Shown here: one piece after another, positions 1-64,000 of the stretch
How the letters are laid out: every line of letters begins with the position of its first letter
How positions within the stretch are numbered: position 1 is the first letter of the stretch
Assembly: GCA_029247205.1 (NCBI GenBank)
Contig: JAQWLT010000025.1
Location: 1 to 64,000 of the forward strand
DNA: 64,000 bases
Direction of reading: 5' to 3'
DNA from: Phycisphaerales bacterium
Lineage (GTDB): Bacteria; Planctomycetota; Phycisphaerae; Phycisphaerales; SM1A02
The notes under the pieces: model-generated
What the model was told of the DNA's origin: nothing
The model's input: the letters and a program-made list of their open reading frames with translations, nothing else
Database searches by the model: none
Position numbers and translations under genes: made by a program

Positions 1-1
1 G

Positions 2-556
2 CTCGAGGAATATGGTCTCGCTGCTGTCATGTTTGGAAGTACCACGGAGTCACCAGAGTGCCTACGGCTCTGCAAGTCTGAAGGCCAGTCTCTGCCATCG
101 CAACTTGCCGCTTGGGCCTTAGATCGAGGCGGCTCAAGTATGGAACCCAATGCCACAGTCCAAATGTGGCGGACAGCACTCTCGTTGTCCAACAAAGAAC
201 GTGATGACATGCGGTCCTGCCTACAGGCAGTTGAACGCTTTCGCCAATGGGATTCTCTTGGCATCGCGCAGCGAAAGCGGCTGGTCCAAGAGGGCTGGAA
301 CACATCTTGCATAGCCATTCTGTCTGCGGAAGATCAGACAAACGCGGACCGGATTTGCCGCGAACTGGATGATCTTGCCGCAACACCGATTGCCCCGCCG
401 CGGCTGCTCACTGGCGACCAGTTGGTTGCAGACGGCATGAACGCTGGCCCCGACTTCGGTCGCGTGCTCGAGGCGGTCTACGACGCTCAACTCGAAGGCA
501 CAATTACCACCAGTGAAGCGGCCATCGCCTTGGCTCGGCAATTCGCAGGGCGTTAG
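2..556 (+). CDS. cca: CCA-adding tRNA nucleotidyltransferase / poly(A) polymerase family, C-terminal part (cut by window start)
   Basis: The frame is open to the first base, so the listed ATG at 29 is internal and the true start lies outside the window. The visible 184 residues match the helical C-terminal body of class II CCA-adding enzymes. The diagnostic stretch is the LLTGDQLVADGMNAGPDFGRV segment followed by a DAQLEG motif, which in this family forms the tail and neck region that positions the tRNA acceptor stem. The catalytic head domain is not visible. The family adds or repairs the 3' CCA of tRNA in the cytoplasm. Poly(A) polymerase I cannot be excluded from the C-terminus alone. Identification of the family is fairly secure; the precise activity is inferred. 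Confidence 0.75.
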   Translation, partial: LEEYGLAAVMFGSTTESPECLRLCKSEGQSLPSQLAAWALDRGGSSMEPNATVQMWRTALSLSNKERDDMRSCLQAVERFRQWDSLGIAQRKRLVQEGWNTSCIAILSAEDQTNADRICRELDDLAATPIAPPRLLTGDQLVADGMNAGPDFGRVLEAVYDAQLEGTITTSEAAIALARQFAGR

Positions 557-628
557 ACGCCTGCCCAGCGGCTATACTCAGGCCTCGGCACACAAGAACT
601 TCGCGTGCCGCACACTGGAGCCATATCT

Positions 629-1876
629 ATGCGTCGCCAACTGATGATGATCTTCGCGTGCTCGGCCGTGGCACTTGCAGCAGTCCCCACAACATCCGCC
701 CAGACCGTTGGACGATACCCCGACCTTGTGCAGGAAGCGGACTCCGACGATGCCATTGCTATTTACATCGTTCCAATGCGTGGACAAATCGGCACAGACA
801 TTCTGCCAGATTTGTACGAGCCGATCATTGAGGACATCAAAGAAATCAAGCCCGACATGATTGTCTTTCATATCGACAGCCACGACTACAAGGACGTCGA
901 TGATGAGACCGTGGACATCATGGAGAATACGGGGCGCCCTGGACAATCAGACGGTTCCTATCCAGCGCTCAAGCCGATGGCTGAGTTGCGGCAAGCGTTT
1001 CATGATGAACTTGGTGATATTGAGCAAGTGTGCTACGTCGAAGACGCCCAAAGCGTCGCGTCACTCTTGGCACTGTCATGGAAAACGATTTACATCGATC
1101 CTGATGGAGAACTCGGAGGGGCCGTTGTTCCATGGATGCGGATGGCAGCACCGGTCATGAATGACTCACAAAAATATGGCAAGTACTTGCGGGCGATCAT
1201 GGGAGATGTTCGCGGAATTGTGCAATATGGTGGATGGGACGACGCAGACAAACGCGAATTTATCAGTGCCTTAGTTGTGCCCGAAGAAATGGCCAGCACC
1301 ACGTGGCGTGGTCGTGATGCCATTTGGTATCGCGACGGACGAGGTGACTTTGTGGTCGACCCGATCAATGAGTTGCCAAGTAAGCCGACCCTTCAATCAC
1401 TGCTACAAGCAACCATCAATCTCAGCGGCGAGCAAGCCGAAAAATTGCTCGTCGTTGACGGCACTGCCTCACCGGATCGCTTCGTCAAGGACATTTTGGC
1501 CCAACTTGGCCACCGTCGCTATCAAATTGTTGGCCACGCCTCTGATCAGGTTGAAGCACACCGCACAGCGTGGCGAAAGTCAGCGAAGCGTGCTCGTGAC
1601 AACTTTATGCTGTTCACAAGAATGAACGGTGGCCAGTATATGTACCAGTTGCAGGCTGCCTTGAAAGCGATCAGTAGCTATATCTCAGCCATCAAAACTG
1701 ACCAGGCCGTAAGAACTCGGATGCAGTTAGAGCGTCTACCAACGAACACTTTACAACTCGACATGATGCGAGAGCAACTCAAAGAGACTATTCGCAGACG
1801 CAAGCAAGGCGGCGCCGGTGGTGGCGGTGGTCGCGGCGGTGGCGGCGGTGGACTTGGGGGCCCTGGCGGCATGTAG
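629..1876 (+). CDS. Secreted ClpP/crotonase-like (NfeD/SDH-type) protein with Gly-rich tail
   Basis: I chose the start at 629 because a GGAG lies 8 bases upstream and the protein then opens with a clean signal peptide (MRRQLMMIFACSAVALAAV, cut near TSAQ). The ORF track's 605 start would spoil the signal. Residues about 40-200 have the alternating pattern of a ClpP/SppA/NfeD-type fold, with a DMIVFHIDS strand and a WKTIYIDPDGELGGAVVP segment. I do not see a confident Ser-Lys protease pair, so proteolysis is not claimed. The C-terminus is a basic helix followed by a roughly 20-residue poly-glycine tail (GGGGRGGGGGG). It stands alone between cca and an opposite-strand FHA gene. Most likely periplasmic or envelope-associated; function unknown. 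Confidence 0.6.
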   Translation: MRRQLMMIFACSAVALAAVPTTSAQTVGRYPDLVQEADSDDAIAIYIVPMRGQIGTDILPDLYEPIIEDIKEIKPDMIVFHIDSHDYKDVDDETVDIMENTGRPGQSDGSYPALKPMAELRQAFHDELGDIEQVCYVEDAQSVASLLALSWKTIYIDPDGELGGAVVPWMRMAAPVMNDSQKYGKYLRAIMGDVRGIVQYGGWDDADKREFISALVVPEEMASTTWRGRDAIWYRDGRGDFVVDPINELPSKPTLQSLLQATINLSGEQAEKLLVVDGTASPDRFVKDILAQLGHRRYQIVGHASDQVEAHRTAWRKSAKRARDNFMLFTRMNGGQYMYQLQAALKAISSYISAIKTDQAVRTRMQLERLPTNTLQLDMMREQLKETIRRRKQGGAGGGGGRGGGGGGLGGPGGM

Positions 1877-1933
1877 TCGCGGCAGCCAAAGTAGCCTGCT
1901 TGCGTGATGGATCATCAACCCATGAGGTTGAGT

Positions 1934-2233
1934 TTAGTCTTCCACGAATCGTAGAATGGCTGGGCCAATCTGCACTTCAAGACCGTTCTGAAGACGAACC
2001 TCTCCAATCGGCTGGCCACCGTGAATCGTTCCTGCAGTTGACTCCAGATCCCGCAGGTGCAAAACACCATCAATCGACTCAATGACACAGTGTTCGCGTG
2101 ACACAGTTGGCGAATCGAGACGGATGTCGCAATTCTCGTCCCGCCCGATCAAAACCTCTGCTGCATCGCCAAGGGCGAATGCTCGCATGAGCTGGCCGGT
2201 CTTGCGGCTAATGACATGCAGTTCCATCATCAT
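1934..2233 (-). CDS. Stand-alone FHA domain protein
   Basis: The frame allows an earlier start, but the first of three consecutive ATGs at 2233 has an AGGAG 7-8 bases upstream, giving a 99-residue protein that is just one FHA domain. The phosphothreonine-binding signature is present: VLIGRDENCDIRLDSPTVSREH, with the conserved Gly-Arg and Ser-Arg-x-His, followed by a Gly in the STAGTIHGG loop. FHA domains bind pThr peptides, usually on substrates or partners of Ser/Thr kinases. No such kinase is adjacent. The gene is divergent from waaA across a 164-base gap that presumably holds both promoters. Domain call is strong; partner unknown. Confidence 0.85.
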   Translation of the reverse strand: MMMELHVISRKTGQLMRAFALGDAAEVLIGRDENCDIRLDSPTVSREHCVIESIDGVLHLRDLESTAGTIHGGQPIGEVRLQNGLEVQIGPAILRFVED

Positions 2234-2397
2234 GAAGCGAACTCCTGAACACTGCGGGACCAACTCAGTATCCCACATCAAAGGGGGTCTGCCTTTGTAC
2301 ATTTTGGTCCCAATTCAAAGCATTTTGTCACAATTGTCCACCTATATCGCCTTTATCTTCGGTTGCAGCCTGTAGTCAGGGCTGGGACACTCCCCAC

Positions 2398-3633
2398 ATG
2401 CCTTTGCTGGTGGATGCTATTTTCGTCTTGATTGGGGTGCTTGCCGCCCCCTGGTGGCTCCCTCGCATGCTTCTTCGCGGCCGCCACCGAACCGACTGGA
2501 GTGGTCGCTTTGGCCGAACGCCTCGTCTCTGCCCTCCGCCAGTTGGTGGACGAATCGTCTTGCACGCTGTGTCAGTAGGAGAGGTGGGGGCCCTTCGCGG
2601 TCTTGTTGAGGCGATTGAAAAAGTGCCTGATCTGGATGTCGTCATCGGAAGCACAACCGACACCGGTGTTGCTCGGGCAAAAACACTCTTTGGTGATCGG
2701 CACACAGTGGTGCGATGGCCACTGGATTTCTCGTTCAGTGTGCGTCGCTTTCTGTCGGCCGTTCAACCAACGGTCGTGGGAATGGTTGAACTGGAAGTCT
2801 GGCCCAACATGACCGCGATCTGCCGCGCACGCGGCATTCGCAACGTGGTCATCACCGGACGACTCTCCGAACGAAGCTACCGTCGATACCGACTCATTCG
2901 ACCGCTCATACGCGCCATGTTTGGACGACTTGATGCGGTCGGTGCTCAGGACCGCTCAACTGCAGATCGATTTATCGACTTGGGCGTTCATTCCACCCGT
3001 GTCGATGTCACTGGAAATATGAAGTGGGATAGTGCCTGCGTGCCACTTGCAGGACCTGAGCGAAGCACCAAACTTGCTGAGCGACTTGGCATCGACAGAA
3101 ACCGTCTGTTACTGGTGGGCGGCTCGACAGCGCCGGGCGAAGAGGCCATGCTCCGCGACGCCTGCCCATCGGGCGTACAACTCCTGTGTGCGCCACGCCG
3201 CCCTGAATGGTGGGACGATGCTGCCGAAGCCTTGTCGCCATGCCAACGGCTCACCACGGTAAGCACAAGCCCATCGCCATCAGACCGATACTTACTCGAC
3301 ACCATCGGTGATCTCAGCGATGCCTACGGACTCGCGGATGTCGTCGTCGTTGGCCGGAGCTTTGGCGAGTTGCACGGATCCGATCCCATTGAACCGATTG
3401 CCCGTGGTGCTGCCACAGTCATCGGGCCTGCAGTCTCAGACTTCCGAGATGCCGTTGAGATACTCTGCCGCGGTAATGGGCTGATCCAATGCCAAGCCTC
3501 AGAACTTGCTGATGTACTCGCCGAGTTGCTTGGCAATGAGGCGGCACGCACAAGAATCGCTTCACGTGGCGCCGAGGTCATCCAATCCCAACAGGGGGCG
3601 ACAGAACGGTCCTTGCACTTGCTACTGGGATAG
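2398..3633 (+). CDS. waaA: 3-deoxy-D-manno-octulosonic acid (Kdo) transferase
   Basis: A 411-residue GT-B glycosyltransferase of family GT30 that transfers Kdo from CMP-Kdo to lipid A precursor at the inner face of the cytoplasmic membrane. An N-terminal hydrophobic helix (about residues 5-22) anchors it. The family hallmark HAVSVGEVGA (residues 56-65) contains the catalytic Glu. ELEVWPN, GRLSERSYRRY and VTGNMKWD follow in the expected order, and the C-terminal nucleotide-binding half has GRSFGELHGSDPIEP. Length is normal for WaaA (about 420). With kdsA at the other end of the window, it points to Kdo-containing lipopolysaccharide and hence a Gram-negative-type outer membrane. Confidence 0.95.
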   Translation: MPLLVDAIFVLIGVLAAPWWLPRMLLRGRHRTDWSGRFGRTPRLCPPPVGGRIVLHAVSVGEVGALRGLVEAIEKVPDLDVVIGSTTDTGVARAKTLFGDRHTVVRWPLDFSFSVRRFLSAVQPTVVGMVELEVWPNMTAICRARGIRNVVITGRLSERSYRRYRLIRPLIRAMFGRLDAVGAQDRSTADRFIDLGVHSTRVDVTGNMKWDSACVPLAGPERSTKLAERLGIDRNRLLLVGGSTAPGEEAMLRDACPSGVQLLCAPRRPEWWDDAAEALSPCQRLTTVSTSPSPSDRYLLDTIGDLSDAYGLADVVVVGRSFGELHGSDPIEPIARGAATVIGPAVSDFRDAVEILCRGNGLIQCQASELADVLAELLGNEAARTRIASRGAEVIQSQQGATERSLHLLLG

Positions 3634-3640
3634 CAAAGTA

Positions 3641-3678
3641 CATCGCCGCCCAATCTCTACAGAGACTCGGCGGCGATG
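3641..3678. other. Strong inverted repeat just after waaA
   Basis: CATCGCCGCC and its exact complement GGCGGCGATG form a 10-bp stem around an 18-base loop, which itself contains a small TCTCT/AGAGA pair. It begins 7 bases after the waaA stop. No T-run follows on the + strand, so it is not a classic intrinsic terminator. It may be a processing or 3'-end-stabilising hairpin, or a weak terminator. Confidence 0.5.
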
Positions 3679-3818
3679 CGGGGAGAAAGGGCTTGTTGAA
3701 AGATCGCGGATGAATAAACCACTACTCAGCGTCATACGGGCTTCGTTGCAGGGTGGTTCCACAGCAAGACTATTTCTCCCTTGAAAGCTCCCGGAACCCC
3801 CTTGCAAACCCACCTATC

Positions 3819-4760
3819 ATGGCCACCGTGCAAGAATCCGATGTACTCAAGTTGATTCAAGATCGCGTCCTGACCAAGGATCCTCGCGTGCTCCTCGGCC
3901 CAGGCGATGATTTGGCCGCCATCCGCTCGCCGGCGGGCACGCTGCTTGCTGGCGTCGATCAGATCATCGATGGGCTCCATGTGCTCGCCGATCGGGTGCC
4001 GTGGAATCGCATTGGACAGAAAGCCGTGCACCGTAGTGCGAGTGATATTGCAGCCATGGCAGGTTCACCGCTGGCGACCCTTGCATCGGTCGTGCTTCCT
4101 GCCGGGACATCCCCTGCCAATGTGGAATTGCTTTGCGCGGGCCTGCACGAAGCAGCAGAAGCGGTGGGGGCCCCCCTCGTTGGAGGTGATGTTGCTATTC
4201 ATCTCAGCAAAGACCATCCACTGACTCTTTCAGTGACCGTTCTGGGCGAGGCAACAAAGCATGGTCCAATTGAGCGTAGAGGCGCCAAGGCGGGCGATCA
4301 TCTCTACGTCACGGGCACGCTTGGGGGGAGTTTGATGCCAGACGGCACCGGCCATCATCTAGACTTTTACCCTCGCGTAGCGGAGGCACTTGAGTTGCTT
4401 GATGCTCTTGGCGACGATCTGCACGCCATGATCGATATCAGCGATGGACTAGGCCGAGACGCAGGCCGCGTTGCGTCGGCGTCGAGCCTGCAAGTGCGCA
4501 TCGATACAGCGGCTGTGCCGTGCCGAGTTGGCGCTTCAATCGAAGATGCGCTTCGCGACGGCGAGGATTACGAATTGCTGTGCGCCGTCGCCCCGAACGC
4601 CGCCGTACCGACTGATCTTGGCACTGGTGATCCGCGTTGCCCAATCTCACTCATCGGTGTCTTCTCGGCCATGCCTGATTCGGACACACGTCGAGTCCTG
4701 CTTGAGCACCCTGACGGCAGCACCACCGACGGCACCCACCTTGGATGGGATCACGGGTGA
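3819..4760 (+). CDS. thiL: Thiamine-monophosphate kinase
   Basis: ATP-dependent phosphorylation of thiamine monophosphate to thiamine diphosphate, the last step of TPP synthesis, in the cytoplasm. I start at ATG 3819 (313 residues), because family members begin with an ESDVLKLI-like helix there; the upstream extension in the ORF track looks non-coding. No clear Shine-Dalgarno is seen. Motifs: LGPGDDLAAI (Mg2+/ATP), GVDQIIDGLHV, SASDIAAMAG, VTGTLGGS, DISDGLGRD and GEDYELLCAV, all in ThiL order. The stop overlaps the tsaE start (TGATG), as is common for thiL-tsaE neighbours. I looked for and did not find a TPP riboswitch upstream. Confidence 0.95.
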   Translation: MATVQESDVLKLIQDRVLTKDPRVLLGPGDDLAAIRSPAGTLLAGVDQIIDGLHVLADRVPWNRIGQKAVHRSASDIAAMAGSPLATLASVVLPAGTSPANVELLCAGLHEAAEAVGAPLVGGDVAIHLSKDHPLTLSVTVLGEATKHGPIERRGAKAGDHLYVTGTLGGSLMPDGTGHHLDFYPRVAEALELLDALGDDLHAMIDISDGLGRDAGRVASASSLQVRIDTAAVPCRVGASIEDALRDGEDYELLCAVAPNAAVPTDLGTGDPRCPISLIGVFSAMPDSDTRRVLLEHPDGSTTDGTHLGWDHG

Positions 4761-5233
4761 TGGATGCTCTCTATTGCGATCTCCTTGGCCTTCAGGACAC
4801 CGTGCATCTCGGCCGGCGAATTGCCGCCTGTCTTCGTGGCAGCGATGTACTCGCCTTGCGTGGGGAACTCGGTGCTGGCAAGACGAGTTTGGTTACCTCC
4901 ATTGGTAAGTCGCTGGGCGTAGTTGATATCGCAAGCCCATCCTTTTCGTTGGCACACGAACATGTCACCAACCTCGGGTTGCGGCTGGTGCACATTGATG
5001 CATGGCGCATCACAAGTGTCGATGAACTTGCTGAATTAGGCTGGGATGACTGGATCATCGATGCCAACACCATCATCTGCATTGAATGGGCGGACCGAAT
5101 CGAAGCAGCACTGACTGGTTTATGTGTCTTAGAAATTGAATTGACGCATACGCAGGGCGGGCGTCATGCCATCTTGCAATGGGCTGATCAGTCTCGACTC
5201 TCATCGCTGGCCGCCTCAGGGGACACGCCGTAG
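4760..5233 (+). CDS. tsaE: tRNA t6A biosynthesis ATPase TsaE
   Basis: A 157-residue P-loop ATPase of the TsaBDE complex that makes N6-threonylcarbamoyladenosine at position 37 of ANN-decoding tRNAs. Walker A is GELGAGKTS (about residues 36-44), followed by the family's SPSFSLAHEH segment, the HIDAWR Walker-B-like strand and the CIEWADRIE motif typical of TsaE. The start at 4760 overlaps the thiL stop as TGATG, implying translational coupling; the ORF track start at 4745 is also possible. The 3' end overlaps the convergent Fur-family gene by about 46 bases. Confidence 0.93.
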   Translation: MDALYCDLLGLQDTVHLGRRIAACLRGSDVLALRGELGAGKTSLVTSIGKSLGVVDIASPSFSLAHEHVTNLGLRLVHIDAWRITSVDELAELGWDDWIIDANTIICIEWADRIEAALTGLCVLEIELTHTQGGRHAILQWADQSRLSSLAASGDTP

Positions 5234-5679
5234 ATGACAAAGCGGTGGCCGACCGTCTTCCATCCAATGCTAGTAGCGATCGAGTTGCGAAGTTCAACAA
5301 CATCATCGCAATCGAGTGCCTCAAATCGACCGGTCTTCACACACACGATGTAGTCGGATGGATCACGACCGTACACCAGCTGATAGTGGGTCACCTTGGC
5401 ATCAAGCAACATGAAGGGCGTGATGATGCCCGCGTCTTGAAGCAGTCGGAGGGTTCGATAAATTGTCGCCTTCGAGACGTCCTTGCCTTCGCCCCGTAGC
5501 CGAAGCAGGAGCGAATCTGCATCAAAAAGACCATCCACTTCCATGACAGCAACCAACACCTCCGCTCGCTCGCGTGTATACCTGAGCGACTGAGCCTTCA
5601 GGAAGCGACGAAAGACAGAGCACAAGGGTGCCAGGATAGGAGACAGTTCGCCCGTGTCTGATGAATTTGCAGACGTCAT
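5188..5679 (-). CDS. Fur-family transcriptional regulator with altered metal site
   Basis: I start at ATG 5679 (163 residues), because everything upstream in the long ORF is the shadow of the glycosyltransferase gene. The N-terminal winged helix is typical of Fur: SLRYTRERAEVLVAVME, then the recognition helix VSKATIYRTLRLLQDAGII. The C-terminal dimerisation half is present (HYQLVYG, IVCVKTGRFEAL), but the usual His-rich HHDH sensing cluster reads GRDPSDY. The two CxxC zinc pairs are reduced to isolated cysteines. It may therefore not respond to Fe/Zn/Mn in the standard way. Its start overlaps the divergent GTDC1-like gene by 26 bases, so each promoter must lie inside the other gene. Confidence 0.85.
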   Translation of the reverse strand: MTSANSSDTGELSPILAPLCSVFRRFLKAQSLRYTRERAEVLVAVMEVDGLFDADSLLLRLRGEGKDVSKATIYRTLRLLQDAGIITPFMLLDAKVTHYQLVYGRDPSDYIVCVKTGRFEALDCDDVVELRNSIATSIGWKTVGHRFVIYGVSPEAASDESRD

Positions 5680-6796
5680 AGTCAGCGATTGTACCGCAAG
5701 CGATGTTCGCATCCTTGCATTTGAAGCGTGGGATGGGGGATCGCACCGCGCGGTTCGGGAGGCGATCGAAAGACATGGTCGATTTGATTGGCACTGGCAA
5801 ACACTTGGGCCAGCGAATTGGCGGTGGCGACTGCGATTAGGGGCTGCTGATTTGATCTCCCAAGCAGCAGGAGAGGGCGTGCTGGAGCAGGGGTGGGATG
5901 TCCTCTTCGCAACATCGATGGTGTCGTTTGCTGACCTGGCTGCTCTGCTGCCCAAGCACATCGCAGGACTTCCGCGTGTCCTCTATATGCATGAGAACCA
6001 AGCTGCGTATCCACCTGCCGACGGAAGAGGGGACCCACGAGATGCGCATGCTGTGGCAACGAACCTGATGTCCATGCTTACCGCAGATTGCATCCTGTGG
6101 AATAGCCTATGGAACCGTGATTCATTTCTCGAGCAAGCTCAGGAAGTGCTCATCAAAGCAAGAGCGCCAGTGCAACGAGATGTCATCACTGAGATTGCTG
6201 AGCGATCATCTATTGCCTGGCCACCGGTTGAAGTACCCAGGGGATCGGACCGAGAAGTTTTACATAACTCGTCGCAGGCTAAGGAACGGGGGCTCACGCT
6301 GGTCGCCTGGCCGCACCGCTGGGAACATGACAAGGGGCCTGAAGAATTACTTGCGATCGATACCGAGTGCGGAGAACGCGACCAACTCGACTGGGTCTTG
6401 CTTGGAGAACAGTTCAATACAGTCCCAGAGGCATTTACTGCTTTGCAGCAACAAGCGGGCGACAGAATCATCCACGCCGGCCGGGCGCCGCGGGCACAGT
6501 ATGAGTCATGGCTTCACGCATGCGACTGGGTGCTTTCAACGGCTCGACACGAGTTCTTTGGCGTAGGCGTTGTTGAGGCGATGTTTGCTGGCTGCCTGCC
6601 GTGGCTGCCCGATCGGCTGAGTTATCCAGAGTTGGTGCCGTCGCAATACATGGGGCTGTCTCCAGCCAATCCACCTGCAAACATCGGCGTAGCCCAAGAG
6701 GCCATTCGCTCCCATTTGGCTCAGGCAGTCGCAACACAGGCAGTCCAGAACCTCGAAAAGGCCATTGGGAGGCACCTCCCCCGTGCCCGCCGATAA
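5654..6796 (+). CDS. GTDC1/QTMAN-like glycosyltransferase (DUF3524-type)
   Basis: A 380-residue protein starting at GTG 5654, preceded by AGGAG at a longish spacing. The N-terminal segment VRILAFEAWDGGSHRAV, with W.W....NWRWRLR after it, matches the DUF3524 domain of eukaryotic GTDC1, identified as the tRNA-queuosine mannosyltransferase (QTMAN). MHENQ.AYP and NSLWNRDSFL follow as in that family. The C-terminal half is GT4-like, with a WPHRWEHDKGPE segment and the nucleotide-sugar site EFFGVGVVEAMFAGCLP. In bacteria the acceptor is unproven: queuosine in tRNA is a reasonable guess, another acceptor equally possible. It shares its start region with the opposite-strand Fur-type regulator. Confidence 0.8.
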   Translation: MSDEFADVIVSDCTASDVRILAFEAWDGGSHRAVREAIERHGRFDWHWQTLGPANWRWRLRLGAADLISQAAGEGVLEQGWDVLFATSMVSFADLAALLPKHIAGLPRVLYMHENQAAYPPADGRGDPRDAHAVATNLMSMLTADCILWNSLWNRDSFLEQAQEVLIKARAPVQRDVITEIAERSSIAWPPVEVPRGSDREVLHNSSQAKERGLTLVAWPHRWEHDKGPEELLAIDTECGERDQLDWVLLGEQFNTVPEAFTALQQQAGDRIIHAGRAPRAQYESWLHACDWVLSTARHEFFGVGVVEAMFAGCLPWLPDRLSYPELVPSQYMGLSPANPPANIGVAQEAIRSHLAQAVATQAVQNLEKAIGRHLPRARR

Positions 6797-6969
6797 TGAC
6801 TCTTATGTCAAATTCCCTCTCTTGGGCCTGGGAAAGGACTCTTGCGGTGGCCTAGCCAATGCCATTCGGCCACGCTGCTGATCGGCACAGACATCACCGG
6901 AACTGCATTTCGGACCGCCAGGGACAACAATCGATTGGCCTATATCCCGAATTCCGATACCGTGGAATC

Positions 6970-8757
6970 ATGATACGAATCATTACCGTCCCGTCACTTC
7001 TTACATGCTTCCTCGCGGCCTGCACGCCCGTATCCACGGGGCCTCAACTGCCACCCACAGCAGGACCCGATTGGCCCAGCGACTGGCGGCCAACCACGGG
7101 GCACCCCCGCCCAACCGATGTGCCTCACATCGATGTGACACAAGACAACGTGCCTGCAACATGGACCTGCAAGCCAAGCATCATCAACACGCATACATTT
7201 GCAAGTCAACATCAAGTGACCGACGCTTGGACCGGCCCTACCCAACGACCTGGAAAACTGCTTCGAACTCATAAGCATCTCAAGCCAGCGACGTCCATCG
7301 ACGGCCCACCGAATGACTTGCGCCCCGGCGGAATGACTCGAGGAAACGTCACTGGCAATCACACCACCTTCAATGCAATCGCCGCGACACCTTGGACGCC
7401 ACCGGACCCATCCATTGCCGTGGGCCCTGACCACGTGCTCGTCACAGTAAACATGGCCGTTGCCTGGTATGACAAAAGCGGAAACGAGCAATTCAGCGCC
7501 TATCTTGATTCCACCGGCAACCCGGGCTTCTTTGAAGAACTTGGAAGCGGCGGTTTTACATTCGACCCCAAGTGTTTTTATGACCCCATTGCAGAACGCT
7601 TTGTTGTCCTCGCGCTCGAATATTACGACGACACAGATGAATCGTGGATCACTTTTGCAGTGAGTGATGACAGCGATCCAAATGGAACCTGGTACAAGTA
7701 CCGAACATGGTCCGTCGTTTCCAATCTAAGCAGTACATACTGGGTGGATTACCCCGGCTTTGGCTTTGATGACGATGCCTACTATGTCACGGGCAATCTA
7801 TTTAACTTAACTGGTCCAAGTGGCTGGGGCGGCGTGTTATATCGCGTCATTGAAAAGTCATCCCTGCTCAGTGGCGGCACGGCAACGATTCACGACGTTC
7901 GCAAGGGCAACCATGCTTCCGCCCAATGCGCTCAGCACTATGGATCATCAGCGAACGCCTTCTTCGTCTCCCCACAAGACCAAACACGTCTCCGCGTCTC
8001 GAGAATCAACGACTACACCAACCCCACAGTGCAGACAACAAGTGTCGATGTGCCTAGCTGGAGTTCTCCATCGTCCAGTGCTCCCAATCCAGGCGGATCG
8101 ATTAGCACGCTTGATGGACGTATGCTCAATGTGCAATGGCGAGACGACACCTTGTATACATGCCATGCAATCGACGGGCCAGCCAACAATACCGTCTCGC
8201 GGTGGTACGCCTTTGATGTGCAATCACCGGGAAATCCAGTGCTACAGCAAAGCGGAAACATTGACACGCCCTCTGGCGTACATAACTTCTTCCCAGCCAT
8301 TGGCGTCAATGTCTATGGCGATGTTGCGCTTGCGATGGCCATGGCCTCGGCCAATGATGTGCCAAGCGTGCAGGTGACCGGCCGCCGGGCAGATGATCCC
8401 GCAGGGACGATGGGAGCGCTTACGGAAACACAAACCGGCACCGATGGTGCTGATGGACGATACGGGGATTACTACGACATGACCATTGATCCAGTTGATG
8501 ATGCCACATTCTGGTACGTCGGCGAATTCAGCATGGATTTTGGATGGCAAACCTGCGTAGGCAGTTTCACGATTACCCAGCCAAATACGTGCCCCGCTGA
8601 TGCGAATGGCGATGGAGAAGTTGACGTCAGCGACCTGTTAGCCGCGATTGCACAATGGGGCGGAGATGGTTCTGCTGCCGACACGGCTCCGCCGTTAGAC
8701 ATTGTCGATGTGGCCGATATTCTGGTCATGATTGATGCCTATGGGCCGTGCCTGTGA
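6970..8757 (+). CDS. Secreted lipoprotein with C-terminal dockerin-like tail
   Basis: I start at ATG 6970 (595 residues), because it gives a lipoprotein signal (LLTCFLAAC, lipidation Cys at about residue 16); the longer ORF adds 37 non-signal residues. The body is rich in Gly, Asp, Trp and Tyr with phrases such as DPSIAVGPDHVLVTVN and DPIAERFVVLALEY, resembling the beta-propeller-type exported proteins of Phycisphaerae. The last 55 residues, beginning CPADANGDGEVDVSDLL and ending with a second calcium-loop-like IVDVADILVMI, resemble the dockerin-like C-terminal domains found on many exported Phycisphaerae proteins. Probably surface exposed; substrate unknown. It overlaps the next gene by GTGA. 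Confidence 0.7.
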   Translation: MIRIITVPSLLTCFLAACTPVSTGPQLPPTAGPDWPSDWRPTTGHPRPTDVPHIDVTQDNVPATWTCKPSIINTHTFASQHQVTDAWTGPTQRPGKLLRTHKHLKPATSIDGPPNDLRPGGMTRGNVTGNHTTFNAIAATPWTPPDPSIAVGPDHVLVTVNMAVAWYDKSGNEQFSAYLDSTGNPGFFEELGSGGFTFDPKCFYDPIAERFVVLALEYYDDTDESWITFAVSDDSDPNGTWYKYRTWSVVSNLSSTYWVDYPGFGFDDDAYYVTGNLFNLTGPSGWGGVLYRVIEKSSLLSGGTATIHDVRKGNHASAQCAQHYGSSANAFFVSPQDQTRLRVSRINDYTNPTVQTTSVDVPSWSSPSSSAPNPGGSISTLDGRMLNVQWRDDTLYTCHAIDGPANNTVSRWYAFDVQSPGNPVLQQSGNIDTPSGVHNFFPAIGVNVYGDVALAMAMASANDVPSVQVTGRRADDPAGTMGALTETQTGTDGADGRYGDYYDMTIDPVDDATFWYVGEFSMDFGWQTCVGSFTITQPNTCPADANGDGEVDVSDLLAAIAQWGGDGSAADTAPPLDIVDVADILVMIDAYGPCL

Positions 8758-9104
8758 CTGATAGAGTTTCGGTGATTCAGCCGCCTGAGATCGCCATGTT
8801 TTCTGGTGACACTTGCTTCTTGCAAACAACTCATTTGCATGAAAGAAACAGCAAGCCGGCAACACCGATCATCGAACAAGCACATATTGATCACTTTCAA
8901 ACGAGGACACGAACAGGCACAAAGGCTGATCCAAACATCTTTCATCCCAATTTGACTGAGATGCACCCAGACGCAGTGGACTGGCTGTACCAACAAAGCA
9001 TGTCGCCTGCCTTGGTTCATACACTGCGTGCTGAGCCCGCGAACATCAATATGCCTGAGGCCTCTATTCACTTCCAATCACACTCAATGACCATCCTCGG
9101 ATGA
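8754..9104 (+). CDS. Small protein of unknown function, coupled to the histidine kinase
   Basis: A 116-residue frame that fits exactly between its neighbours: GTG 8754 overlaps the upstream stop (GTGA), and its own stop overlaps the kinase ATG at 9101 (ATGA). The four-base overlaps on both sides are the main argument that it is real, since nothing else occupies these 350 bases. The protein is rich in His, Thr and Pro, has no signal peptide or membrane segment, and matches no family I recognise. A shorter form could start at the ATG near 8796. It may serve the sensor kinase, but that is inference from position only. Confidence 0.5.
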   Translation: MTDRVSVIQPPEIAMFSGDTCFLQTTHLHERNSKPATPIIEQAHIDHFQTRTRTGTKADPNIFHPNLTEMHPDAVDWLYQQSMSPALVHTLRAEPANINMPEASIHFQSHSMTILG

Positions 9105-10417
9105 TCGAAACGAACCAGAATCACACGGGTAATGACACAACTGAAGCTGAGTTATTCTCACCAGAATTAACTGGCAGTTTGCAAGCTGGGATGCTTAGCG
9201 TGACCCTTGTGTGGCTCGTCCTTGTCGTACTCATCGCTGCTGTCGTTATGTCGCTCGTTGGCGAACGACAGATTCGACTACACCAGGACGCACAAGCTCA
9301 TTTCTTGGCAGAATTCATTTTCAGTCAGATTGAGCATGGGCATCAGCATGCTTCCGAAGCCGACCTGATTGAAGCAGTACGCAGTGCCACTCAGGACATC
9401 GACACGCTTCGAATATTGCCTATGGGCGTTGCCCCGAAACGCATTGCTGATGCCGGCTGGGCAGCCGTCCCCCTACCAGATGGCCGAACAATCCAAGCGA
9501 CCCTAACCTCGACAACAGGCGGACCTGCACGACTATTAAACACGATGGGTATTTTAGTCAGCCTTGGCATCCTCTTTCTCTTGATGAGTGTGTTTCTCGT
9601 TGTGGTGGTTGGCCGACTCATTGGCGGACCAATCAACGACATTGCCGAATTCACATCTAGACTTGCTGCGGGCAATCTCACAGCCAGCGTTCTAAAACGT
9701 AGAACTGGCCAGTTTGATCGAATCAACACAAGCCTCGAAACTGTTCGCCAGCACATGGCCTCAGAGTTGCAACTCAGTGAGCAGGCAAGCGAAGAAATGC
9801 AGCAAACAAACTCGCTTCAACGTTTGATGCTTCGAGAACTCAACCATCGCATTCGCAACAATCTCGCCTCACTAAGCTCGCTCATTGCAATTTCTCGAAG
9901 CCAAGACACTGATGTCGCAGAGTTTGCCTGCCGGATTGATCGCCGAGTTGAAGCAATGTCATCTGCACACAGCCTGCTCTCAGAGCGTCACTGGGCCCCA
10001 GTTACGGTCCAATCTCTCCTTGAACAGCTTGCGCCAATCGAATGCGCCGAACGAATGACCCTACGCGGTAACAATGTGGCGGTAAGTGCAAGCCAAGCAA
10101 CTCCCCTAGCAATGGTCTTACAAGAGATGTTCGCCAATGCAATGGCCCATGGCGCACTTGGTTCAGGCACCGGATGGCTCAGCGTGGAGTGGGATGTAGG
10201 CGAGGGCACCAGCGGTCAGTTGCTTGTCATCCACTGGAAGGAGACAGGAGGCACGGCACCCAACCCAAACGCCGAAGCCGGCACAGGCACCACCCTGATT
10301 AGAGGTCTTGTCGAAGGCGAGTTACGTGGCACAATTAGCTTGCAGCACGCACCTACCGGCGTCTCGCACTGCATCCGAATTCCACTGAAGTCTGGCGGAA
10401 GTATCGGCGAGGTATAG
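9101..10417 (+). CDS. Membrane sensor histidine kinase, HisKA_2 type
   Basis: A 438-residue kinase. TM1 is about residues 34-55 and TM2 about 148-172, enclosing a roughly 90-residue periplasmic sensor loop. A HAMP linker follows (GGPINDIAEFTSRLAAGNL). The phosphoacceptor box LMLRELNHRIRNNLASL is the HisKA_2 form, with the His in ELNHR. The ATPase domain shows VLQEMFANAMAHGALG (N box) and GTGTTLIRGLV in place of the usual G boxes. Such kinases usually signal through atypical or distant response regulators, and none lies next to it; the nearest REC protein in the window is at 38965. The ligand is unknown. Confidence 0.85.
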   Translation: MIETNQNHTGNDTTEAELFSPELTGSLQAGMLSVTLVWLVLVVLIAAVVMSLVGERQIRLHQDAQAHFLAEFIFSQIEHGHQHASEADLIEAVRSATQDIDTLRILPMGVAPKRIADAGWAAVPLPDGRTIQATLTSTTGGPARLLNTMGILVSLGILFLLMSVFLVVVVGRLIGGPINDIAEFTSRLAAGNLTASVLKRRTGQFDRINTSLETVRQHMASELQLSEQASEEMQQTNSLQRLMLRELNHRIRNNLASLSSLIAISRSQDTDVAEFACRIDRRVEAMSSAHSLLSERHWAPVTVQSLLEQLAPIECAERMTLRGNNVAVSASQATPLAMVLQEMFANAMAHGALGSGTGWLSVEWDVGEGTSGQLLVIHWKETGGTAPNPNAEAGTGTTLIRGLVEGELRGTISLQHAPTGVSHCIRIPLKSGGSIGEV

Positions 10418-10423
10418 CGACCT

Positions 10424-11827
10424 CTACCGCGTTTTTGCAAGGAAGCGAACAAGGCCGCCTGCAGGCGCATCAGGAACAAGTTCACCCACTCCACTAATCG
10501 CCGCAGCCGCGAGATATCCACTTCGCACTGCCCCTTCCATCGTGGCTGGCCACCCACTGCGACACCAGTCTCCTGCAAGATAAAGGCCTTCAATATCGCC
10601 GCCCTGTGGGCCAACCGGACTTGGCGAAGCAGACGGACGAGAAGACTCGGCCTCCATCGTGGCAGCGAACGTAGCACGACGTTCCTTGACTGGCCGACAC
10701 AACAGAACCGACGCCTGCCGACTGCTTGGATACGCCGCGTGAATGTCGCTCAGAACAGCATCGCGTATATCGTCTGGCGAACGACCCATCCACTCATCAG
10801 CGGCACTGATTACCGCATGTAAGTGCTGGGATCCGTCGGCATCAATGCCCTTACGGAAGATCCAATGCACGCCACGACCTGGCAGTACCAGGTGTGGCTC
10901 ATCCATGACCACTCGATCAAACACAATGTGCACGCCCAAGATTGCGCTATGCCCGAGGGCTGAGAGGTCGCCGAGACGCGCATCGGTATCTCGATCTGCA
11001 TCCGTGAGAATGGCGTCCAGACGCTCCCATGGCAAGGCAGATAGCACAACATCAGCTCGTACAAATTCATCTTTGGTCTGCACACCGATCACACGACGAT
11101 GTTCAATTCCAATCGAGGTCGCGGTGCATCCAAACCGAACCTCCCCACCGGCCTGACAAATGATATCTGCTGCAGGGGCGTATAAGTCGGCGAGTGGAAT
11201 CGCTGGCACCCCCATCGTTGAATGCCAGGCGCCAGCGAGAAAACCATCTTGGAATACCTGCACAGCATGTACGGCAGCGACACGTTCGAGTGAAAGGTTG
11301 CATGCACTGAGAATAATCGGTTCCCAAAAAAGCTTGCGGACTTGCGTATCTTGGCCCCATTGATCAAGCAGATTTGAAAAGTTTTGATTTCTAAGTGTCA
11401 ACCTTCCAGACACGCCCATCCGAAGCATACGCCACATGGCGCGTCGTACTTGTCGCTTCATCGATCGATCAAGGAGCCGCATACGCCGAAGCGACCCAGC
11501 CATATGAAACGGAGCAGGTAGCCGACTCGCCCGCATGACATCACGTCCACCATCAGGCCTCAACCAATGTGTCTGGGAGTACCACTCAATTGAATCTTCA
11601 ACACCAAGCCGAGCGTAGAAGTCAAGTAAGTTGGTGCAACAACCCATTAACACATGCTGGCAATTATCTAGTGTCCGCCCGGTCGACACGTCCTCAAAGC
11701 TTGAAGCTCGCCCACCAAGCCGTCGCCGCGATTCGAGCACGATCACAGACCAGCCAGCATCCGCCAAACGAAGCGAGGCAGCTAAGCCAGCGAGACCACC
11801 GCCGAGTACGACAACTTTCCCATTCAC
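10424..11827 (-). CDS. hpnE: Hydroxysqualene dehydroxylase
   Basis: A 467-residue FAD-dependent amine oxidase-fold enzyme that reduces hydroxysqualene to squalene. The N-terminus has the dinucleotide-binding VVLGGGLAGLAASLRLADAG and the glycine pair LGGRASSF. NCQHVLMGCC, with FYARLG after it, is the HpnE signature that separates it from carotene desaturases. The C-terminal FAD contact reads YLAGDWCRSGWPATMEGA. It is the last gene of an hpnC-hpnD-hpnE operon and overlaps hpnD by four bases (ATGA). No squalene cyclase is in the window, so the fate of squalene (hopanoids, sterols or C30 carotenoids) cannot be read here. Confidence 0.93.
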   Translation of the reverse strand: MNGKVVVLGGGLAGLAASLRLADAGWSVIVLESRRRLGGRASSFEDVSTGRTLDNCQHVLMGCCTNLLDFYARLGVEDSIEWYSQTHWLRPDGGRDVMRASRLPAPFHMAGSLRRMRLLDRSMKRQVRRAMWRMLRMGVSGRLTLRNQNFSNLLDQWGQDTQVRKLFWEPIILSACNLSLERVAAVHAVQVFQDGFLAGAWHSTMGVPAIPLADLYAPAADIICQAGGEVRFGCTATSIGIEHRRVIGVQTKDEFVRADVVLSALPWERLDAILTDADRDTDARLGDLSALGHSAILGVHIVFDRVVMDEPHLVLPGRGVHWIFRKGIDADGSQHLHAVISAADEWMGRSPDDIRDAVLSDIHAAYPSSRQASVLLCRPVKERRATFAATMEAESSRPSASPSPVGPQGGDIEGLYLAGDWCRSGWPATMEGAVRSGYLAAAAISGVGELVPDAPAGGLVRFLAKTR

Positions 11828-12696
11828 GAGGATGCCCGTCCGGCAAACAACGCAATGCGAATCTTCTTCAACTTCGACAGCGATACGCCTGGAATGCCAC
11901 AGCAGCGCCGTGGATCCTGTTCAATCTTCTCAAGCATCGCATGATAGATTCCAGTCATCGCACGAAGCGTTCGCCTGCAGTCCGCAGACACCATGGCATC
12001 AAGCGGTTGAGACTGCTCATAATGAGACGATGCGACATCAATCCAGTGGCGAATAAGTGCATGGCAGGCTTCTGGTCGGCGCCATGCAATGAGAGAAGCT
12101 TGATCGAGCCCCCGCGCCCGCAGGTCGCTCGCGGGGATATAGCACCGCCCCACAGCCGCGTCCTCGCCGACATCGCGCAAGATATTGGTCAGTTGCAGCG
12201 CAATACCACGCTTCACAGCCAACCCAGCTGCGGCGGGGTCGTCAAAGCCCCAGATGCTGATACAGAGAAGCCCAACTGTTGACGCCACACACTCGCAGTA
12301 GTCAAAAAGATCTTCACTGGACTCAATCACTCTGCCCGAAAGGTCGTCGCGCTGACCGCGGATCATGTCAATAAATGGTTGCCGCGGAAGATTCCAAGAA
12401 GATGCGGCCCACGACAGAGCTTGCCAAATAGGCTCATCCGGGACGGATCCGCCATCGAGCACTTCTAGAGTTGTGCGCTCAAATGCACCGAGTGCTTGAA
12501 TCGCTGTGGCGGGGTCATCAGCATCATCTGTGATGTCGTCAGCCCGCCGCATCCACGCATACAAGGCGTACAAGCCAGAACGACGCGGCTCGGGTAGCAG
12601 CCGAAGCCCCCAATAGAAGTTCCCAGCTCGGCGTCGCACGAGCAGCCTGCACCAGTTCAACGCTTCAGTCGGCTCGACTGTCATCATGGTACCCAT
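11824..12696 (-). CDS. hpnD: Presqualene diphosphate synthase
   Basis: Condenses two farnesyl diphosphates to presqualene diphosphate. The start at ATG 12696 overlaps the hpnC stop as TGATG and gives a 290-residue protein of normal length; the longer ORF runs into hpnC. The first Asp-rich motif is RRADDITDDADD (about residues 50-61) and the second is LTNILRDVGEDAAVGRCYIP, both typical of trans-isoprenyl diphosphate head-to-head synthases. YALYAWMRR and the C-terminal LSKLKKIRIAL are HpnD-like. It is the middle gene of the squalene operon, and probably translationally coupled to both neighbours. Confidence 0.93.
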   Translation of the reverse strand: MGTMMTVEPTEALNWCRLLVRRRAGNFYWGLRLLPEPRRSGLYALYAWMRRADDITDDADDPATAIQALGAFERTTLEVLDGGSVPDEPIWQALSWAASSWNLPRQPFIDMIRGQRDDLSGRVIESSEDLFDYCECVASTVGLLCISIWGFDDPAAAGLAVKRGIALQLTNILRDVGEDAAVGRCYIPASDLRARGLDQASLIAWRRPEACHALIRHWIDVASSHYEQSQPLDAMVSADCRRTLRAMTGIYHAMLEKIEQDPRRCCGIPGVSLSKLKKIRIALFAGRASS

Positions 12697-13634
12697 CAAC
12701 TCACTCGCCCCTGCCGAGATGCCCGAAGTGCAAGCCATGCCTTCTGGAACTTCGACATAGAGACCCTGTACAGCACTGTTTCATAATCGGACCTTGCAAT
12801 GAGATTGAGAATTGCTTGCCCCCCTGCTGCAAAGAGCCAAAGCATAGGTCGAACATCCGCTGAAACCGAAGCAAGCAATGGATCAATCTGTCTGAGCAAC
12901 GGAGATGTTCGCTCAAGAAGCGATCGCATGACGCCACGATAGATCTCAAGGAATTCTTGATCAGGCGCATGTCCATTTGTCGCAGTTTGTATGAGACGAC
13001 TCTGAAAGTCAGGCTCATCGGTCATTTCGTGCGGAATGTAGATTCGATCTCGCTCGACAATGTCTCTACGGACGTCCTGCCAGTGGTTGGCGAGTTGGAG
13101 ACCCGTACACACCGCGTCACTCATCTTTAGCTGCTTCTGGTCCATGGACGACCCCGCAAGTTGAAGCACTATCCGCCCCACGGGATCGGCGCTGCCACGG
13201 CAATAACCGAAGAGTTCATCCCAAGTGGCATAGCGACTGACTCGTTGATCCTGCTCGAATGCATCCAGCAAATGGTAAAAGGGAGAAGGATCTAGCGCGT
13301 GTCGTGTCAACACAGAACCGAGCGCTACAAACACTGGATGTCGAGAATCGCCGGCAACACATGCGTTCAGTTCCTCTCGCCACCATGCCAGTCGCTCCAG
13401 TGCTAAATCTTGATCCCCCGACTCATCAGAGAGATCGTCTGCCCACCTGCAATAGGCATAGACAGCGGATACCCCGTCTCTCATCCGATCTGGGACGAAC
13501 CGACTCAAGACGCTAAAATTCTCATATTGGCCGAGCGTCAGGCGCCGGCAATAGGCAATCGCGTCCTCAAGCCCAAGCGACTCGCATCGCTCAGGCCCCC
13601 ACTGTTCCAACTTGTCGATGATCTCGCTGCCCAT
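12696..13634 (-). CDS. hpnC: Hydroxysqualene synthase
   Basis: Converts presqualene diphosphate to hydroxysqualene. The 312-residue protein shows the HpnC-specific YCRRLTLGQYENFSV near residue 28, the first Asp motif CRWADDLSDESGD and the second LANHWQDVRRDIVERDRIYIP, where HWQD replaces the ILRD of HpnD. It heads the hpnCDE operon. It starts 72 bases from the divergent ispH gene, so the precursor and squalene branches of isoprenoid synthesis share one intergenic control region. No Shine-Dalgarno is evident at ATG 13634. Confidence 0.92.
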   Translation of the reverse strand: MGSEIIDKLEQWGPERCESLGLEDAIAYCRRLTLGQYENFSVLSRFVPDRMRDGVSAVYAYCRWADDLSDESGDQDLALERLAWWREELNACVAGDSRHPVFVALGSVLTRHALDPSPFYHLLDAFEQDQRVSRYATWDELFGYCRGSADPVGRIVLQLAGSSMDQKQLKMSDAVCTGLQLANHWQDVRRDIVERDRIYIPHEMTDEPDFQSRLIQTATNGHAPDQEFLEIYRGVMRSLLERTSPLLRQIDPLLASVSADVRPMLWLFAAGGQAILNLIARSDYETVLYRVSMSKFQKAWLALRASRQGRVS

Positions 13635-13705
13635 GGCGGGCTGCAGGCTATCATGGGGGACTATTCATGTGGCGGGCCACGGCGGCTCGAACAACAGGAG
13701 AAGGC

Positions 13706-14764
13706 ATGCGAATCTTGCTAGCCAACCCACGCGGCTTCTGTGCTGGGGTCTACATGGCGATCGATGTGGTCGAGCAATTGCTTGACTTCGTGAGCGATGA
13801 GTCAATCTACGTCTATCACGAAATTGTCCACAACAAGTATGTGGTGCAACGATTCATCGATCGGGGAGTCATCTTTGTCGAATCTATTGAGGACGTCCCA
13901 AGCGGATCGATTCTCGTCTTCAGCGCCCACGGCGTGAGCCCTGCCGTTCGGAAAGCGGCAGAACATCGATGCCTCATCGCCATCGATGCAACCTGCCCGC
14001 TGGTCACCAAGGTGCACGCCGAAGCCATTCGATACGCCAATCGAGGCTGGCAGATCTTGCTCGTGGGCCACACCGACCATCAGGAAATCATCGGCACCCG
14101 TGGCGAAGCACCAGATTCGATTCAGGTCGTTGATTCTGTAGAAGCCATCAGCACACTTCAAATTGATGACCCAACAAAGCTTATCTATCTCACGCAAACA
14201 ACACTGAGCATGGATGACGCATCGATCATTATTCGCGCACTCCGAGCAGCCTTTCCAGACATACACGAACCACCAAGCGATGATATTTGCTACGCCACCA
14301 CGAATCGCCAATTGGCTGTTCGCCAGTTAGCGACTGATTGCGATTTGGTCATCGTCGTGGGCTCTCGCAACAGTTCAAACTCACAACGGCTGCGTGAACT
14401 CGCCGAAACCACTGGCACACGTGCTGTTCTGATCGATGACAAGAAGGAGCTGACACCAAACATGCTGTCCGGCATCGAGACAGTTCTTGTGACAGCTGGC
14501 GCAAGCGCCCCCGAAGATCTTGTCCAAGATCTCCTACTGCACCTGATCAATATCTCTGGCGGCAAAGTTGAACAGCATGATGTGTTCAATGAAACCATCG
14601 AGTTCGGGCTTCCTGGCACACTCAAAAAGTTCATGCGGACGAGAGGGGTCGACCCAGAAGGGCGACGTATTACCATGGACAATATTTCCGCAACTGAAAA
14701 GTTCTTAGCTGACAACAACATTGATCATCAAGTCATTGACGTCACCATTGGCGCATCCTCTTGA
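13706..14764 (+). CDS. ispH: 4-hydroxy-3-methylbut-2-enyl diphosphate reductase
   Basis: Last enzyme of the non-mevalonate (MEP) pathway, making IPP and DMAPP with a [4Fe-4S] cluster. The start at 13706 has AGGAG five bases upstream; the earlier ORF start does not. All three cluster cysteines are visible: NPRGFCAGV, DATCPLV and DDICYATTNRQ. YHEIVHNKYVV and VFSAHGVSP carry the conserved active-site histidines, and TQTTLSMDD and VVGSRNSSNS carry substrate-binding residues. The protein is 352 residues, slightly longer than E. coli IspH. It overlaps rlmN by four bases (TTGA). Confidence 0.96.
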   Translation: MRILLANPRGFCAGVYMAIDVVEQLLDFVSDESIYVYHEIVHNKYVVQRFIDRGVIFVESIEDVPSGSILVFSAHGVSPAVRKAAEHRCLIAIDATCPLVTKVHAEAIRYANRGWQILLVGHTDHQEIIGTRGEAPDSIQVVDSVEAISTLQIDDPTKLIYLTQTTLSMDDASIIIRALRAAFPDIHEPPSDDICYATTNRQLAVRQLATDCDLVIVVGSRNSSNSQRLRELAETTGTRAVLIDDKKELTPNMLSGIETVLVTAGASAPEDLVQDLLLHLINISGGKVEQHDVFNETIEFGLPGTLKKFMRTRGVDPEGRRITMDNISATEKFLADNNIDHQVIDVTIGASS

Positions 14765-15828
14765 GCAAGGGACACGGATTCTTTGACCATGATCCAGACA
14801 GTCTACGCCAGTGGTGCGTCGATCACGGTCTTCCCGGACACACCGCTAATCAATTGATGGACTGGGTGTATCGCAAGCGAGTAGTTGATCCACAACAGAT
14901 GACTAATCTCTCGCGTGACCACCGTGCGCTGATCGAAGCCACACTGCCCATCGATGAAGGCAAAACAACTCGAGAGCAAACCGCAAGCGACGGAACACAA
15001 AAGCTCCTCATTGAGTGGCCAACGAAGTCAACCCAACTTCCAATCTCCGGCGCAGCACCAGCGACCGAGACTGTCATGATTCCAGTTAATGAGCGGCGAA
15101 CAGCATGTGTCTCCAGTCAGGTCGGCTGCCCCGTCGGCTGCCGCTTCTGTGCTTCTGGCATTGGCGGCCTCGAAGGAAATCTCAGTGCCGGGCGCATCGT
15201 TGAGCAGGCCCACCGTCTTGGTCGGCTCACCACAGGCCCAATAAGCAATGTCGTATTCATGGGCATGGGCGAACCACTTGCCAATTACGCCGAAGTCACC
15301 AAGGCCATCACCGCCATGAACGCCCCTTGGGGCCTCGGCATCGGCGCACGACGCATTACCGTTTCGACCGTGGGCCTTCCAGTTGCGATTCGCCGACTCG
15401 CCGAGTTCCCGATTCCCGTCACGCTCGCCCTGAGTCTTCATGCCCCAGATGATCATCTCCGGCGTGAACTTATTCCATGGGCGGAACACGCCTCCATCAA
15501 TGAGATTCTCTCGGCTTGCAATGACTACTTCAACGCTACTGGCCGCGAGATAACAATTGAATACCTGCTACTTCGTGGTGTCAATGACCGAACCAGACAT
15601 GCGAGACAACTCGCTGACCTCGCTCGTTCGCTTCGTTGCAACGTCAATCTCATCCGGTACAACGAGGTCGATGGACTCCCCTATCGGCGTCCGATCGACG
15701 AGGATGTACTCCTCTTTCAGCAGACCCTACGAGACGGCAAGGTCAACGCGCATATCCGCGCAAGCCGTGGGCGGGATATCTCAGCAGCCTGCGGACAACT
15801 CCGACGCGAAACTGCCGGGTCCAAGTAG
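14761..15828 (+). CDS. rlmN: 23S rRNA (adenine2503-C2)-methyltransferase
   Basis: A radical-SAM methyltransferase that methylates A2503 of 23S rRNA and A37 of some tRNAs. It starts at TTG 14761, overlapping the ispH stop; no nearer ATG fits the conserved N-terminal helix (GLPGHTANQLMDWVY). The SAM cluster motif is CPVGCRFCASG, preceded by RRTACVSSQVG. GMGEPLANY and ITVSTVGL are typical of the family, and the C-terminal SAACGQL supplies the methyl-carrying cysteine. At 355 residues it has normal length. RlmN is preferred over Cfr because of length and housekeeping context. Confidence 0.95.
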   Translation: MSKGHGFFDHDPDSLRQWCVDHGLPGHTANQLMDWVYRKRVVDPQQMTNLSRDHRALIEATLPIDEGKTTREQTASDGTQKLLIEWPTKSTQLPISGAAPATETVMIPVNERRTACVSSQVGCPVGCRFCASGIGGLEGNLSAGRIVEQAHRLGRLTTGPISNVVFMGMGEPLANYAEVTKAITAMNAPWGLGIGARRITVSTVGLPVAIRRLAEFPIPVTLALSLHAPDDHLRRELIPWAEHASINEILSACNDYFNATGREITIEYLLLRGVNDRTRHARQLADLARSLRCNVNLIRYNEVDGLPYRRPIDEDVLLFQQTLRDGKVNAHIRASRGRDISAACGQLRRETAGSK

Positions 15829-15835
15829 GCAGCAC

Positions 15836-18800
15836 TCAGGCCTCGCGTAACTTACGAATTTCACGCCGGAAGGCGGCAGGGCTAATGCGGCGAAGTCGGC
15901 CATCGAGCGCGATGGTATGCAACCACTCCAAAATTACCCGCCACTGTTCATACTGATCTTCACTGGCGCTCGCTGCCTGCATCACGACTTCCTGTACTTG
16001 ATCCCTGACAAGCCGCTGAGGTCGCTTGCCACGAAGTCGATGGGGCAGCACCCATCGCATTGCTGCTAAGACATGGGCCATCCAGTCGCTCGAGCGTAGA
16101 TCCACGCGAACTCGCCAACGAACCATGGTGCACTCAAGTCGAGTGAGATACCGAATAGACAGCACATCACTCCGTGCGCGCCGCACATTCAATCGCTGCC
16201 GCGTCTGTCGTCGATGCTCGCTGCCGATGGCCATCGATGCAACGTAAATTGGATCTCGGATAAGCAATGACTCGGCGAGTGGTAGCACTGCAGCCCTCGT
16301 CAACGCTCGGCCTGTCTCACCGCGGTCTGCCTTGTAAAGAGAAATAATACGATCCGCAAATCGCTCGGCAAGATCAAAGCCTCCCCATGTCACACAACGG
16401 CGAAGGGCTACGATGAAATCTCTGTGCGCATCACGACCAGGCCCAGTCTCAAGCAAACCAGGAACCTCGCCCAGTGCACGCTTAACCAAACGACGAAATC
16501 GATCGGCTCGGTCAGGACCAGACATCCTCATCTTGGCGAGCATGAGTCTGTATCTTCGAACAGACCGATCGCTCGGTTCAATTGGCCTTTCCTGCGGACG
16601 AAGTAATCGCTCTGGATCGAGCAAGGCCGCTCGGCCGTACTCAAAGGCCTCCCTCAAACGCGCCACCCCAACCGACTCTATGCGTTGCAAGGCCTGATGC
16701 ATGGCGTCAAGCGAGAGTGGGACTGCTCCAGATTGCCACGCCAGACCAAGCAACACCATGTCCGCGAGCCGCTCATTGTGAAAGCGATATCGGCAAACAC
16801 CAGTGATATCTGCCGTCACAACATGAGACTCACCACCAATTTGTAGCAGGTGCGCACCAATCGCTTCACCTTCGTCCTCAGGATCTTCAACTCGCTCGAT
16901 TTCATCTTCAAATACACCAGTATTCGCAAATACGAAAGTGCGGCCGCGAGAAACTACGCGTAGTGGCAGATCGGGGTCAACTGCATCAATCGTGGCGCCA
17001 CGGTCATACCCAAGCAAGAGCCCAGCTTCGCCCCATGGAATGACCGGCGGCACGGCAGCCTCTTCACTGTCATCTCGTGGCCGCGAGAATGCAATCTGAG
17101 CAAATGATCGCCTGCCGGGGCCAATTGATGTGGGATCTGCGCGGACCTCAACGTGATAGCCCATCACCATAGCCGCTTCTTGAAGCACACGGCCCACTAC
17201 GCCAGGAGTCATTCCTCGCAATCCAGCCAGATGCGCATACCACACCGGTTGATCGGCGTGCTGAAATTCGGGTTGTCCCGGCGACTCCTCAACTCCAGTT
17301 CCTCTCGTAGGAGCTTGCGTGCGGTGTACTTCAATCTGCTCTACCAGCGGGCGAATTCGACCACCCATATGCGGCGGCCATCGCAGCGGAATGGTTTCAA
17401 CCGCAATAGTGGAACGGCTTGATACCGCTTCATGCACTGCACGCTGATCACGTCGCCTCAGTGTTGGCGGCTGACGAATCACACAGGCACGATCTGCTGG
17501 CCACACCAGGCGTTGGCCAGTCTGATAGCCCACGCGGTCGATCTCTTCGACCCCTCGCTCCAGGGTCGCCACATCAAATCGAGCGGGTGGGCCATCCTCA
17601 ACAATCAAAACAGTGAGTCCCATTCCGGCTGCGGCGGCGTGTACATGACGAGTTACTTCTGCTGGCCCGGCGTTCTCGGGGCGATGTAGTCGCACACCCG
17701 CGCTACGCTCGGCTGGGATAACGGCCCGCACCAAACGTTCAATATCAGCCCCCGCTGGCGATGGACCTGCTGCAATCACGATCAACCACGCACCGCCGTC
17801 CGCGGAAGCTTGTCTGATCGCCGCCGCCCCACTGCGGCGAAACTCCGTACCACGCCACACTTCAGCAACAACTCGTCGCCCCTCGGCTGGACCTATACGC
17901 TCACCACCAAAGATCCACTGCAACGGGTCGGAATGTTCTCCTTCGGCCCGATCATCTTCTGGCTCAATCGACTCGAGTACAGCGGCATGAAGCGTCTGAT
18001 GCAAGTCCTCAGCCTGCCCTCGATCACCGAAAGGTGCCTTCGCCTGCCGCGACGAACAAGGCGACAGTGGTTCACTCAGCCGATCAGTCAATGGCGGGCC
18101 GGCCATGACCCGTTGTATCAGCGGAGCAAGCACCCGCGCGAGCGGGGATGGATGTGTCAAATGACTCAGCGAGTTTCCATCGGGAAGTTCGTGTCCCCAT
18201 ACAGCTGCAGGCGATTGCCCATCCATGATGAGACGCTGCGCGATGCCAGACACCACCAGTTCGATTCGTTGGCCGACTGGCTCAAGCACTACAACTGTCT
18301 CGCATCTCAACAACACTCGTTCGATTGCGGCGGCATCAAGCGGATTTGAAACCGCTAGATGCAGCGTCGGCACCCTGCCCTCTACACCAAGAATGACTTC
18401 AATACGACGCATGGATCGTTCGACTGGTCCTACCACAATGAATCCGATCGCCGAACGTTCTCCAGGACTTGGCATTGCTCGCACAGCGTTGAGTTCGAGC
18501 CGGCGAGCAATTCGTAGTGGACCACCAACTTCATCCCAGCGAAGCCCACGCCGACGAGGGGGGCCGGCAGGCGGACCAACGCCAACTCGGTTAGGCAAGA
18601 CCCGAATACTGGCCATCGATTGCAAAATCTGGCGATTGACAAGCATGACAGCGGGCACACGCGACGCGCGGCTGAGCCGAAGCGTATGCTCGATTGAATC
18701 GCGAACATCTGTGACCGACGTTGCTTCGAGCATCGGCAAACCAGCAGTTGCAAGACGTTGTCGCAAGCCTGGCCGTGTCCCCGGATCTTCTAATACAACC

Positions 18801-19177
18801 GCTAAAGCTTCCGTGTCTTGAAAGAGTTGTTCTCCACTTCGTTCAAGCTCTCGCACTGCAGAAGTGACCGTCGGACCTGTTGCCATAGCTACAACATGCC
18901 GTCCCTCTCGCGTGTCCCAGCGGGCCATTTCAAGAGCCCGGCCAGCATCATCGACTACACGGTCGACCAATCGATGTCGTCGCATGAGATCTCGAATCTC
19001 AGGAAGGCGAAGAGCATCTTGCAGTGTTCGAGACACGCGACTCTCGGTCATAATGAATCGCGACACTGCCACTTCTTGTTCGAGCACACCCTTCAGCACT
19101 GCTTCACATGCAGACATCATCGCCACGCCGTCGTGGCGCTGCAATGGATGCCCCACTTGTTCGCTGCCTCCGTTCAT
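15836..19177 (-). CDS. Giant degenerate indolepyruvate/2-oxoacid:ferredoxin oxidoreductase-like protein
   Basis: A 1113-residue protein whose domain order resembles fused IorA-IorB enzymes. Residues about 80-200 look like the pyrimidine-binding domain (EALAVVLEDPGTRPGLR, then GLPMLEATSVTDVRDSI and RVPAVMLVNRQ). A middle segment resembles the TPP domain region. Residues about 650-850 resemble the gamma domain (LAGLRGMTPGVVGRVLQEAA, SFAQIAFSRP, ADITGVCRYRFHNERLADMVLLG). The C-terminus resembles the helical DUF6537-like end. However, I find no TPP-binding GDGxxN motif and no CxxCxxC ferredoxin cluster. Catalysis is therefore doubtful; a scaffold or divergent enzyme is possible. It overlaps the upstream HAD gene by ATGA. 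Confidence 0.55.
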   Translation of the reverse strand: MNGGSEQVGHPLQRHDGVAMMSACEAVLKGVLEQEVAVSRFIMTESRVSRTLQDALRLPEIRDLMRRHRLVDRVVDDAGRALEMARWDTREGRHVVAMATGPTVTSAVRELERSGEQLFQDTEALAVVLEDPGTRPGLRQRLATAGLPMLEATSVTDVRDSIEHTLRLSRASRVPAVMLVNRQILQSMASIRVLPNRVGVGPPAGPPRRRGLRWDEVGGPLRIARRLELNAVRAMPSPGERSAIGFIVVGPVERSMRRIEVILGVEGRVPTLHLAVSNPLDAAAIERVLLRCETVVVLEPVGQRIELVVSGIAQRLIMDGQSPAAVWGHELPDGNSLSHLTHPSPLARVLAPLIQRVMAGPPLTDRLSEPLSPCSSRQAKAPFGDRGQAEDLHQTLHAAVLESIEPEDDRAEGEHSDPLQWIFGGERIGPAEGRRVVAEVWRGTEFRRSGAAAIRQASADGGAWLIVIAAGPSPAGADIERLVRAVIPAERSAGVRLHRPENAGPAEVTRHVHAAAAGMGLTVLIVEDGPPARFDVATLERGVEEIDRVGYQTGQRLVWPADRACVIRQPPTLRRRDQRAVHEAVSSRSTIAVETIPLRWPPHMGGRIRPLVEQIEVHRTQAPTRGTGVEESPGQPEFQHADQPVWYAHLAGLRGMTPGVVGRVLQEAAMVMGYHVEVRADPTSIGPGRRSFAQIAFSRPRDDSEEAAVPPVIPWGEAGLLLGYDRGATIDAVDPDLPLRVVSRGRTFVFANTGVFEDEIERVEDPEDEGEAIGAHLLQIGGESHVVTADITGVCRYRFHNERLADMVLLGLAWQSGAVPLSLDAMHQALQRIESVGVARLREAFEYGRAALLDPERLLRPQERPIEPSDRSVRRYRLMLAKMRMSGPDRADRFRRLVKRALGEVPGLLETGPGRDAHRDFIVALRRCVTWGGFDLAERFADRIISLYKADRGETGRALTRAAVLPLAESLLIRDPIYVASMAIGSEHRRQTRQRLNVRRARSDVLSIRYLTRLECTMVRWRVRVDLRSSDWMAHVLAAMRWVLPHRLRGKRPQRLVRDQVQEVVMQAASASEDQYEQWRVILEWLHTIALDGRLRRISPAAFRREIRKLREA

Positions 19178-20064
19178 AGACGCGTGCCTCCCAACAAAAG
19201 CCTTCCATCCAAAAGGTCATGTATCAGATCTGCAACACCATCATGATGGTGCGATCCAGTCGTCGCATCGGAAACAGCCAAGACACGATGGTCCGCATTC
19301 TCAACGGCAACGCCAAGTCCGCACCGATCAATCAGCACGATATCATTCACACCATCACCAACTGCCGCAGTTCGTCCACAATCCACACCTCGCATTTTGC
19401 AAAGTTTTTTGAGCATTGTCCACTTGTCGGAGTCTGGATGGAAGACCTCAAGCAGGTGCACTACGGAGCCCGCTTTGGAAGAACTGGTAACCGCCTCCCA
19501 GTGCCGCGCATGAACGGCTGAGCCAAGCGAATGCTGGACATCAACAACCATCGGCTCGCACTCCTCTGGTGTTCCGGCAGCACCAATCCTGACCGTGTCG
19601 TCAGGAAATGGATCCTCCTCTATGCAATCAACCCGAGTAAAAGTGGCCGAAGTGGCTTCGAACCACCAGTCAGAGACTGGATGCATCGGCTGACGACCGA
19701 CAACTACATAGTCGACCCCACCGGTTTGAGCGCGGTCCTTAAGCAGCATCGGAACAGCGTTACGACGCAGCACGCTCCTGGCAATGATCGCAACGTCGGA
19801 ATACGGGATAACATGCCGGTCAAGGGTCTGCCCAACTCTCACATCAAGGAGCAAAGCGCCACTTGCTGCAATAAGCGGTCCATCGTAAGAAATAGCATCC
19901 AGAATCTCACCACACTCGCTGGCCGTTCGGCCAGTTGCGATGACACAGGGCAAATCCTCAGAGGCGGCCCGCTGCATTGCTTCAATATTGGCGCGAGAAA
20001 CCGTTCCGTCAGCGCTCAGCAGCGTTCCGTCGAGGTCGATCGCGAGCAAGTCGGGACGCCCCAT
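19174..20064 (-). CDS. HAD-superfamily (Cof-type, class IIB) phosphatase
   Basis: Starts at ATG 20064 (296 residues); a TTG three codons upstream is the alternative. HAD motif I is LLAIDLDGTLLS, motif II the CVIATGR strand, and motif IV AVGDGVNDIVLID, with the Cof-type cap between them. These enzymes dephosphorylate sugar phosphates, nucleotides or cofactors such as FMN and PLP; the substrate cannot be read from sequence. It is transcribed just ahead of, and overlaps, the giant oxidoreductase-like gene, so the two probably form an operon of unknown purpose. Confidence 0.85.
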   Translation of the reverse strand: MGRPDLLAIDLDGTLLSADGTVSRANIEAMQRAASEDLPCVIATGRTASECGEILDAISYDGPLIAASGALLLDVRVGQTLDRHVIPYSDVAIIARSVLRRNAVPMLLKDRAQTGGVDYVVVGRQPMHPVSDWWFEATSATFTRVDCIEEDPFPDDTVRIGAAGTPEECEPMVVDVQHSLGSAVHARHWEAVTSSSKAGSVVHLLEVFHPDSDKWTMLKKLCKMRGVDCGRTAAVGDGVNDIVLIDRCGLGVAVENADHRVLAVSDATTGSHHHDGVADLIHDLLDGRLLLGGTRL

Positions 20065-20165
20065 GTCCCTCAAGGTAACAGGCCAGCGGTCACCGTGACT
20101 TGAAGTGTCGATACGACCGGCGTACCGTCCTTGTGCCCAAAGATACCCCTTGACGCTGAATACTC

Positions 20166-21116
20166 ATGCACCACGACCCTGCTCTTGCCAAAAACCTATT
20201 GCCCGGACTACTCAATGCCTGCAACGGCCATCTTGGAGATGTGTCCTGGTTTCGCGCCGATTGGCAGCGAGGCGGTGCGAGTACTGGCCGTGCGATGTGG
20301 ATGGCCGAGGGGCAACGACCCCGTGAAGTAGTCGTGAAGTTTCCAGTTGTGCCCAAAGAATTGTTCTGGACGAGACGTTTGCAATCAGCCGATGGATCGC
20401 ACCCAAACGTCGTTCCGCATCTCTTTGCGTCTGGCACGACGCTCGGGAACTACGACCTTGCTTGGATTGTGATTGAACGTCTTTCGTGCGGGCCTCTCGG
20501 ACTTCGCTGGCACCGCGATCACATTGACCGAGTCGCGGATGCAGCTGCACGCTTTCATCTTGAAACATCACCGTTACCCGTCGTGGACGAACAAGGACGC
20601 ACAGAAGACTGGGAACCATTACTTGAACGCGCACGCGAGGCCGTGCGCGACAATCACATTGCATCTAGAGCTAAATGGACAGATGCCATCAAGCAAGTGC
20701 AACGCATGCACACTGAACTTGTCAAGCGATGGCGAGGCCGCGACACAACGCATTGGATCCATGGCGACCTCCATCTCGCCAACGCAATGAGCAGAGACTC
20801 AGCACAATCTGGCCCAGTCGTACTGATTGATCTTGCAGAGGTTCGTCCCGGCCACTGGACTGAGGATGCTGTCTATCTCGAGCGACAACTATGGGGTCGA
20901 CCTGACCGACTTGAAGCAACCAAGCCAGTGCGAGCAGTGGCCCGCGCCCGCCGCAAACTGAACCTGGTCGCTGAGAAGGCTGGCCACGAACTTGCTGATA
21001 TTCGCCGTATTCTGATGGCAGCCACCGCACCAGCATTCCTGAAGTCAGAAGGGCATCCACGCTATCTAGCAGGGGCCCTGAAGCAACTCCATGAGGCGAT
21101 TCAGCGGCATCGATAG
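20166..21116 (+). CDS. Aminoglycoside/choline phosphotransferase-family kinase
   Basis: A 316-residue protein with the APH/choline-kinase fold. The catalytic loop is THWIHGDLHLANAM (Brenner motif HGDxxxxN), followed by VVLIDLAEVRPGH, where the metal-binding Asp sits in IDLAE. N-terminal REVVVKFP supplies the nucleotide-binding Lys. DLAWIVIERL is the hinge, and DRVADAAARFH the helix before the loop. The substrate may be a small metabolite or sugar; nothing ties it to antibiotic resistance. It stands alone, divergent from the HAD gene. Confidence 0.75.
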   Translation: MHHDPALAKNLLPGLLNACNGHLGDVSWFRADWQRGGASTGRAMWMAEGQRPREVVVKFPVVPKELFWTRRLQSADGSHPNVVPHLFASGTTLGNYDLAWIVIERLSCGPLGLRWHRDHIDRVADAAARFHLETSPLPVVDEQGRTEDWEPLLERAREAVRDNHIASRAKWTDAIKQVQRMHTELVKRWRGRDTTHWIHGDLHLANAMSRDSAQSGPVVLIDLAEVRPGHWTEDAVYLERQLWGRPDRLEATKPVRAVARARRKLNLVAEKAGHELADIRRILMAATAPAFLKSEGHPRYLAGALKQLHEAIQRHR

Positions 21117-21216
21117 GAACCACCCCTCGCAACCAATCCTGCCTCGCGGTACCATTTCCGAATAGTAAAAACGCTCCCGAAACCCTTGAATTTACTTCTG
21201 GAAATTGATCCCACCA

Positions 21217-22029
21217 ATGGCCCGCAAAGACGAAGAACGTAAACGCCTCGCAGAGGTCCATCAGACCGATGTGGGCGAAGGCCGAATCAACGAGGACTTT
21301 GTCACCTGGCTCAAGACCAAGGGACCGACATGGCTCTTGATTTCACTGGCCTTCATCGTGGCCTATCTATGGATGGTCCGCTGGCAACAGCAGGAGGGCC
21401 GCGCCCGTGATGAGGCATGGATCGACCTCATGTCGACCGTCCAGCCAGCTTCGCTCGAAGACGTAGCGATGCGACATGCAGGAATCGATTCGATCTCCGA
21501 TCTTGCCAGATTGACTGCAGCAGACACTCTGCTGCGTGACATCCAGCGCGGCAGCACCATCGGTGACGATGGACAACAGATCATTACACTCGATGAGAGC
21601 GGCCGAGACATGCACCTCAATCAAGCAGCCCGGCTCTACCAGGCGATCGCCGCCGAAGATGATGGCACCACTGGACGAACGCTTGCAACTGTGTGCGCCC
21701 TCAACGGGCTTGCAGCTGTTTCCGAGTGCCGCGGTGATGTTGACGAAGCTGCTAAGCAATACCGACTTGCCGCAGCACGAGCTGAAGGCTGGCTCACACC
21801 ACTTGCCGCCCAAGCAACAGCGAGAGCCGAATCCACGGGTGAACTCCGTGAAGAAATCTTGTTTGCTATTCCCGCTTCACCTCCAACTCCAGCGACCAAT
21901 CCGGTCACGTTGCCCAAGGGCCTGAGTTTGCCACCGCTCAACCTTCCGCCTGCCCCACAAAAACCAGCTGCAGTGCCAGCGGAAGTTCCACCAGCGTCGC
22001 CCGCACCTGGGGCACCCAAGCCACAGTGA
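21217..22029 (+). CDS. Single-pass membrane TPR-like protein with Pro-rich C-terminus
   Basis: I start at ATG 21217 (270 residues), dropping the TTG extension. A charged N-terminus (about 40 residues) precedes one membrane span (WLLISLAFIVAYLWMV), then an Ala-rich helical region with TPR-like spacing (LNQAARLYQAIAAED, AAKQYRLAAARAEGW). The last 50 residues are Pro/Ala repeats (PAPQKPAAVPAEVPPASPAPG). The layout resembles YfgM/PpkM-type Sec ancillary proteins, but I cannot confirm this. Its stop overlaps the rluD GTG start (GTGA), so it is probably co-transcribed with rluD. Confidence 0.65.
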   Translation: MARKDEERKRLAEVHQTDVGEGRINEDFVTWLKTKGPTWLLISLAFIVAYLWMVRWQQQEGRARDEAWIDLMSTVQPASLEDVAMRHAGIDSISDLARLTAADTLLRDIQRGSTIGDDGQQIITLDESGRDMHLNQAARLYQAIAAEDDGTTGRTLATVCALNGLAAVSECRGDVDEAAKQYRLAAARAEGWLTPLAAQATARAESTGELREEILFAIPASPPTPATNPVTLPKGLSLPPLNLPPAPQKPAAVPAEVPPASPAPGAPKPQ

Positions 22030-23141
22030 CCGAGCAGCAGGGCCCGATTCGGCCCGGCGGCGCCGTCGATCCGGAATTAATACCCACAGAAGATGGGCCA
22101 GCCCACGTCACGTTCACACTTTCGCGTGATCTCAACAAACGGCTCGACCGCTATCTCGGCGATCGCATTCCTTGGCTCAGTCGGACTTCATTGCAACGTC
22201 TCATTCGGGAGGCTGCGGTAACTGTCAACGGACGCCACCCAAAGGCCTCAACAAAGCTCCGAAAGGGAGACGTCGTTGATGTCGTCCTTCCGCCCCCCCC
22301 AAGTTCAGACTTGCCAGCCGAAGAGATTCCCATCAACATTATTCATGAAGACCCTGCACTGCTCATTATCGACAAGCACGACGACATCATTGTGCACCCA
22401 GCAAGAGGTAATCAGTCGGGCACCATTATCAATGGGCTTGCATGGCACTTTCAACAGTCAGGCAGCGGAAGCCTGAGCGAAGTCGGCGCCGAGCAGGCTC
22501 GACCAGGCGTTGTACACCGACTTGATCGACACACAACCGGTGTCATGGTTGTCGCCAAGACAGAAACCGCTCACTGGAGAATTGGCAAACAGTTCGAGGA
22601 GCGACGCACAAAAAAACGGTACGTCGCACTCGTCCACGGCAACGTCGAGCCTGTTGCTGATTTGATCGATCTTCCACTTGGCAAACACCCCACTATCAAA
22701 CACTGCAATGCAGTACGCTGGGATGAAACCGGAAAATCAGCCATCACGCTCTATCGAGTGCTCGAAGGATACGGCGACTTTACGCTTCTTGAAGTCGAGT
22801 TACGCACCGGCCGAACCCACCAGATTCGCGTACACCTCTCACACCTCGGATGGCCTATTGCAGGTGATGACATGTACGGCGGAAAGCACGTAGAAGTGCG
22901 TGATGTATTGAGCCCTGATCGAAGCGAAGGTGATCGCCGCCGCATATTGCTCGGCCGCCAAGGACTGCATGCCGCTTTACTCGGGTTTACCCATCCGACT
23001 ACTGACAAACCAGTGGAGTATCGCGCACCCCTGCCAGCTGACATCAGAGGATTGATTCAGATCTTGCGTGATCGCGGGCCTGTGCATCGCCCCACCGTCA
23101 CCGGACAAGTGCTCGATGTGGACGAGCTCATGGAGACGTAG
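22026..23141 (+). CDS. rluD: RluD-family 23S rRNA pseudouridine synthase
   Basis: A 371-residue protein: S4 RNA-binding domain at about residues 35-95 (LDRYLGDRIPWLSRTSLQRLIREAAVTVNG, read in parts), then the RluA/RluD catalytic domain with HRLDRHTTGVMVVAKT holding the catalytic Asp, KRYVALVHG and RTGRTHQIRVHLSHLG. RluD makes pseudouridines in helix 69 of 23S rRNA; RluC or RluA specificity cannot be excluded. It begins at GTG 22026, coupled to the upstream gene, and its 3' end overlaps the convergent thioredoxin-fold gene by 14 bases. Confidence 0.9.
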   Translation: MTEQQGPIRPGGAVDPELIPTEDGPAHVTFTLSRDLNKRLDRYLGDRIPWLSRTSLQRLIREAAVTVNGRHPKASTKLRKGDVVDVVLPPPPSSDLPAEEIPINIIHEDPALLIIDKHDDIIVHPARGNQSGTIINGLAWHFQQSGSGSLSEVGAEQARPGVVHRLDRHTTGVMVVAKTETAHWRIGKQFEERRTKKRYVALVHGNVEPVADLIDLPLGKHPTIKHCNAVRWDETGKSAITLYRVLEGYGDFTLLEVELRTGRTHQIRVHLSHLGWPIAGDDMYGGKHVEVRDVLSPDRSEGDRRRILLGRQGLHAALLGFTHPTTDKPVEYRAPLPADIRGLIQILRDRGPVHRPTVTGQVLDVDELMET

Positions 23142-24423
23142 CAGGACTTTTTTGCAGCAGCGACTCAATCTTCGTCCTGACCTTCTTATCCATCTCCGGC
23201 AAAAAACCAGTCCATTTTTCAGCAACGGTACCGTCAGGCGAAATCAGTACTTGAGTCGGCAACGTCGTGATGCCCCATGCAGTCTGCACTGCAGCGGCTG
23301 GGCTCACAAGGGTCGGTATCGACAGTCTGCCTGCTGCCCAATACCGACTCGCCAATTCGGTGCGTTGCTCGAGACCTTCCACCCGCTCCATCACATTAAC
23401 TCCGTATACCTTTACTTGGCCTTCTCCAGCACCCGTGGCCTGAAAAACTTTGTCCATCTGCACGAGAGAACGCTGACAAGCCTTTGCCCATGTTGTCCAA
23501 AAGCAGAGCAATACAACATCACCCTTGAGTTCAGCAAGATCGACCACATCTCCCTGTAAGTCGGACAGCCGAAGCGGCGGCGCCACTTGCCCAGCAAATA
23601 TCCGATTGCGATCGATTGGGTCGAGTTGCCATCGCTCAGTCACGGGAAGCCGCTCACCAGGGTCAAATGTAATTGGCTCTGGAAGCACGTCAACAAATTG
23701 AGTGTCGGTTTCTAACTTCATAGTCCAGACCACTGGCGGCGCCCCATGTTCGACCTGAACTTTCATCGTAGCCTCGGCTGAGACAATTTTATTCTCAACA
23801 ATATGAATCGATCCCTGACCCATTGGCCCCCCAAGAAGTACTCGATGATGGGAACGTCCGTCCTCCGAATCGATGACTTCAAGCCCAGTAATCGTGGGCT
23901 CGCCGATTGCTCGCATCATCACCATGTCAAGCCACAGTTCTGGTGGCGCAGCCTCTCGCATCATCACTTCAAAACCGGCAACGAAGGGATTGCCGTACAC
24001 ACCCTCGAGCCCCGTTGATATCCCCTGCCCCAACGGCACGCGGATGTACCGATCGTAGATCGCGTGATCAAGCACGTTGAGCCATCCATCTGTCGCAACA
24101 ATGATCGAGCCGAGGCTCTTGATGACTGCTTCTCCATCGGGGCCAAAGACAGACTCAACCGTCAGCTCATTCGTGCTCCCGAGCGACTCTGTCTTTACCG
24201 TCGTACTGCATATGACTACCGGAGCATCATGAAATGCCTGTGCAACTTGAACCAACATTCCTCGTGCTTCATCAACAATGGCCTGATCAGCCGGCTCGAC
24301 TGACGGCTGTGGAATGGGCTGTATTTGCGAGGGATCGACCGACTGAGCACAAATCGACGAACTCAGAGCAGCGGCCGCCAGCAGGGCAGCCACAAAGACG
24401 CTGGGATGAGGAGTTATTTTCAT
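23128..24423 (-). CDS. Secreted TlpA-like thioredoxin-fold protein with a single active-site Cys
   Basis: 431 residues with a signal peptide (VFVAALLAAAALSSSICAQS). Residues about 50-280 form a domain of unknown family, similar in layout to lipoprotein-carrier-like (DUF2092-type) folds. The C-terminal 150 residues are TlpA/AhpC-TSA-like: GQVAPPLRLSDLQGDVVDLAELKG, FWTTWAKACQRSLVQM, a PTLVS strand, and cis-Pro in ITTLPTQVLI followed by SPDGTVAEKW. The expected WCxxC is WAKAC, so only the second Cys remains, ruling out a standard dithiol mechanism. It probably acts in the periplasm. The gene lies just downstream of the repeat-bounded segment starting at 24464. Confidence 0.8.
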   Translation of the reverse strand: MKITPHPSVFVAALLAAAALSSSICAQSVDPSQIQPIPQPSVEPADQAIVDEARGMLVQVAQAFHDAPVVICSTTVKTESLGSTNELTVESVFGPDGEAVIKSLGSIIVATDGWLNVLDHAIYDRYIRVPLGQGISTGLEGVYGNPFVAGFEVMMREAAPPELWLDMVMMRAIGEPTITGLEVIDSEDGRSHHRVLLGGPMGQGSIHIVENKIVSAEATMKVQVEHGAPPVVWTMKLETDTQFVDVLPEPITFDPGERLPVTERWQLDPIDRNRIFAGQVAPPLRLSDLQGDVVDLAELKGDVVLLCFWTTWAKACQRSLVQMDKVFQATGAGEGQVKVYGVNVMERVEGLEQRTELASRYWAAGRLSIPTLVSPAAAVQTAWGITTLPTQVLISPDGTVAEKWTGFLPEMDKKVRTKIESLLQKSPATSP

Positions 24424-24463
24424 GTGCTAAGCATAGCCATGAACCTTTGCCGTTGCCCAGAAG

Positions 24464-24634
24464 CTACGCGCGGCGAATCACGATCGTCTGGTCTACCTGT
24501 TCAACCGGAACGTACTGCAGTGTTCCGTATGGACAGATCGACGGCACCTCGGTGAGGTCTTCTAGATGGTCAGGAGAGAGATCCTCCAAAAGATGTTGGA
24601 TGATGCGACGTCGGAACACGCGGAGGCTCGAACT
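24464..24634 (-). pseudogene. Orphan C-terminal fragment of a CRTAC1/ASPIC-UnbV gene
   Basis: Read on the minus strand, this stretch ends in LQYVPVEQVDQTIVIRRA plus TAG, almost identical to the last residues of the full CRTAC1 gene at 26241. Upstream the similarity fades quickly (SPDHLEDL...PYGTL against EEDHLQSP...PDGAL), and the frame is closed by a TGA near 24635. No start or FG-GAP repeats remain. It looks like the decayed or recombined tail of a second copy. It contains the left direct repeat. Confidence 0.6.
24469..24522. repeat. Direct repeat, left copy (54 bp)
   Basis: A 54-base run identical to 26246-26299, in the same orientation, 1777 bases apart. Four more bases (CTAC) match just to the left after one mismatch. 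It corresponds to the 3' end of a CRTAC1/ASPIC gene. Confidence 0.9.
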
Positions 24635-24660
24635 TCATCTTGGCCGTCTGACCGGTTCCA

Positions 24661-26091
24661 TCAGGGTGCCATGGGGTAGTGGGCGTTCCAGATCGAAAGT
24701 AGGTTCAGGAGGTCGTGGATCTCGACCACACCGTTGAAGTTCGTGTCATGCGGTCCCGTGTCTAGTGTCCTATGCATTTCAGCGAGATCAAAGGGGTCGA
24801 TGAGGCCGTCGCCGTTGAGGTCTCCGGCAAGGACGTACGGAGGTTGCTTCGGAGAGCAACCACTTCCGCATGTCGTCCCCGAGGAGAGGCATGGCGCAGT
24901 ACTGCCTGCCCAAGTGTTGCCCTTGGCGAAGCAGTGGTAGCTGCTGAAATCATTGATCATGAAGTAGGCGTCCGGATCGAAACCGGCGTACGCCCCGGCC
25001 TTGGCCATCGCGTTGGTGCACTCGGTCATGACGTCGTTCAAGTACTGAATCCTTTTTACGGGATTGCTGTTGTAGCCAGCGGCATACATGAGGAAGCCGA
25101 AGGAAGTCTTGCGGCAGTCCGGTCCAATCGATGAGTCGGTGCCGGCTTCGATTCCGAGGCTGACGGTCTTGGTGGCGCTGATAGATCGAGCCTTCTTCAG
25201 AACCTTGTACGCGAAGAACGCCATTCCGTCTGAACCGGCGGGAGTGTCTCCGGTGCAGTCCGCCGCACTGATCGGGCAGCACACCGGCTTGGCGGGGTCG
25301 CAATTCCCTGATTTTAGGCAGTTGGCGGTGCGGTAGGCAAGCAGTGCCGTGCGATCGATGTAGTGCAGCAGGCACTCCCAGCAATCGACCTCGCTGCCGC
25401 CGACCTCCGGGCAGGGGACTTTGATGGTGTCCGCGGGCATGCCGGCGAGAGGAACCATGGTGCCGATGGTCAGGCTTGCTCCCAGCGTGGCCCTGGCATT
25501 CGGATTTCCCTGGTTGTGGGTATCGATGCGACTCCGGGCTGTCTTGAGGACCTGCTGGAGCGCCACCATGTTTGCCTTGATGGCGGACTCGCTGCCGTCG
25601 AGATCCGGTTCGAGGTCAAGAAATATTTCTATCGTTGGTTGGCCACCGGACTTGTTGGTGGTCCATGACGTGGCGCCGGAGAAGTCGGTGCTGCTCAGCA
25701 TTAGAAGAAATCGGCTCACGTTGCACAGGATGTCTGCAGTGTTGGCGTGGGTGAATTTCAGCACCGAGTACATCACTGAAAATCTGTGGCCGGCTCCGTC
25801 TACTTTGTTGATGTAGGCGTAGAAATCCGCGAAGGTACTTGCACCACCAATGCAGCCTCCATGAATGGACGCCCCGTCCTGGACGATCCTTCCCTGTTTG
25901 AGAGACGGATCGGGGCCACTGTCCATGAATGCCAGAAGATCATCCTGCAGCATTGCCGACTGCGTGCCCTCGATGATGTCCTGGCTCCATACGAACAGTC
26001 CTGTCTTCTCGGTGGCGGCTTCTGCAGTTTCTGTGCTGGTAATCAGGTGGATGCCGATTAAAAATGCAATTGCAAGCCGTTGTAATTTCAT
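24661..26091 (-). CDS. Secreted TIM-barrel-like protein with dockerin-like C-terminus
   Basis: 476 residues starting with a signal peptide (RLAIAFLIGIHLITSTETAEA). The body has barrel-like beta-strand endings reminiscent of glycoside hydrolases: IFLDLEPDLDG, TALLAYR, VSLGIEAG and FDPDAYFMINDFSSYHC. A Cys-rich insert sits at about 265-300. I cannot name a GH family, and hydrolase activity is inference. The tail LAGDLNGDGLIDPFDLAEM, with a second DTNFNGVVEIHDLL loop, is a dockerin-like domain of the type seen on the lipoprotein at 6970. The gene lies inside a segment bounded by 54-bp direct repeats, so it may have arrived or been duplicated separately from its neighbours. Confidence 0.65.
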   Translation of the reverse strand: MKLQRLAIAFLIGIHLITSTETAEAATEKTGLFVWSQDIIEGTQSAMLQDDLLAFMDSGPDPSLKQGRIVQDGASIHGGCIGGASTFADFYAYINKVDGAGHRFSVMYSVLKFTHANTADILCNVSRFLLMLSSTDFSGATSWTTNKSGGQPTIEIFLDLEPDLDGSESAIKANMVALQQVLKTARSRIDTHNQGNPNARATLGASLTIGTMVPLAGMPADTIKVPCPEVGGSEVDCWECLLHYIDRTALLAYRTANCLKSGNCDPAKPVCCPISAADCTGDTPAGSDGMAFFAYKVLKKARSISATKTVSLGIEAGTDSSIGPDCRKTSFGFLMYAAGYNSNPVKRIQYLNDVMTECTNAMAKAGAYAGFDPDAYFMINDFSSYHCFAKGNTWAGSTAPCLSSGTTCGSGCSPKQPPYVLAGDLNGDGLIDPFDLAEMHRTLDTGPHDTNFNGVVEIHDLLNLLSIWNAHYPMAP

Positions 26092-26240
26092 GAGTTGTCC
26101 TCAGCTTCTATTGGAACTTCAGTATAAAAAGTAGCCTACTCCAATTCGGATCAGCTGGACTTCTTTGGTATGTATTCTTGTGGCCGGATCAGTCGCCGAG
26201 GGTGTACTGGACCAATGGGAAGTAGCACCCCGCCTATTCA

Positions 26241-28088
26241 CTACTCGCGGCGAATCACGATCGTCTGGTCTACCTGTTCAACCGGAACGTACTGCAGTGC
26301 ACCATCAGGCCAAATGACCCGAAGAGGCGACTGCAGATGATCTTCCTCACCAAGGCCGAATGTAACTGGAAACTCCACTTGGGAGAGATAGGAACGTGTC
26401 GGCATCACTTGCCGACGTTGCACCACACCACCGGCCTCAAGTTCTATCCACGCCCCAATTGCATCACGATTAGCGGTCGTCGGATCAACCAGTTGCACAC
26501 GAAGCCAGTGATGACCGAGGGCTTGATCATTCCGAAGCAGTAGCGGCGGCTCACCGACTTGGGTCACGATGAAGTCCAGATCACCATCGCCATCGATGTC
26601 CGCGTACGCGGCGCCTCGACCCACGATTGGTAGAGCGAGATCACCTGCACCTTCAGACGGAACAATGCGAAAACATCGCTGGCCTCCCCCGTTCCAGAAT
26701 AGTTGCGATGGCTGACGATAGTGCTGACTGGATTGCACCTCGTTGATCTCTTCTTCGAGATGCCCATTGGTCTGGAAGAGGTCTAGGCGACCATCGAGGT
26801 CGTAGTCAACGAGCAAGAGACCAAAGGAAAGCAGTGGACGAGTGGGCGCGCCGATGCCTTCAACCACGGCCTCATCGCTAAACCACTTGCCTGGCGACTC
26901 ACACACATAGAAACTAGTCATCTCATTGGCAAAGTTGCCAATTCCTATGCCAAGCGACGCATCATTGCGGTAATGCCCAACGTCGATGCCCATGGCGCCG
27001 GTCGCCATGCCACGCTGGTCATACGCAAGACCGACATCAACGCCAGCTTCCTCGAACGTGCCGTCACCTCGGTTGCGAAAGAAGAAATTACGAGTCGTGT
27101 CATTTGCAACGATCAAGTCCATGTCACCATCGGCATCAAGGTCCACAGGGGCAACGGCAAGCGACTTTCCGACTGCAGCTCCGGTGGCGTCATTCTGAAC
27201 AACCATGCCAGATGCGGCTGAGACATCCTCGAACGTGCCGTCGCCGCGATTGAGCCAGAGGGTGGCATGCGACCCCTCGTATTGCTTCGGAGGTCCATAG
27301 GCACGATCTGTGCCATTGATCGTAAAACCGAGCGAGAGATCCTTCTCGCGTGACCACTTCACATAGTGCGGCACAAAGAGATCAAGATCCCCGTCACCAT
27401 CTACATCAACAAAGGCAGGACTTGTACTCCACGCGTCAACGTCGCCTGCAACCCCAGCGATATCTGTCACATCCTCAAACCCGTTTCCCGTGTTTCGATA
27501 CAAATGGTCTCCACCGAGCGAAGCAAGAAAGACGTCGACATGACCATCACCATCCCAGTCACCAACCGCAAGACCTGTTCCGTACACGCCATGCCCAATG
27601 TCCCAACGACCTCCATCGGCATCAAATTGGCCCGCTCCGTCGTTGAGATATCCGCGGGTGGCAGTTTCGCCGTCATGGGTAGTGTCTTCAGGCCACCAAG
27701 TGCCGCTACCAAGTAGTAGATCCTGATCTCCATCGCCATCTAGATCCACAAAGGCCGCTCCACCACCCATTGTCTCGGGCAGCAGCTTCTCTCCAGTCGC
27801 GCCAGAGACATGCGGAACCACCAGACCTGACGCTTCGGTGACATCACTGAACTGCACGGCGGGAAGCAAGGAAACATCTGCTAGGAGTGGCGCTGGTGCA
27901 ACAAGGTCCTTCTCAATCACGACTTCCTCAGGCTCACCCTGCAGCGCAACAACAGCCCATATAGCGAGCCCGAGAACAACGAGGCAACCAAATACGAGCA
28001 GCGACCACATGAAGGCCTTGCCAATGATCGCATCATCGCGGATTTCAAACTCATCGGTCTCCTCGGAGCGAGGCAAGTCCGTACTCAT
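26241..28088 (-). CDS. Membrane-anchored CRTAC1-type FG-GAP/ASPIC-UnbV protein
   Basis: 615 residues. A cytoplasmic tail is followed by one TM helix (WSLLVFGCLVVLGLAIWAVVAL, about residues 29-50) that anchors a large extracytoplasmic beta-propeller. FG-GAP/VCBS repeats with calcium loops are frequent: FVDLDGDGDQDLLLGSG, GDWDGDGHVDVFLAS, DVDGDGDLDLFVPH and DLDADGDMDLIVAN. The end has the ASPIC-UnbV domain (ASPIC core DAIGAWIELEAGG, then RVIWPDGALQ). Function of the CRTAC1/ASPIC family in bacteria is not established. Its start overlaps the stop of the multiheme cytochrome gene (ATGA), so the two are translationally coupled and likely work together. Confidence 0.85.
   Translation of the reverse strand: MSTDLPRSEETDEFEIRDDAIIGKAFMWSLLVFGCLVVLGLAIWAVVALQGEPEEVVIEKDLVAPAPLLADVSLLPAVQFSDVTEASGLVVPHVSGATGEKLLPETMGGGAAFVDLDGDGDQDLLLGSGTWWPEDTTHDGETATRGYLNDGAGQFDADGGRWDIGHGVYGTGLAVGDWDGDGHVDVFLASLGGDHLYRNTGNGFEDVTDIAGVAGDVDAWSTSPAFVDVDGDGDLDLFVPHYVKWSREKDLSLGFTINGTDRAYGPPKQYEGSHATLWLNRGDGTFEDVSAASGMVVQNDATGAAVGKSLAVAPVDLDADGDMDLIVANDTTRNFFFRNRGDGTFEEAGVDVGLAYDQRGMATGAMGIDVGHYRNDASLGIGIGNFANEMTSFYVCESPGKWFSDEAVVEGIGAPTRPLLSFGLLLVDYDLDGRLDLFQTNGHLEEEINEVQSSQHYRQPSQLFWNGGGQRCFRIVPSEGAGDLALPIVGRGAAYADIDGDGDLDFIVTQVGEPPLLLRNDQALGHHWLRVQLVDPTTANRDAIGAWIELEAGGVVQRRQVMPTRSYLSQVEFPVTFGLGEEDHLQSPLRVIWPDGALQYVPVEQVDQTIVIRRE
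26246..26299. repeat. Direct repeat, right copy (54 bp), within the CRTAC1 gene end
   Basis: Identical to 24469-24522. This copy is the intact C-terminal coding end of the CRTAC1 gene at 26241-28088 and was probably the source or partner of the left copy. Confidence 0.9.
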
Positions 28089-30880
28089 TCCACCACTCCC
28101 GCTGCCGTCGGCGTCAACTCGTAAATAACGACCGCTTCCGAGGCACGATTTGCCGCCGGATACCGCTGCCTCGCTTGTGAAATTGCATGGTCCTTCGCAT
28201 TGTCATCTGGTTTGTACTTGTCATGCAAGGCCTCGTGCATCGCCGCCGCTTCAACATCTCCAAGGTCGCGAAGAACCTGCATCAACCCGTAGTGGGCAGC
28301 CATACCTTCAGGATCAAGGATGAGACTTGCCTCAAACATCTCCGCTGCCTCATGAAGGTACGCAGTTCGTTCTTCGCGTCCCGCTTCGCCGCGTGCCATT
28401 CTTGCTCGCTCGTACAAGGTGCTACCAACTTCATTGAGTACACGCCAGTCCTCAGTAAAATCAAAGCCTCGGCCACTTGCCTGGGCGAATCCGCCCTCAA
28501 GGATTTGCCGATACTTGGCAATCGCTTCGTCAAGACGACCATTCTGCCGGTCAACTTGGCCACCAAACCACAGCAGGTGCCATTCGCGGGCTGCAGGCAA
28601 TGCTGCGGCACGCGAGATCGCTGCTGGGGCATCTTCGGTCACACGACCTTCCTTCAAGTAGACACGAGTCAGGTTGATCGGACCGTCTGGCTTTCCAGCG
28701 GCTTCAACCTGGCGGAATGCCTCCTCGGCCTCCTTGAGTTCGCCAGCGCCACCCTTCCGCAAGAGCGCAATTCCGTAGTCATTCCAGCGAACCCATTCGG
28801 GCACCTCTACTGGTCGAATTGCTACAGGCGCCTCCATTCCATCGAGTGGCAAAGTGACTTCATCAGTCGCGAGCACCGTGATTGGCAGGTCATTAATCCA
28901 AGCTGCGTCCTCGTGTACAAATCTCATCAGCGTCGTATCAAACTTGCGATATTTCAACTCGGCAGAAATCGTGATGGGTGCATCGCAGTCCTCCGGCACG
29001 CGGAATCGATAGTGCACAACATCTGCGGCACCCGGCGGAATCTGATTGTTGTACAGAGCGGTAAAGATGTCTTGAGCATTGCGACGCTCAATCCGATTGC
29101 CGTCACGGTCTATCACGAATGAATTCACAAAGTGTGCCCACGGATCCACAATTCCTTCGACATCCATGCCACCGCTTTGCCCGATAACAGCATCACCACA
29201 TTTGATCTGCACATCCATCCATACTTGATTGGAGTCAGCGGTGCCTTGCGTGAAGACATGACCCATTTTGACAGTTCGAACGACTGCCTCCATCAGATAT
29301 TCTTTACCCGGAACGAGCGATGGGGTCACATCAGGGCCCAATGGCCCAATCAGTTCACTTGCAATAGTGCCCCCGGGTTTGATCCCAAACAGATCAAGCC
29401 GCATCACACCCTCAAGAAACTCCTGATGCTTGGCGATAGCCTCCTCTGGCCGTGGCATGTCAACCAGTCGCGGCATGGCGGTATTTGCGGAGGGGAACAT
29501 GTGGTCATGCACTTTCAACTGCCCACTGTCATCGCGGCGTTCGGCTCCAAAGTCATCCGATGCCATCAACGGCATATGACATGCGTTGCAATTGACCTCA
29601 GCGATGGGTGGGTAATAGAAACTGGTAATGCCATGGCCAGAGACGCCGCTCAGGCGGAAGGTGTCCTGATGATCCTGCCCGCGGAGCCACTTGTAGTGAT
29701 TGAGTTCCTCAGGCAGGTGCACCTTGTGGCATGTCCCGCAGAACATCTCGGTTTTGTGCAGCGGCTTAAGGAAGGTCTTCTTGTGAAACTCAGGCTTTGC
29801 CTTGACCAACTGCTGATTCACCCACTTCAAGAGTGGACTGTCTGAGAAGGTGAAGGGATAGTGTGGTGGCTCATCAATCGTGTAGTCCGCATTGCCAAGA
29901 GGCGAGTTGACATGCGTGATGCCATGACAAACGGTACAGGTGATTCCTGCATGAGCGGTCGGATCGAACTCCATGTCATAATCAGGATCATTGAAGGCAC
30001 CGCTGAAGAACGGAACTGGGTCATGACACCCCGCACAGAACCGAGAGGCCGTCACATCTCCGTCACGTTCCATGGCAACATCGCGAGTTTCGCTGACCGC
30101 TGCCATGTAGACCGGATTATTGAATGATGAGAAACGATGCACGCTGTGCATCCATGAGTCGTGGATGTCGGCGTGGCACGTCAGGCAGTATTCGTCGTTA
30201 TCGAGCACACTGGCTGGAATGAAGTCTCCACTGACAGTGCTTGCCAGAGAAGGGAAGAAGTACTGGTCGCCCGCGGCATTCCCTTCGACGTTCCACTTGC
30301 GAGGGTCTTGTGATTGCATCGTCAGCATGACCACTGCAAAGACAGCGGAAACACCTGCCCAAGAGATCCCGACCCCCCACTTGATTCGCCGGCCAGCAAG
30401 CCGGTGCAAGATAAAGAGCCAAATGACCAGCAGCGGAACGACCACATGCAGCCACCAGGCAACACTGCGAAACGCTGGATCTCGAATGTCAATAATTCCC
30501 TCAATCCGCACCAGCACAATGCCCGTACCAAGCACAATGAGGGCGGCACTAAAGAGGGCATAGCCTGCTTTGGCAGCTCGGCGATTCGGATGATCGTGGA
30601 CGCGCCGCATGTGCAATAGCCCAAATGCGATGATCGGAAGGATGATCACAAGGCCAAGCACTAAGTGGGCGAGGAACATTGTCAGATAGAACCAGTTCTC
30701 GTACGACTCTCCAGTCGAGAGGCCAAGCACGCGAATGCCAACGAGATACACCGAATTGACAATCAATAGAGCAAAGAGACCGAAGCTTCCCCACAAAAGC
30801 ACGGCCAATCCAGCAACAGGCGCCCGCCAGCGTCGCCGGCGATCTTCGATGGTGGCAGAATCTGGCGAAACTTGAGTCAT
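28085..30880 (-). CDS. Five-heme c-type cytochrome with membrane domain and C-terminal TPRs
   Basis: I start at ATG 30880 because GGGGGAG lies about 9 bases upstream (931 residues). The first 190 residues hold about five membrane helices; one carries two His separated by 13 residues (HVVVPLLVIWLFILH), a spacing used for b-type haem. Five CxxCH haem c motifs follow at about residues 234 (CLTCH), 284 (CAGCH), 317 (CTVCH), 383 (CGTCH) and 433 (CNACH), in an extracytoplasmic region with many extra His. Residues about 680-930 are TPR-like (EEAFRQVEAAGKPDGPINL, EMFEASLILDPEGMAAHYG). It probably transfers electrons between the quinone pool and a periplasmic or surface partner; donor and acceptor unknown. 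Confidence 0.85.
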   Translation of the reverse strand: MTQVSPDSATIEDRRRRWRAPVAGLAVLLWGSFGLFALLIVNSVYLVGIRVLGLSTGESYENWFYLTMFLAHLVLGLVIILPIIAFGLLHMRRVHDHPNRRAAKAGYALFSAALIVLGTGIVLVRIEGIIDIRDPAFRSVAWWLHVVVPLLVIWLFILHRLAGRRIKWGVGISWAGVSAVFAVVMLTMQSQDPRKWNVEGNAAGDQYFFPSLASTVSGDFIPASVLDNDEYCLTCHADIHDSWMHSVHRFSSFNNPVYMAAVSETRDVAMERDGDVTASRFCAGCHDPVPFFSGAFNDPDYDMEFDPTAHAGITCTVCHGITHVNSPLGNADYTIDEPPHYPFTFSDSPLLKWVNQQLVKAKPEFHKKTFLKPLHKTEMFCGTCHKVHLPEELNHYKWLRGQDHQDTFRLSGVSGHGITSFYYPPIAEVNCNACHMPLMASDDFGAERRDDSGQLKVHDHMFPSANTAMPRLVDMPRPEEAIAKHQEFLEGVMRLDLFGIKPGGTIASELIGPLGPDVTPSLVPGKEYLMEAVVRTVKMGHVFTQGTADSNQVWMDVQIKCGDAVIGQSGGMDVEGIVDPWAHFVNSFVIDRDGNRIERRNAQDIFTALYNNQIPPGAADVVHYRFRVPEDCDAPITISAELKYRKFDTTLMRFVHEDAAWINDLPITVLATDEVTLPLDGMEAPVAIRPVEVPEWVRWNDYGIALLRKGGAGELKEAEEAFRQVEAAGKPDGPINLTRVYLKEGRVTEDAPAAISRAAALPAAREWHLLWFGGQVDRQNGRLDEAIAKYRQILEGGFAQASGRGFDFTEDWRVLNEVGSTLYERARMARGEAGREERTAYLHEAAEMFEASLILDPEGMAAHYGLMQVLRDLGDVEAAAMHEALHDKYKPDDNAKDHAISQARQRYPAANRASEAVVIYELTPTAAGVVE

Positions 30881-30952
30881 GAACACTTTCTCCCCCGATT
30901 AGGCTCAGTATCGGCGCATCGCACCCAGTCTGCACGCCTTTTTAGGAGTGAA

Positions 30953-33900
30953 TCAGCTGCCCGAACGATGCCGATCACGTAGCGGGGCATCCCACGGAAC
31001 CGGATCTACCGTTTCACCATCACGTGTCATCATGTCCATGTCCTTGCACCAACCTTTGACATCAAGGACTATCTGCCTGCTCCAGCCTTGTGGGAGCGAA
31101 GGGGGAGGCTCAAATCGGCAGCGAATGGCTTCGCCCGCACCAAAAACCGCAACGCTTTGATCATCTGAGGAAACAATCGACCGCACATCACCGAAGCGGG
31201 TGTACTCGCCACGCTGCGAACGAACATCCCAGAAAGGAACTCGGTCATCCCAGTCGTAGCCTGGCCTCCGCTGCGGGAGATTCAACCTCCGGGGATATCC
31301 CGGTTGCTCAAGAACCGCTGTAACTGGCAATTGTCGATCCACGCGAGCCTGTGGGCAGGGCTCAATGGCTGCGACCCGTACGGCATCGACATACAACTCG
31401 ATATCACACCGGATACGAAGTTCAGTTGACCCGCGCGGCACATCATCAAGGGGAAGCACACAAGTCCGCTGCATGCCCGCTGGAAAGCCGATGTCAGCGT
31501 GTACTACAGCCCACTGGCCATCGCTATTTCTCACTTCGATTGTGATCGGCGAATAATCCGCGCTGGCCTGCCATGCTGCGAACATCGTCTGCGAGTATGG
31601 ATACTCCACCCAACCATCAAGAACCAAGACCAACCGCTCACCAATCGAATCCAGTGGCTCAGCAAATTCCAGTTCCAGTTCCAGTGGCGACAGCACACGG
31701 CCAATAAAGCGAGTATCAATCAGCCCTGGATCCGCGGCGATGCCATCGACACTGCGCACGGCGTTCAGCACGTCTCCCCCACGGCTGGCGTGAATAGGGT
31801 GGAGGCTGCGAGATGAATACAAGAGTTCACTTGTTGGCATTGGCTCACTTGTGCCCATTCGCTCATCTGGCAGCACTTCCCAGCCTGGAGGAACATCGAT
31901 CGTCTCCAGCGCCACCGCGTCGAGATAGCAAGTTTCTTGCATGGGCTCTGCAAGCAGGATTTCGAGCATCCCACGTCTTTGTCCAAGCACCGGGCCTGGC
32001 AAGAGCACGCGTTCGCGAGGTCGTTCTGGCGCATACTCGCCTGGTGAAAGAAAGAAGCCCATGCCACCCACACCGAGGCAGTCGGTTTGAAACTGCATCG
32101 ATGTTCCATCCCACGCAAAGATCACCGGACAGGATGAAAGTTGTCGCTGGGTCTCGGTGATCTCGTGGAGGACTCCGGGCAAGAGTTGTGACTCGGTCTG
32201 CAGCACGCCGTCGGACCAATCGATCGACACGAAGTCGATGGCGTCGGCATCACCAATGCCAACAGAAACGGGCTGTAAACTCTGCCCTGGACCGGCGGTG
32301 TTGCGAATCGTTCCCGTAATCGTCCACCGATCTGCCACTCTTGCCGCGATCCCAGCGCCGATGCCGCTGCTATTAGATCGCATCGATTGGCCCATATCTG
32401 TTCTGCCCGCAAGCGTGATGTCCACAAAGGGCCACCTGCCAGTGCCCGGTGGAATGGTCGCAATGGTGCCCGACTCACCAGCAGAAACGAGCGTTGGCCC
32501 TTTGCTCTGCTTGTCATGGACCAACATCCAATGAGACTCAACCCTAAATTCCTGCAGCAACGCGCCTGTACGCGAGAGAATTTGAAGCATGGTCGAATCG
32601 CCCGTTTGCCAGCCGGATTGCAAGAGCACCTCTAGCCAACCATCGCCAGTCACATCAGCCACAGCCATCTGCCGAGGTCGGCCTGACGGGCGAGCATCGG
32701 TGGGCTTCTCGCCCACGGTTGCCAACACGGTGGCTGTCCAACCGGCCGGCCCGAATGTCCACACTCGTACCGTCTGGTCACCATCCACGGTGACCAAGTC
32801 AGTGTTGCCGTCCGCGTCCATATCTGCAGCAACAGCGGCTGCAATGTCTGTATTCAAGAGGTTTGACCACGCCTCATCGACATTCCGCCAGTGCCACAAA
32901 CGATCATTCACCCATGCATGGTGCGGGGGCGACTGACCAATGAGCAGTACATCAGTGTCGAGATCGCCGTCGAAGTCAGCGACCACAACTTGCCGGCCAC
33001 TCTCCTCCACCATAGGGAAGCCGCTCTGCTCGTCGACGACAGACTGCCACGTACCGTCGCCATTGTTATTGAGCAACTCGCACGGCGTCCCTTCATCGTT
33101 CACCACAAGTACATCAAGATCACCGTCATGATCAGCATCAAAGACGGCACCATCACGACTATTGCCGGGTGACCCTCCACTGAACCGTGGGTCGTGCTCA
33201 AAAACATGCGATCCGCGGCCAAGCCACAACTGGTTCTGGCCCGCCCTACACAGCACAACATCAATATGCCCATCGCCATCAACATCACCCCAAAGCGAGG
33301 CCTGCACCATTGAAACATCTTGCAGTTGGGGAACACCGTCCGCAGTACCCATAACTTCCGACTGCAACAAATTGCCTGCCGACCACTCATACAGGCGGCT
33401 CGCGGACTCATCGGAGATCAGCACAAGGGAATGTCCCTGATCAGTCCATCCGGCACTGAGTGAGGTAGCGATTGGACAGTGATCACAATTACTGAGGGCC
33501 ATGGCCTCTACATCAAAGAGTGATCCGCTTGGACGAGGCGATGGATCCCGTTTCATAGTTGCAATAGTGTGCAACTCAGCCTTTGGGCCCATTCGCGTGT
33601 ATTTGATTTCCGCTAGGTGCCCACGTGGATTGTGCTCCATCCGCTGGAATTCGTCGAGCCACGCGGCCGCTTGGTCGGCTTGGCCGGCACGCCGCGCTGC
33701 TTGCGAGCCAGCGTAGTAGGCACTTCGAAAGTATGGGTCAAGCGCGATGGCCTGCTCAAAGTGCGGCAACGATGACTCAATCTCGCCAAGTTGCATCATC
33801 GACTGCCCGAGGTAGTAGGCAGCGTACGCATCACTGGGGTCAGCGATCGAAACCGCGCGAAATTCCGCTCGGGCCTGTTCAATGTCGCCCGCATTGAGTC

Positions 33901-34243
33901 GAAGAATTCCCAACGTATATCGAGCACGAAGATTGTCAGGATTCGCAGCGAATACGCCCTCGAGGCGACGCAACGCCATTTGCTCATCGCCCTCCGTTTG
34001 ATTATTCAATTCGGCAATGGCAAGATCAATCTGCACATCAGCCCAGTTCGGATGCGATGCGGCCAGTGGCCTCAGAAATTCGATCGCACCCGCGTAATCA
34101 AAGGCCCCCATCGCCGCGACTGCGCGATTGTGTTCAGCAATAACAGCCAAGTCGGCCACGGGATCAACCATAGATTCGTTCTGCGAATCGCAACTTACTT
34201 GAGACGACAGCAACAAAGCAAGAACCATTCTGATCCTACTCAT
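30953..34243 (-). CDS. Very large exported TPR plus FG-GAP/ASPIC-type protein
   Basis: 1096 residues with a short exported N-terminus (LALLLSSQVSCDSQ), a possible but imperfect lipobox. Residues about 35-215 are TPR repeats (YTLGILRLNAGDIEQARAEF, YYLGQSMMQLGEIESSLPHF). Residues about 265-560 are FG-GAP/VCBS repeats with DxDxDG calcium loops (GDVDGDGHIDVVLC, DADHDGDLDVLVV, DMDADGNTDLVTVDG). An ASPIC-like region follows (GIGAGIAARVADRW). The last 350 residues form further beta-rich domains I cannot name. It combines in one chain the two modules that the neighbouring genes carry separately. Its ATG overlaps the stop of the nitrilase gene. Confidence 0.75.
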   Translation of the reverse strand: MSRIRMVLALLLSSQVSCDSQNESMVDPVADLAVIAEHNRAVAAMGAFDYAGAIEFLRPLAASHPNWADVQIDLAIAELNNQTEGDEQMALRRLEGVFAANPDNLRARYTLGILRLNAGDIEQARAEFRAVSIADPSDAYAAYYLGQSMMQLGEIESSLPHFEQAIALDPYFRSAYYAGSQAARRAGQADQAAAWLDEFQRMEHNPRGHLAEIKYTRMGPKAELHTIATMKRDPSPRPSGSLFDVEAMALSNCDHCPIATSLSAGWTDQGHSLVLISDESASRLYEWSAGNLLQSEVMGTADGVPQLQDVSMVQASLWGDVDGDGHIDVVLCRAGQNQLWLGRGSHVFEHDPRFSGGSPGNSRDGAVFDADHDGDLDVLVVNDEGTPCELLNNNGDGTWQSVVDEQSGFPMVEESGRQVVVADFDGDLDTDVLLIGQSPPHHAWVNDRLWHWRNVDEAWSNLLNTDIAAAVAADMDADGNTDLVTVDGDQTVRVWTFGPAGWTATVLATVGEKPTDARPSGRPRQMAVADVTGDGWLEVLLQSGWQTGDSTMLQILSRTGALLQEFRVESHWMLVHDKQSKGPTLVSAGESGTIATIPPGTGRWPFVDITLAGRTDMGQSMRSNSSGIGAGIAARVADRWTITGTIRNTAGPGQSLQPVSVGIGDADAIDFVSIDWSDGVLQTESQLLPGVLHEITETQRQLSSCPVIFAWDGTSMQFQTDCLGVGGMGFFLSPGEYAPERPRERVLLPGPVLGQRRGMLEILLAEPMQETCYLDAVALETIDVPPGWEVLPDERMGTSEPMPTSELLYSSRSLHPIHASRGGDVLNAVRSVDGIAADPGLIDTRFIGRVLSPLELELEFAEPLDSIGERLVLVLDGWVEYPYSQTMFAAWQASADYSPITIEVRNSDGQWAVVHADIGFPAGMQRTCVLPLDDVPRGSTELRIRCDIELYVDAVRVAAIEPCPQARVDRQLPVTAVLEQPGYPRRLNLPQRRPGYDWDDRVPFWDVRSQRGEYTRFGDVRSIVSSDDQSVAVFGAGEAIRCRFEPPPSLPQGWSRQIVLDVKGWCKDMDMMTRDGETVDPVPWDAPLRDRHRSGS

Positions 34244-35220
34244 CGGCTGTTCTCCTTCGATGCAGAGATGCGGGCGCGCAAGGCCTCAATTGTGATTGGG
34301 CCGGCCATCGGCGGCAAACCAGGCTGGGATGCATAGGAATATGCTTCTGGTCGGTGATGCGATATCGTATCGTGGCCCACTCTTCTGGCACGCTCGTGTC
34401 GAAGCGCGCTGATATCAATGGGTGCTACAACCACAGTCTCCCCAGGGCCTGGATCAGCCTGCGCGAGTACGCGACCATCAAAGTCCACAACCATGCTTCC
34501 ACCCGGCCAAGAAAATGGCGGGTACTGCTCCATACTCGCCCCCTGATTAGAGGCGACGACGTAGCACATATTTTCGGCCGCCCGCGCTCTATTAAAGAGT
34601 GTCCACCAGTCCATTGGAGCTGTGGCCCCCCATGGATTCATGTACGCAGACAACCTGCACAAGACTTCGGCACCCTTGAAAGCCAACTCTCGCGTCACTT
34701 CAGGGAAGAGCCAGTCGTAGCAAATGCCCACGCCAATTCGACCAATTTCAGTATCTGCAACTGGAAAGTGATCGCCTGTTGGATCAACATCATGGGGCGA
34801 ACTATGTACTTCCCACGGAATCCATGGGTTTACCTTTCGATAGATTGACTCAACACCAGTTGGCCCAACAAGCACAGTCGTATTGAAGACCGCCCCGGGA
34901 TACTCGGCTCGACGCTCAAGGAACGTCCCCGTTTGAATCCAGCAGCCGAGGGTGCGGCACACCTCTTCATAGCGCGTGATGTGCTCGTTCGGCACTTCAA
35001 CAGCAAGCGACTGGTGCAGGCGATCTGCCGACTCATGGATAGGTACGGCGTGCGAGAATTCTGGAAAGGTGAGCAGCCGCACATCAAAGAACGGCTCATA
35101 TCCCATCACCGTCTGCTTGACCATATCGATCATTCGGTCAGTTCGAGAGCTGATATCCGATCGCTTTGTCGGCGAATCAAATGCGGTCTGACAGGCTGCA
35201 GCGTAATAGCGGAGGTCCAT
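34240..35220 (-). CDS. Nitrilase-superfamily carbon-nitrogen hydrolase
   Basis: 326 residues from ATG 35220. The Glu-Lys-Cys triad is clear: FPEF (Glu), SIYRKVNPW (Lys) and GVGICYDWLFPEVTR (Cys). These cytoplasmic enzymes hydrolyse or condense amides and nitriles. The subfamily cannot be assigned; the AFKGAEVLCRLSAYM and NRARAAENMCYVVASNQG segments resemble aliphatic amidase or N-carbamoyl-type members. It heads the minus-strand operon that continues into the TPR/FG-GAP protein, the multiheme cytochrome and the CRTAC1 protein. It has no signal peptide, so it is the one evident soluble enzyme of the set. Confidence 0.85.
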   Translation of the reverse strand: MDLRYYAAACQTAFDSPTKRSDISSRTDRMIDMVKQTVMGYEPFFDVRLLTFPEFSHAVPIHESADRLHQSLAVEVPNEHITRYEEVCRTLGCWIQTGTFLERRAEYPGAVFNTTVLVGPTGVESIYRKVNPWIPWEVHSSPHDVDPTGDHFPVADTEIGRIGVGICYDWLFPEVTRELAFKGAEVLCRLSAYMNPWGATAPMDWWTLFNRARAAENMCYVVASNQGASMEQYPPFSWPGGSMVVDFDGRVLAQADPGPGETVVVAPIDISALRHERARRVGHDTISHHRPEAYSYASQPGLPPMAGPITIEALRARISASKENSR

Positions 35221-35284
35221 GGGAGGCAATGATAGGACGGGCAGCAGGGTTCAGTCAGTCAAACCCTGCCGTACAATCAATTTC

Positions 35285-36736
35285 ATGATTCAGGCGAGAC
35301 TACTTCCACTGCTGCTGATCCTGCTGCACTCCTGTGATGCCCCCACGCCAGACGTTGGCCCTCCACCATCGCCGCTACATCCAATGGTCTTTGACGGCGA
35401 GGTCATCGAATCAATCTCGACTCAGATTGACTCCATCCTTGCTGCACCAAATGACGCAGAATTAAGAAGATCACTCGGCCTGCTCTATCTGGCAAACGGT
35501 GGGCCAGCTGAGGCCACCACTGCACTTGAGCAAGCGATCATCCTCGACCCAGCTGATCCTCGCTCGTGGTGTTTTCTTGGAATGGCGAGAGAACAGTCGG
35601 GAGACCTCAACGGGGCCATCATTGCGATGGCTAATGCCCGCGAACTTGCGCCGAGCCACACGCCACTGTATTGGAGGCCAGGCTTTTGGCTTATCGAAGA
35701 GGGCCGCCCCGAAGCGGCGATGCCACTTTTCCAACAAGCGGCCGCAGAAGATGCCCGCAGTATTCGCCCGAGCCCCGATGGCGCGGCCCACCGCATTGGA
35801 CGGGCTCGCTGTCTGCTTGATCTTGATCGCCCTGCCGAGGCAATTCCTATTCTGGAAGAATTACGTGGGCTTGTCACCCACTACTACGCCGACTATCTGC
35901 TCGGCCAAGCATATCGCCGCAGCGGCCGCAGTGAAGATGCAGCACAACTCCGAATTGGAGCAACGTCGGACCCACCGAGCTTTCCAGACCCTTGGGCTGA
36001 TGCTATTTCAGCCTCGAAGCGTGGGCTCGATGGCCGACTCGCACGGATTGATGAGCTGCTTGACGTCAATCGACTGCGCGATGCAGCCAATGCAATCACC
36101 CAAGCACGAGAGACGTGGCCCAAGGAAGTGAACCTCTTGCACCGTCTTGCTCGACTGTACAGCCTGCAGGGCAATTCCACCGCATGGGTGCGTGTGCTGA
36201 AACAAGCAGCGAGAATGGATCCCGACAATGCAGCGACGCAGCACAACCTATCCATTGCCCTGACTCGTTCGGGTGAACTCAACGAAGCGCTCAACCACGC
36301 CCATCTCGCCGTTAGTGCCAACCCCAACATGGCGGAGGCATGGATGCAAATTGGTCGGCTGATCATTCGACTGCGAGGGCTAGACGGTGCTCCAGGCGAA
36401 GACGACAAAGCTGCAGCCGACGCAGCACTCGTGCCAATTGATCATGCTTTCGAATTAGGAATTCAGACACCTGGCGAGCACCTGATGTACGGACATCTAC
36501 TCCTCAGAGCAAACCGACTTGCCGATGCCCAGCGTGTGCTTCAACGGCTGATTGAACGCGGCGACGCCGATCCACAGGCTTGGTCGATTCTCAGTGAAAC
36601 ATGGTCCGCCAGTGGCGACCACCAGCAGGCACTTCGCACTGCTATTGATGGCCTCAATCGCTTCCCCTCTCAGCCTGACCTTGTTCGAATTGTTGATCGA
36701 TACAGGCGAGCAACAGGCGGAGCGCCACTCCCATGA
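35285..36736 (+). CDS. TPR lipoprotein
   Basis: I start at ATG 35285 (483 residues), which opens directly into a lipoprotein signal (LLPLLLILLHSCDAP). The rest is a run of TPR repeats, for example LRRSLGLLYLANGGPAEATTALEQAI, CFLGMAREQSGDLNGAIIAM and HNLSIALTRSGELNEALNHAHLAVSANPNMAEAW (read in parts). No enzymatic motif. It probably acts as an envelope scaffold. Its stop overlaps the ATG of the CRTAC1 lipoprotein (ATGA). The pair is divergent from the nitrilase-led operon across only about 64 bases, suggesting joint control. Confidence 0.8.
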   Translation: MIQARLLPLLLILLHSCDAPTPDVGPPPSPLHPMVFDGEVIESISTQIDSILAAPNDAELRRSLGLLYLANGGPAEATTALEQAIILDPADPRSWCFLGMAREQSGDLNGAIIAMANARELAPSHTPLYWRPGFWLIEEGRPEAAMPLFQQAAAEDARSIRPSPDGAAHRIGRARCLLDLDRPAEAIPILEELRGLVTHYYADYLLGQAYRRSGRSEDAAQLRIGATSDPPSFPDPWADAISASKRGLDGRLARIDELLDVNRLRDAANAITQARETWPKEVNLLHRLARLYSLQGNSTAWVRVLKQAARMDPDNAATQHNLSIALTRSGELNEALNHAHLAVSANPNMAEAWMQIGRLIIRLRGLDGAPGEDDKAAADAALVPIDHAFELGIQTPGEHLMYGHLLLRANRLADAQRVLQRLIERGDADPQAWSILSETWSASGDHQQALRTAIDGLNRFPSQPDLVRIVDRYRRATGGAPLP

Positions 36737-38448
36737 ATGGAACCGCTCCCACGCTCACCATTCTGACACTGTTTCTGTGCGGATGCGGAGACTCTCCCGC
36801 AGCACCATCAATCGCATCTTCAAATACGAGCGTTCCCACAAAACCATGGCTGCTCGACGTTGCCACTCAAACTGGAGTCGACTTTGTTTGGCAGTCGGGG
36901 CATAACACTGAATTCTTGATGCCCGAAATTGTCGGTGGTGGTGTTGCATTGTTTGACTACGACGCCGACGGGGATCTCGATGTGTATTTCGTGCAAGGAG
37001 GCGATCTTGCAACCAGTTGGACTGATCCACGAAGTAACACAGCCCGGAATGCGCTGTATCGCAACAATGGCGACTGGACATTCACTGATGTCACAGACAT
37101 CACGCAAGCCGGCGACAGCAGATATGGAATGGGCATCGCCGTAGGCGATACTGACGGCGACGGCGATCCAGATCTGTACATCACCAATGTTGGCCGCAAC
37201 ACGATGCTTCGTAATGACAATGGCGTGTTTACGGATATCACCGACGAGTCCGGAACCGGCGATAGCGGCTGGGGCGCAAGCGCCGCATTCTTTGATGCCG
37301 ATCTCGACGGCGATCTTGATCTGTACACCACCAACTATCTCAATTGGACACCGACCACCGAAATTACCTGCTTCAGTTCACTCGGAGGCGAAGACTACTG
37401 CTCGCCACGCAACTATCTCTCGCCGGCCAAGGATGTCTTCTATCGAAACCGCGGCGACGGGACATTCGACAACGCGACAGTAGACGCAGGCTTTGATGCT
37501 GCCAATGGGACTGGTCTGGGCGTGGTTGTCACGGATTGGAATGCTGACGGCCACCCTGACATCTTCGTTGCCAACGACGGCATGGCCGACTTGTTGTGGA
37601 TGGCCAATGGCGACGGCACATGGACGGAATCTGGCATGCAGCGTGGATGCGCCCTGGACGACGAGGGCATTGCAAAGGCTGGCATGGGCGTCGACTCGAC
37701 TGACATCGATAACGATGGGGACATGGATCTCATTGTGTGTAATCTCACCGGTGAGTCTGACTCGATCTTTCGCAATGACGGTGACTACTTTGTCGACATC
37801 ACCGGCCGTACTGGTGTGCGTGCAAGTACGCGACATGCCACACGCTTTGGCATTGGACTCGTGGACGTCAATAACGATGGCTTGCTTGACCTCTACGAAG
37901 CCAATGGCGCCGTGACTCGCGAGTCAGCGACCGCAGGGGATGATCCCTATGCTCAGCAGAACGCACTGCTCGCCGGAACACCCAACGGTCGATTTACGCC
38001 AGTAAGTCCCCGGGGCGGGACAGCCGATGCCATCACACTGACAAGCCGGGGTGCTGCATTTGGCGACCTCGATGGTGACGGTGGCCTCGACATCGTTGTC
38101 ATCAATCGCGACGAACCAGCAAGTGTGTATCGAAACATCGTTCCTTCGCGGGGCAATTGGGTACGCATCGAGGTGCTCGACTCAACCGGAAGGCCCGCGA
38201 TCGGTGCAACCGTGCACGGCCAACTGGGCGAGCGGACCATCATGCGGCCGGTACGCCGGGCCTACTCCTATATGGCCTCGAACGAACCTACCGTGCATAT
38301 TGGTCTTGGCGATGAGACTGAGCTGGACCAGTTTGTTGTGCGATGGCCAGACGGAACCCAGTCCAAACCGATGAAACTCAGCCCGAACCGGGTCTGGACG
38401 ATTCGCCATGCTCTTGGCAATGAAGAGGCCACAGCCACCGCTCTCTGA
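36733..38448 (+). CDS. CRTAC1-type FG-GAP/ASPIC-UnbV lipoprotein
   Basis: 571 residues with a lipoprotein signal (TILTLFLCGCGDS). FG-GAP/VCBS propeller repeats with calcium loops include LFDYDADGDLDVYFVQGG, GDTDGDGDPDLYITN, DADLDGDLDLYTTNY and DIDNDGDMDLIVCN. GDLDGDGGLDIVVINRD is the last blade. The C-terminal ASPIC-UnbV domain has RPAIGATVHGQLGERTIMR and FVVRWPDGTQSK. It is a paralogue of the membrane-anchored protein at 26241, which is tethered by a TM helix instead of a lipid. Coupled to the TPR lipoprotein upstream. Confidence 0.85.
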   Translation: MNGTAPTLTILTLFLCGCGDSPAAPSIASSNTSVPTKPWLLDVATQTGVDFVWQSGHNTEFLMPEIVGGGVALFDYDADGDLDVYFVQGGDLATSWTDPRSNTARNALYRNNGDWTFTDVTDITQAGDSRYGMGIAVGDTDGDGDPDLYITNVGRNTMLRNDNGVFTDITDESGTGDSGWGASAAFFDADLDGDLDLYTTNYLNWTPTTEITCFSSLGGEDYCSPRNYLSPAKDVFYRNRGDGTFDNATVDAGFDAANGTGLGVVVTDWNADGHPDIFVANDGMADLLWMANGDGTWTESGMQRGCALDDEGIAKAGMGVDSTDIDNDGDMDLIVCNLTGESDSIFRNDGDYFVDITGRTGVRASTRHATRFGIGLVDVNNDGLLDLYEANGAVTRESATAGDDPYAQQNALLAGTPNGRFTPVSPRGGTADAITLTSRGAAFGDLDGDGGLDIVVINRDEPASVYRNIVPSRGNWVRIEVLDSTGRPAIGATVHGQLGERTIMRPVRRAYSYMASNEPTVHIGLGDETELDQFVVRWPDGTQSKPMKLSPNRVWTIRHALGNEEATATAL

Positions 38449-38485
38449 AATCGGACGTTCGAGCAAAGATTTTTTGCACCCCTAT

Positions 38486-38521
38486 ATGTGGTGGGTGGCA
38501 CAGCAAGCCACCTCCCGACAT
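38486..38521 (+). other. Bulged hairpin in the intergenic leader before the small gene at 38654
   Basis: GGTGGC at 38494 pairs with GCCACC at 38507 around a 7-base loop. Outside it, further pairs (GG/CC and ATGT/ACAT with one bulge and one mismatch) extend the stem to about a dozen base pairs. A second copy of the GGTGGGTG core follows at once. It sits in the 205-base gap between the CRTAC1 lipoprotein and the small gene. It could be an RNA regulatory element or a terminator without a T-run; I recognise no riboswitch class. Confidence 0.35.
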
Positions 38522-38653
38522 GGTGGGTGCCAGACGAAAGATGGTCAGAAAACGCCTCCTAAAGGGGCCTTGCTGGGGGTGTACTCCAGTTATCAAGTCG
38601 ACTGAGCAGGATCAACAAGCCGAATGGAGACCTCAGACAGAGGAGTTCCAACG

Positions 38654-38851
38654 ATGCCCGACAAAGCCAATCTGATCGACGCCATCCGGACGCACAACCC
38701 GACCGCCCCGGTCAACTGGCTTGCTGGCTTCTCTCCAGAAGCACTTCGCATGTATCTCGATCACTTACTCAGCACATTGGAACCCAAAGCTTCGGCTTGG
38801 GTCCGCCCTGGCGACACGCCAGCAATGATGACTCGATCCACGGCAGCCTGA
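38654..38851 (+). CDS. Small conserved-looking protein of unknown function
   Basis: 65 residues starting at ATG 38654 with GAGGAG 8-9 bases upstream; the ORF track's 38624 start has none. The sequence DKANLIDAIRTHNPTAPVNW, followed by GFSPEALRMYLDHLLSTL, reads as two amphipathic helices, with a basic or polar tail. There is no signal peptide or Cys pair. I do not recognise the family. The strong ribosome binding site and codon-like composition support a real gene. Confidence 0.6.
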   Translation: MPDKANLIDAIRTHNPTAPVNWLAGFSPEALRMYLDHLLSTLEPKASAWVRPGDTPAMMTRSTAA

Positions 38852-38964
38852 AAGCTCGTCGATTCAAAGGTAAATTGATAGATGGTGACGCCGGTGCGCC
38901 CTCGAGAGAGGGATGGTGGGATCGGCGTTGCCACATTGTGCCTCAGAACAGCAAGCGGAACGGC

Positions 38965-39519
38965 TCAGCCATCACTTTCGGCCGACTCCTCGTCCTCTTG
39001 CGGTGGTGGCATGATGCGATCACCCTCATCAGTCAGCCCATCGATATCAGAAGCACGCGGACTCACTTCAGGGCCCACATGATCGCCCATTCGTTGCTGC
39101 ATTCGCAGTTCAAGCAGGCAACGTACGCGGGAAACCAGCTCGACCTTATCAACTGGCTTGGCGATAAAGTCATTGGTGCCGCACTCCACGGCTCTCTCGA
39201 AGTCCCCAACTTCGTTCAGAGCGGTGACCATGATGACGATGATGTCCCGGGTGGCCGGTTGCGCCTTGATCCTTTGGCAGACCTCAAAACCTGACATACG
39301 TGGCATCATCACATCCAGCAGTACCAAGTCTGGAGTGCACTGTTCGATGGCCTCAATTGCTGCCACTCCATCTTCAGCAGCGTGGAGGGTGCATCCGAGA
39401 TCCTCGAGATAGGCCTCCATGAGTTCGAGATTCTGCTGATTATCATCGACGAGCAGAATCGTGGCAGCCGATACATCGGCGTGAGAGGTGCTCGGGGCGG
39501 AGGTGTCTGAATGATCCAT
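38965..39519 (-). CDS. Response regulator, receiver domain only
   Basis: 184 residues. A REC domain occupies about residues 20-140: ILLVDDNQQNLELM (acidic pair), LVLLDVMMPRMSGFEVC (phospho-acceptor Asp), MVTAL (Thr) and FIAKPVD (Lys). The last 40 residues are acidic and Pro-rich, with no DNA-binding or enzymatic output domain. Such regulators act by protein contact or phosphorelay, or as polar-localised scaffolds. No kinase is adjacent. The HisKA_2 kinase at 9101 lacks a visible partner, but linking the two would be speculation. Confidence 0.9.
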   Translation of the reverse strand: MDHSDTSAPSTSHADVSAATILLVDDNQQNLELMEAYLEDLGCTLHAAEDGVAAIEAIEQCTPDLVLLDVMMPRMSGFEVCQRIKAQPATRDIIVIMVTALNEVGDFERAVECGTNDFIAKPVDKVELVSRVRCLLELRMQQRMGDHVGPEVSPRASDIDGLTDEGDRIMPPPQEDEESAESDG

Positions 39520-39596
39520 AGCGGAATGCTACCACTACCCCCCCAACCACCTCAAATCGAACCTTCGCCGGCCGCGCACGGTACACTAGACCCCCT

Positions 39597-40058
39597 ATGG
39601 CCATGACTGACAAACGATCCCCCTGGCAGGACGAGTTCAACACGCCCTCCATCGACGATCTGCGAATGGACCTTCCGGTTCCTGCTGCAGAGCTATTCGA
39701 TGCCACCCGCGACTTCCTACTTGGACACGGTGGTCTCGTTGAAGGCATGCGATGGTTTGGCGACTGCTGGTTCTGGACTGTCGCGTACTACCTCGAAAAC
39801 GAGAACACCGAAGAAGACGAGCCAGTCGCCATCATCGTTCCAGCCCCAGACAATCTCCAGGTAGCGTCCCCACTCGATCAAGAGTTTCTCAGTCAACTCA
39901 ATACTCGCCGAATGAAGCGAGCAATTCGAGATGGACTTGACTTAGCCACTGAGCCCTATTCAACGCACTGGGCTGTTTGGCCTGTCGCAGCGAAGAACAT
40001 GTTTGAGGATGTCACCAGCCTGCTTGGGCAGCGTTTGAATTGGCTCCAAGGCAGTTAA
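39597..40058 (+). CDS. Conserved hypothetical protein
   Basis: 153 residues, no signal peptide or membrane span. The centre has a WFGDCWFWTVAYYLENENT stretch, followed by a VAIIVPAPDNLQVASPL strand and a basic helix (NTRRMKRAIRDGLDLATEP). It has a mixed alpha/beta look, and I cannot assign a family with confidence. It lies 51 bases ahead of pyrH in the same direction, so it may share a transcript with pyrH-frr. Confidence 0.6.
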   Translation: MAMTDKRSPWQDEFNTPSIDDLRMDLPVPAAELFDATRDFLLGHGGLVEGMRWFGDCWFWTVAYYLENENTEEDEPVAIIVPAPDNLQVASPLDQEFLSQLNTRRMKRAIRDGLDLATEPYSTHWAVWPVAAKNMFEDVTSLLGQRLNWLQGS

Positions 40059-40109
40059 CTTTGACCTGTACGCCTTCGCCGCGTCCATAGCGGCAACTGC
40101 GAGGACACT

Positions 40110-40853
40110 ATGACCGCCCAATCTCCGTACCAACGAGTATTGTTGAAGATCAGTGGCGAAAGTTTCTCGAAGCCGGGCGAGGGCGGCATCAATAGCGACG
40201 AATTACAGAACATCGCGTCCGAGATTGTTGAGGCGATGAAATCCGGCATCGGTATGGCCGTCGTTGTTGGCGGCGGCAATATGATTCGTGGGGCCAATCT
40301 AGCCCGCGAACTCAGCATTGACCAATCAACCGCAGATTACATGGGCATGCTTGGGACGGTCATGAACGGCATGGCCCTTAAAGAGGCACTTGAACATCTC
40401 GGACAACCGGCACGCCTCATGACGGCCATCAACATGCCATCGATTGCAGAACCATTCATTCGCAAACGTGCCATGCGACACATGGAACGAGGCCGCTGCA
40501 TCATCCTTGCGGCAGGCACTGGGAACCCATTCTTTACAACTGACACGTGCGCTTCGCTACGAGCGACCGAACTCAATTGCGATGTCGTCCTGAAAGCCAC
40601 GAAGGTTGACGGAGTGTATGAGTGTGACCCCGCCCTGAATCCAGACGCCAAACGCTTTGACGAGTTGACATTTGCCACAGCGATTGAAGATCGCCTCGGC
40701 GTCATGGACCTCACCGCCCTCTCCATGTGCATGGAACATGGCCTACCCGTGATTGTCTTCGACTTCAAAGAGCCTGGCAATATTGCTCGAGTCGTAGGTG
40801 GTGCCCAGATCGGAACACTGATTCACAACCACACGCCAAGCGGGACTGCCTGA
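40110..40853 (+). CDS. pyrH: UMP kinase
   Basis: Cytoplasmic hexameric amino-acid-kinase-fold enzyme converting UMP to UDP. 247 residues. Motifs: LLKISGESFSKPGEGGIN, AVVVGGGNMIRG, STADYMGMLGTVMN, AGTGNPFFTTDTCASLRA and VFDFKEPGNIARVVGG, all in PyrH order. A GAGG lies about 5 bases before the ATG. It is followed 22 bases later by frr, the usual pyrH-frr arrangement; the commonly linked rpsB-tsf pair is not upstream here. Confidence 0.97.
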   Translation: MTAQSPYQRVLLKISGESFSKPGEGGINSDELQNIASEIVEAMKSGIGMAVVVGGGNMIRGANLARELSIDQSTADYMGMLGTVMNGMALKEALEHLGQPARLMTAINMPSIAEPFIRKRAMRHMERGRCIILAAGTGNPFFTTDTCASLRATELNCDVVLKATKVDGVYECDPALNPDAKRFDELTFATAIEDRLGVMDLTALSMCMEHGLPVIVFDFKEPGNIARVVGGAQIGTLIHNHTPSGTA

Positions 40854-40875
40854 AGGCCTCACAGGAGCGAATGTC

Positions 40876-41439
40876 ATGAGCGATGCCATTACCAAGGCCA
40901 TGCAGGCCAACATGGCCAAATCCATTGAGTACTTCCAAAAGGAACTCCGAGGCATCCGCACAGGCCGGGCAAGCACCGCTCTGCTGGAGTTTCTCAAGGT
41001 TGAAGCCTATGGCGGCATGGTCGACTTGCGAGATGTCGCTGCGATTTCTGTGCCCGAAGCAACCCAACTACTCGTCAAACCCTTCGATCCAACACTGAAG
41101 AATGGTCTCGCGAAGTCAATTGAAGGAGCGGACCTGGGGCTGAATCCTCAGGTCGAAGGCGAATCCATTCGTATACACCTTCCGCCGCCATCAGCAGACC
41201 GACGAAAGCAACTCGTCAATCAGGTTGGAAAGCTTGCGGAAGAAACGCGGATCGCCGTTCGCAACGACCGCCGGGATGCAATGAAACAAATCGACGCACT
41301 CATCAAAGACAAAGGCAACTCGCTATCCGAAGACCAGGGCAAGGATCTCAAGAGCGAGGCCGACAATTTGACCAAGTCGAGTATTGCCACGATCGACACG
41401 CTTGCCAAGAACAAGACGGCCGAAGTCGAATCGATATAA
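40876..41439 (+). CDS. frr: Ribosome recycling factor
   Basis: 187 residues, the normal RRF length. With EF-G it splits post-termination ribosomes. GGAG lies 8 bases before ATG 40876. Family motifs: FQKELRGIRTGRASTALLE, VPEATQLLVKPFDPT, IRIHLPPPSADRRKQLVNQ and EETRIAVRNDRRDA. The C-terminal helix of domain I (KTAEVESI) is complete. Downstream gene of pyrH-frr, converging on rpoN with a 9-base gap. Confidence 0.97.
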   Translation: MSDAITKAMQANMAKSIEYFQKELRGIRTGRASTALLEFLKVEAYGGMVDLRDVAAISVPEATQLLVKPFDPTLKNGLAKSIEGADLGLNPQVEGESIRIHLPPPSADRRKQLVNQVGKLAEETRIAVRNDRRDAMKQIDALIKDKGNSLSEDQGKDLKSEADNLTKSSIATIDTLAKNKTAEVESI

Positions 41440-41448
41440 CTAAGTAAC

Positions 41449-42960
41449 TCAGTACGTTTTTCGCAGACGCGCTGGGGGAATACCCATTTGCTGCCGGTAC
41501 TTGACGACTGTTCGACGGGCTATCTCGACACCCCGCTCGCGAAGTTCTGAAACGATCGCCTCATCTCCAAACGGTTTGGAGGGGTCTTCTGCAGCCACGA
41601 TGTCTCGCAGCATCGCCTTGACAGCCGCCCACGACATATTTTCGCCACTACTGGTCTCGGTGCCACCTGAAAAGAACTTGCGGAGCGGCACAATGCCCCG
41701 TGGCGTCTGCATCCACTTCTCAGAGACCGAGCGGCTGACGGTAGCGACGTGAACCCCAAGAAGTTCGGCAACTTCGGTCATGGGTAGTGGCTTCAACGCA
41801 CGAGGACCTTGATCAAACCACCCACGCTGTCGCTCGAGCACAATTTGAACCACCCGGAGCACTGCGTTTGATCGCTGATTGATTGACTCGATCAACCACT
41901 TTGCATTGCCCACATTCTTACTGAGGAATGCTCGTGTATCTGCGTCGACTCCCTTGTCCGCAGCCATCTCCGCATAACGAGGCGAGACTCGCAAGGGTGG
42001 AATGACCCCATCCCATAAAGCCGCCACGTATAAATCTTGCTCGGGGTCATACTCGACAATGACGTCGGGGACTACTGGTGGCACATGTTCATCGACCACT
42101 TCTCGACCAGGCGAAAGGCTCAGTCGATGCATCAATTGCATCGCGCCCTTGATCTGATCAATGTCCAGACTGGTGGCCTTGGCGATGATCGGCAACCGGT
42201 TCTGAACAAGATCGTCAAGGTGGTCAGCTATCAACGCTGACACACGATCCCATGCTTCGCTGTCTTCGCCCTCTCTGCTTCGCCATGATTCGACTTGCAG
42301 AAGCAAGCACTCCTGAATAGTCAACGCGGCAATGCCGCTTGGTTCAACCAAGGACTGCAGTACCTGCTTCGCCTCTTCTAGTTGTTCAGCCGTGACACCG
42401 CTTCCATCCTCTTGCTCCTGATCAAGAATGTCCTTGAACGGAGTATCAATCAGGCCATCATCATTGAGATTAGCAATGAGCACCTTGCCGGCAGCCGCGA
42501 CTTCGTCCGAGACATCTGCAAATGACCATTGGTGCAAGATCTGCTCAACCAAATTCTCATCGCCAGCGCTGATGCTGGCCATCGCGTCCATCTTTCGGTC
42601 ACGCTCTCCGGCCATTCTCGCAGCAGACCAACTCGACGATGAATATTCATTGTCAAAGGCTTCGCTATAAGTACGTTCCATGGTTGCGAGTCGCTCAAAG
42701 TCGTCAGCACCATCGCCGGCCGTGTCGGACTCGCCGACAATAAGTTCTTCGTCCTCGATTTCCGCCTCTGCAGGCTGCTCACCACTGGCAAGATGCTCAT
42801 CGACTTCGAGGGCAATATTCGATTCAAGTTCGTGATCGATGCGTTCATGCAGTGCCTGTATAGGCATCTGCAGAATCTCCATCGACTGAATCATTCTCGG
42901 GCTGAGCTTCTGCTGCTGCGAAAGCCCTGCCTGCTGACGTGCTTCAAATCCCATACCCAT
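41449..42960 (-). CDS. rpoN: RNA polymerase sigma-54 factor
   Basis: 503 residues from ATG 42960 (a TTG three codons earlier and ATG 42954 are alternatives; no Shine-Dalgarno decides). Region I is Gln/Leu-rich: QQQKLSPRMIQSMEILQMPIQAL. An acidic region II follows. The core-binding domain includes PSGIAALTIQECLLLQ, and the HTH region is LGVHVATVSRSVSEKWMQTPRGIVPLRKFFSGG (read in parts). The RpoN box appears as ARRTVVKYRQQMGIP. It directs transcription from -24/-12 promoters with AAA+ activators. No such activator is in this window. Confidence 0.96.
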   Translation of the reverse strand: MGMGFEARQQAGLSQQQKLSPRMIQSMEILQMPIQALHERIDHELESNIALEVDEHLASGEQPAEAEIEDEELIVGESDTAGDGADDFERLATMERTYSEAFDNEYSSSSWSAARMAGERDRKMDAMASISAGDENLVEQILHQWSFADVSDEVAAAGKVLIANLNDDGLIDTPFKDILDQEQEDGSGVTAEQLEEAKQVLQSLVEPSGIAALTIQECLLLQVESWRSREGEDSEAWDRVSALIADHLDDLVQNRLPIIAKATSLDIDQIKGAMQLMHRLSLSPGREVVDEHVPPVVPDVIVEYDPEQDLYVAALWDGVIPPLRVSPRYAEMAADKGVDADTRAFLSKNVGNAKWLIESINQRSNAVLRVVQIVLERQRGWFDQGPRALKPLPMTEVAELLGVHVATVSRSVSEKWMQTPRGIVPLRKFFSGGTETSSGENMSWAAVKAMLRDIVAAEDPSKPFGDEAIVSELRERGVEIARRTVVKYRQQMGIPPARLRKTY

Positions 42961-42999
42961 AGAACACAATTGTACGGGCCATCGCCACGCAGGGTTGAA

Positions 43000-43629
43000 T
43001 CAGGCTGAAGTGCGACCAAGCAACGCATCAGCCAGAACAGCGGGCGTTGCAAATTCCAGGGCCGAACCTGATGGAAGGCCTCGAGCGAGCCGCGTCACAT
43101 GCACCCCTCGCGAGGCCAAACACTCACTGAGATAGTGCGCGGTCGTATCACCCTCGAGTGTTGGGCTCAACCCGAGAATGATCTCTTCCACTACAACACC
43201 TCGAGCGTTTCGGTCGGGCCGATCAATTCGCTCTAAGAGTGAGGCGATCGTGATGTCGTCGGGGCCAATTCCACCAAGTGGGTCAAGCCGACCGGTCAAG
43301 ACGTGGTACACACCACGGTGGAGACCCGTTGCTTCAATGCTCATGAGTTCACGTGGCTGCTCCAATACAAGAATGCAGCCTGCATGTCGATCTGGATCGT
43401 TGCAAATATGACAGGGCTGCACATCGGTGAGCTGCCAACAAATCTGACAACACGCAACATGCCGCTTGACGTCCAGCATAGCCGATGCCAATGCTTCGCC
43501 CTCTTCGGCTGGCGCCTTAAGCAGATGAAAAGCGAGTCGGCTCGCTGTTCGCCGACCAATGCCAGGCAGTCTCTGCAGCCTTTCAATCAACCGCTCGACA
43601 GGCTCAGGATAGCCACCAGATTTTGCCAC
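43000..43629 (-). CDS. recR: Recombination mediator RecR
   Basis: 209 residues. N-terminal helix-hairpin-helix (RLPGIGRRTASRLAFHLL), a four-Cys zinc finger (CQICWQLTDVQPCHIC) and a Toprim domain (CILVLEQPRELMSIEATG) with the GLSPTLEGDTTAHYL tail segment, as in RecR. With RecO it loads RecA on SSB-coated gaps. It starts at GTG 43629, overlapping the ybaB stop (TAGTG). Last gene of the SRP RNA-dnaX-ybaB-recR block. Confidence 0.96.
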   Translation of the reverse strand: MAKSGGYPEPVERLIERLQRLPGIGRRTASRLAFHLLKAPAEEGEALASAMLDVKRHVACCQICWQLTDVQPCHICNDPDRHAGCILVLEQPRELMSIEATGLHRGVYHVLTGRLDPLGGIGPDDITIASLLERIDRPDRNARGVVVEEIILGLSPTLEGDTTAHYLSECLASRGVHVTRLARGLPSGSALEFATPAVLADALLGRTSA

Positions 43630-43973
43630 TACATGCCTCCGGGGAGACCGAGTCCACCGGGAGGAAGAGGCAGACCCAAATCTTGGGCCGCTGCCTGCAA
43701 CAGACGCTGTGCTTCCTGACGAGACATTGTCAATACCGTATTGATCGTGTCTCGAATTTCGCCAGCAAGTACTGCGTCGGCACCTTCATCAATTGCCAGT
43801 TCGATGAGCTGACCAGTGCCGTCAGCAACAGCTCGCACTCGGTTATCAAGACTGCTGGCCTCGACTCGAACATCAACAAGTGAAGCCTTCACGGCCTCCA
43901 TTTGTGCCTGTAATCTGGGCAAGTCTTTGAGCAGCGAAGCCATCCCAGCCATGTTGCGAAGTCCATCAAACAT
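43629..43973 (-). CDS. ybaB: YbaB/EbfC-family nucleoid-associated protein
   Basis: 114 residues, the usual size. An N-terminal helix (MASLLKDLPRLQAQMEAVKASL) leads into the family core (VRAVADGTGQLIELAIDE), then a C-terminal helix and a Gly/Pro/Leu tail (LGLPLPPGGLGLPGGM). It binds DNA as a tweezer-like dimer. The position between dnaX and recR is the conserved one, and TGATG and TAGTG overlaps couple it on both sides. Confidence 0.93.
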   Translation of the reverse strand: MFDGLRNMAGMASLLKDLPRLQAQMEAVKASLVDVRVEASSLDNRVRAVADGTGQLIELAIDEGADAVLAGEIRDTINTVLTMSRQEAQRLLQAAAQDLGLPLPPGGLGLPGGM

Positions 43974-45595
43974 CAGGCACTCTCTCCCTTGTTATTGGTC
44001 CCACCTCGGACTTGAATGACCGTCGCGTCAAAGAGGTCTTTCACCAGCTCCACACAGGGATCACCAGCAGCATCCTGCGGGGACAGTGCGGGCGGGCCTT
44101 CGTCCAGAGGCGAGTCGGACTGCACCCGAATACGTCTGCCTGCAGCGTCAGAAAGTTTGGTCTCAATTCGTTCAAGAAGCATCGCGGGGACAGCGCCACC
44201 ATCTGAGCGAATCACCACAATATCGCCATCGAACTTGATGGCTTGTATGCCCTCAAAAGCAGCCTTTGCTGCCTGACTCGTTGCGCTTGACACGAGTTGC
44301 TTCCAGATCGTTTCCAGCGAATCAGCTCCATCTACTGGCAACACCGGAGTTGGCTTTGCCGGCACTGATTTCTTCGAAACCGCCGGTTTATCCCGCTTCG
44401 ACTTTGGCTTTGGCTTTGGCTTTGCATGCTTCTTCGTTGGTGTTTCATTCGATTCCACCGCAATTCTTTTGGGCGTCGCCATGACGGGCGCCGCGGCCAA
44501 TTTGCTTGGGTCAATCAGATCTCCGGCAAGTGCAAGCCGTACGAGCCCCGCATCAAAAACAGCGCGTGCTGATGCGCCGAGTCGGCCCTGCCTCGCCACA
44601 GCTTCGCATACTGCAATGGCATGCACAAGTGAGGGCGGGTCGAACTGAGCAGCTCGCTCGGCAATCCCCTCCCGCTGCTCGCATGAGAGGTCAAGCACTT
44701 CTGTGTCAATCCCACACGTAGACACGATCAACATACGACGAAAGTACTCAATCAAAGACCCAAGAGCTTGATCAATACTGGTTCCGGCGGCCAACAACTT
44801 TTCTGCCGAGCGAAGCGTGTCGCCTGCTGAGCACGACGCAATTCCATCTATGACATCATTAATCAGTGCTGCTTCCGGCAGCCCAAGAGTCACCTCGACT
44901 TCCTCAAGCGTGATCGAGGCATCTCCTCCAGCAAGCAACCGATCCATGACACTCAGCGCATCACGCATCGAACCATTACCCAATTCCGCCACACGCGACA
45001 AGGCGGCTTCCTCAACCTCGACGCCCTCGCGAGTAACAATGTCTCGCAAGTGATCAGCAATCAATTTGCTTGGGATTGGCTTAAAATCAAACCGCTGACA
45101 ACGACTCTGGATGGTCGCCAAGACTTTATGGGGTTCGGTGGTGCACAAAATGAACTTCACATGCTCCGGTGGCTCCTCCATTGTCTTGAGCAAGGTGTTG
45201 AACGACTCAGTCGTCAACATATGCACTTCGTCAATGATGTAAATTCGGGAGCGGCATCTCGCGGGAGAAAGACCTGCGCCGGCAATGAGATCTCTCGCCT
45301 CTTGCACGCCACGATTGGAAGCGCCATCAATCTCGATCACGTCAAGATCATCGCCACGCATGATGGCCTCTGCAATCAACTCAGCATCCTGCAAGTCATC
45401 ACTGACATTCATAGCCCGAGCAAAGATACGAGCCATCGTTGTCTTGCCAACACCGCGTGTTCCACAGAACAGATACGCATGAGCGGTGCGGTCTTGCTCG
45501 ACAGCACGCTGCAGCGTGCGGGCAATGGCCGCCTGACCGATCACTTCATCAAAGTCACGGCTTCGGTATCGTCGCGCTAGAACCGTATAACTCAC
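43973..45595 (-). CDS. dnaX: DNA polymerase III gamma/tau subunit
   Basis: 540 residues from GTG 45595, with an AAGG about 9-10 bases upstream. Clamp-loader AAA+ ATPase: Walker A GTRGVGKTTMARI (about 45-57), Walker B IYIIDEVHML, sensor 1 FILCTTEP. Between Walker A and DVIEIDGASNRG, the four zinc-binding Cys of ordinary DnaX are absent: the segment reads MNVSDDLQDAELIAEAIMRG. A Lys/Pro-rich linker (HAKPKPKPKSKRDKP) leads to a roughly 130-residue C-terminal domain, so a tau-like form is made. No programmed-frameshift signal was identified. First protein gene after the SRP RNA. Confidence 0.95.
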   Translation of the reverse strand: MSYTVLARRYRSRDFDEVIGQAAIARTLQRAVEQDRTAHAYLFCGTRGVGKTTMARIFARAMNVSDDLQDAELIAEAIMRGDDLDVIEIDGASNRGVQEARDLIAGAGLSPARCRSRIYIIDEVHMLTTESFNTLLKTMEEPPEHVKFILCTTEPHKVLATIQSRCQRFDFKPIPSKLIADHLRDIVTREGVEVEEAALSRVAELGNGSMRDALSVMDRLLAGGDASITLEEVEVTLGLPEAALINDVIDGIASCSAGDTLRSAEKLLAAGTSIDQALGSLIEYFRRMLIVSTCGIDTEVLDLSCEQREGIAERAAQFDPPSLVHAIAVCEAVARQGRLGASARAVFDAGLVRLALAGDLIDPSKLAAAPVMATPKRIAVESNETPTKKHAKPKPKPKSKRDKPAVSKKSVPAKPTPVLPVDGADSLETIWKQLVSSATSQAAKAAFEGIQAIKFDGDIVVIRSDGGAVPAMLLERIETKLSDAAGRRIRVQSDSPLDEGPPALSPQDAAGDPCVELVKDLFDATVIQVRGGTNNKGESA

Positions 45596-45638
45596 GTTGG
45601 ACTACCTTCTCTGAAATCAACGCGCTGGGCTTCAAACA

Positions 45639-45762
45639 GGGGGCGTGGGAGGCGGCCAGGGAGCCAATGGCACGGACCGCGACATTTATGGCTGCTGCGA
45701 TCAAGCCCTGACCAGGTTCACGAGCCGACCGCCCAAAGGACCCGGCCGCCTACCACGCCCCC
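45639..45762 (-). ncRNA. ffs: Signal recognition particle RNA (4.5S-type)
   Basis: On the minus strand the 124-nt segment begins GGGGGCGTGGTAGGCGGCC and ends GGCCGCCTCCCACGCCCCC; these ends pair in 18 of 19 positions, the long rod of bacterial small SRP RNA. The middle reads GTGAACCTGGTCAGG then GCAGCAGCC, matching the conserved domain IV (GGTCAGG...AGCAGCC) that binds Ffh. The apical segment between them is GCTTGATC rather than the usual TCCGGAAGG, so the GGAA tetraloop is replaced. It ends 43 bases before the dnaX start, reproducing the scr-dnaX-yaaK-recR order of Bacillus. End positions are estimated from pairing. Confidence 0.88.
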
Positions 45763-45771
45763 GCAAGTGGC

Positions 45772-45777
45772 ATCGTA
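45772..45777 (-). promoter_or_regulatory. Possible -10 box for the SRP RNA
   Basis: TACGAT lies about nine bases before the inferred RNA 5' end on the minus strand, a good match to a sigma-70 -10 element. The -35 region at the usual spacing is weak (TGTACC-like). Suggestive only. Confidence 0.3.
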
Positions 45778-45809
45778 TCGCGCCCGATGGCACTGGTACA
45801 CTCGCCTCG

Positions 45810-46988
45810 ATGATTGACTCAAACCAACCACCATCAATATCCACGCCCCATGTTCCAGAGGCCAGGGATGACCCCCCATTTCTCCTCACAGCAGTGCGGA
45901 TTCTCTACCTCGGCCTGATGCTCGCCGCAGCATCGATTCCTGTCATCAATTCGCCGCCTGGCGGCAATCCGCTCATTGACTTTGTCATGCCCATCTCCGC
46001 GACTCTCGCAGTCGTGGTCATTGTCGTACTACTTGATATCCGCACGCCAAACAAACGCATTTCCAATGTGGTGGGCGTGTACCTCGCAATTGTCGCAGGC
46101 CTATTTGCCTCGCTCGCTGTGGGCGTGCTCATCGATCTCATCGCAGAAGCATGGGAGCTCTCTGGCGATGAGGCCGCACTGAAGTATATGACTCTTCTGA
46201 AACTCGCCGTCGGCCTTACGCTTTGTTACGTCGCAGTCTCAGTGGTGCTATCGACCCGCGACAGCATTCGATTGCTCATCCCCTATGTGGAGTTCTCACG
46301 ACAAGTGCGAGGCATTCGGCCAATGCTGCTTGATACATCTTCACTCATCGATGGCCGCATGAACAGCTTCACATCCACCGGCTTCCTTGATGCACCGCTC
46401 ATTGTTCCTCAATTCGTCATCAACGAGCTCCATACCCTCGCTGACTCAAATGATCGGCTCAAACGCGAGCGAGGACGCCGGGGCATGGCCAACCTTGAAC
46501 TGCTGCAAGACACCACTGGACTGACTGTTGACATCGAACAAATCGAGACAGCACAAGACATGGATGTGGACACCATGTTGATTGACTTGGCATCAGAAAA
46601 GAATCTTCGAATTGTCACAACGGATGCCAACTTAGCCCGCGTTGCAGAGATTCGCGGAGCCGCGACTCTCAATCTGCATGATCTTGGGGATGTACTGCGT
46701 GATCCAGCCATTCCTGGCGAGCATCTTCGGATCACTATCCAGAGAGCAGGCGATGGCCCAAATCAGGGCATCGGCTACCTACCAGATGGAACCATGGTGG
46801 TCGTGGAGGACGCTGAGGCACGGATTGATTCGGAGATTGAAGTCGTCATTACAAACGCCGTGCAAACCAGTGCCGGGCGGCTTGTGTTTGCAAAAGTATC
46901 TCCGCAGCAGCCTGCCAATCTTGGAGATTCTGCCACCCAACAAGCCCGCCATACAGGCCCGGGACCCAATCATCCCCCGTCCTCATAG
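45810..46988 (+). CDS. PIN/TRAM-domain membrane protein (YacL-like)
   Basis: I start at ATG 45810 (392 residues), because the upstream ORF extension runs through the antisense of the SRP RNA. The first 150 residues contain about four hydrophobic segments (ILYLGLMLAAASIPVI, LAVVVIVVLLDI, VYLAIVAGLFASLAVGVLI, LAVGLTLCYVAVSVVL). The PIN nuclease domain follows (MLLDTSSLIDGRM, VPQFVINELHTLADS, IVTTDANLARVA), with acidic residues for metal binding. A C-terminal TRAM-like segment has GIGYLPDGTMVVVEDAEA. Predicted membrane-tethered ribonuclease; substrate unknown. Confidence 0.85.
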   Translation: MIDSNQPPSISTPHVPEARDDPPFLLTAVRILYLGLMLAAASIPVINSPPGGNPLIDFVMPISATLAVVVIVVLLDIRTPNKRISNVVGVYLAIVAGLFASLAVGVLIDLIAEAWELSGDEAALKYMTLLKLAVGLTLCYVAVSVVLSTRDSIRLLIPYVEFSRQVRGIRPMLLDTSSLIDGRMNSFTSTGFLDAPLIVPQFVINELHTLADSNDRLKRERGRRGMANLELLQDTTGLTVDIEQIETAQDMDVDTMLIDLASEKNLRIVTTDANLARVAEIRGAATLNLHDLGDVLRDPAIPGEHLRITIQRAGDGPNQGIGYLPDGTMVVVEDAEARIDSEIEVVITNAVQTSAGRLVFAKVSPQQPANLGDSATQQARHTGPGPNHPPSS

Positions 46989-47066
46989 AAGAACTGAGTG
47001 GGCACAGATGCTTTGCAGCATCATCTTCTCAGGATCGCAACAGAACCTCGCATGCCTTGGCGAACA

Positions 47067-48659
47067 TCACTCCCACTCAATCGTCGCTGGCGGCTTGCTG
47101 GAGATGTCATAGACAACGCGATTGACACCCTGCACTTCGTTAATGATTCGATTACTTATCGTGGCAAGCACATCGAATGGAATTCGAGCCCAATCTGCGG
47201 TCATGAAGTCCTGTGTCTCTACGGCGCGCACAGCAACAACCGAATCGTACGTCCGACCATCGCCCATCACACCGACGCTCTTTACCGGAAGAAGAACGGC
47301 AAAAACTTGATTGGTACTTCGATACAGATTGGCTGAAATGATTTCATCAAGCACAATTTCATCGCAATCCCGCAGCACTTTCAATTTTTGCTCTGTGACT
47401 TCGCCAAGCACACGAACGGCAAGTCCCGGCCCTGGGAACGGATGCCGCCAGACCACATGACTTGGCAAACCCAAGACCTCACCAAGAGATCGCACTTCAT
47501 CCTTGAAGAGATCGCGAAGAGGCTCAATCAATTCGAAGCCGAGTTCTTCAGGAAGACCGCCTACATTGTGATGTAACTTGATATTGGCCGCTGTTCCAGC
47601 ATGCCCTTGACCAGATTCGATCACATCTGGATACAGCGTTCCCTGTGCCAGAAAATGAACAGGAGGCCCTCCGCTCTCGGCAACCTCATCGGCCGAAGCC
47701 CGAAAGACGTCAATAAAGCGATGGCCGATGAGGCGACGCTTTTCCTGTGGATCTTCGATGCCTGCGAGGTCATCAAGAAACTGCTTCGACGCATCAACAA
47801 CTCGAAGATCCACATCGAAGTGATCCCGAAAGGTGGTATCAACAAGATCACGTTCATTCTTGCGAAGCAGACCATTGTCAACAAAGATGCATGTGAGTCG
47901 GTCGCCAATGGCTCGGTGCAATAGAGCAGCAACGACTGACGAGTCAACGCCCCCACTCAGGCCACAAATGACTCGGCGGTCACCCACGAGATCTGACACC
48001 GTCTTGCACTGCGACTCCAAGAAGTCGGCCATTCGCCAGGTGCCCCGCACTCGACATATCTCGTAGAGGAAGTTGCGAAGAAGATCGACACCATGGGGCG
48101 TATGAGTGACTTCAGGATGGAACTGCAGACCGTAAAAGGATCGCTCCTTGTGGACGATTGCTGCTGCTGGGCATGTATTGGTATGGGCAAGGACGTCAAA
48201 ATGATCTGGTAAGCATGTGACCTGATCTCCATGGCTCATCCAAACAGTCAATTCCTCCGGAAGGCCAGCAAAGAGACCCCCTCCCTTGACGTCGGTTACC
48301 AATTTAGCGCGACCGTATTCTCGGTGCTCAGCCCGCTCAACACTTGCCCCAAGCATATGGCAACCAAGTTGCATGCCGTAACAAATGCCAAGAACTGGAA
48401 TGCCAAGCTCGAAGATGTCGGGATCACATCTCGGAGCACCCGGCTCATCAATACTGGCAGGACCGCCCGAAAGAATGATGCCTGCGGGATTGAGGGAGCG
48501 AAGATGCTCCATACTCACATCGGGCGCAACAAGCACGCTGAAAGCGCCTGCCTCGCGAACGCGGCGGGCAATTAACTGAGCATATTGACTTCCAAAGTCA
48601 ATAATTGGAATGGTCTCCACCCCTTCAGGGCGAGTGGATCCAACAACTGGTGCGGCCAT
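47067..48659 (-). CDS. guaA: GMP synthase (glutamine-hydrolysing)
   Basis: Converts XMP to GMP with glutamine and ATP. 530 residues. The amidotransferase half has GICYGMQLG (nucleophile Cys) and FHPEVTHT (His-Glu). The synthetase half has the PP-loop [15 protein letters not shown], with [11 protein letters not shown] and [13 protein letters not shown]. The dimerisation domain ends [12 protein letters not shown], the usual GuaA C-terminus. AGGAG lies 10 bases before ATG 48659. The 121 bases upstream can fold (GGCTCC/GGAGCC), but I see no guanine riboswitch. Confidence 0.97.
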
Positions 48660-48780
48660 GGCTAAGGGGCTCCTGAGAAGGCGGAGAGTCTACCCACCAC
48701 TGGCCACATACGTGCTGCAAGGAAAGGAGCCGAGGACTCCAGTACAGGCCCCTCTCTGTGTCGTAGGGCTCTATCTCTGT

Positions 48781-49275
48781 ATGATCGCCGCCAAAGCCAT
48801 GCCAGAATTTCCATATCATGACCCTGACTTTGTGCTCGACCTCGATGCGAGACCTGACCTCCTTTGTGTCGCCCGATCCATGATCGATGCATGGTGCCTT
48901 CGAGCAGAGATAGATCGAACTCGTGCAGATCGCATCTGCCTAGCGGTTGACGAGGCTGCCACGAACATCATGCGGCACGCATACGACAACGGTCCGGGGC
49001 GTATTCGCATGCGATGCGCCCGCGGCACCCACGACAGGCAGCCCGTGCTATTGATTCAACTTGAAGACGACGGCCAGCAAGTCCCACTTGACACCATACG
49101 CCCGCGAGATCTTGATGACGTCCGCCCAGGCGGACTCGGCGTACACCTTATTCAAGACGTCGCTGATGAGGCTGTCTGGTCCCACCGGCCCACAGGAGGC
49201 ACCTTGCTCACACTTCGCATTTCCGTGCGTGGCCTTACTGTCACAGCAGACCATAGGGGAGATCCACATGCCTGA
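48781..49275 (+). CDS. RsbW-like anti-sigma factor serine kinase
   Basis: I start at ATG 48781 (164 residues), since the longer frame overlaps guaA; ATG 48799 is another option. It is a GHKL ATPase of the HATPase_c_2/RsbW/SpoIIAB type: ICLAVDEAATNIMRHAY (N box), LLIQLEDDGQQV (G1) and GGLGVHLIQDVADEAVW (G2). Such kinases phosphorylate a STAS-domain antagonist. Exactly such a protein follows, overlapping by 8 bases, so a kinase-substrate pair is likely. No sigma factor gene is adjacent. Confidence 0.85.
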   Translation: MIAAKAMPEFPYHDPDFVLDLDARPDLLCVARSMIDAWCLRAEIDRTRADRICLAVDEAATNIMRHAYDNGPGRIRMRCARGTHDRQPVLLIQLEDDGQQVPLDTIRPRDLDDVRPGGLGVHLIQDVADEAVWSHRPTGGTLLTLRISVRGLTVTADHRGDPHA

Positions 49276-49603
49276 TGCTCACGGCCTCTCAATCGACATA
49301 GACCCAAGCGATGAGCGGCTGCTCATTACTCCACGAGGAGAAGTCGATCTATCTAGTTCACCTTCGCTTCGGAGCGCCTTAAAATCGGCTCTACTTGAGG
49401 GCAACTGCGATGTACACATCAACCTTTCGAAAGTGCCGTATATGGATTCGTCTGGCGTCGCTACCTTGGTCGAGGCCTTGCAAATCTGCAAGCGACAGCA
49501 ACGTGATTTGATCCTTGTACAGCCATCGAGCCGCGTCGCATCAATCTTCAAGATCTCCAAACTCGACACCGTCTTTACTATCTGCGAAGAACCCTTGAAC
49601 TAA
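49268..49603 (+). CDS. STAS-domain anti-sigma factor antagonist
   Basis: 111 residues from ATG 49268, with GGGGAG about seven bases upstream. STAS fold with the phosphorylatable motif VPYMDSSGVATLVEAL; the second Ser of DSSG is the usual RsbW target. Between an RsbW-like kinase and an MlaE-like permease it could be RsbV-like (partner switching) or MlaB-like (subunit of the lipid transporter). It is coupled to both neighbours: an 8-base overlap upstream and TAATG downstream. Confidence 0.88.
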   Translation: MPDAHGLSIDIDPSDERLLITPRGEVDLSSSPSLRSALKSALLEGNCDVHINLSKVPYMDSSGVATLVEALQICKRQQRDLILVQPSSRVASIFKISKLDTVFTICEEPLN

Positions 49604-50436
49604 TGGCCCGCGGCGAGCAACGCAACTCGGCAGTCATCGGAGGGCTCGGTCATCTTGGCCGGGCGTCCCTTGGCCTATTCACACTCATCGGCGGCACAAC
49701 CCGGCTGACCGGCTTAGTTGGCCGTTGGTATTGGCGATCATCCGCTGGATCGGGCATACGGCTTGGCTGGCCAGCCGTCGTCGCGCAGATCGTGAGAGTC
49801 GGCGTCCGTTCAACCGCAATCGTCCTGCTCGTAAGCTCCTGCATCGGCCTCATTTTGGCCATCTCGATGTACCCGCCACTTGCTGAACTCGGTCAAGCGA
49901 ACAAAATCGCCAATATTGTCGGCATCGCTGTCTTTCGAGAAATGGGACCAATCATCTCGGCGGTTGTGCTCACTGGCTACGCCGGAGCATCTATTGCCGC
50001 TGAGATCGGAACGATGGTGGTAGGCGAAGAAATTGAAGCGCTCGAAGCGCATGCGCTTGACCCTGTTCGCTTTCTCGTCCTGCCCCGCCTTACAGCGACA
50101 GCCATCAGTTTGGTCCTGCTCACCATTCTTGCCGATGTCGCTGCCGTTGCCTGCAGTTGCGCTGTCTCGGTCGGGTTCTTTGACATCAGCCTGAATGTCT
50201 ATATTGACAACACCCTGGCACAACTCAGCGCCACCGACTTCTTCACCGGCCTACTCAAGGCCGCCACCTTTGGCATCATGCTTGGCGCGATAGCGTGCTA
50301 CAACGGGCTCAAAGTCAGTGGTGGCGCCGCCGGCGTAGGTAAGGCGACGACCGATACCGTCGTGCAGACCATTGTCGCTGTCATTATCAGCGACTTGATC
50401 TACGGGGCGGTATTCCTCCAACTGGGCTGGACCTAA
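49603..50436 (+). CDS. mlaE: MlaE-family ABC transporter permease
   Basis: 277 residues with about five membrane helices and the MlaE-family signature segments VFREMGPIISAVVLTGYAGASIAAEIGTM (read in parts) and EEIEALEAHALDP. PVRFLVLPRLTATAISLVLL follows as in YrbE/MlaE. The family moves phospholipids across the Gram-negative envelope together with an ATPase (MlaF) and an MCE protein (MlaD). Neither gene is next to it; the operon stops here against an opposite-strand gene. The direct coupling to a STAS protein recalls MlaB. Confidence 0.9.
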   Translation: MARGEQRNSAVIGGLGHLGRASLGLFTLIGGTTRLTGLVGRWYWRSSAGSGIRLGWPAVVAQIVRVGVRSTAIVLLVSSCIGLILAISMYPPLAELGQANKIANIVGIAVFREMGPIISAVVLTGYAGASIAAEIGTMVVGEEIEALEAHALDPVRFLVLPRLTATAISLVLLTILADVAAVACSCAVSVGFFDISLNVYIDNTLAQLSATDFFTGLLKAATFGIMLGAIACYNGLKVSGGAAGVGKATTDTVVQTIVAVIISDLIYGAVFLQLGWT

Positions 50437-50449
50437 GCGATGAAGCAAC

Positions 50450-52222
50450 TTACTTCGGGGAAGTAAAGACAACACCCTTTGCGCGAAACCCATCGCTCGA
50501 AGATTTGACCCACCATCCGGCCGCCCCAAGTGATTCGGTGAGCTTGCTCAAACGCTTGAGTTCAGCGCTGCGATCTTCGTCAATAAGTTCGCCCTTGATC
50601 TCTTCCCATAGTTCCGGGTCATCCGACTTCATCTTGTCTTCCAACTGCTTGATGCGGAGCCGATCAATTTCGGCCATGGCCGTCATCGTCTCTGGCAAGT
50701 CCCAACCGCCCCAGGCAGCGAGCGGCTCATCCGGAAGCCAACCGAGCACACGTTGCAGCCATACGGGCTCGCCGCCATCTCGCGATGACAAGCCTCGCAA
50801 AACCGACTCAACCGCCGCATCACTACCAGCAAGAACGCTTCCGCCCGCCACCGATACACTTAAACTGCCACCACCAATTCCGGGAACTGGCATGATCTCA
50901 CTGAGATCAAGTGACCAGATTTGGTGCCCTTGAAACTCACGCGGCTCCATATTCGCCTTCGGCGCAGAAGCAGCAATGGAGTCAGCGAGCGACTGTGTGT
51001 CGGAACACTCAATGACCTGCACACTTTGCAAACTATCTACTGTGATCGGCCTTGATAACGTTTCAACCATCTGCATGCGCCGGCCAAGAGGGCCGAGCAT
51101 CGCCCGCATCTCTGGCTCCGCTTGATCGAGCATTTGCCCAACACCCATCAACATCGGGTTGGACGAAACAACGCTACGGAGCCAATCAGGAATATGCTTG
51201 AACGACATGTTCAACCGCGACATGGCCACGACATCTGGGCCAACCCAACTCGGCAAGGCTGCCCGCGGGGTGTTGACTGAGAGCAACTGCAAGAGCCCTC
51301 CCTGGCCCTCTGGCATCCACAAGCCTGCAGACCATTCCAGAAGCATGTCAGAGTGCTCCAAGTCCTCTGAAGCAGCCACAGGGCCGCCTGCGAGTGCCAC
51401 CGCACGAACTGGACCAATCGCTGCGTCATACGACGCCTGAACCATAGAACTAACACCCATTGAGTCAAACAGCGCTCCAGCCTCAAAGACCCGCTCAATA
51501 AACGCTGCCATCAGCATCGACTGTGGTCCGTCCAACATGGAATGGACGCCTGACCATGCGTCAGAATCTTCAAGTGTGTCATCCAACTCGGTTCCATCTA
51601 CTGCGTCCAGAAGCCGCTCCATCGCAAGCCGAGAATTGCCCATCAGAATGAGCTGTTTTTCTCGCACATGCCATAGCGTTGCTGGCATTCGGCCTCCATC
51701 ATCATCCGCACTGGACTCGCCAATGCGATCAGCCTCTCGACCAAGCACTGTCTCGGTGACGACATCTGGAGATTCTCGGATCTTTGTCCACGCGGAATCG
51801 AGCGTCGGAGCGAGCACCTCGAAGGACTCTCCCAAGTCGATCCAACCAGCGATGACGATTTGCCCCTTCTCCCTTTCTGATCGATCAACCCACGCAACAA
51901 CACCGAGTGAAAGAGACGACAACACATCAATAGGGTCGCGTTCGTCCATCAGTGCATTCCATGGGGAAGCCACGCCAGATGGCAAGCCTTCCACCATCTC
52001 ACGCAGGTACGCTGCTAGATCTTCACGCTCACTCTCAAGAAGCAATTCGTGCATCTGAAGCGTGTCGAGCATCTTGGCTACATCGGTCACTTGGAATACG
52101 CCGATGGCCGAGGCGGGCGCGACCTGCTCAACACGCAATGCTGTGGCTGCGGCAGTGCCACAAACCCAAGTGAGCAGTACTGCTGAAGCGACTGAAATCC
52201 AACGTGCAGAGATAAGCATCAT
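50450..52222 (-). CDS. Exported protein of unknown function (DUF3352-like layout)
   Basis: 590 residues with a signal peptide (WISVASAVLLTWVCGTAAATA). The body alternates short hydrophobic strands and acidic helices without Cys pairs or catalytic motifs. Features such as VAPASAIGVFQVTDVAKMLDTLQ, and repeated segments that test differences or sums, look like the large planctomycete DUF3352-type exported proteins. It is coupled to the HtrA-like protease upstream by an ATGA overlap, so it may be a substrate or partner of that protease. Function unknown. Confidence 0.65.
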   Translation of the reverse strand: MMLISARWISVASAVLLTWVCGTAAATALRVEQVAPASAIGVFQVTDVAKMLDTLQMHELLLESEREDLAAYLREMVEGLPSGVASPWNALMDERDPIDVLSSLSLGVVAWVDRSEREKGQIVIAGWIDLGESFEVLAPTLDSAWTKIRESPDVVTETVLGREADRIGESSADDDGGRMPATLWHVREKQLILMGNSRLAMERLLDAVDGTELDDTLEDSDAWSGVHSMLDGPQSMLMAAFIERVFEAGALFDSMGVSSMVQASYDAAIGPVRAVALAGGPVAASEDLEHSDMLLEWSAGLWMPEGQGGLLQLLSVNTPRAALPSWVGPDVVAMSRLNMSFKHIPDWLRSVVSSNPMLMGVGQMLDQAEPEMRAMLGPLGRRMQMVETLSRPITVDSLQSVQVIECSDTQSLADSIAASAPKANMEPREFQGHQIWSLDLSEIMPVPGIGGGSLSVSVAGGSVLAGSDAAVESVLRGLSSRDGGEPVWLQRVLGWLPDEPLAAWGGWDLPETMTAMAEIDRLRIKQLEDKMKSDDPELWEEIKGELIDEDRSAELKRLSKLTESLGAAGWWVKSSSDGFRAKGVVFTSPK

Positions 52223-53169
52223 GGTGACTTCTCCAGTGCAGGTGCCGTACCTCTTTGCAATCGGGGCGGTGGCGAGTGATAGCGATGACCAGTATTTGGA
52301 TTCGAAGCGTCATAGGCGAAGGCTTCGCGATTTCTCAGAAAATCCTTGACATAGCGGGTTGGAATGGCGAAGCCAAGTGCTTCACCGCCAAGAATGCCCA
52401 TGTTGGTAATGCCGATCACTTCACCGCCCACATTAAAGAGTGGGCCACCAGAATTACCTGGGTTGATCGCAGCATCGGTCTGAATATAACTCAGGCCATC
52501 AAAGCTCCGCTGTGTTGTAGATACCACGCCCTGACTTGTGGTCTGCTCAAGGCCAAGTGGATTACCGATTGCAAAGACCGGCTGGCCGACTTTAATCGAC
52601 TCCCATGCCTCCAGTGGCACCCACGGATATGTCTGCCCTTCGTCCACAGGCAACTTCAATAGTGCTAAGTCGAGATGATTGTTTACGGCAACAATTTCGA
52701 TATCGACAATCGTTCGCCTCGCCAGGGTTCCATCTTCCTTTGGTGTCCAAATCACCAGCCGAAGATCTTTCTCACCTTGAATCACGTGAGCATTGGTCAC
52801 TACGTGCCCAAACTCATTCACAATCACACCCGAACCAGTGCCAGAGGGCGTCTTTACCAACACAACCGATGGCTTCACCCGCGCTGCCTGCTGCGGGATG
52901 CTCAGTTCAGGCGCCTGGGATACGGTGTGAAAGACTGAATCACCGCTCGTCAAAGGTGTCACTTCGGGGGCAGCAACGAGCCGGACATCAACAACATCAT
53001 TGTTATCGATCTTGATGATGGTCGGGCCCACATCAATCCAGAGACTCCGTTCATCCTGCTTGATGACACTGCCATGCAGTTCGCCGCCATCTTCGAGAAT
53101 CACGATATCTCCCTGTGCAGATACCACTGCAACCAGCGCACAGACCCATGAAAGTGACTGATACTTCAT
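52219..53169 (-). CDS. HtrA-like trypsin-fold serine protease without PDZ
   Basis: I start at ATG 53169 (316 residues) with GAGGAG nine bases upstream and a signal peptide following (LSWVCALVAVVSAQG). A small beta-domain (LEDGGELHGSVIKQDERSLW) precedes the protease domain. The triad is complete: His in VVTNAHVIQG, Asp in NNHLDLALLKLP and Ser in INPGNSGGPLF. The chain ends about 45 residues after the protease domain, leaving no room for a PDZ domain, unlike DegP/DegQ. Periplasmic or surface protease; the substrate may be the coupled downstream protein. Confidence 0.9.
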   Translation of the reverse strand: MKYQSLSWVCALVAVVSAQGDIVILEDGGELHGSVIKQDERSLWIDVGPTIIKIDNNDVVDVRLVAAPEVTPLTSGDSVFHTVSQAPELSIPQQAARVKPSVVLVKTPSGTGSGVIVNEFGHVVTNAHVIQGEKDLRLVIWTPKEDGTLARRTIVDIEIVAVNNHLDLALLKLPVDEGQTYPWVPLEAWESIKVGQPVFAIGNPLGLEQTTSQGVVSTTQRSFDGLSYIQTDAAINPGNSGGPLFNVGGEVIGITNMGILGGEALGFAIPTRYVKDFLRNREAFAYDASNPNTGHRYHSPPPRLQRGTAPALEKSP

Positions 53170-53277
53170 TGATGCAATCTCCTCGCCGCGGGGATTGCGT
53201 GCCCGCAGATTCACCAGTGTAGGGCATGCCCACAGAGAGCACCACGGCTACCATGCTCACTCGCAGGAGACTGATAC

Positions 53278-55557
53278 ATGACGCCACTGATCATCATGCT
53301 TGTGCTGCTTGCCGCACCAGCCGCCGACGATTCCACCACACTCGCTGACTACTTTGGCTTCGATGAGCTCGAAGTATTGCCCATTGGCAAATCGCCAGGG
53401 CCGATGGTCGTCACTGATATGAATGGTGACGGCCTCCAGGACATCATCGTCGCCAACAACCACCGCAGCCGCATTGAAATTCTGCAGCAGCGATTGGGCA
53501 CCACGCCAGATGAGCCCATTCAGTCACCACGCGACATCAATGAGTTTCCTGATCATTGGCGGTTTAAACGCATCCTCGTCCCTGTATCCGATGTGGTCGC
53601 CGCCATCGCTGCCCACGATCTTGACGGGGATGGCAATAAGGATCTCATCACCGCTGGCCCACCCGGACGCATCGTATTTCTCCGCCAAACACAACCAGGT
53701 AAGTTTGCAGTCGAAATGCGACGTGACATCCGCAAGCTTGCTGCCTCCTCCGCCGCATTTACGCTGACTGATATTTCAGGCAACGGCCAACCCGAACTGG
53801 TGTCGGTCATCGGCGGCGAACCGGCCATCTGGCCAATCGACAAGTTCACCCTCGGCCCCGTTCAAAAGTATCCAGCAGGAGCCTCAATCGTCGGCGTAGT
53901 TGTTTCTGACTACGACGGCGACGGCATGCAAGACCTCGCTGGAATCAGCCCAGATGATGCTGCTCCAGTGAGAATTTGGTTTGGCCGAAAGGGCGAATCA
54001 GGCGTTGCGCCAGGCCCGCAGACAATCTTTGAAATGCCGCCAATCATCGAGTTTCAAGCCGTTGGCCGCCAAGGAAGTACTGCCAGCAGAATGGCCGTGA
54101 TCGAACGCAACGCTCGGCGAATTGTCCTCTACGACCTTGAACTTGAGGCAGTAGATGGAAAAGGAGACCGGGACGCCTCATTCACCGTCCACGGCTTCCC
54201 AGATCCCGGACAGAGAAATCGCGCTTGGGCAGTGGTCGATGTCAATGGAGATGGGCGAAGCGATGTCATCGCCGCCGACACACGATCCAATGCGCTCGCC
54301 GTATTCCTTCAATCTCCTGATGGTGATCTTGTCGCGTCCGAGTCGTCCCCGAGTTTGTCGGACATTGATTCGATCGCAGCTGTGCCAGCGTCTGACGGAC
54401 ACCCGGCAGAGTTACTCGTGCTTTCTTCGGAGGAAGGCATCGTGGGTCGCACCCCACTTGGCCCAGGCGAACTCCCGTTCCCAACGCCGGTCCCTGTGAC
54501 TGCTGGCTTCGAGCCCGTCGCAATGAATGTGGTCACTCTTGGGGAGCGTCCTCATGCGGCCGTCATCGCCAATAACAAACGCGACTACACCCTCGATTTA
54601 CTCGATCTACACTCAGGGGAATCTGAGTCGATTGAACTTGGTTCACTCAGTCGAAAGCCCGACCATGTGCAGTCGGTGGACGTCGACCAAGACGGCCGAG
54701 AGGACATCCTCATTCTCACACCAGAGCGACCGATGATTCTGTTGCTCGCAGATGAAAACGGTGGCTTCGAGAAGCTTGAGAAACGAGAAATGGGCCAATA
54801 TGGATTGGTCGATGGTGCACAATCGGACACAACTGCCACCCTCGATGTCAATAGCGATGGCACTCAGGAGTTGCTTGTCGCAAGTGGCAACTTCGTTCGC
54901 GCCCTTCGCTTTGAGCGTGGCGATGGCGGCGGGTGGCGTGTTGTTCGACAATTCAATGCCGACGACCCAGACAGCAGCTTGGTTTCGGTCGCAACACTCA
55001 ATGATAAACTCGTTGCGGCCGACGCAGACAACGATCGCATTCTTATCTTCGAACCATCGAAAGACGGCGAGCGATGGACACAATCAGAGTCGCTACGAAC
55101 ACGAGGGTTCACGCCGGGGCCACTAGCAACCGGTAATTTCTCGAGCAATATTCCCGGAATCGTCACGGTTGGCGAGGATGGGTTTGCAATCGTTCCACTT
55201 GGCGGACAACGACGTACGCTTCAGGAAGCGTCATCCTGGAAGAGCACACTCGACGGCCATGTGCCCCACCGGCTCGCGGTTGGCGATGTCAATGCAGATG
55301 GCTATGGCGACATGGTCGCCCTCGATGCAGGCGAGCAGATGATCGAGATCTTTACATTTGACCAAGGCGGCGAGATGTTGCACGCTACTGGCTTTCAGAT
55401 CTTCGAAACACAACTATTCCATAGTGGCGACACGCGTGAGTATCAGCCACGACAAGTAGTCATTGCTGACATCACGGGAGATGGCGCCCATGATGTGGTC
55501 ATGCTCTGCCACGACCGCGTGCTGCTCTATCCGCAGCCCGCGGCAAGCGGCGAGTAG
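53278..55557 (+). CDS. Large exported FG-GAP/VCBS beta-propeller protein
   Basis: 759 residues from ATG 53278 with AGGAG eight bases upstream and a short signal peptide (LIIMLVLLAAPAADD). FG-GAP/VCBS blades run along the chain: TDMNGDGLQDIIVANN, HDLDGDGNKDLITAGPPG, SDYDGDGMQDLAGI, VDVNGDGRSDVIAAD, GDVNADGYGDMVALD and ADITGDGAHDVVML. No ASPIC domain at the end, unlike the CRTAC1 proteins. It appears to be two propellers or one long repeat array. Calcium-dependent ligand or adhesion role is inferred from family only. Confidence 0.8.
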   Translation: MTPLIIMLVLLAAPAADDSTTLADYFGFDELEVLPIGKSPGPMVVTDMNGDGLQDIIVANNHRSRIEILQQRLGTTPDEPIQSPRDINEFPDHWRFKRILVPVSDVVAAIAAHDLDGDGNKDLITAGPPGRIVFLRQTQPGKFAVEMRRDIRKLAASSAAFTLTDISGNGQPELVSVIGGEPAIWPIDKFTLGPVQKYPAGASIVGVVVSDYDGDGMQDLAGISPDDAAPVRIWFGRKGESGVAPGPQTIFEMPPIIEFQAVGRQGSTASRMAVIERNARRIVLYDLELEAVDGKGDRDASFTVHGFPDPGQRNRAWAVVDVNGDGRSDVIAADTRSNALAVFLQSPDGDLVASESSPSLSDIDSIAAVPASDGHPAELLVLSSEEGIVGRTPLGPGELPFPTPVPVTAGFEPVAMNVVTLGERPHAAVIANNKRDYTLDLLDLHSGESESIELGSLSRKPDHVQSVDVDQDGREDILILTPERPMILLLADENGGFEKLEKREMGQYGLVDGAQSDTTATLDVNSDGTQELLVASGNFVRALRFERGDGGGWRVVRQFNADDPDSSLVSVATLNDKLVAADADNDRILIFEPSKDGERWTQSESLRTRGFTPGPLATGNFSSNIPGIVTVGEDGFAIVPLGGQRRTLQEASSWKSTLDGHVPHRLAVGDVNADGYGDMVALDAGEQMIEIFTFDQGGEMLHATGFQIFETQLFHSGDTREYQPRQVVIADITGDGAHDVVMLCHDRVLLYPQPAASGE

Positions 55558-55562
55558 CGAAT

Positions 55563-56705
55563 TCAGCGATCGGCAATCGCCGTGTAGTCGGCAGCATGTG
55601 GACCTGTGTATTGGCAACGTGGGCGAATGAGCCGATTGTCCTCAAGACGCTCAATTGCGTGAGCAGCCCAACCTGCATTACGACTCATCGCAAAGATTGG
55701 CGTAAAGAGATCGATCGCCAAACCAAGTGAGAAGTAGGTGCTTGCCGAGTAGAAGTCGACATTGGGATGAATTCCCTTGGCGCCGACTTGTGACTCCATA
55801 ATCTCTTCGATCTTTCGACTCATCTGAAAGAGTTCGATATTGCCAGTTTCAGCAGCAATCGACTCCGCAAAGGTTTTGAGATAGGTCGCCCGAGGATCGA
55901 TGGCTTTGTACACGCGATGACCGAAACCAGGAACCTTTTCTTTGCGAGCAAGTCGACCGAGCACAAACTCCTCGATGGCACCGATGTCGCCGATTTCCTG
56001 AAGCATATTCATCACGCGCTCATTCGCACCACCGTGCAGTGGCCCGCGGAGCGTGCCAATGGCGGCGGTGATGGCTGAGTACATATCGCTTTCGGTCCCA
56101 ACCACGACCATGGTTGCGAATGTCGAAGCATTGATGCCGTGGTCAGCATGAAGCACCAGACAAACGTCCAGCGCTTTCGCGCTGGCCTCACCTGGCTTTG
56201 TCCCATTGAGCATTCTCAGAAAGCTCGTGGCCACATTGTCATTTGCATCGGGACGCACGAATGACTCGCCTCGACGAAGGCGATCGAAGTTTGCAATGAT
56301 CGCCGGGGTCGCAGCAAGAATGCGAATCGCCTTCTCCTCTTCGGCCACAAGGCTCTGATCGTCACAGTCGGGGTCCTCGAGCGCCAGCATCGCCACCATC
56401 GTCTGAAGCACATGCATCGGCGCCGCCGAAAGTGGAATCGCCTTGAGAGCTGCCCACATGTACTCAGAAAGGTCGTACTGGCTTCGAATACGTGCTGTAA
56501 AGGCTTCGAGTTCCGCGGGCGTGGGCAATCGATCATTCAACAGGAGGTAACAGGTCTCTTCGAATGTCGAGTTTCGAGCGAGCGAGTCGATATCGATGCC
56601 CACATACTCAAGCACACCCTTCTGGCCGTCAATGAAGGACTTGGTCGACTCACCGATGATCGTGTGGTCAAGACCCTTGTCCATAGTCATAGTCGCTTCG
56701 GACAT
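55563..56705 (-). CDS. gltA: Citrate synthase
   Basis: 380 residues from ATG 56705, with GGAG eight bases upstream; the ORF track's longer start is not supported. Condenses oxaloacetate and acetyl-CoA. Active-site residues are in VLHADHGIN (His), VPGFGHRVYK (His) and NVDFYSAS (Asp). GPLHGGANERVMNML is the family signature. The short type I-like length suggests the dimeric form or a 2-methylcitrate/citrate synthase; TCA role is most likely. Confidence 0.95.
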   Translation of the reverse strand: MSEATMTMDKGLDHTIIGESTKSFIDGQKGVLEYVGIDIDSLARNSTFEETCYLLLNDRLPTPAELEAFTARIRSQYDLSEYMWAALKAIPLSAAPMHVLQTMVAMLALEDPDCDDQSLVAEEEKAIRILAATPAIIANFDRLRRGESFVRPDANDNVATSFLRMLNGTKPGEASAKALDVCLVLHADHGINASTFATMVVVGTESDMYSAITAAIGTLRGPLHGGANERVMNMLQEIGDIGAIEEFVLGRLARKEKVPGFGHRVYKAIDPRATYLKTFAESIAAETGNIELFQMSRKIEEIMESQVGAKGIHPNVDFYSASTYFSLGLAIDLFTPIFAMSRNAGWAAHAIERLEDNRLIRPRCQYTGPHAADYTAIADR

Positions 56706-56833
56706 TCGATTCGCTCCAGAGAGGTGGTTTGTGGCTCCACGGCCGGACATCGACAGCGGGCCCAAGATTGTACCTCCTCCCGACCTTCACGTGGTTCGAT
56801 GCTCAATCGCCATGATGTCTACCATGGCCCACT

Positions 56834-57988
56834 ATGTTCATACTGCTGGGGACCGACCTGCGGCCCGATCGCCGACCTGTTGTGACTGAGACACTCATCA
56901 TCCTCATGATGGCGGCCTATCTCGCCGTACTGATGATTGGGTTGCGGAATCCAGACCTCGCCACCACAACGGTCAATAGCATGATGCTCTCATCCACAGA
57001 CTTTCACTGGTGGCAGTTGATCACCTACCAATTCGCGCATGACAGTCCGCTGCTCAGTGGCGACGGGCACCCACTGGTGCGGCTCTTACACCTCGGGCTC
57101 AATCTGATGTATTTGTGGGTGTTTGGCGCTGCCATCGAAGGCAGAATGGGCCGACTCAGTTTTGCATTATTCGCAATCATCGGCGGCATGGTTGCCGGCG
57201 GCGCCCACATGATGGCCTCGCCATCCCCCGTCCTTGGCGCCAGCGGAATGGTGGGTGCACTGGCCGGCGCGTTCCTCGTTCTGAGCCCCCGCTGCCGTGT
57301 TCGTGTGCTGGTTGTATTCATTCTCATTCGCATCTGGATGATTCCGGCGCTTTGGATTATTGCATTCTTTGTCATCATGGACCTCGCTGGCTGGGCCGGC
57401 CTTCGAGGTGAGCAAGTCTCGTATGCCGCCCACCTCGGCGGCTATGCATGGGGAATCGGAATCGCGTTGCTACTGATGACAACACCCCTCATCAGCCGAA
57501 CCGATGCCGACTTCTTCTCACTCTTCAAACAATGGCGGAGACGGCAAGAATTTCGCCGCGTCGTTCAAACGACACCCGACCAACGCATTCAGGCTGCACG
57601 AATAAGCAAGCCATCACCTCCCTTCCTCGCTGAAGTACGATCTCACATGCAGTCAAACGACATGGACGCTGCCGCAACACTGTGGATGCAGTCGGCTGGC
57701 AAACATCCAGAAGCGACGCTCGCGGCCACACCCCAACTCACACTTGCCAATCATCTTCAAGCTTCTGGCGAACAAGCCGCTGCGGCCGAAGCATATGAAC
57801 GATATTTGGTTCGCCATGGCCACTCACATAAGGCCAATGAGGTACGCCTACTTCTGGCACTCTTATTCGTTCGCTCACTTGAAAAACGCACAGCAGCTGT
57901 TCCGCTACTGAACCATGTCTTGGCAGGCAATATGGACCAACACCGCCGCACGCTCGCCGAGTCGCTCTTGCAGGAGGCTACGGCATGA
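56834..57988 (+). CDS. Rhomboid-family intramembrane protease with C-terminal helical extension
   Basis: 384 residues. About six membrane helices occupy the first 225 residues. The catalytic dyad is visible: Ser in VLGASGMVGALAG and His in SYAAHLGGYAWG, with the HLGLNLMYLWVFG helix typical of rhomboids. The cytoplasmic C-terminal 150 residues contain TPR-like helices (LANHLQASGEQAAAAEAYERYL), which may recruit substrates. It overlaps trpF by ATGA. Confidence 0.88.
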   Translation: MFILLGTDLRPDRRPVVTETLIILMMAAYLAVLMIGLRNPDLATTTVNSMMLSSTDFHWWQLITYQFAHDSPLLSGDGHPLVRLLHLGLNLMYLWVFGAAIEGRMGRLSFALFAIIGGMVAGGAHMMASPSPVLGASGMVGALAGAFLVLSPRCRVRVLVVFILIRIWMIPALWIIAFFVIMDLAGWAGLRGEQVSYAAHLGGYAWGIGIALLLMTTPLISRTDADFFSLFKQWRRRQEFRRVVQTTPDQRIQAARISKPSPPFLAEVRSHMQSNDMDAAATLWMQSAGKHPEATLAATPQLTLANHLQASGEQAAAAEAYERYLVRHGHSHKANEVRLLLALLFVRSLEKRTAAVPLLNHVLAGNMDQHRRTLAESLLQEATA

Positions 57989-58632
57989 GTGCCCTCCACA
58001 ACAGATGGCCCAGCACCGAGACCGGCCCAACCCGCATCAAGATCTGCGGCATCACCACTTTCGAGCAGATCGACGAGGCCGCCGCTGCAGGAGCCGACGC
58101 GATCGGACTCGTGCAAGTAGCAGGATCGCCCAGGGAAGTCTCGCCAACGCTTGCGGCAGAACTGTGCGCAGCAACACCCACTGAAGTGACGCCGATCACG
58201 TTGCTCGTCAATGCTGCCGAGCCAGCCGTGCAAGATCGACCCTGCGACTGGGTGCAACTGCACGGCGATGAAGATGGGGCTGCCACGAAACAAGCCGCTA
58301 GGCGTGGACCGGTCATCCGCGCGATCTCGTTTGAGAACCGTGATGCAATCTTAAAATGGGACCGCTGCGAAGCCGTCACGCGGCTCTTGATCGACAGCCA
58401 CCACGGCGGAAGTGGCGTCGCCTTCGACCATGCAGCCTTTGCTGAATTTGCCGACTCTCTCCGTACGCCATGGATCCTCGCTGGGGGACTGACTCCCGAG
58501 ACGGTGGCAGATGCAATTACATGCTTACACCCTTGGGGGGTCGATGTCAGCAGCGGCGTCGAATCGAGTCGCGGCGTGAAAGACCTTGCGAAGATTGCTG
58601 CGTTCTGCGAAGCCGTCCGAACAGCCTATTAA
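57985..58632 (+). CDS. trpF: Phosphoribosylanthranilate isomerase
   Basis: 215 residues, TIM barrel. Isomerises PRA to CdRP in tryptophan synthesis. Motifs: RIKICGITTFEQI, GADAIGLVQVAGSPREVSP, VQLHGDED, LLIDSHHGGSG and LAGGLTPETV. VDVSSGVESSRGVKDLAKI closes the phosphate-binding site. No other trp biosynthesis gene is adjacent, though a glutamine amidotransferase of TrpG/PabA type lies at 61780. Translationally coupled to the rhomboid gene. Confidence 0.95.
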   Translation: MSALHNRWPSTETGPTRIKICGITTFEQIDEAAAAGADAIGLVQVAGSPREVSPTLAAELCAATPTEVTPITLLVNAAEPAVQDRPCDWVQLHGDEDGAATKQAARRGPVIRAISFENRDAILKWDRCEAVTRLLIDSHHGGSGVAFDHAAFAEFADSLRTPWILAGGLTPETVADAITCLHPWGVDVSSGVESSRGVKDLAKIAAFCEAVRTAY

Positions 58633-59090
58633 GCCAAGGGCGGCTTCTCTTTCAGCACCAAACGGGTGCCGTCAATGCGAAGATCATCGTCGATGGCCTT
58701 GGTCATATCCCAGAGCGTCAAGGCCGCCACGGTCGCCGCAGTGAGTGCTTCCATTTCAACTCCGGTTTTGGCCGTCACTGCAGCTGACGCCTCGATACGA
58801 ATTGCCCCATCCTCACTTCGTTCAAATGAAACCTCAACATGATCAAGCGGCAACGTATGACAGAGCGGGATCAAAACATCGACTCGCTTGGCAGCTTGAA
58901 TACCAGCAAGCCTTGCGACCGCCAATGCCTCGCCTTTGGGCAAGTCGCCACACATGATGCGGTCGAGCGTGTCCTGCTTGGCACGCAAGAGTGCTTCCGC
59001 AACAGCACGGCGACGCACAACTGGCTTGCCAGAGACATCCACCATTTGTGCGCGGCCTTGTTCATCCAAATGCGTTAGTCGTTCACTCAT
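58629..59090 (-). CDS. moaC: Cyclic pyranopterin monophosphate synthase
   Basis: I start at ATG 59090 (153 residues), which overlaps the stop of the amidohydrolase gene (ATGA). Second step of molybdenum cofactor synthesis. Family motifs: MVDVSGKPVVRRRAVAEA, AGIQAAKRVDVLIPLCHTLPLDHV, KTGVEMEALTAATVAALTLWDMTKAID (read in parts), all in MoaC order. Other moa genes are not in this window. Its 3' end overlaps the convergent trpF by four bases. Confidence 0.96.
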   Translation of the reverse strand: MSERLTHLDEQGRAQMVDVSGKPVVRRRAVAEALLRAKQDTLDRIMCGDLPKGEALAVARLAGIQAAKRVDVLIPLCHTLPLDHVEVSFERSEDGAIRIEASAAVTAKTGVEMEALTAATVAALTLWDMTKAIDDDLRIDGTRLVLKEKPPLA

Positions 59091-60634
59091 GCCGATATGC
59101 TCCTCTTCGAACGATCCTCTTGTGGCCACTCCCCAGCGAGAAGTGTCCCAGCAACGACGGTCGCTTGCACGCTCGCAGCATGAATATTGTCAAAGGGGTC
59201 GCCGGACCAAACGACGAAGTCAGCATCCGCTCCAACTCGAAGTGGCGGATCAAACCCACAGACCTCAGCAGCTTCGTAGGTGTGGGCATACATAGCTGCA
59301 CTGGGTGAAATCGCCTGGTCACTGTAGAAAGGCTGCCCACAGTCGTCCTCGCCAGTGATGGCAGCTCGAAGCGTTGCAACTGGATCAACCGAAACAATGG
59401 GCCAGTCGGTGCCGAAAGAGAGTCTTGCGCCAGCTGCTTGCATATCGCGAAGCGGGAGCAAGCGGCACGCTCGCTCACCAAGCCTTGCATTGGCCATATG
59501 TGCATCAGCTGCCCGATGAGCTGGCTGCACACTCAGACGCATACCGCCCATGGCAGCCAGTTCGGATGGGCCCACCAACTGCGCATGCTCGAGTGTCGGG
59601 CGGATGTCAATCGGGCACGTACGGAATAACTCCAGGGCTCGCAAGACAGCGGCATCGCCAATGGCATGGACGACTGGGGCAAGGCCAGCTTCACACACTT
59701 GTTGGCACCACGCTCCGTCCAAACGCTCATTGGCACGTTCTACCCATAAACCGCGAGTATGTGGCGCATCGGCATAAGGCGTATGCAGCCGAGCAGTGCG
59801 GGACCCGAGCGTGCCATCAAAAAATGCCTTGCAGCCTGTCAGACGAAGTCGATCAGTCCATGGCATATTCGCATGCCACCCTGTGTCGAGTGGAAGTTCA
59901 CGATCAAGTTGTACGACCGAGAGACGCACGGGGAGTTCCCCGGCAAGTGGCGATAGAAACTGCTCGATGTCAGCCCGATACTCCATCGTTCTCGCCATCG
60001 TGATGCCATGGGCGAGAAGATGCTGCATCGCTCGATCACGTGACTGCATGCGATCTGCTTCAGGCATTGGCGGCACCATCGGATTGACCAGTTCCCATGC
60101 GGCGGCTTCCGCAAGCAAGCCCGTTGGATTGCCTGATGCATCACGTCCGACATGCCCACCAGTGATGTCTTGCGAAAGATCTACTCTCTCAAGCACCGCA
60201 TCGTTCACGAGCACAGCATGCCAATCACATCGCCAGCAGACGACCGGTCGCGATCCAGCGACGGCAAGCCAAGATCTGTCTGGCGGTTCGTTGCAAGACC
60301 ACAATGTTTCATTCCATCCAGAAGCCACCAACCACCGATCAGATGGCAGTGATGCTGCGGCCTGCTCAATTTTTGCCTCAAACGATTCGCGGTCTGTGAC
60401 CTGGGAAAGATCCACATGGCGCATCGTCTCACCGCCAAGCATCAAGTGAAGATGCGCATCGACCAGGCCGGGCGTCACAACGCTGCCCCGCACATCAATT
60501 GTTTGGACATCGAGCGCCACATCAGCGGCGGCGATCTCCACGACACGCCCCTGCCGGAGAATTAATGATGCCGCTCGCGGCAATGGGTCGGTTCCGTCCC
60601 AGAGGCGAGCATTTTGAATGACAAGGTCAACCAT
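59087..60634 (-). CDS. YtcJ-like metal-dependent amidohydrolase
   Basis: 515 residues. A composite amidohydrolase fold: DGTDPLPRAASLILRQG at the N-terminal beta-sandwich, metal-binding DAHLHLMLGG, then HAIGDAAVLRALELF and HAQLVGPSEL with further His, and SFGTDWPIVSVDP carrying the conserved Asp. This matches amidohydrolase_3/YtcJ enzymes, whose substrates are mostly unknown amides or N-formyl compounds. No signal peptide, so cytoplasmic. It precedes moaC in an operon with a four-base overlap. Confidence 0.88.
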   Translation of the reverse strand: MVDLVIQNARLWDGTDPLPRAASLILRQGRVVEIAAADVALDVQTIDVRGSVVTPGLVDAHLHLMLGGETMRHVDLSQVTDRESFEAKIEQAAASLPSDRWLVASGWNETLWSCNEPPDRSWLAVAGSRPVVCWRCDWHAVLVNDAVLERVDLSQDITGGHVGRDASGNPTGLLAEAAAWELVNPMVPPMPEADRMQSRDRAMQHLLAHGITMARTMEYRADIEQFLSPLAGELPVRLSVVQLDRELPLDTGWHANMPWTDRLRLTGCKAFFDGTLGSRTARLHTPYADAPHTRGLWVERANERLDGAWCQQVCEAGLAPVVHAIGDAAVLRALELFRTCPIDIRPTLEHAQLVGPSELAAMGGMRLSVQPAHRAADAHMANARLGERACRLLPLRDMQAAGARLSFGTDWPIVSVDPVATLRAAITGEDDCGQPFYSDQAISPSAAMYAHTYEAAEVCGFDPPLRVGADADFVVWSGDPFDNIHAASVQATVVAGTLLAGEWPQEDRSKRSISA

Positions 60635-60700
60635 ATGACTGCTTCAAATCAGACGAACAAGCGACACTAGTACGAGCTGCTCATATGCTATCGTGAGGCG

Positions 60701-61375
60701 ATGAGCATGACTTCATTAGCGATTCTTCTGAGCGGCGCTGCAATGTGTGCAATTGCATGCGAAAAGAGCACTCCTCCCCCGCCACCACCCGGCCCGGCAG
60801 CCACTACAACTCAGACTTCACCGCAACAGACCACACCAAAGCGAGGCCTACTCGCTGTCGACAGTGGTAAATCAATGCCCAAAAGTACAGTGAGCCCACC
60901 TGAGGATCCAGGCCTTGCAATATTTTTGGGCTATGAAGCTCCGACGGACATCACGTGGCGATGGGAACCTCCCCGAAACTCTATGCGACTCATGAACTGG
61001 GTCATCCCATCGCCTCCTGGGGCCGAACCCGCCGAATTGACGATCGCACACTTCCCTGAAGCCGCTGGCAACACACGAGACGCAAACATCCGCCGCTGGA
61101 CCAGTCAATTTCGCGGCGACGACTTAGCCCCGCAGCCAAAGGTCACATCGTTGACGATCTCTGACATGCCCGTCACCATGGTTGAACTTCAGGGCGAGTA
61201 CCTCGGCATGGGTGGGGGCTGGCACAAGGCCGACTACATCATGCTTGTAGCGATGGTTGAATCACCCAAGGGATCGATCTTTATGAAGATGCTCGGCTCT
61301 TCGCAAACCGTCGATGCAGCACGACCTGCATTCATGGCAATGATCAAGGGCCTTCGCCCAACCAAGATCTGGTAG
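60701..61375 (+). CDS. Lipoprotein of unknown function
   Basis: 224 residues with a lipoprotein signal (LLSGAAMCAIACEKS), then a Pro/Thr/Gln-rich linker (PPPPPPGPAATTTQTSPQQ) and a compact domain from about residue 75. That domain has W.W..P....RLMNWVIP, AELTIAHFPEA and MPVTMVELQGEYLGMG, like other planctomycete small envelope proteins whose role is unknown. Its end abuts a convergent gene with no gap. Confidence 0.7.
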   Translation: MSMTSLAILLSGAAMCAIACEKSTPPPPPPGPAATTTQTSPQQTTPKRGLLAVDSGKSMPKSTVSPPEDPGLAIFLGYEAPTDITWRWEPPRNSMRLMNWVIPSPPGAEPAELTIAHFPEAAGNTRDANIRRWTSQFRGDDLAPQPKVTSLTISDMPVTMVELQGEYLGMGGGWHKADYIMLVAMVESPKGSIFMKMLGSSQTVDAARPAFMAMIKGLRPTKIW

Positions 61376-61783
61376 TCAGCTCGCCTGCCACATCGCGCCC
61401 GAGCGAACGTGAAAGTTCACGAGGTCGCCCTCTTGCAACGAAGCCGCCTCTTCTGGCGTCTCAAGTTGCACACACATCGGCACCACTGATTGAACCACGA
61501 TGGCCCCAGCATCCCGATCAATCGACTCAACTCTTCCAGCCACAATGCGAGGCTCGCCGCTGATCGGCTCTATGAATAATCCTCCAGCTGTTGCCACATG
61601 CACACGAAGGCCACACGCGTTGATTGCGCCCATGACTCGCTCACCCACCGATACATCTACAGGCTCATCCACAGCCAAACGTAGGCGGTAACTGGATCCG
61701 GAGACACCAATGACGATGGTTCCAGTGTCAAGGGATTCAACCAGACCGCGGAAGGCGTACTGCGTACTCGAAGTGCTCATCAT
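61376..61783 (-). CDS. Conserved hypothetical protein with two similar halves
   Basis: 135 residues, no signal peptide. The two halves look related: FRGLVESLDTGTIVIGVSGSSYRL and GRVESIDRDAGAIVVQSVVP, each followed by a GERV/GDLV turn. This suggests an internal duplication of a small beta-barrel unit, as in biotinyl/lumazine-binding or OB-like folds, but I cannot name the family. It overlaps the upstream amidotransferase gene by ATGA and may be functionally linked to it. Confidence 0.6.
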   Translation of the reverse strand: MMSTSSTQYAFRGLVESLDTGTIVIGVSGSSYRLRLAVDEPVDVSVGERVMGAINACGLRVHVATAGGLFIEPISGEPRIVAGRVESIDRDAGAIVVQSVVPMCVQLETPEEAASLQEGDLVNFHVRSGAMWQAS

Positions 61784-62409
61784 GGCAGTGTAGACGCTTC
61801 ATCCACCCAACCGGCGATTGACTGAGACAGAAAAGTCCGCACAAGATCGGGGCCTTTCACACTCATGAAACTCTCTGGATGAAACTGAACACCGGTCATC
61901 GAAGCTTCTTTGCCGCTAGGCCATCCTCCTCGCCACCGCAAACCCATCACATCACCCTCCTGGGTCCATGCTGAGACTTCAAAGTCTGAGGGCACCGATT
62001 CGCGGCGAACAATGAGCGAGTGGTATCGCGTCGCTTCAAATGGATCGGAAATACCTGCAAAGATGCCCTTGCCGTCGTGATAGATCGGCGAAGTCTTTCC
62101 GTGCATCGGCCGTTCGTGCCGCACAACATCCATTCCATACACATCAGCAATGACCTGATGCCCAAGACAAACGCCGAGCAATGGAACTTTGCCTCGAACC
62201 GTCCGCACTACGTCAGCGCAGACACCGGCCTCAGCTGGGGTACAGGGACCGGGCGACAGCACCACATGAGTTGGGGCCATCTCTACGACATCCACTGCCG
62301 TCACTTCGTCATGACGCACGACGCGAATGTCGATCGATGGATCGATCACGCCAATGCAGTGAACGAGATTCCATGTAAAGGAGTCGTAGTTGTCGATGAG
62401 CAGTAGCAC
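61780..62409 (-). CDS. Anthranilate/aminodeoxychorismate synthase glutamine amidotransferase subunit
   Basis: 209 residues, class I glutamine amidotransferase supplying ammonia to a chorismate-using partner. Motifs: LLIDNYDSFTWNLVHCIG, VVLSPGPCTPAEAGVC, LLGVCLGHQVIADVYG (catalytic Cys) and GVQFHPESFMSVKG (His-Glu). Bacterial PabA and TrpG are nearly indistinguishable, and some organisms use one for both folate and tryptophan. No TrpE/PabB partner is adjacent. Confidence 0.92.
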   Translation of the reverse strand: MLLLIDNYDSFTWNLVHCIGVIDPSIDIRVVRHDEVTAVDVVEMAPTHVVLSPGPCTPAEAGVCADVVRTVRGKVPLLGVCLGHQVIADVYGMDVVRHERPMHGKTSPIYHDGKGIFAGISDPFEATRYHSLIVRRESVPSDFEVSAWTQEGDVMGLRWRGGWPSGKEASMTGVQFHPESFMSVKGPDLVRTFLSQSIAGWVDEASTLP

Positions 62410-62470
62410 GATTGCAGGTTACAAGGCAAATGGCATGACCGCGCTGCTGATCAGCAAATGAGGCCGCCTA

Positions 62471-63307
62471 CTACGCAGCCCGTTCGGTCCCGGCGATGCC
62501 ATCTTGCGTGACGACAAAAAGTTCATTTGTAATCGGGTATGGAAGTCGCTTGAAGTCGCGATCGACCCTGCTTTGCACGCGATCGATGAAGTCACCTGGC
62601 CCCTGAGAGATGGCCAAGAAGATGTCTCGAGCTGGCGCAGCCACATAGAAGTCGCCATGAAGCTTTGGAGCAAGTCGCCCGTGGAGTGATTGCATCAACA
62701 ACCGAGCAGCGTCGTAACCGTCTTGAACCGACAGAATAGCCACGCGGCCGCCCTCGGTGGACTCAACCAATTTGACTTCAACGGACGACGCATAACTTGA
62801 GAGATTCCGCCTCGCCTGTGCCTCAACTTCATCGATCGTCAGTCCCCATCGAACAACCTGCTCAAGCGTGATGCTGATGGTCATGCGAGGAAGATCGATC
62901 ACATACACGATAGATGTGCCATTCACCCAAGGCGTGTGCGCCACTTGCTCACGATCAAGATGATCAAAAAGTGAATTTGGCTGAATACGAGGCATGATGC
63001 GAGCACGGGCGAGCGAGAGTGGCATCGGGCCCGATGCAATGGCGTCACCCTCAATGATGCGAGAGAGAAAGTCCTCGACGATCTGCAGTCCATTTTTCGG
63101 GTCACAATTGACCATTCGGAAGAGGTTCGCCAAGGCGAGATGACGCCCGTCAATCACCAAATCCATTACCCCCACCAACTCGATGGATTGCATTGGATAC
63201 TGACGTTTCAGCATGTGCACGATTGCTTCGGAGAAGGCTTCCGGTTCGCGGGGCAGTTCTGGCATAGATCTCAAGGCCTCCAAGGGGTAAGCGGCACGAT
63301 TCGCCAT
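62471..63307 (-). CDS. DUF1444-like protein
   Basis: I start at ATG 63307 (278 residues), discarding a 51-residue upstream extension in the ORF track. The layout resembles DUF1444/YtpQ proteins: PRIQPNSLFDHLDREQVAHTPW, then IVYVIDLPRMTISITLEQVV and GLTIDEVEAQARRNLSSYA, with GDFYVAAPARDIFLAIS near the end. The family is widespread but uncharacterised. It is divergent from kdsA across about 205 bases in which I see no feature beyond the expected promoters. Confidence 0.65.
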   Translation of the reverse strand: MANRAAYPLEALRSMPELPREPEAFSEAIVHMLKRQYPMQSIELVGVMDLVIDGRHLALANLFRMVNCDPKNGLQIVEDFLSRIIEGDAIASGPMPLSLARARIMPRIQPNSLFDHLDREQVAHTPWVNGTSIVYVIDLPRMTISITLEQVVRWGLTIDEVEAQARRNLSSYASSVEVKLVESTEGGRVAILSVQDGYDAARLLMQSLHGRLAPKLHGDFYVAAPARDIFLAISQGPGDFIDRVQSRVDRDFKRLPYPITNELFVVTQDGIAGTERAA

Positions 63308-63512
63308 GACAGCGATCAAGAGTGATCCACCCCACCTACACAGGATCGACCCTCTCGCGACCAATCTTGACCCCAATTGAGGCCAAGGCACCTTTGAATT
63401 TCCAAACCACCCCAGAATCTTTGGTGACGATGCGGCACAACCCTTGTTTCCCGGACCCACCCAATGGGCAAGTTTCGGGCAGAGACCCTCTGTGGCCTGT
63501 TATTGTGTCCTT

Positions 63513-64000
63513 ATGGCTTCAACCCTTGCAATCGGCCAGCACCAAGTCGGCCCTGGGGCCGATCTCCTGATCATCGCCGGCCCCTGTGTGCTCGAAGAGG
63601 ACGCAGTGCAAGATGCCGTCGCTGTCATGCTTGCTCGCGTATGTGGAGAATTAGGCCTCCCATGGGTTTTTAAGGGGAGCTTTGACAAAGCAAATCGCAC
63701 CAGTCTCGCATCGCATCGCGGGCCTGGCCTTCAGGCAGGCCTTGCCGCACTCGCTGCGATTCAACAACGCTTTGATGTTCCAGTTACAACCGATGTCCAC
63801 GAACCTGGACAAGCTGCCGCAATCGCTGAAGTTGTAGATCTGCTTCAAATTCCAGCTTTCTTGTGCCGGCAGACGGCATTGCTTGAAGCCTGCGGCAAAA
63901 CTGGGCTACCAGTCAATATCAAGAAGGGTCAGTTTCTTGCCCCTGCCGATATGCGGCATGCTGCAGAGAAGGCGATTCAAGCAGGTGCCGGTGGCATCAT
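63513..64000 (+). CDS. kdsA: 3-deoxy-8-phosphooctulonate synthase, N-terminal part (cut by window end)
   Basis: Not in the ORF track because it has no stop inside the window. From ATG 63513 the frame reads LLIIAGPCVLEEDA, PWVFKGSFDKANRTSLASHRGPG (read in parts), PVTTDVHEPGQAAAIAEVVDLLQIPAFLCRQTALLEA (in parts) and VNIKKGQFLAPADM, all KdsA hallmarks. About 162 residues of some 275 are visible. It makes Kdo-8-phosphate from arabinose-5-phosphate and PEP, feeding the Kdo transferase encoded at 2398. Confidence 0.95.
   Translation, partial: MASTLAIGQHQVGPGADLLIIAGPCVLEEDAVQDAVAVMLARVCGELGLPWVFKGSFDKANRTSLASHRGPGLQAGLAALAAIQQRFDVPVTTDVHEPGQAAAIAEVVDLLQIPAFLCRQTALLEACGKTGLPVNIKKGQFLAPADMRHAAEKAIQAGAGGI

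Follow-up and report, generated by a model that had tools for sequence, protein, structure and literature searches.

Introduction

The closest described systems for the protein reported here are the indolepyruvate:ferredoxin oxidoreductases (IOR), which in their fused form have the domain order Pyr, III, PP, gamma and DUF6537, and pyruvate:ferredoxin oxidoreductase (PFOR). In the catalytic enzymes the TPP site comprises a catalytic Glu of the Pyr domain and the GDG loop of the PP domain, and sets of Cys residues serve the [4Fe-4S] clusters. In full-text searches of a library of openly licensed papers we found none on DUF6537 and none that combines pseudoenzymes with IOR or ferredoxin oxidoreductases.

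We analysed a stretch of 64,000 nucleotides (the window) from a Phycisphaerales bacterium (lineage SM1A02). Its family, here called f1, is probably the SM1A02 family whose members are described as having small genomes and living in marine and freshwater habitats (PMC11266412). The window contains a gene for an IOR-like protein next to a HAD phosphatase gene (Table 1).

Table 1. The IOR-like gene with its domains and sites, and the adjacent HAD gene (positions in the window)
Feature	Position	Strand	Details and basis
Cofactor-free fused-IOR-like protein	15836..19177	minus	1113 aa, ATG start
Pyr-like domain (TPP-pyrimidine fold), residues ~1-200	18578..19177	minus	hhalign 98.6% to intact IOR; AF2 model
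Lost catalytic Glu position (E84 in canonical P0002, A78 here)	18944..18946	minus	alignment
Domain III-like segment, residues ~201-375	18053..18577	minus	hhalign 99.5%
Eroded PP domain, residues ~376-635, deletions relative to canonical IOR	17273..18052	minus	hhalign 96.1%; alignment
Former GDG Mg/TPP loop, residues 442-444 (canonical GDGTF, here RGTEF)	17846..17854	minus	alignment
C565, lone Cys at first Fe-S Cys column	17483..17485	minus	Cys in 73/84 relatives
Gamma (POR) domain, residues ~636-840	16658..17272	minus	hhalign 99.95%; Pfam POR 0.0024
R654, invariant (84/84), in place of gamma glycine-loop Gly	17216..17218	minus	alignment
G688-R689, near-invariant (82/84 and 81/84), in place of canonical RNGG motif	17111..17116	minus	alignment
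DUF6537-like C-terminal domain, residues ~841-1113	15839..16657	minus	hhalign 99.7%; several relatives above Pfam DUF6537 cut-off
Cof/HAD-IIB phosphatase, upstream neighbour	19174..20073	minus	Pfam Hydrolase_3 1e-39

Homology and fold

Judged by its sequence, the ancestor of the protein was a fused 2-oxoacid (indolepyruvate):ferredoxin oxidoreductase from planctomycetes of the order Phycisphaerales. The NCBIfam models PRK13030 and PRK13029 matched it with E=2e-19 and E=2e-16, both far under the curated cut-off (68.6 versus 816 bits for fused IOR), and the Pfam POR match is likewise sub-threshold; the fused-IOR models matched all 19 f1 proteins scanned. Profile-profile comparison with intact fused IORs gave a probability of 100% (E=1.7e-100, 1085 aligned columns), and the five domains, compared singly with hhalign, each matched intact IOR with 96-100% probability and in collinear order, giving the complete Pyr-III-PP-gamma-DUF6537 architecture of the catalytic enzyme. 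The AlphaFold model (pLDDT 85.9, pTM 0.85) has PFOR as its best PDB match (Foldseek, E=1e-12). A sequence-only reading had noticed that the domain order recalls fused IorA-IorB; fold and order are indeed kept, and the profile searches speak against its opposite case, a protein unrelated to 2-oxoacid oxidoreductases. The window protein itself did not match Pfam DUF6537 (PF20169), the cut-off of which was passed in 12 of 61 f1 genomes; the predicted DUF6537 fold (pLDDT 91) found no PDB match at E ≤0.001, and no PHROGs profile matched.

Loss of the cofactor sites

To survey the sites, 84 distinct f1 sequences were aligned with canonical and proteobacterial IORs. The catalytic Glu is present in 19/19 canonical and 5/5 proteobacterial proteins and, by the commonest letters listed, in 0/84 f1 sequences, which mostly have A, G or P in this column. 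The GDG Mg/TPP loop is kept in none of the 84 relatives and none retains any of the [4Fe-4S] Cys sets; the TPP site is gone in the window protein and throughout these relatives. Canonical Phycisphaerales and proteobacterial (L150-L154) IORs retain the catalytic Glu and the GDG loop as well as nearly all scored Cys; in this alignment the proteobacterial sequences lack Cys at two of the scored columns (C476 and C667).

Inspection of the window protein revealed exactly 7 Cys and no CxxC, where about seven had been estimated, and the absence of the GDGxxN motif and of clustered Cys noted earlier was correctly observed. The ligand sets are lost in 84/84 relatives. The possibility that the cofactor ligands had moved to shifted positions was rejected: neither the sequence nor the alignment of the 84 relatives contains any. 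With the TPP/Mg and [4Fe-4S] ligand residues lost, IOR chemistry is not to be expected and has almost certainly disappeared.

Selection and family-specific residues

Between pairs of f1 genes dN/dS was mostly 0.05-0.15, with one pair at 0.33 and two pairs in which dS was saturated. Since the same losses occur in 84 distinct relatives under such low dN/dS, they reflect neither chance nor a sequencing artefact. In addition, f1 has 24 fixed residues (≥95%) that are rare in canonical or intact IORs, and most of them are charged (among them R80, E130, E228, R287, R291, E439, D547, R654, R689, R796, R803, D806, R1028 and R1049). R80 follows the site of the vanished catalytic Glu at a distance of two residues, and R689, like R654, substitutes a gamma-loop glycine; several of the 24 fall in old cofactor loops, a pattern spotted post hoc. 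Because purifying selection is strong and new invariant residues have appeared in the family, a new role is favoured over decay and is very probable. Together with the loss of the sites, these data support the earlier proposal that the family kept the fold and lost catalysis or acquired a new role.

Distribution and phylogeny

The IOR-like gene was present in 67/67 f1 genomes sampled, including genomes of 1.8-2.0 Mb, usually as one copy; in some genomes a single gene appears in two pieces, or a contig break is present. The named relatives are from Phycisphaerales and other planctomycete MAGs. In the window genome, which is 86% complete, a search for a canonical IOR elsewhere found no intact enzyme; contig C22 carries a 2-oxoacid oxidoreductase, but it is of the Kor type. 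Strong IorA matches were found in 4 of 61 f1 genomes sampled (2 above cut-off), and in at least one of them (G175) the match co-occurs with the IOR-like protein.

Canonical fused IORs with their motifs occur in family f5, in the single f7 genome examined and in most f6 genomes examined. Three f6 proteins (L046, L139, L147) are intermediate, with catalytic Glu and all scored Cys kept and a varying GDG loop. Degenerate IOR-like proteins were also found in family f4, where one gene extends across two frames (L034:6284-10298; a possible frameshift or assembly error), and in genus g44 of family f6. Adjacent to the degenerate IOR in g44 is a fusion of E1alpha, E1beta, lipoyl and KASIII parts of about 1150 amino acids (L044, L045, L049, L136; L132-L134). 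At the g41, g50 and g55 loci this fusion occupies the KAS-flanked site that holds the IOR in other f6 genomes, and it may have replaced the IOR there.

In the rooted tree f1, f4 and g44 group together (SH-aLRT 98 and 94). The cofactor sites may have been lost once or several times: the tree has long branches, a topology that places g44 among intact IORs passes the AU test (p-AU 0.08), and a KAS neighbour is common to g44 and intact IOR loci.

Genomic context

In the window the HAD gene overlaps the IOR-like gene by 4 nucleotides (ATGA). Its product matches Hydrolase_3 and has the DxDGT and GDxxND motifs of a Cof-type HAD-IIB phosphatase, motifs that are intact in 73/73 complete matches. A HAD gene adjoins the IOR-like gene in 74 of the 77 loci with room for it (62 upstream and co-directional, 12 divergent; missing at L051, L076 and L094). 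The adjacency persists at inverted loci, and at L113/L122 despite changes in the other neighbours. RlmN, IspH and RluD are also conserved around f1 loci, and the HAD link may in part reflect a general synteny of the region. Of the coupling to a HAD phosphatase proposed in the sequence-only reading, the conserved adjacency stands; that the two proteins also function together is suggested by this genomic arrangement.

Inspection by eye of other genes in the window assigned squalene (HpnC/D/E-like) and IspH genes to positions 10424-14764, near the IOR-like gene and conserved in many f1 loci, a TlpA/redoxin-like protein to 23128-24423, with AKAC at the CxxC site and the first Cys apparently lost, and a probably secreted protein with a C-terminal dockerin-like repeat to 24661-26091.

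Proposed role

The best explanation overall, which has about the same chance of being right as wrong, is that a repurposed, cofactor-free IOR acts as a ligand-binding, non-redox partner of the HAD phosphatase. The five IOR domains have been retained, the TPP/Mg and [4Fe-4S] residues given up and new charged residues fixed, several of them in the old cofactor loops. The remodelled cleft might now bind an anionic ligand such as a CoA ester or a phosphorylated metabolite, and the protein would serve the phosphatase as sensor or scaffold. Taken by itself, the step to a ligand-binding partner of the HAD protein is plausible, although it falls somewhat short of an even chance. The wider proposal is that the scaffold of a 2-oxoacid:ferredoxin oxidoreductase was repurposed long ago and throughout the family as a cofactor-free protein, either an enzyme or a metabolite sensor, that works with a HAD phosphatase; the chances of this are evenly balanced.

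It is also possible, though on the tentative side, that the protein is a new enzyme, the old cleft having been rebuilt with invariant Arg, Glu and Asp into an active site independent of TPP and Fe-S, for example that of an acyl-CoA or phosphate-ester transferase or lyase whose substrate or product is handled by the HAD protein. Strong selection and invariant charged residues in several domains, some at former cofactor loops, would fit such an enzyme; however, it comes without a recognised catalytic motif or assigned chemistry. A protein that binds no small-molecule ligand and serves purely as a scaffold or in assembly would account for the retention of a large multi-domain fold after the loss of the cofactor sites, but charged conservation at former cofactor loops is not an obvious need of a scaffold, which makes this explanation improbable. 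That the protein is a still-active IOR receiving its cofactors from another chain is extremely unlikely: the genome does hold the Kor-type oxidoreductase, but the 84 relatives have lost both halves of the TPP site, Glu in Pyr and GDG in PP, along with the Fe-S Cys sets. A decaying pseudogene or annotation artefact, which the divergent sequence and lost motifs could suggest, is contradicted by the low dN/dS, the long frames without inner stops in matched relatives and the presence of the gene in every f1 genome sampled, and can practically be dismissed.

The protein would be a member of the PFOR superfamily that has lost all cofactor sites and has nevertheless been kept throughout an entire bacterial family, most of it uncultured. 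Automated homology assignment easily mis-annotates such proteins as IOR and counts them towards 2-oxoacid metabolism. The intermediate stages present in the order open the route from enzyme to cofactor-free protein to study.

Comparison with known systems

The degenerate proteins of f4 and g44 have the same ancestry and have likewise lost the cofactor motifs, but the f1-specific Arg residues at the gamma loops have no counterpart in them, and the neighbours in g44 differ from those in f1: the gene is preceded by a KAS gene and followed by the E1-lipoyl-KASIII fusion. With the fused IOR family (PRK13030/PRK13029) the window protein shares all five domains, their order and full-length homology, whereas the catalytic Glu, the GDG loop and the Fe-S Cys sets are absent, PP is partly deleted and the scores are far under the cut-offs. 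The pyruvate, oxalate and 2-oxoglutarate ferredoxin oxidoreductases (6cin, 5c4i, 6n2n) are alike in fold, with Foldseek E values of 1e-12 to 2e-8; their identity to the window protein is only about 10-12%, and their cofactor sites are lost in it.
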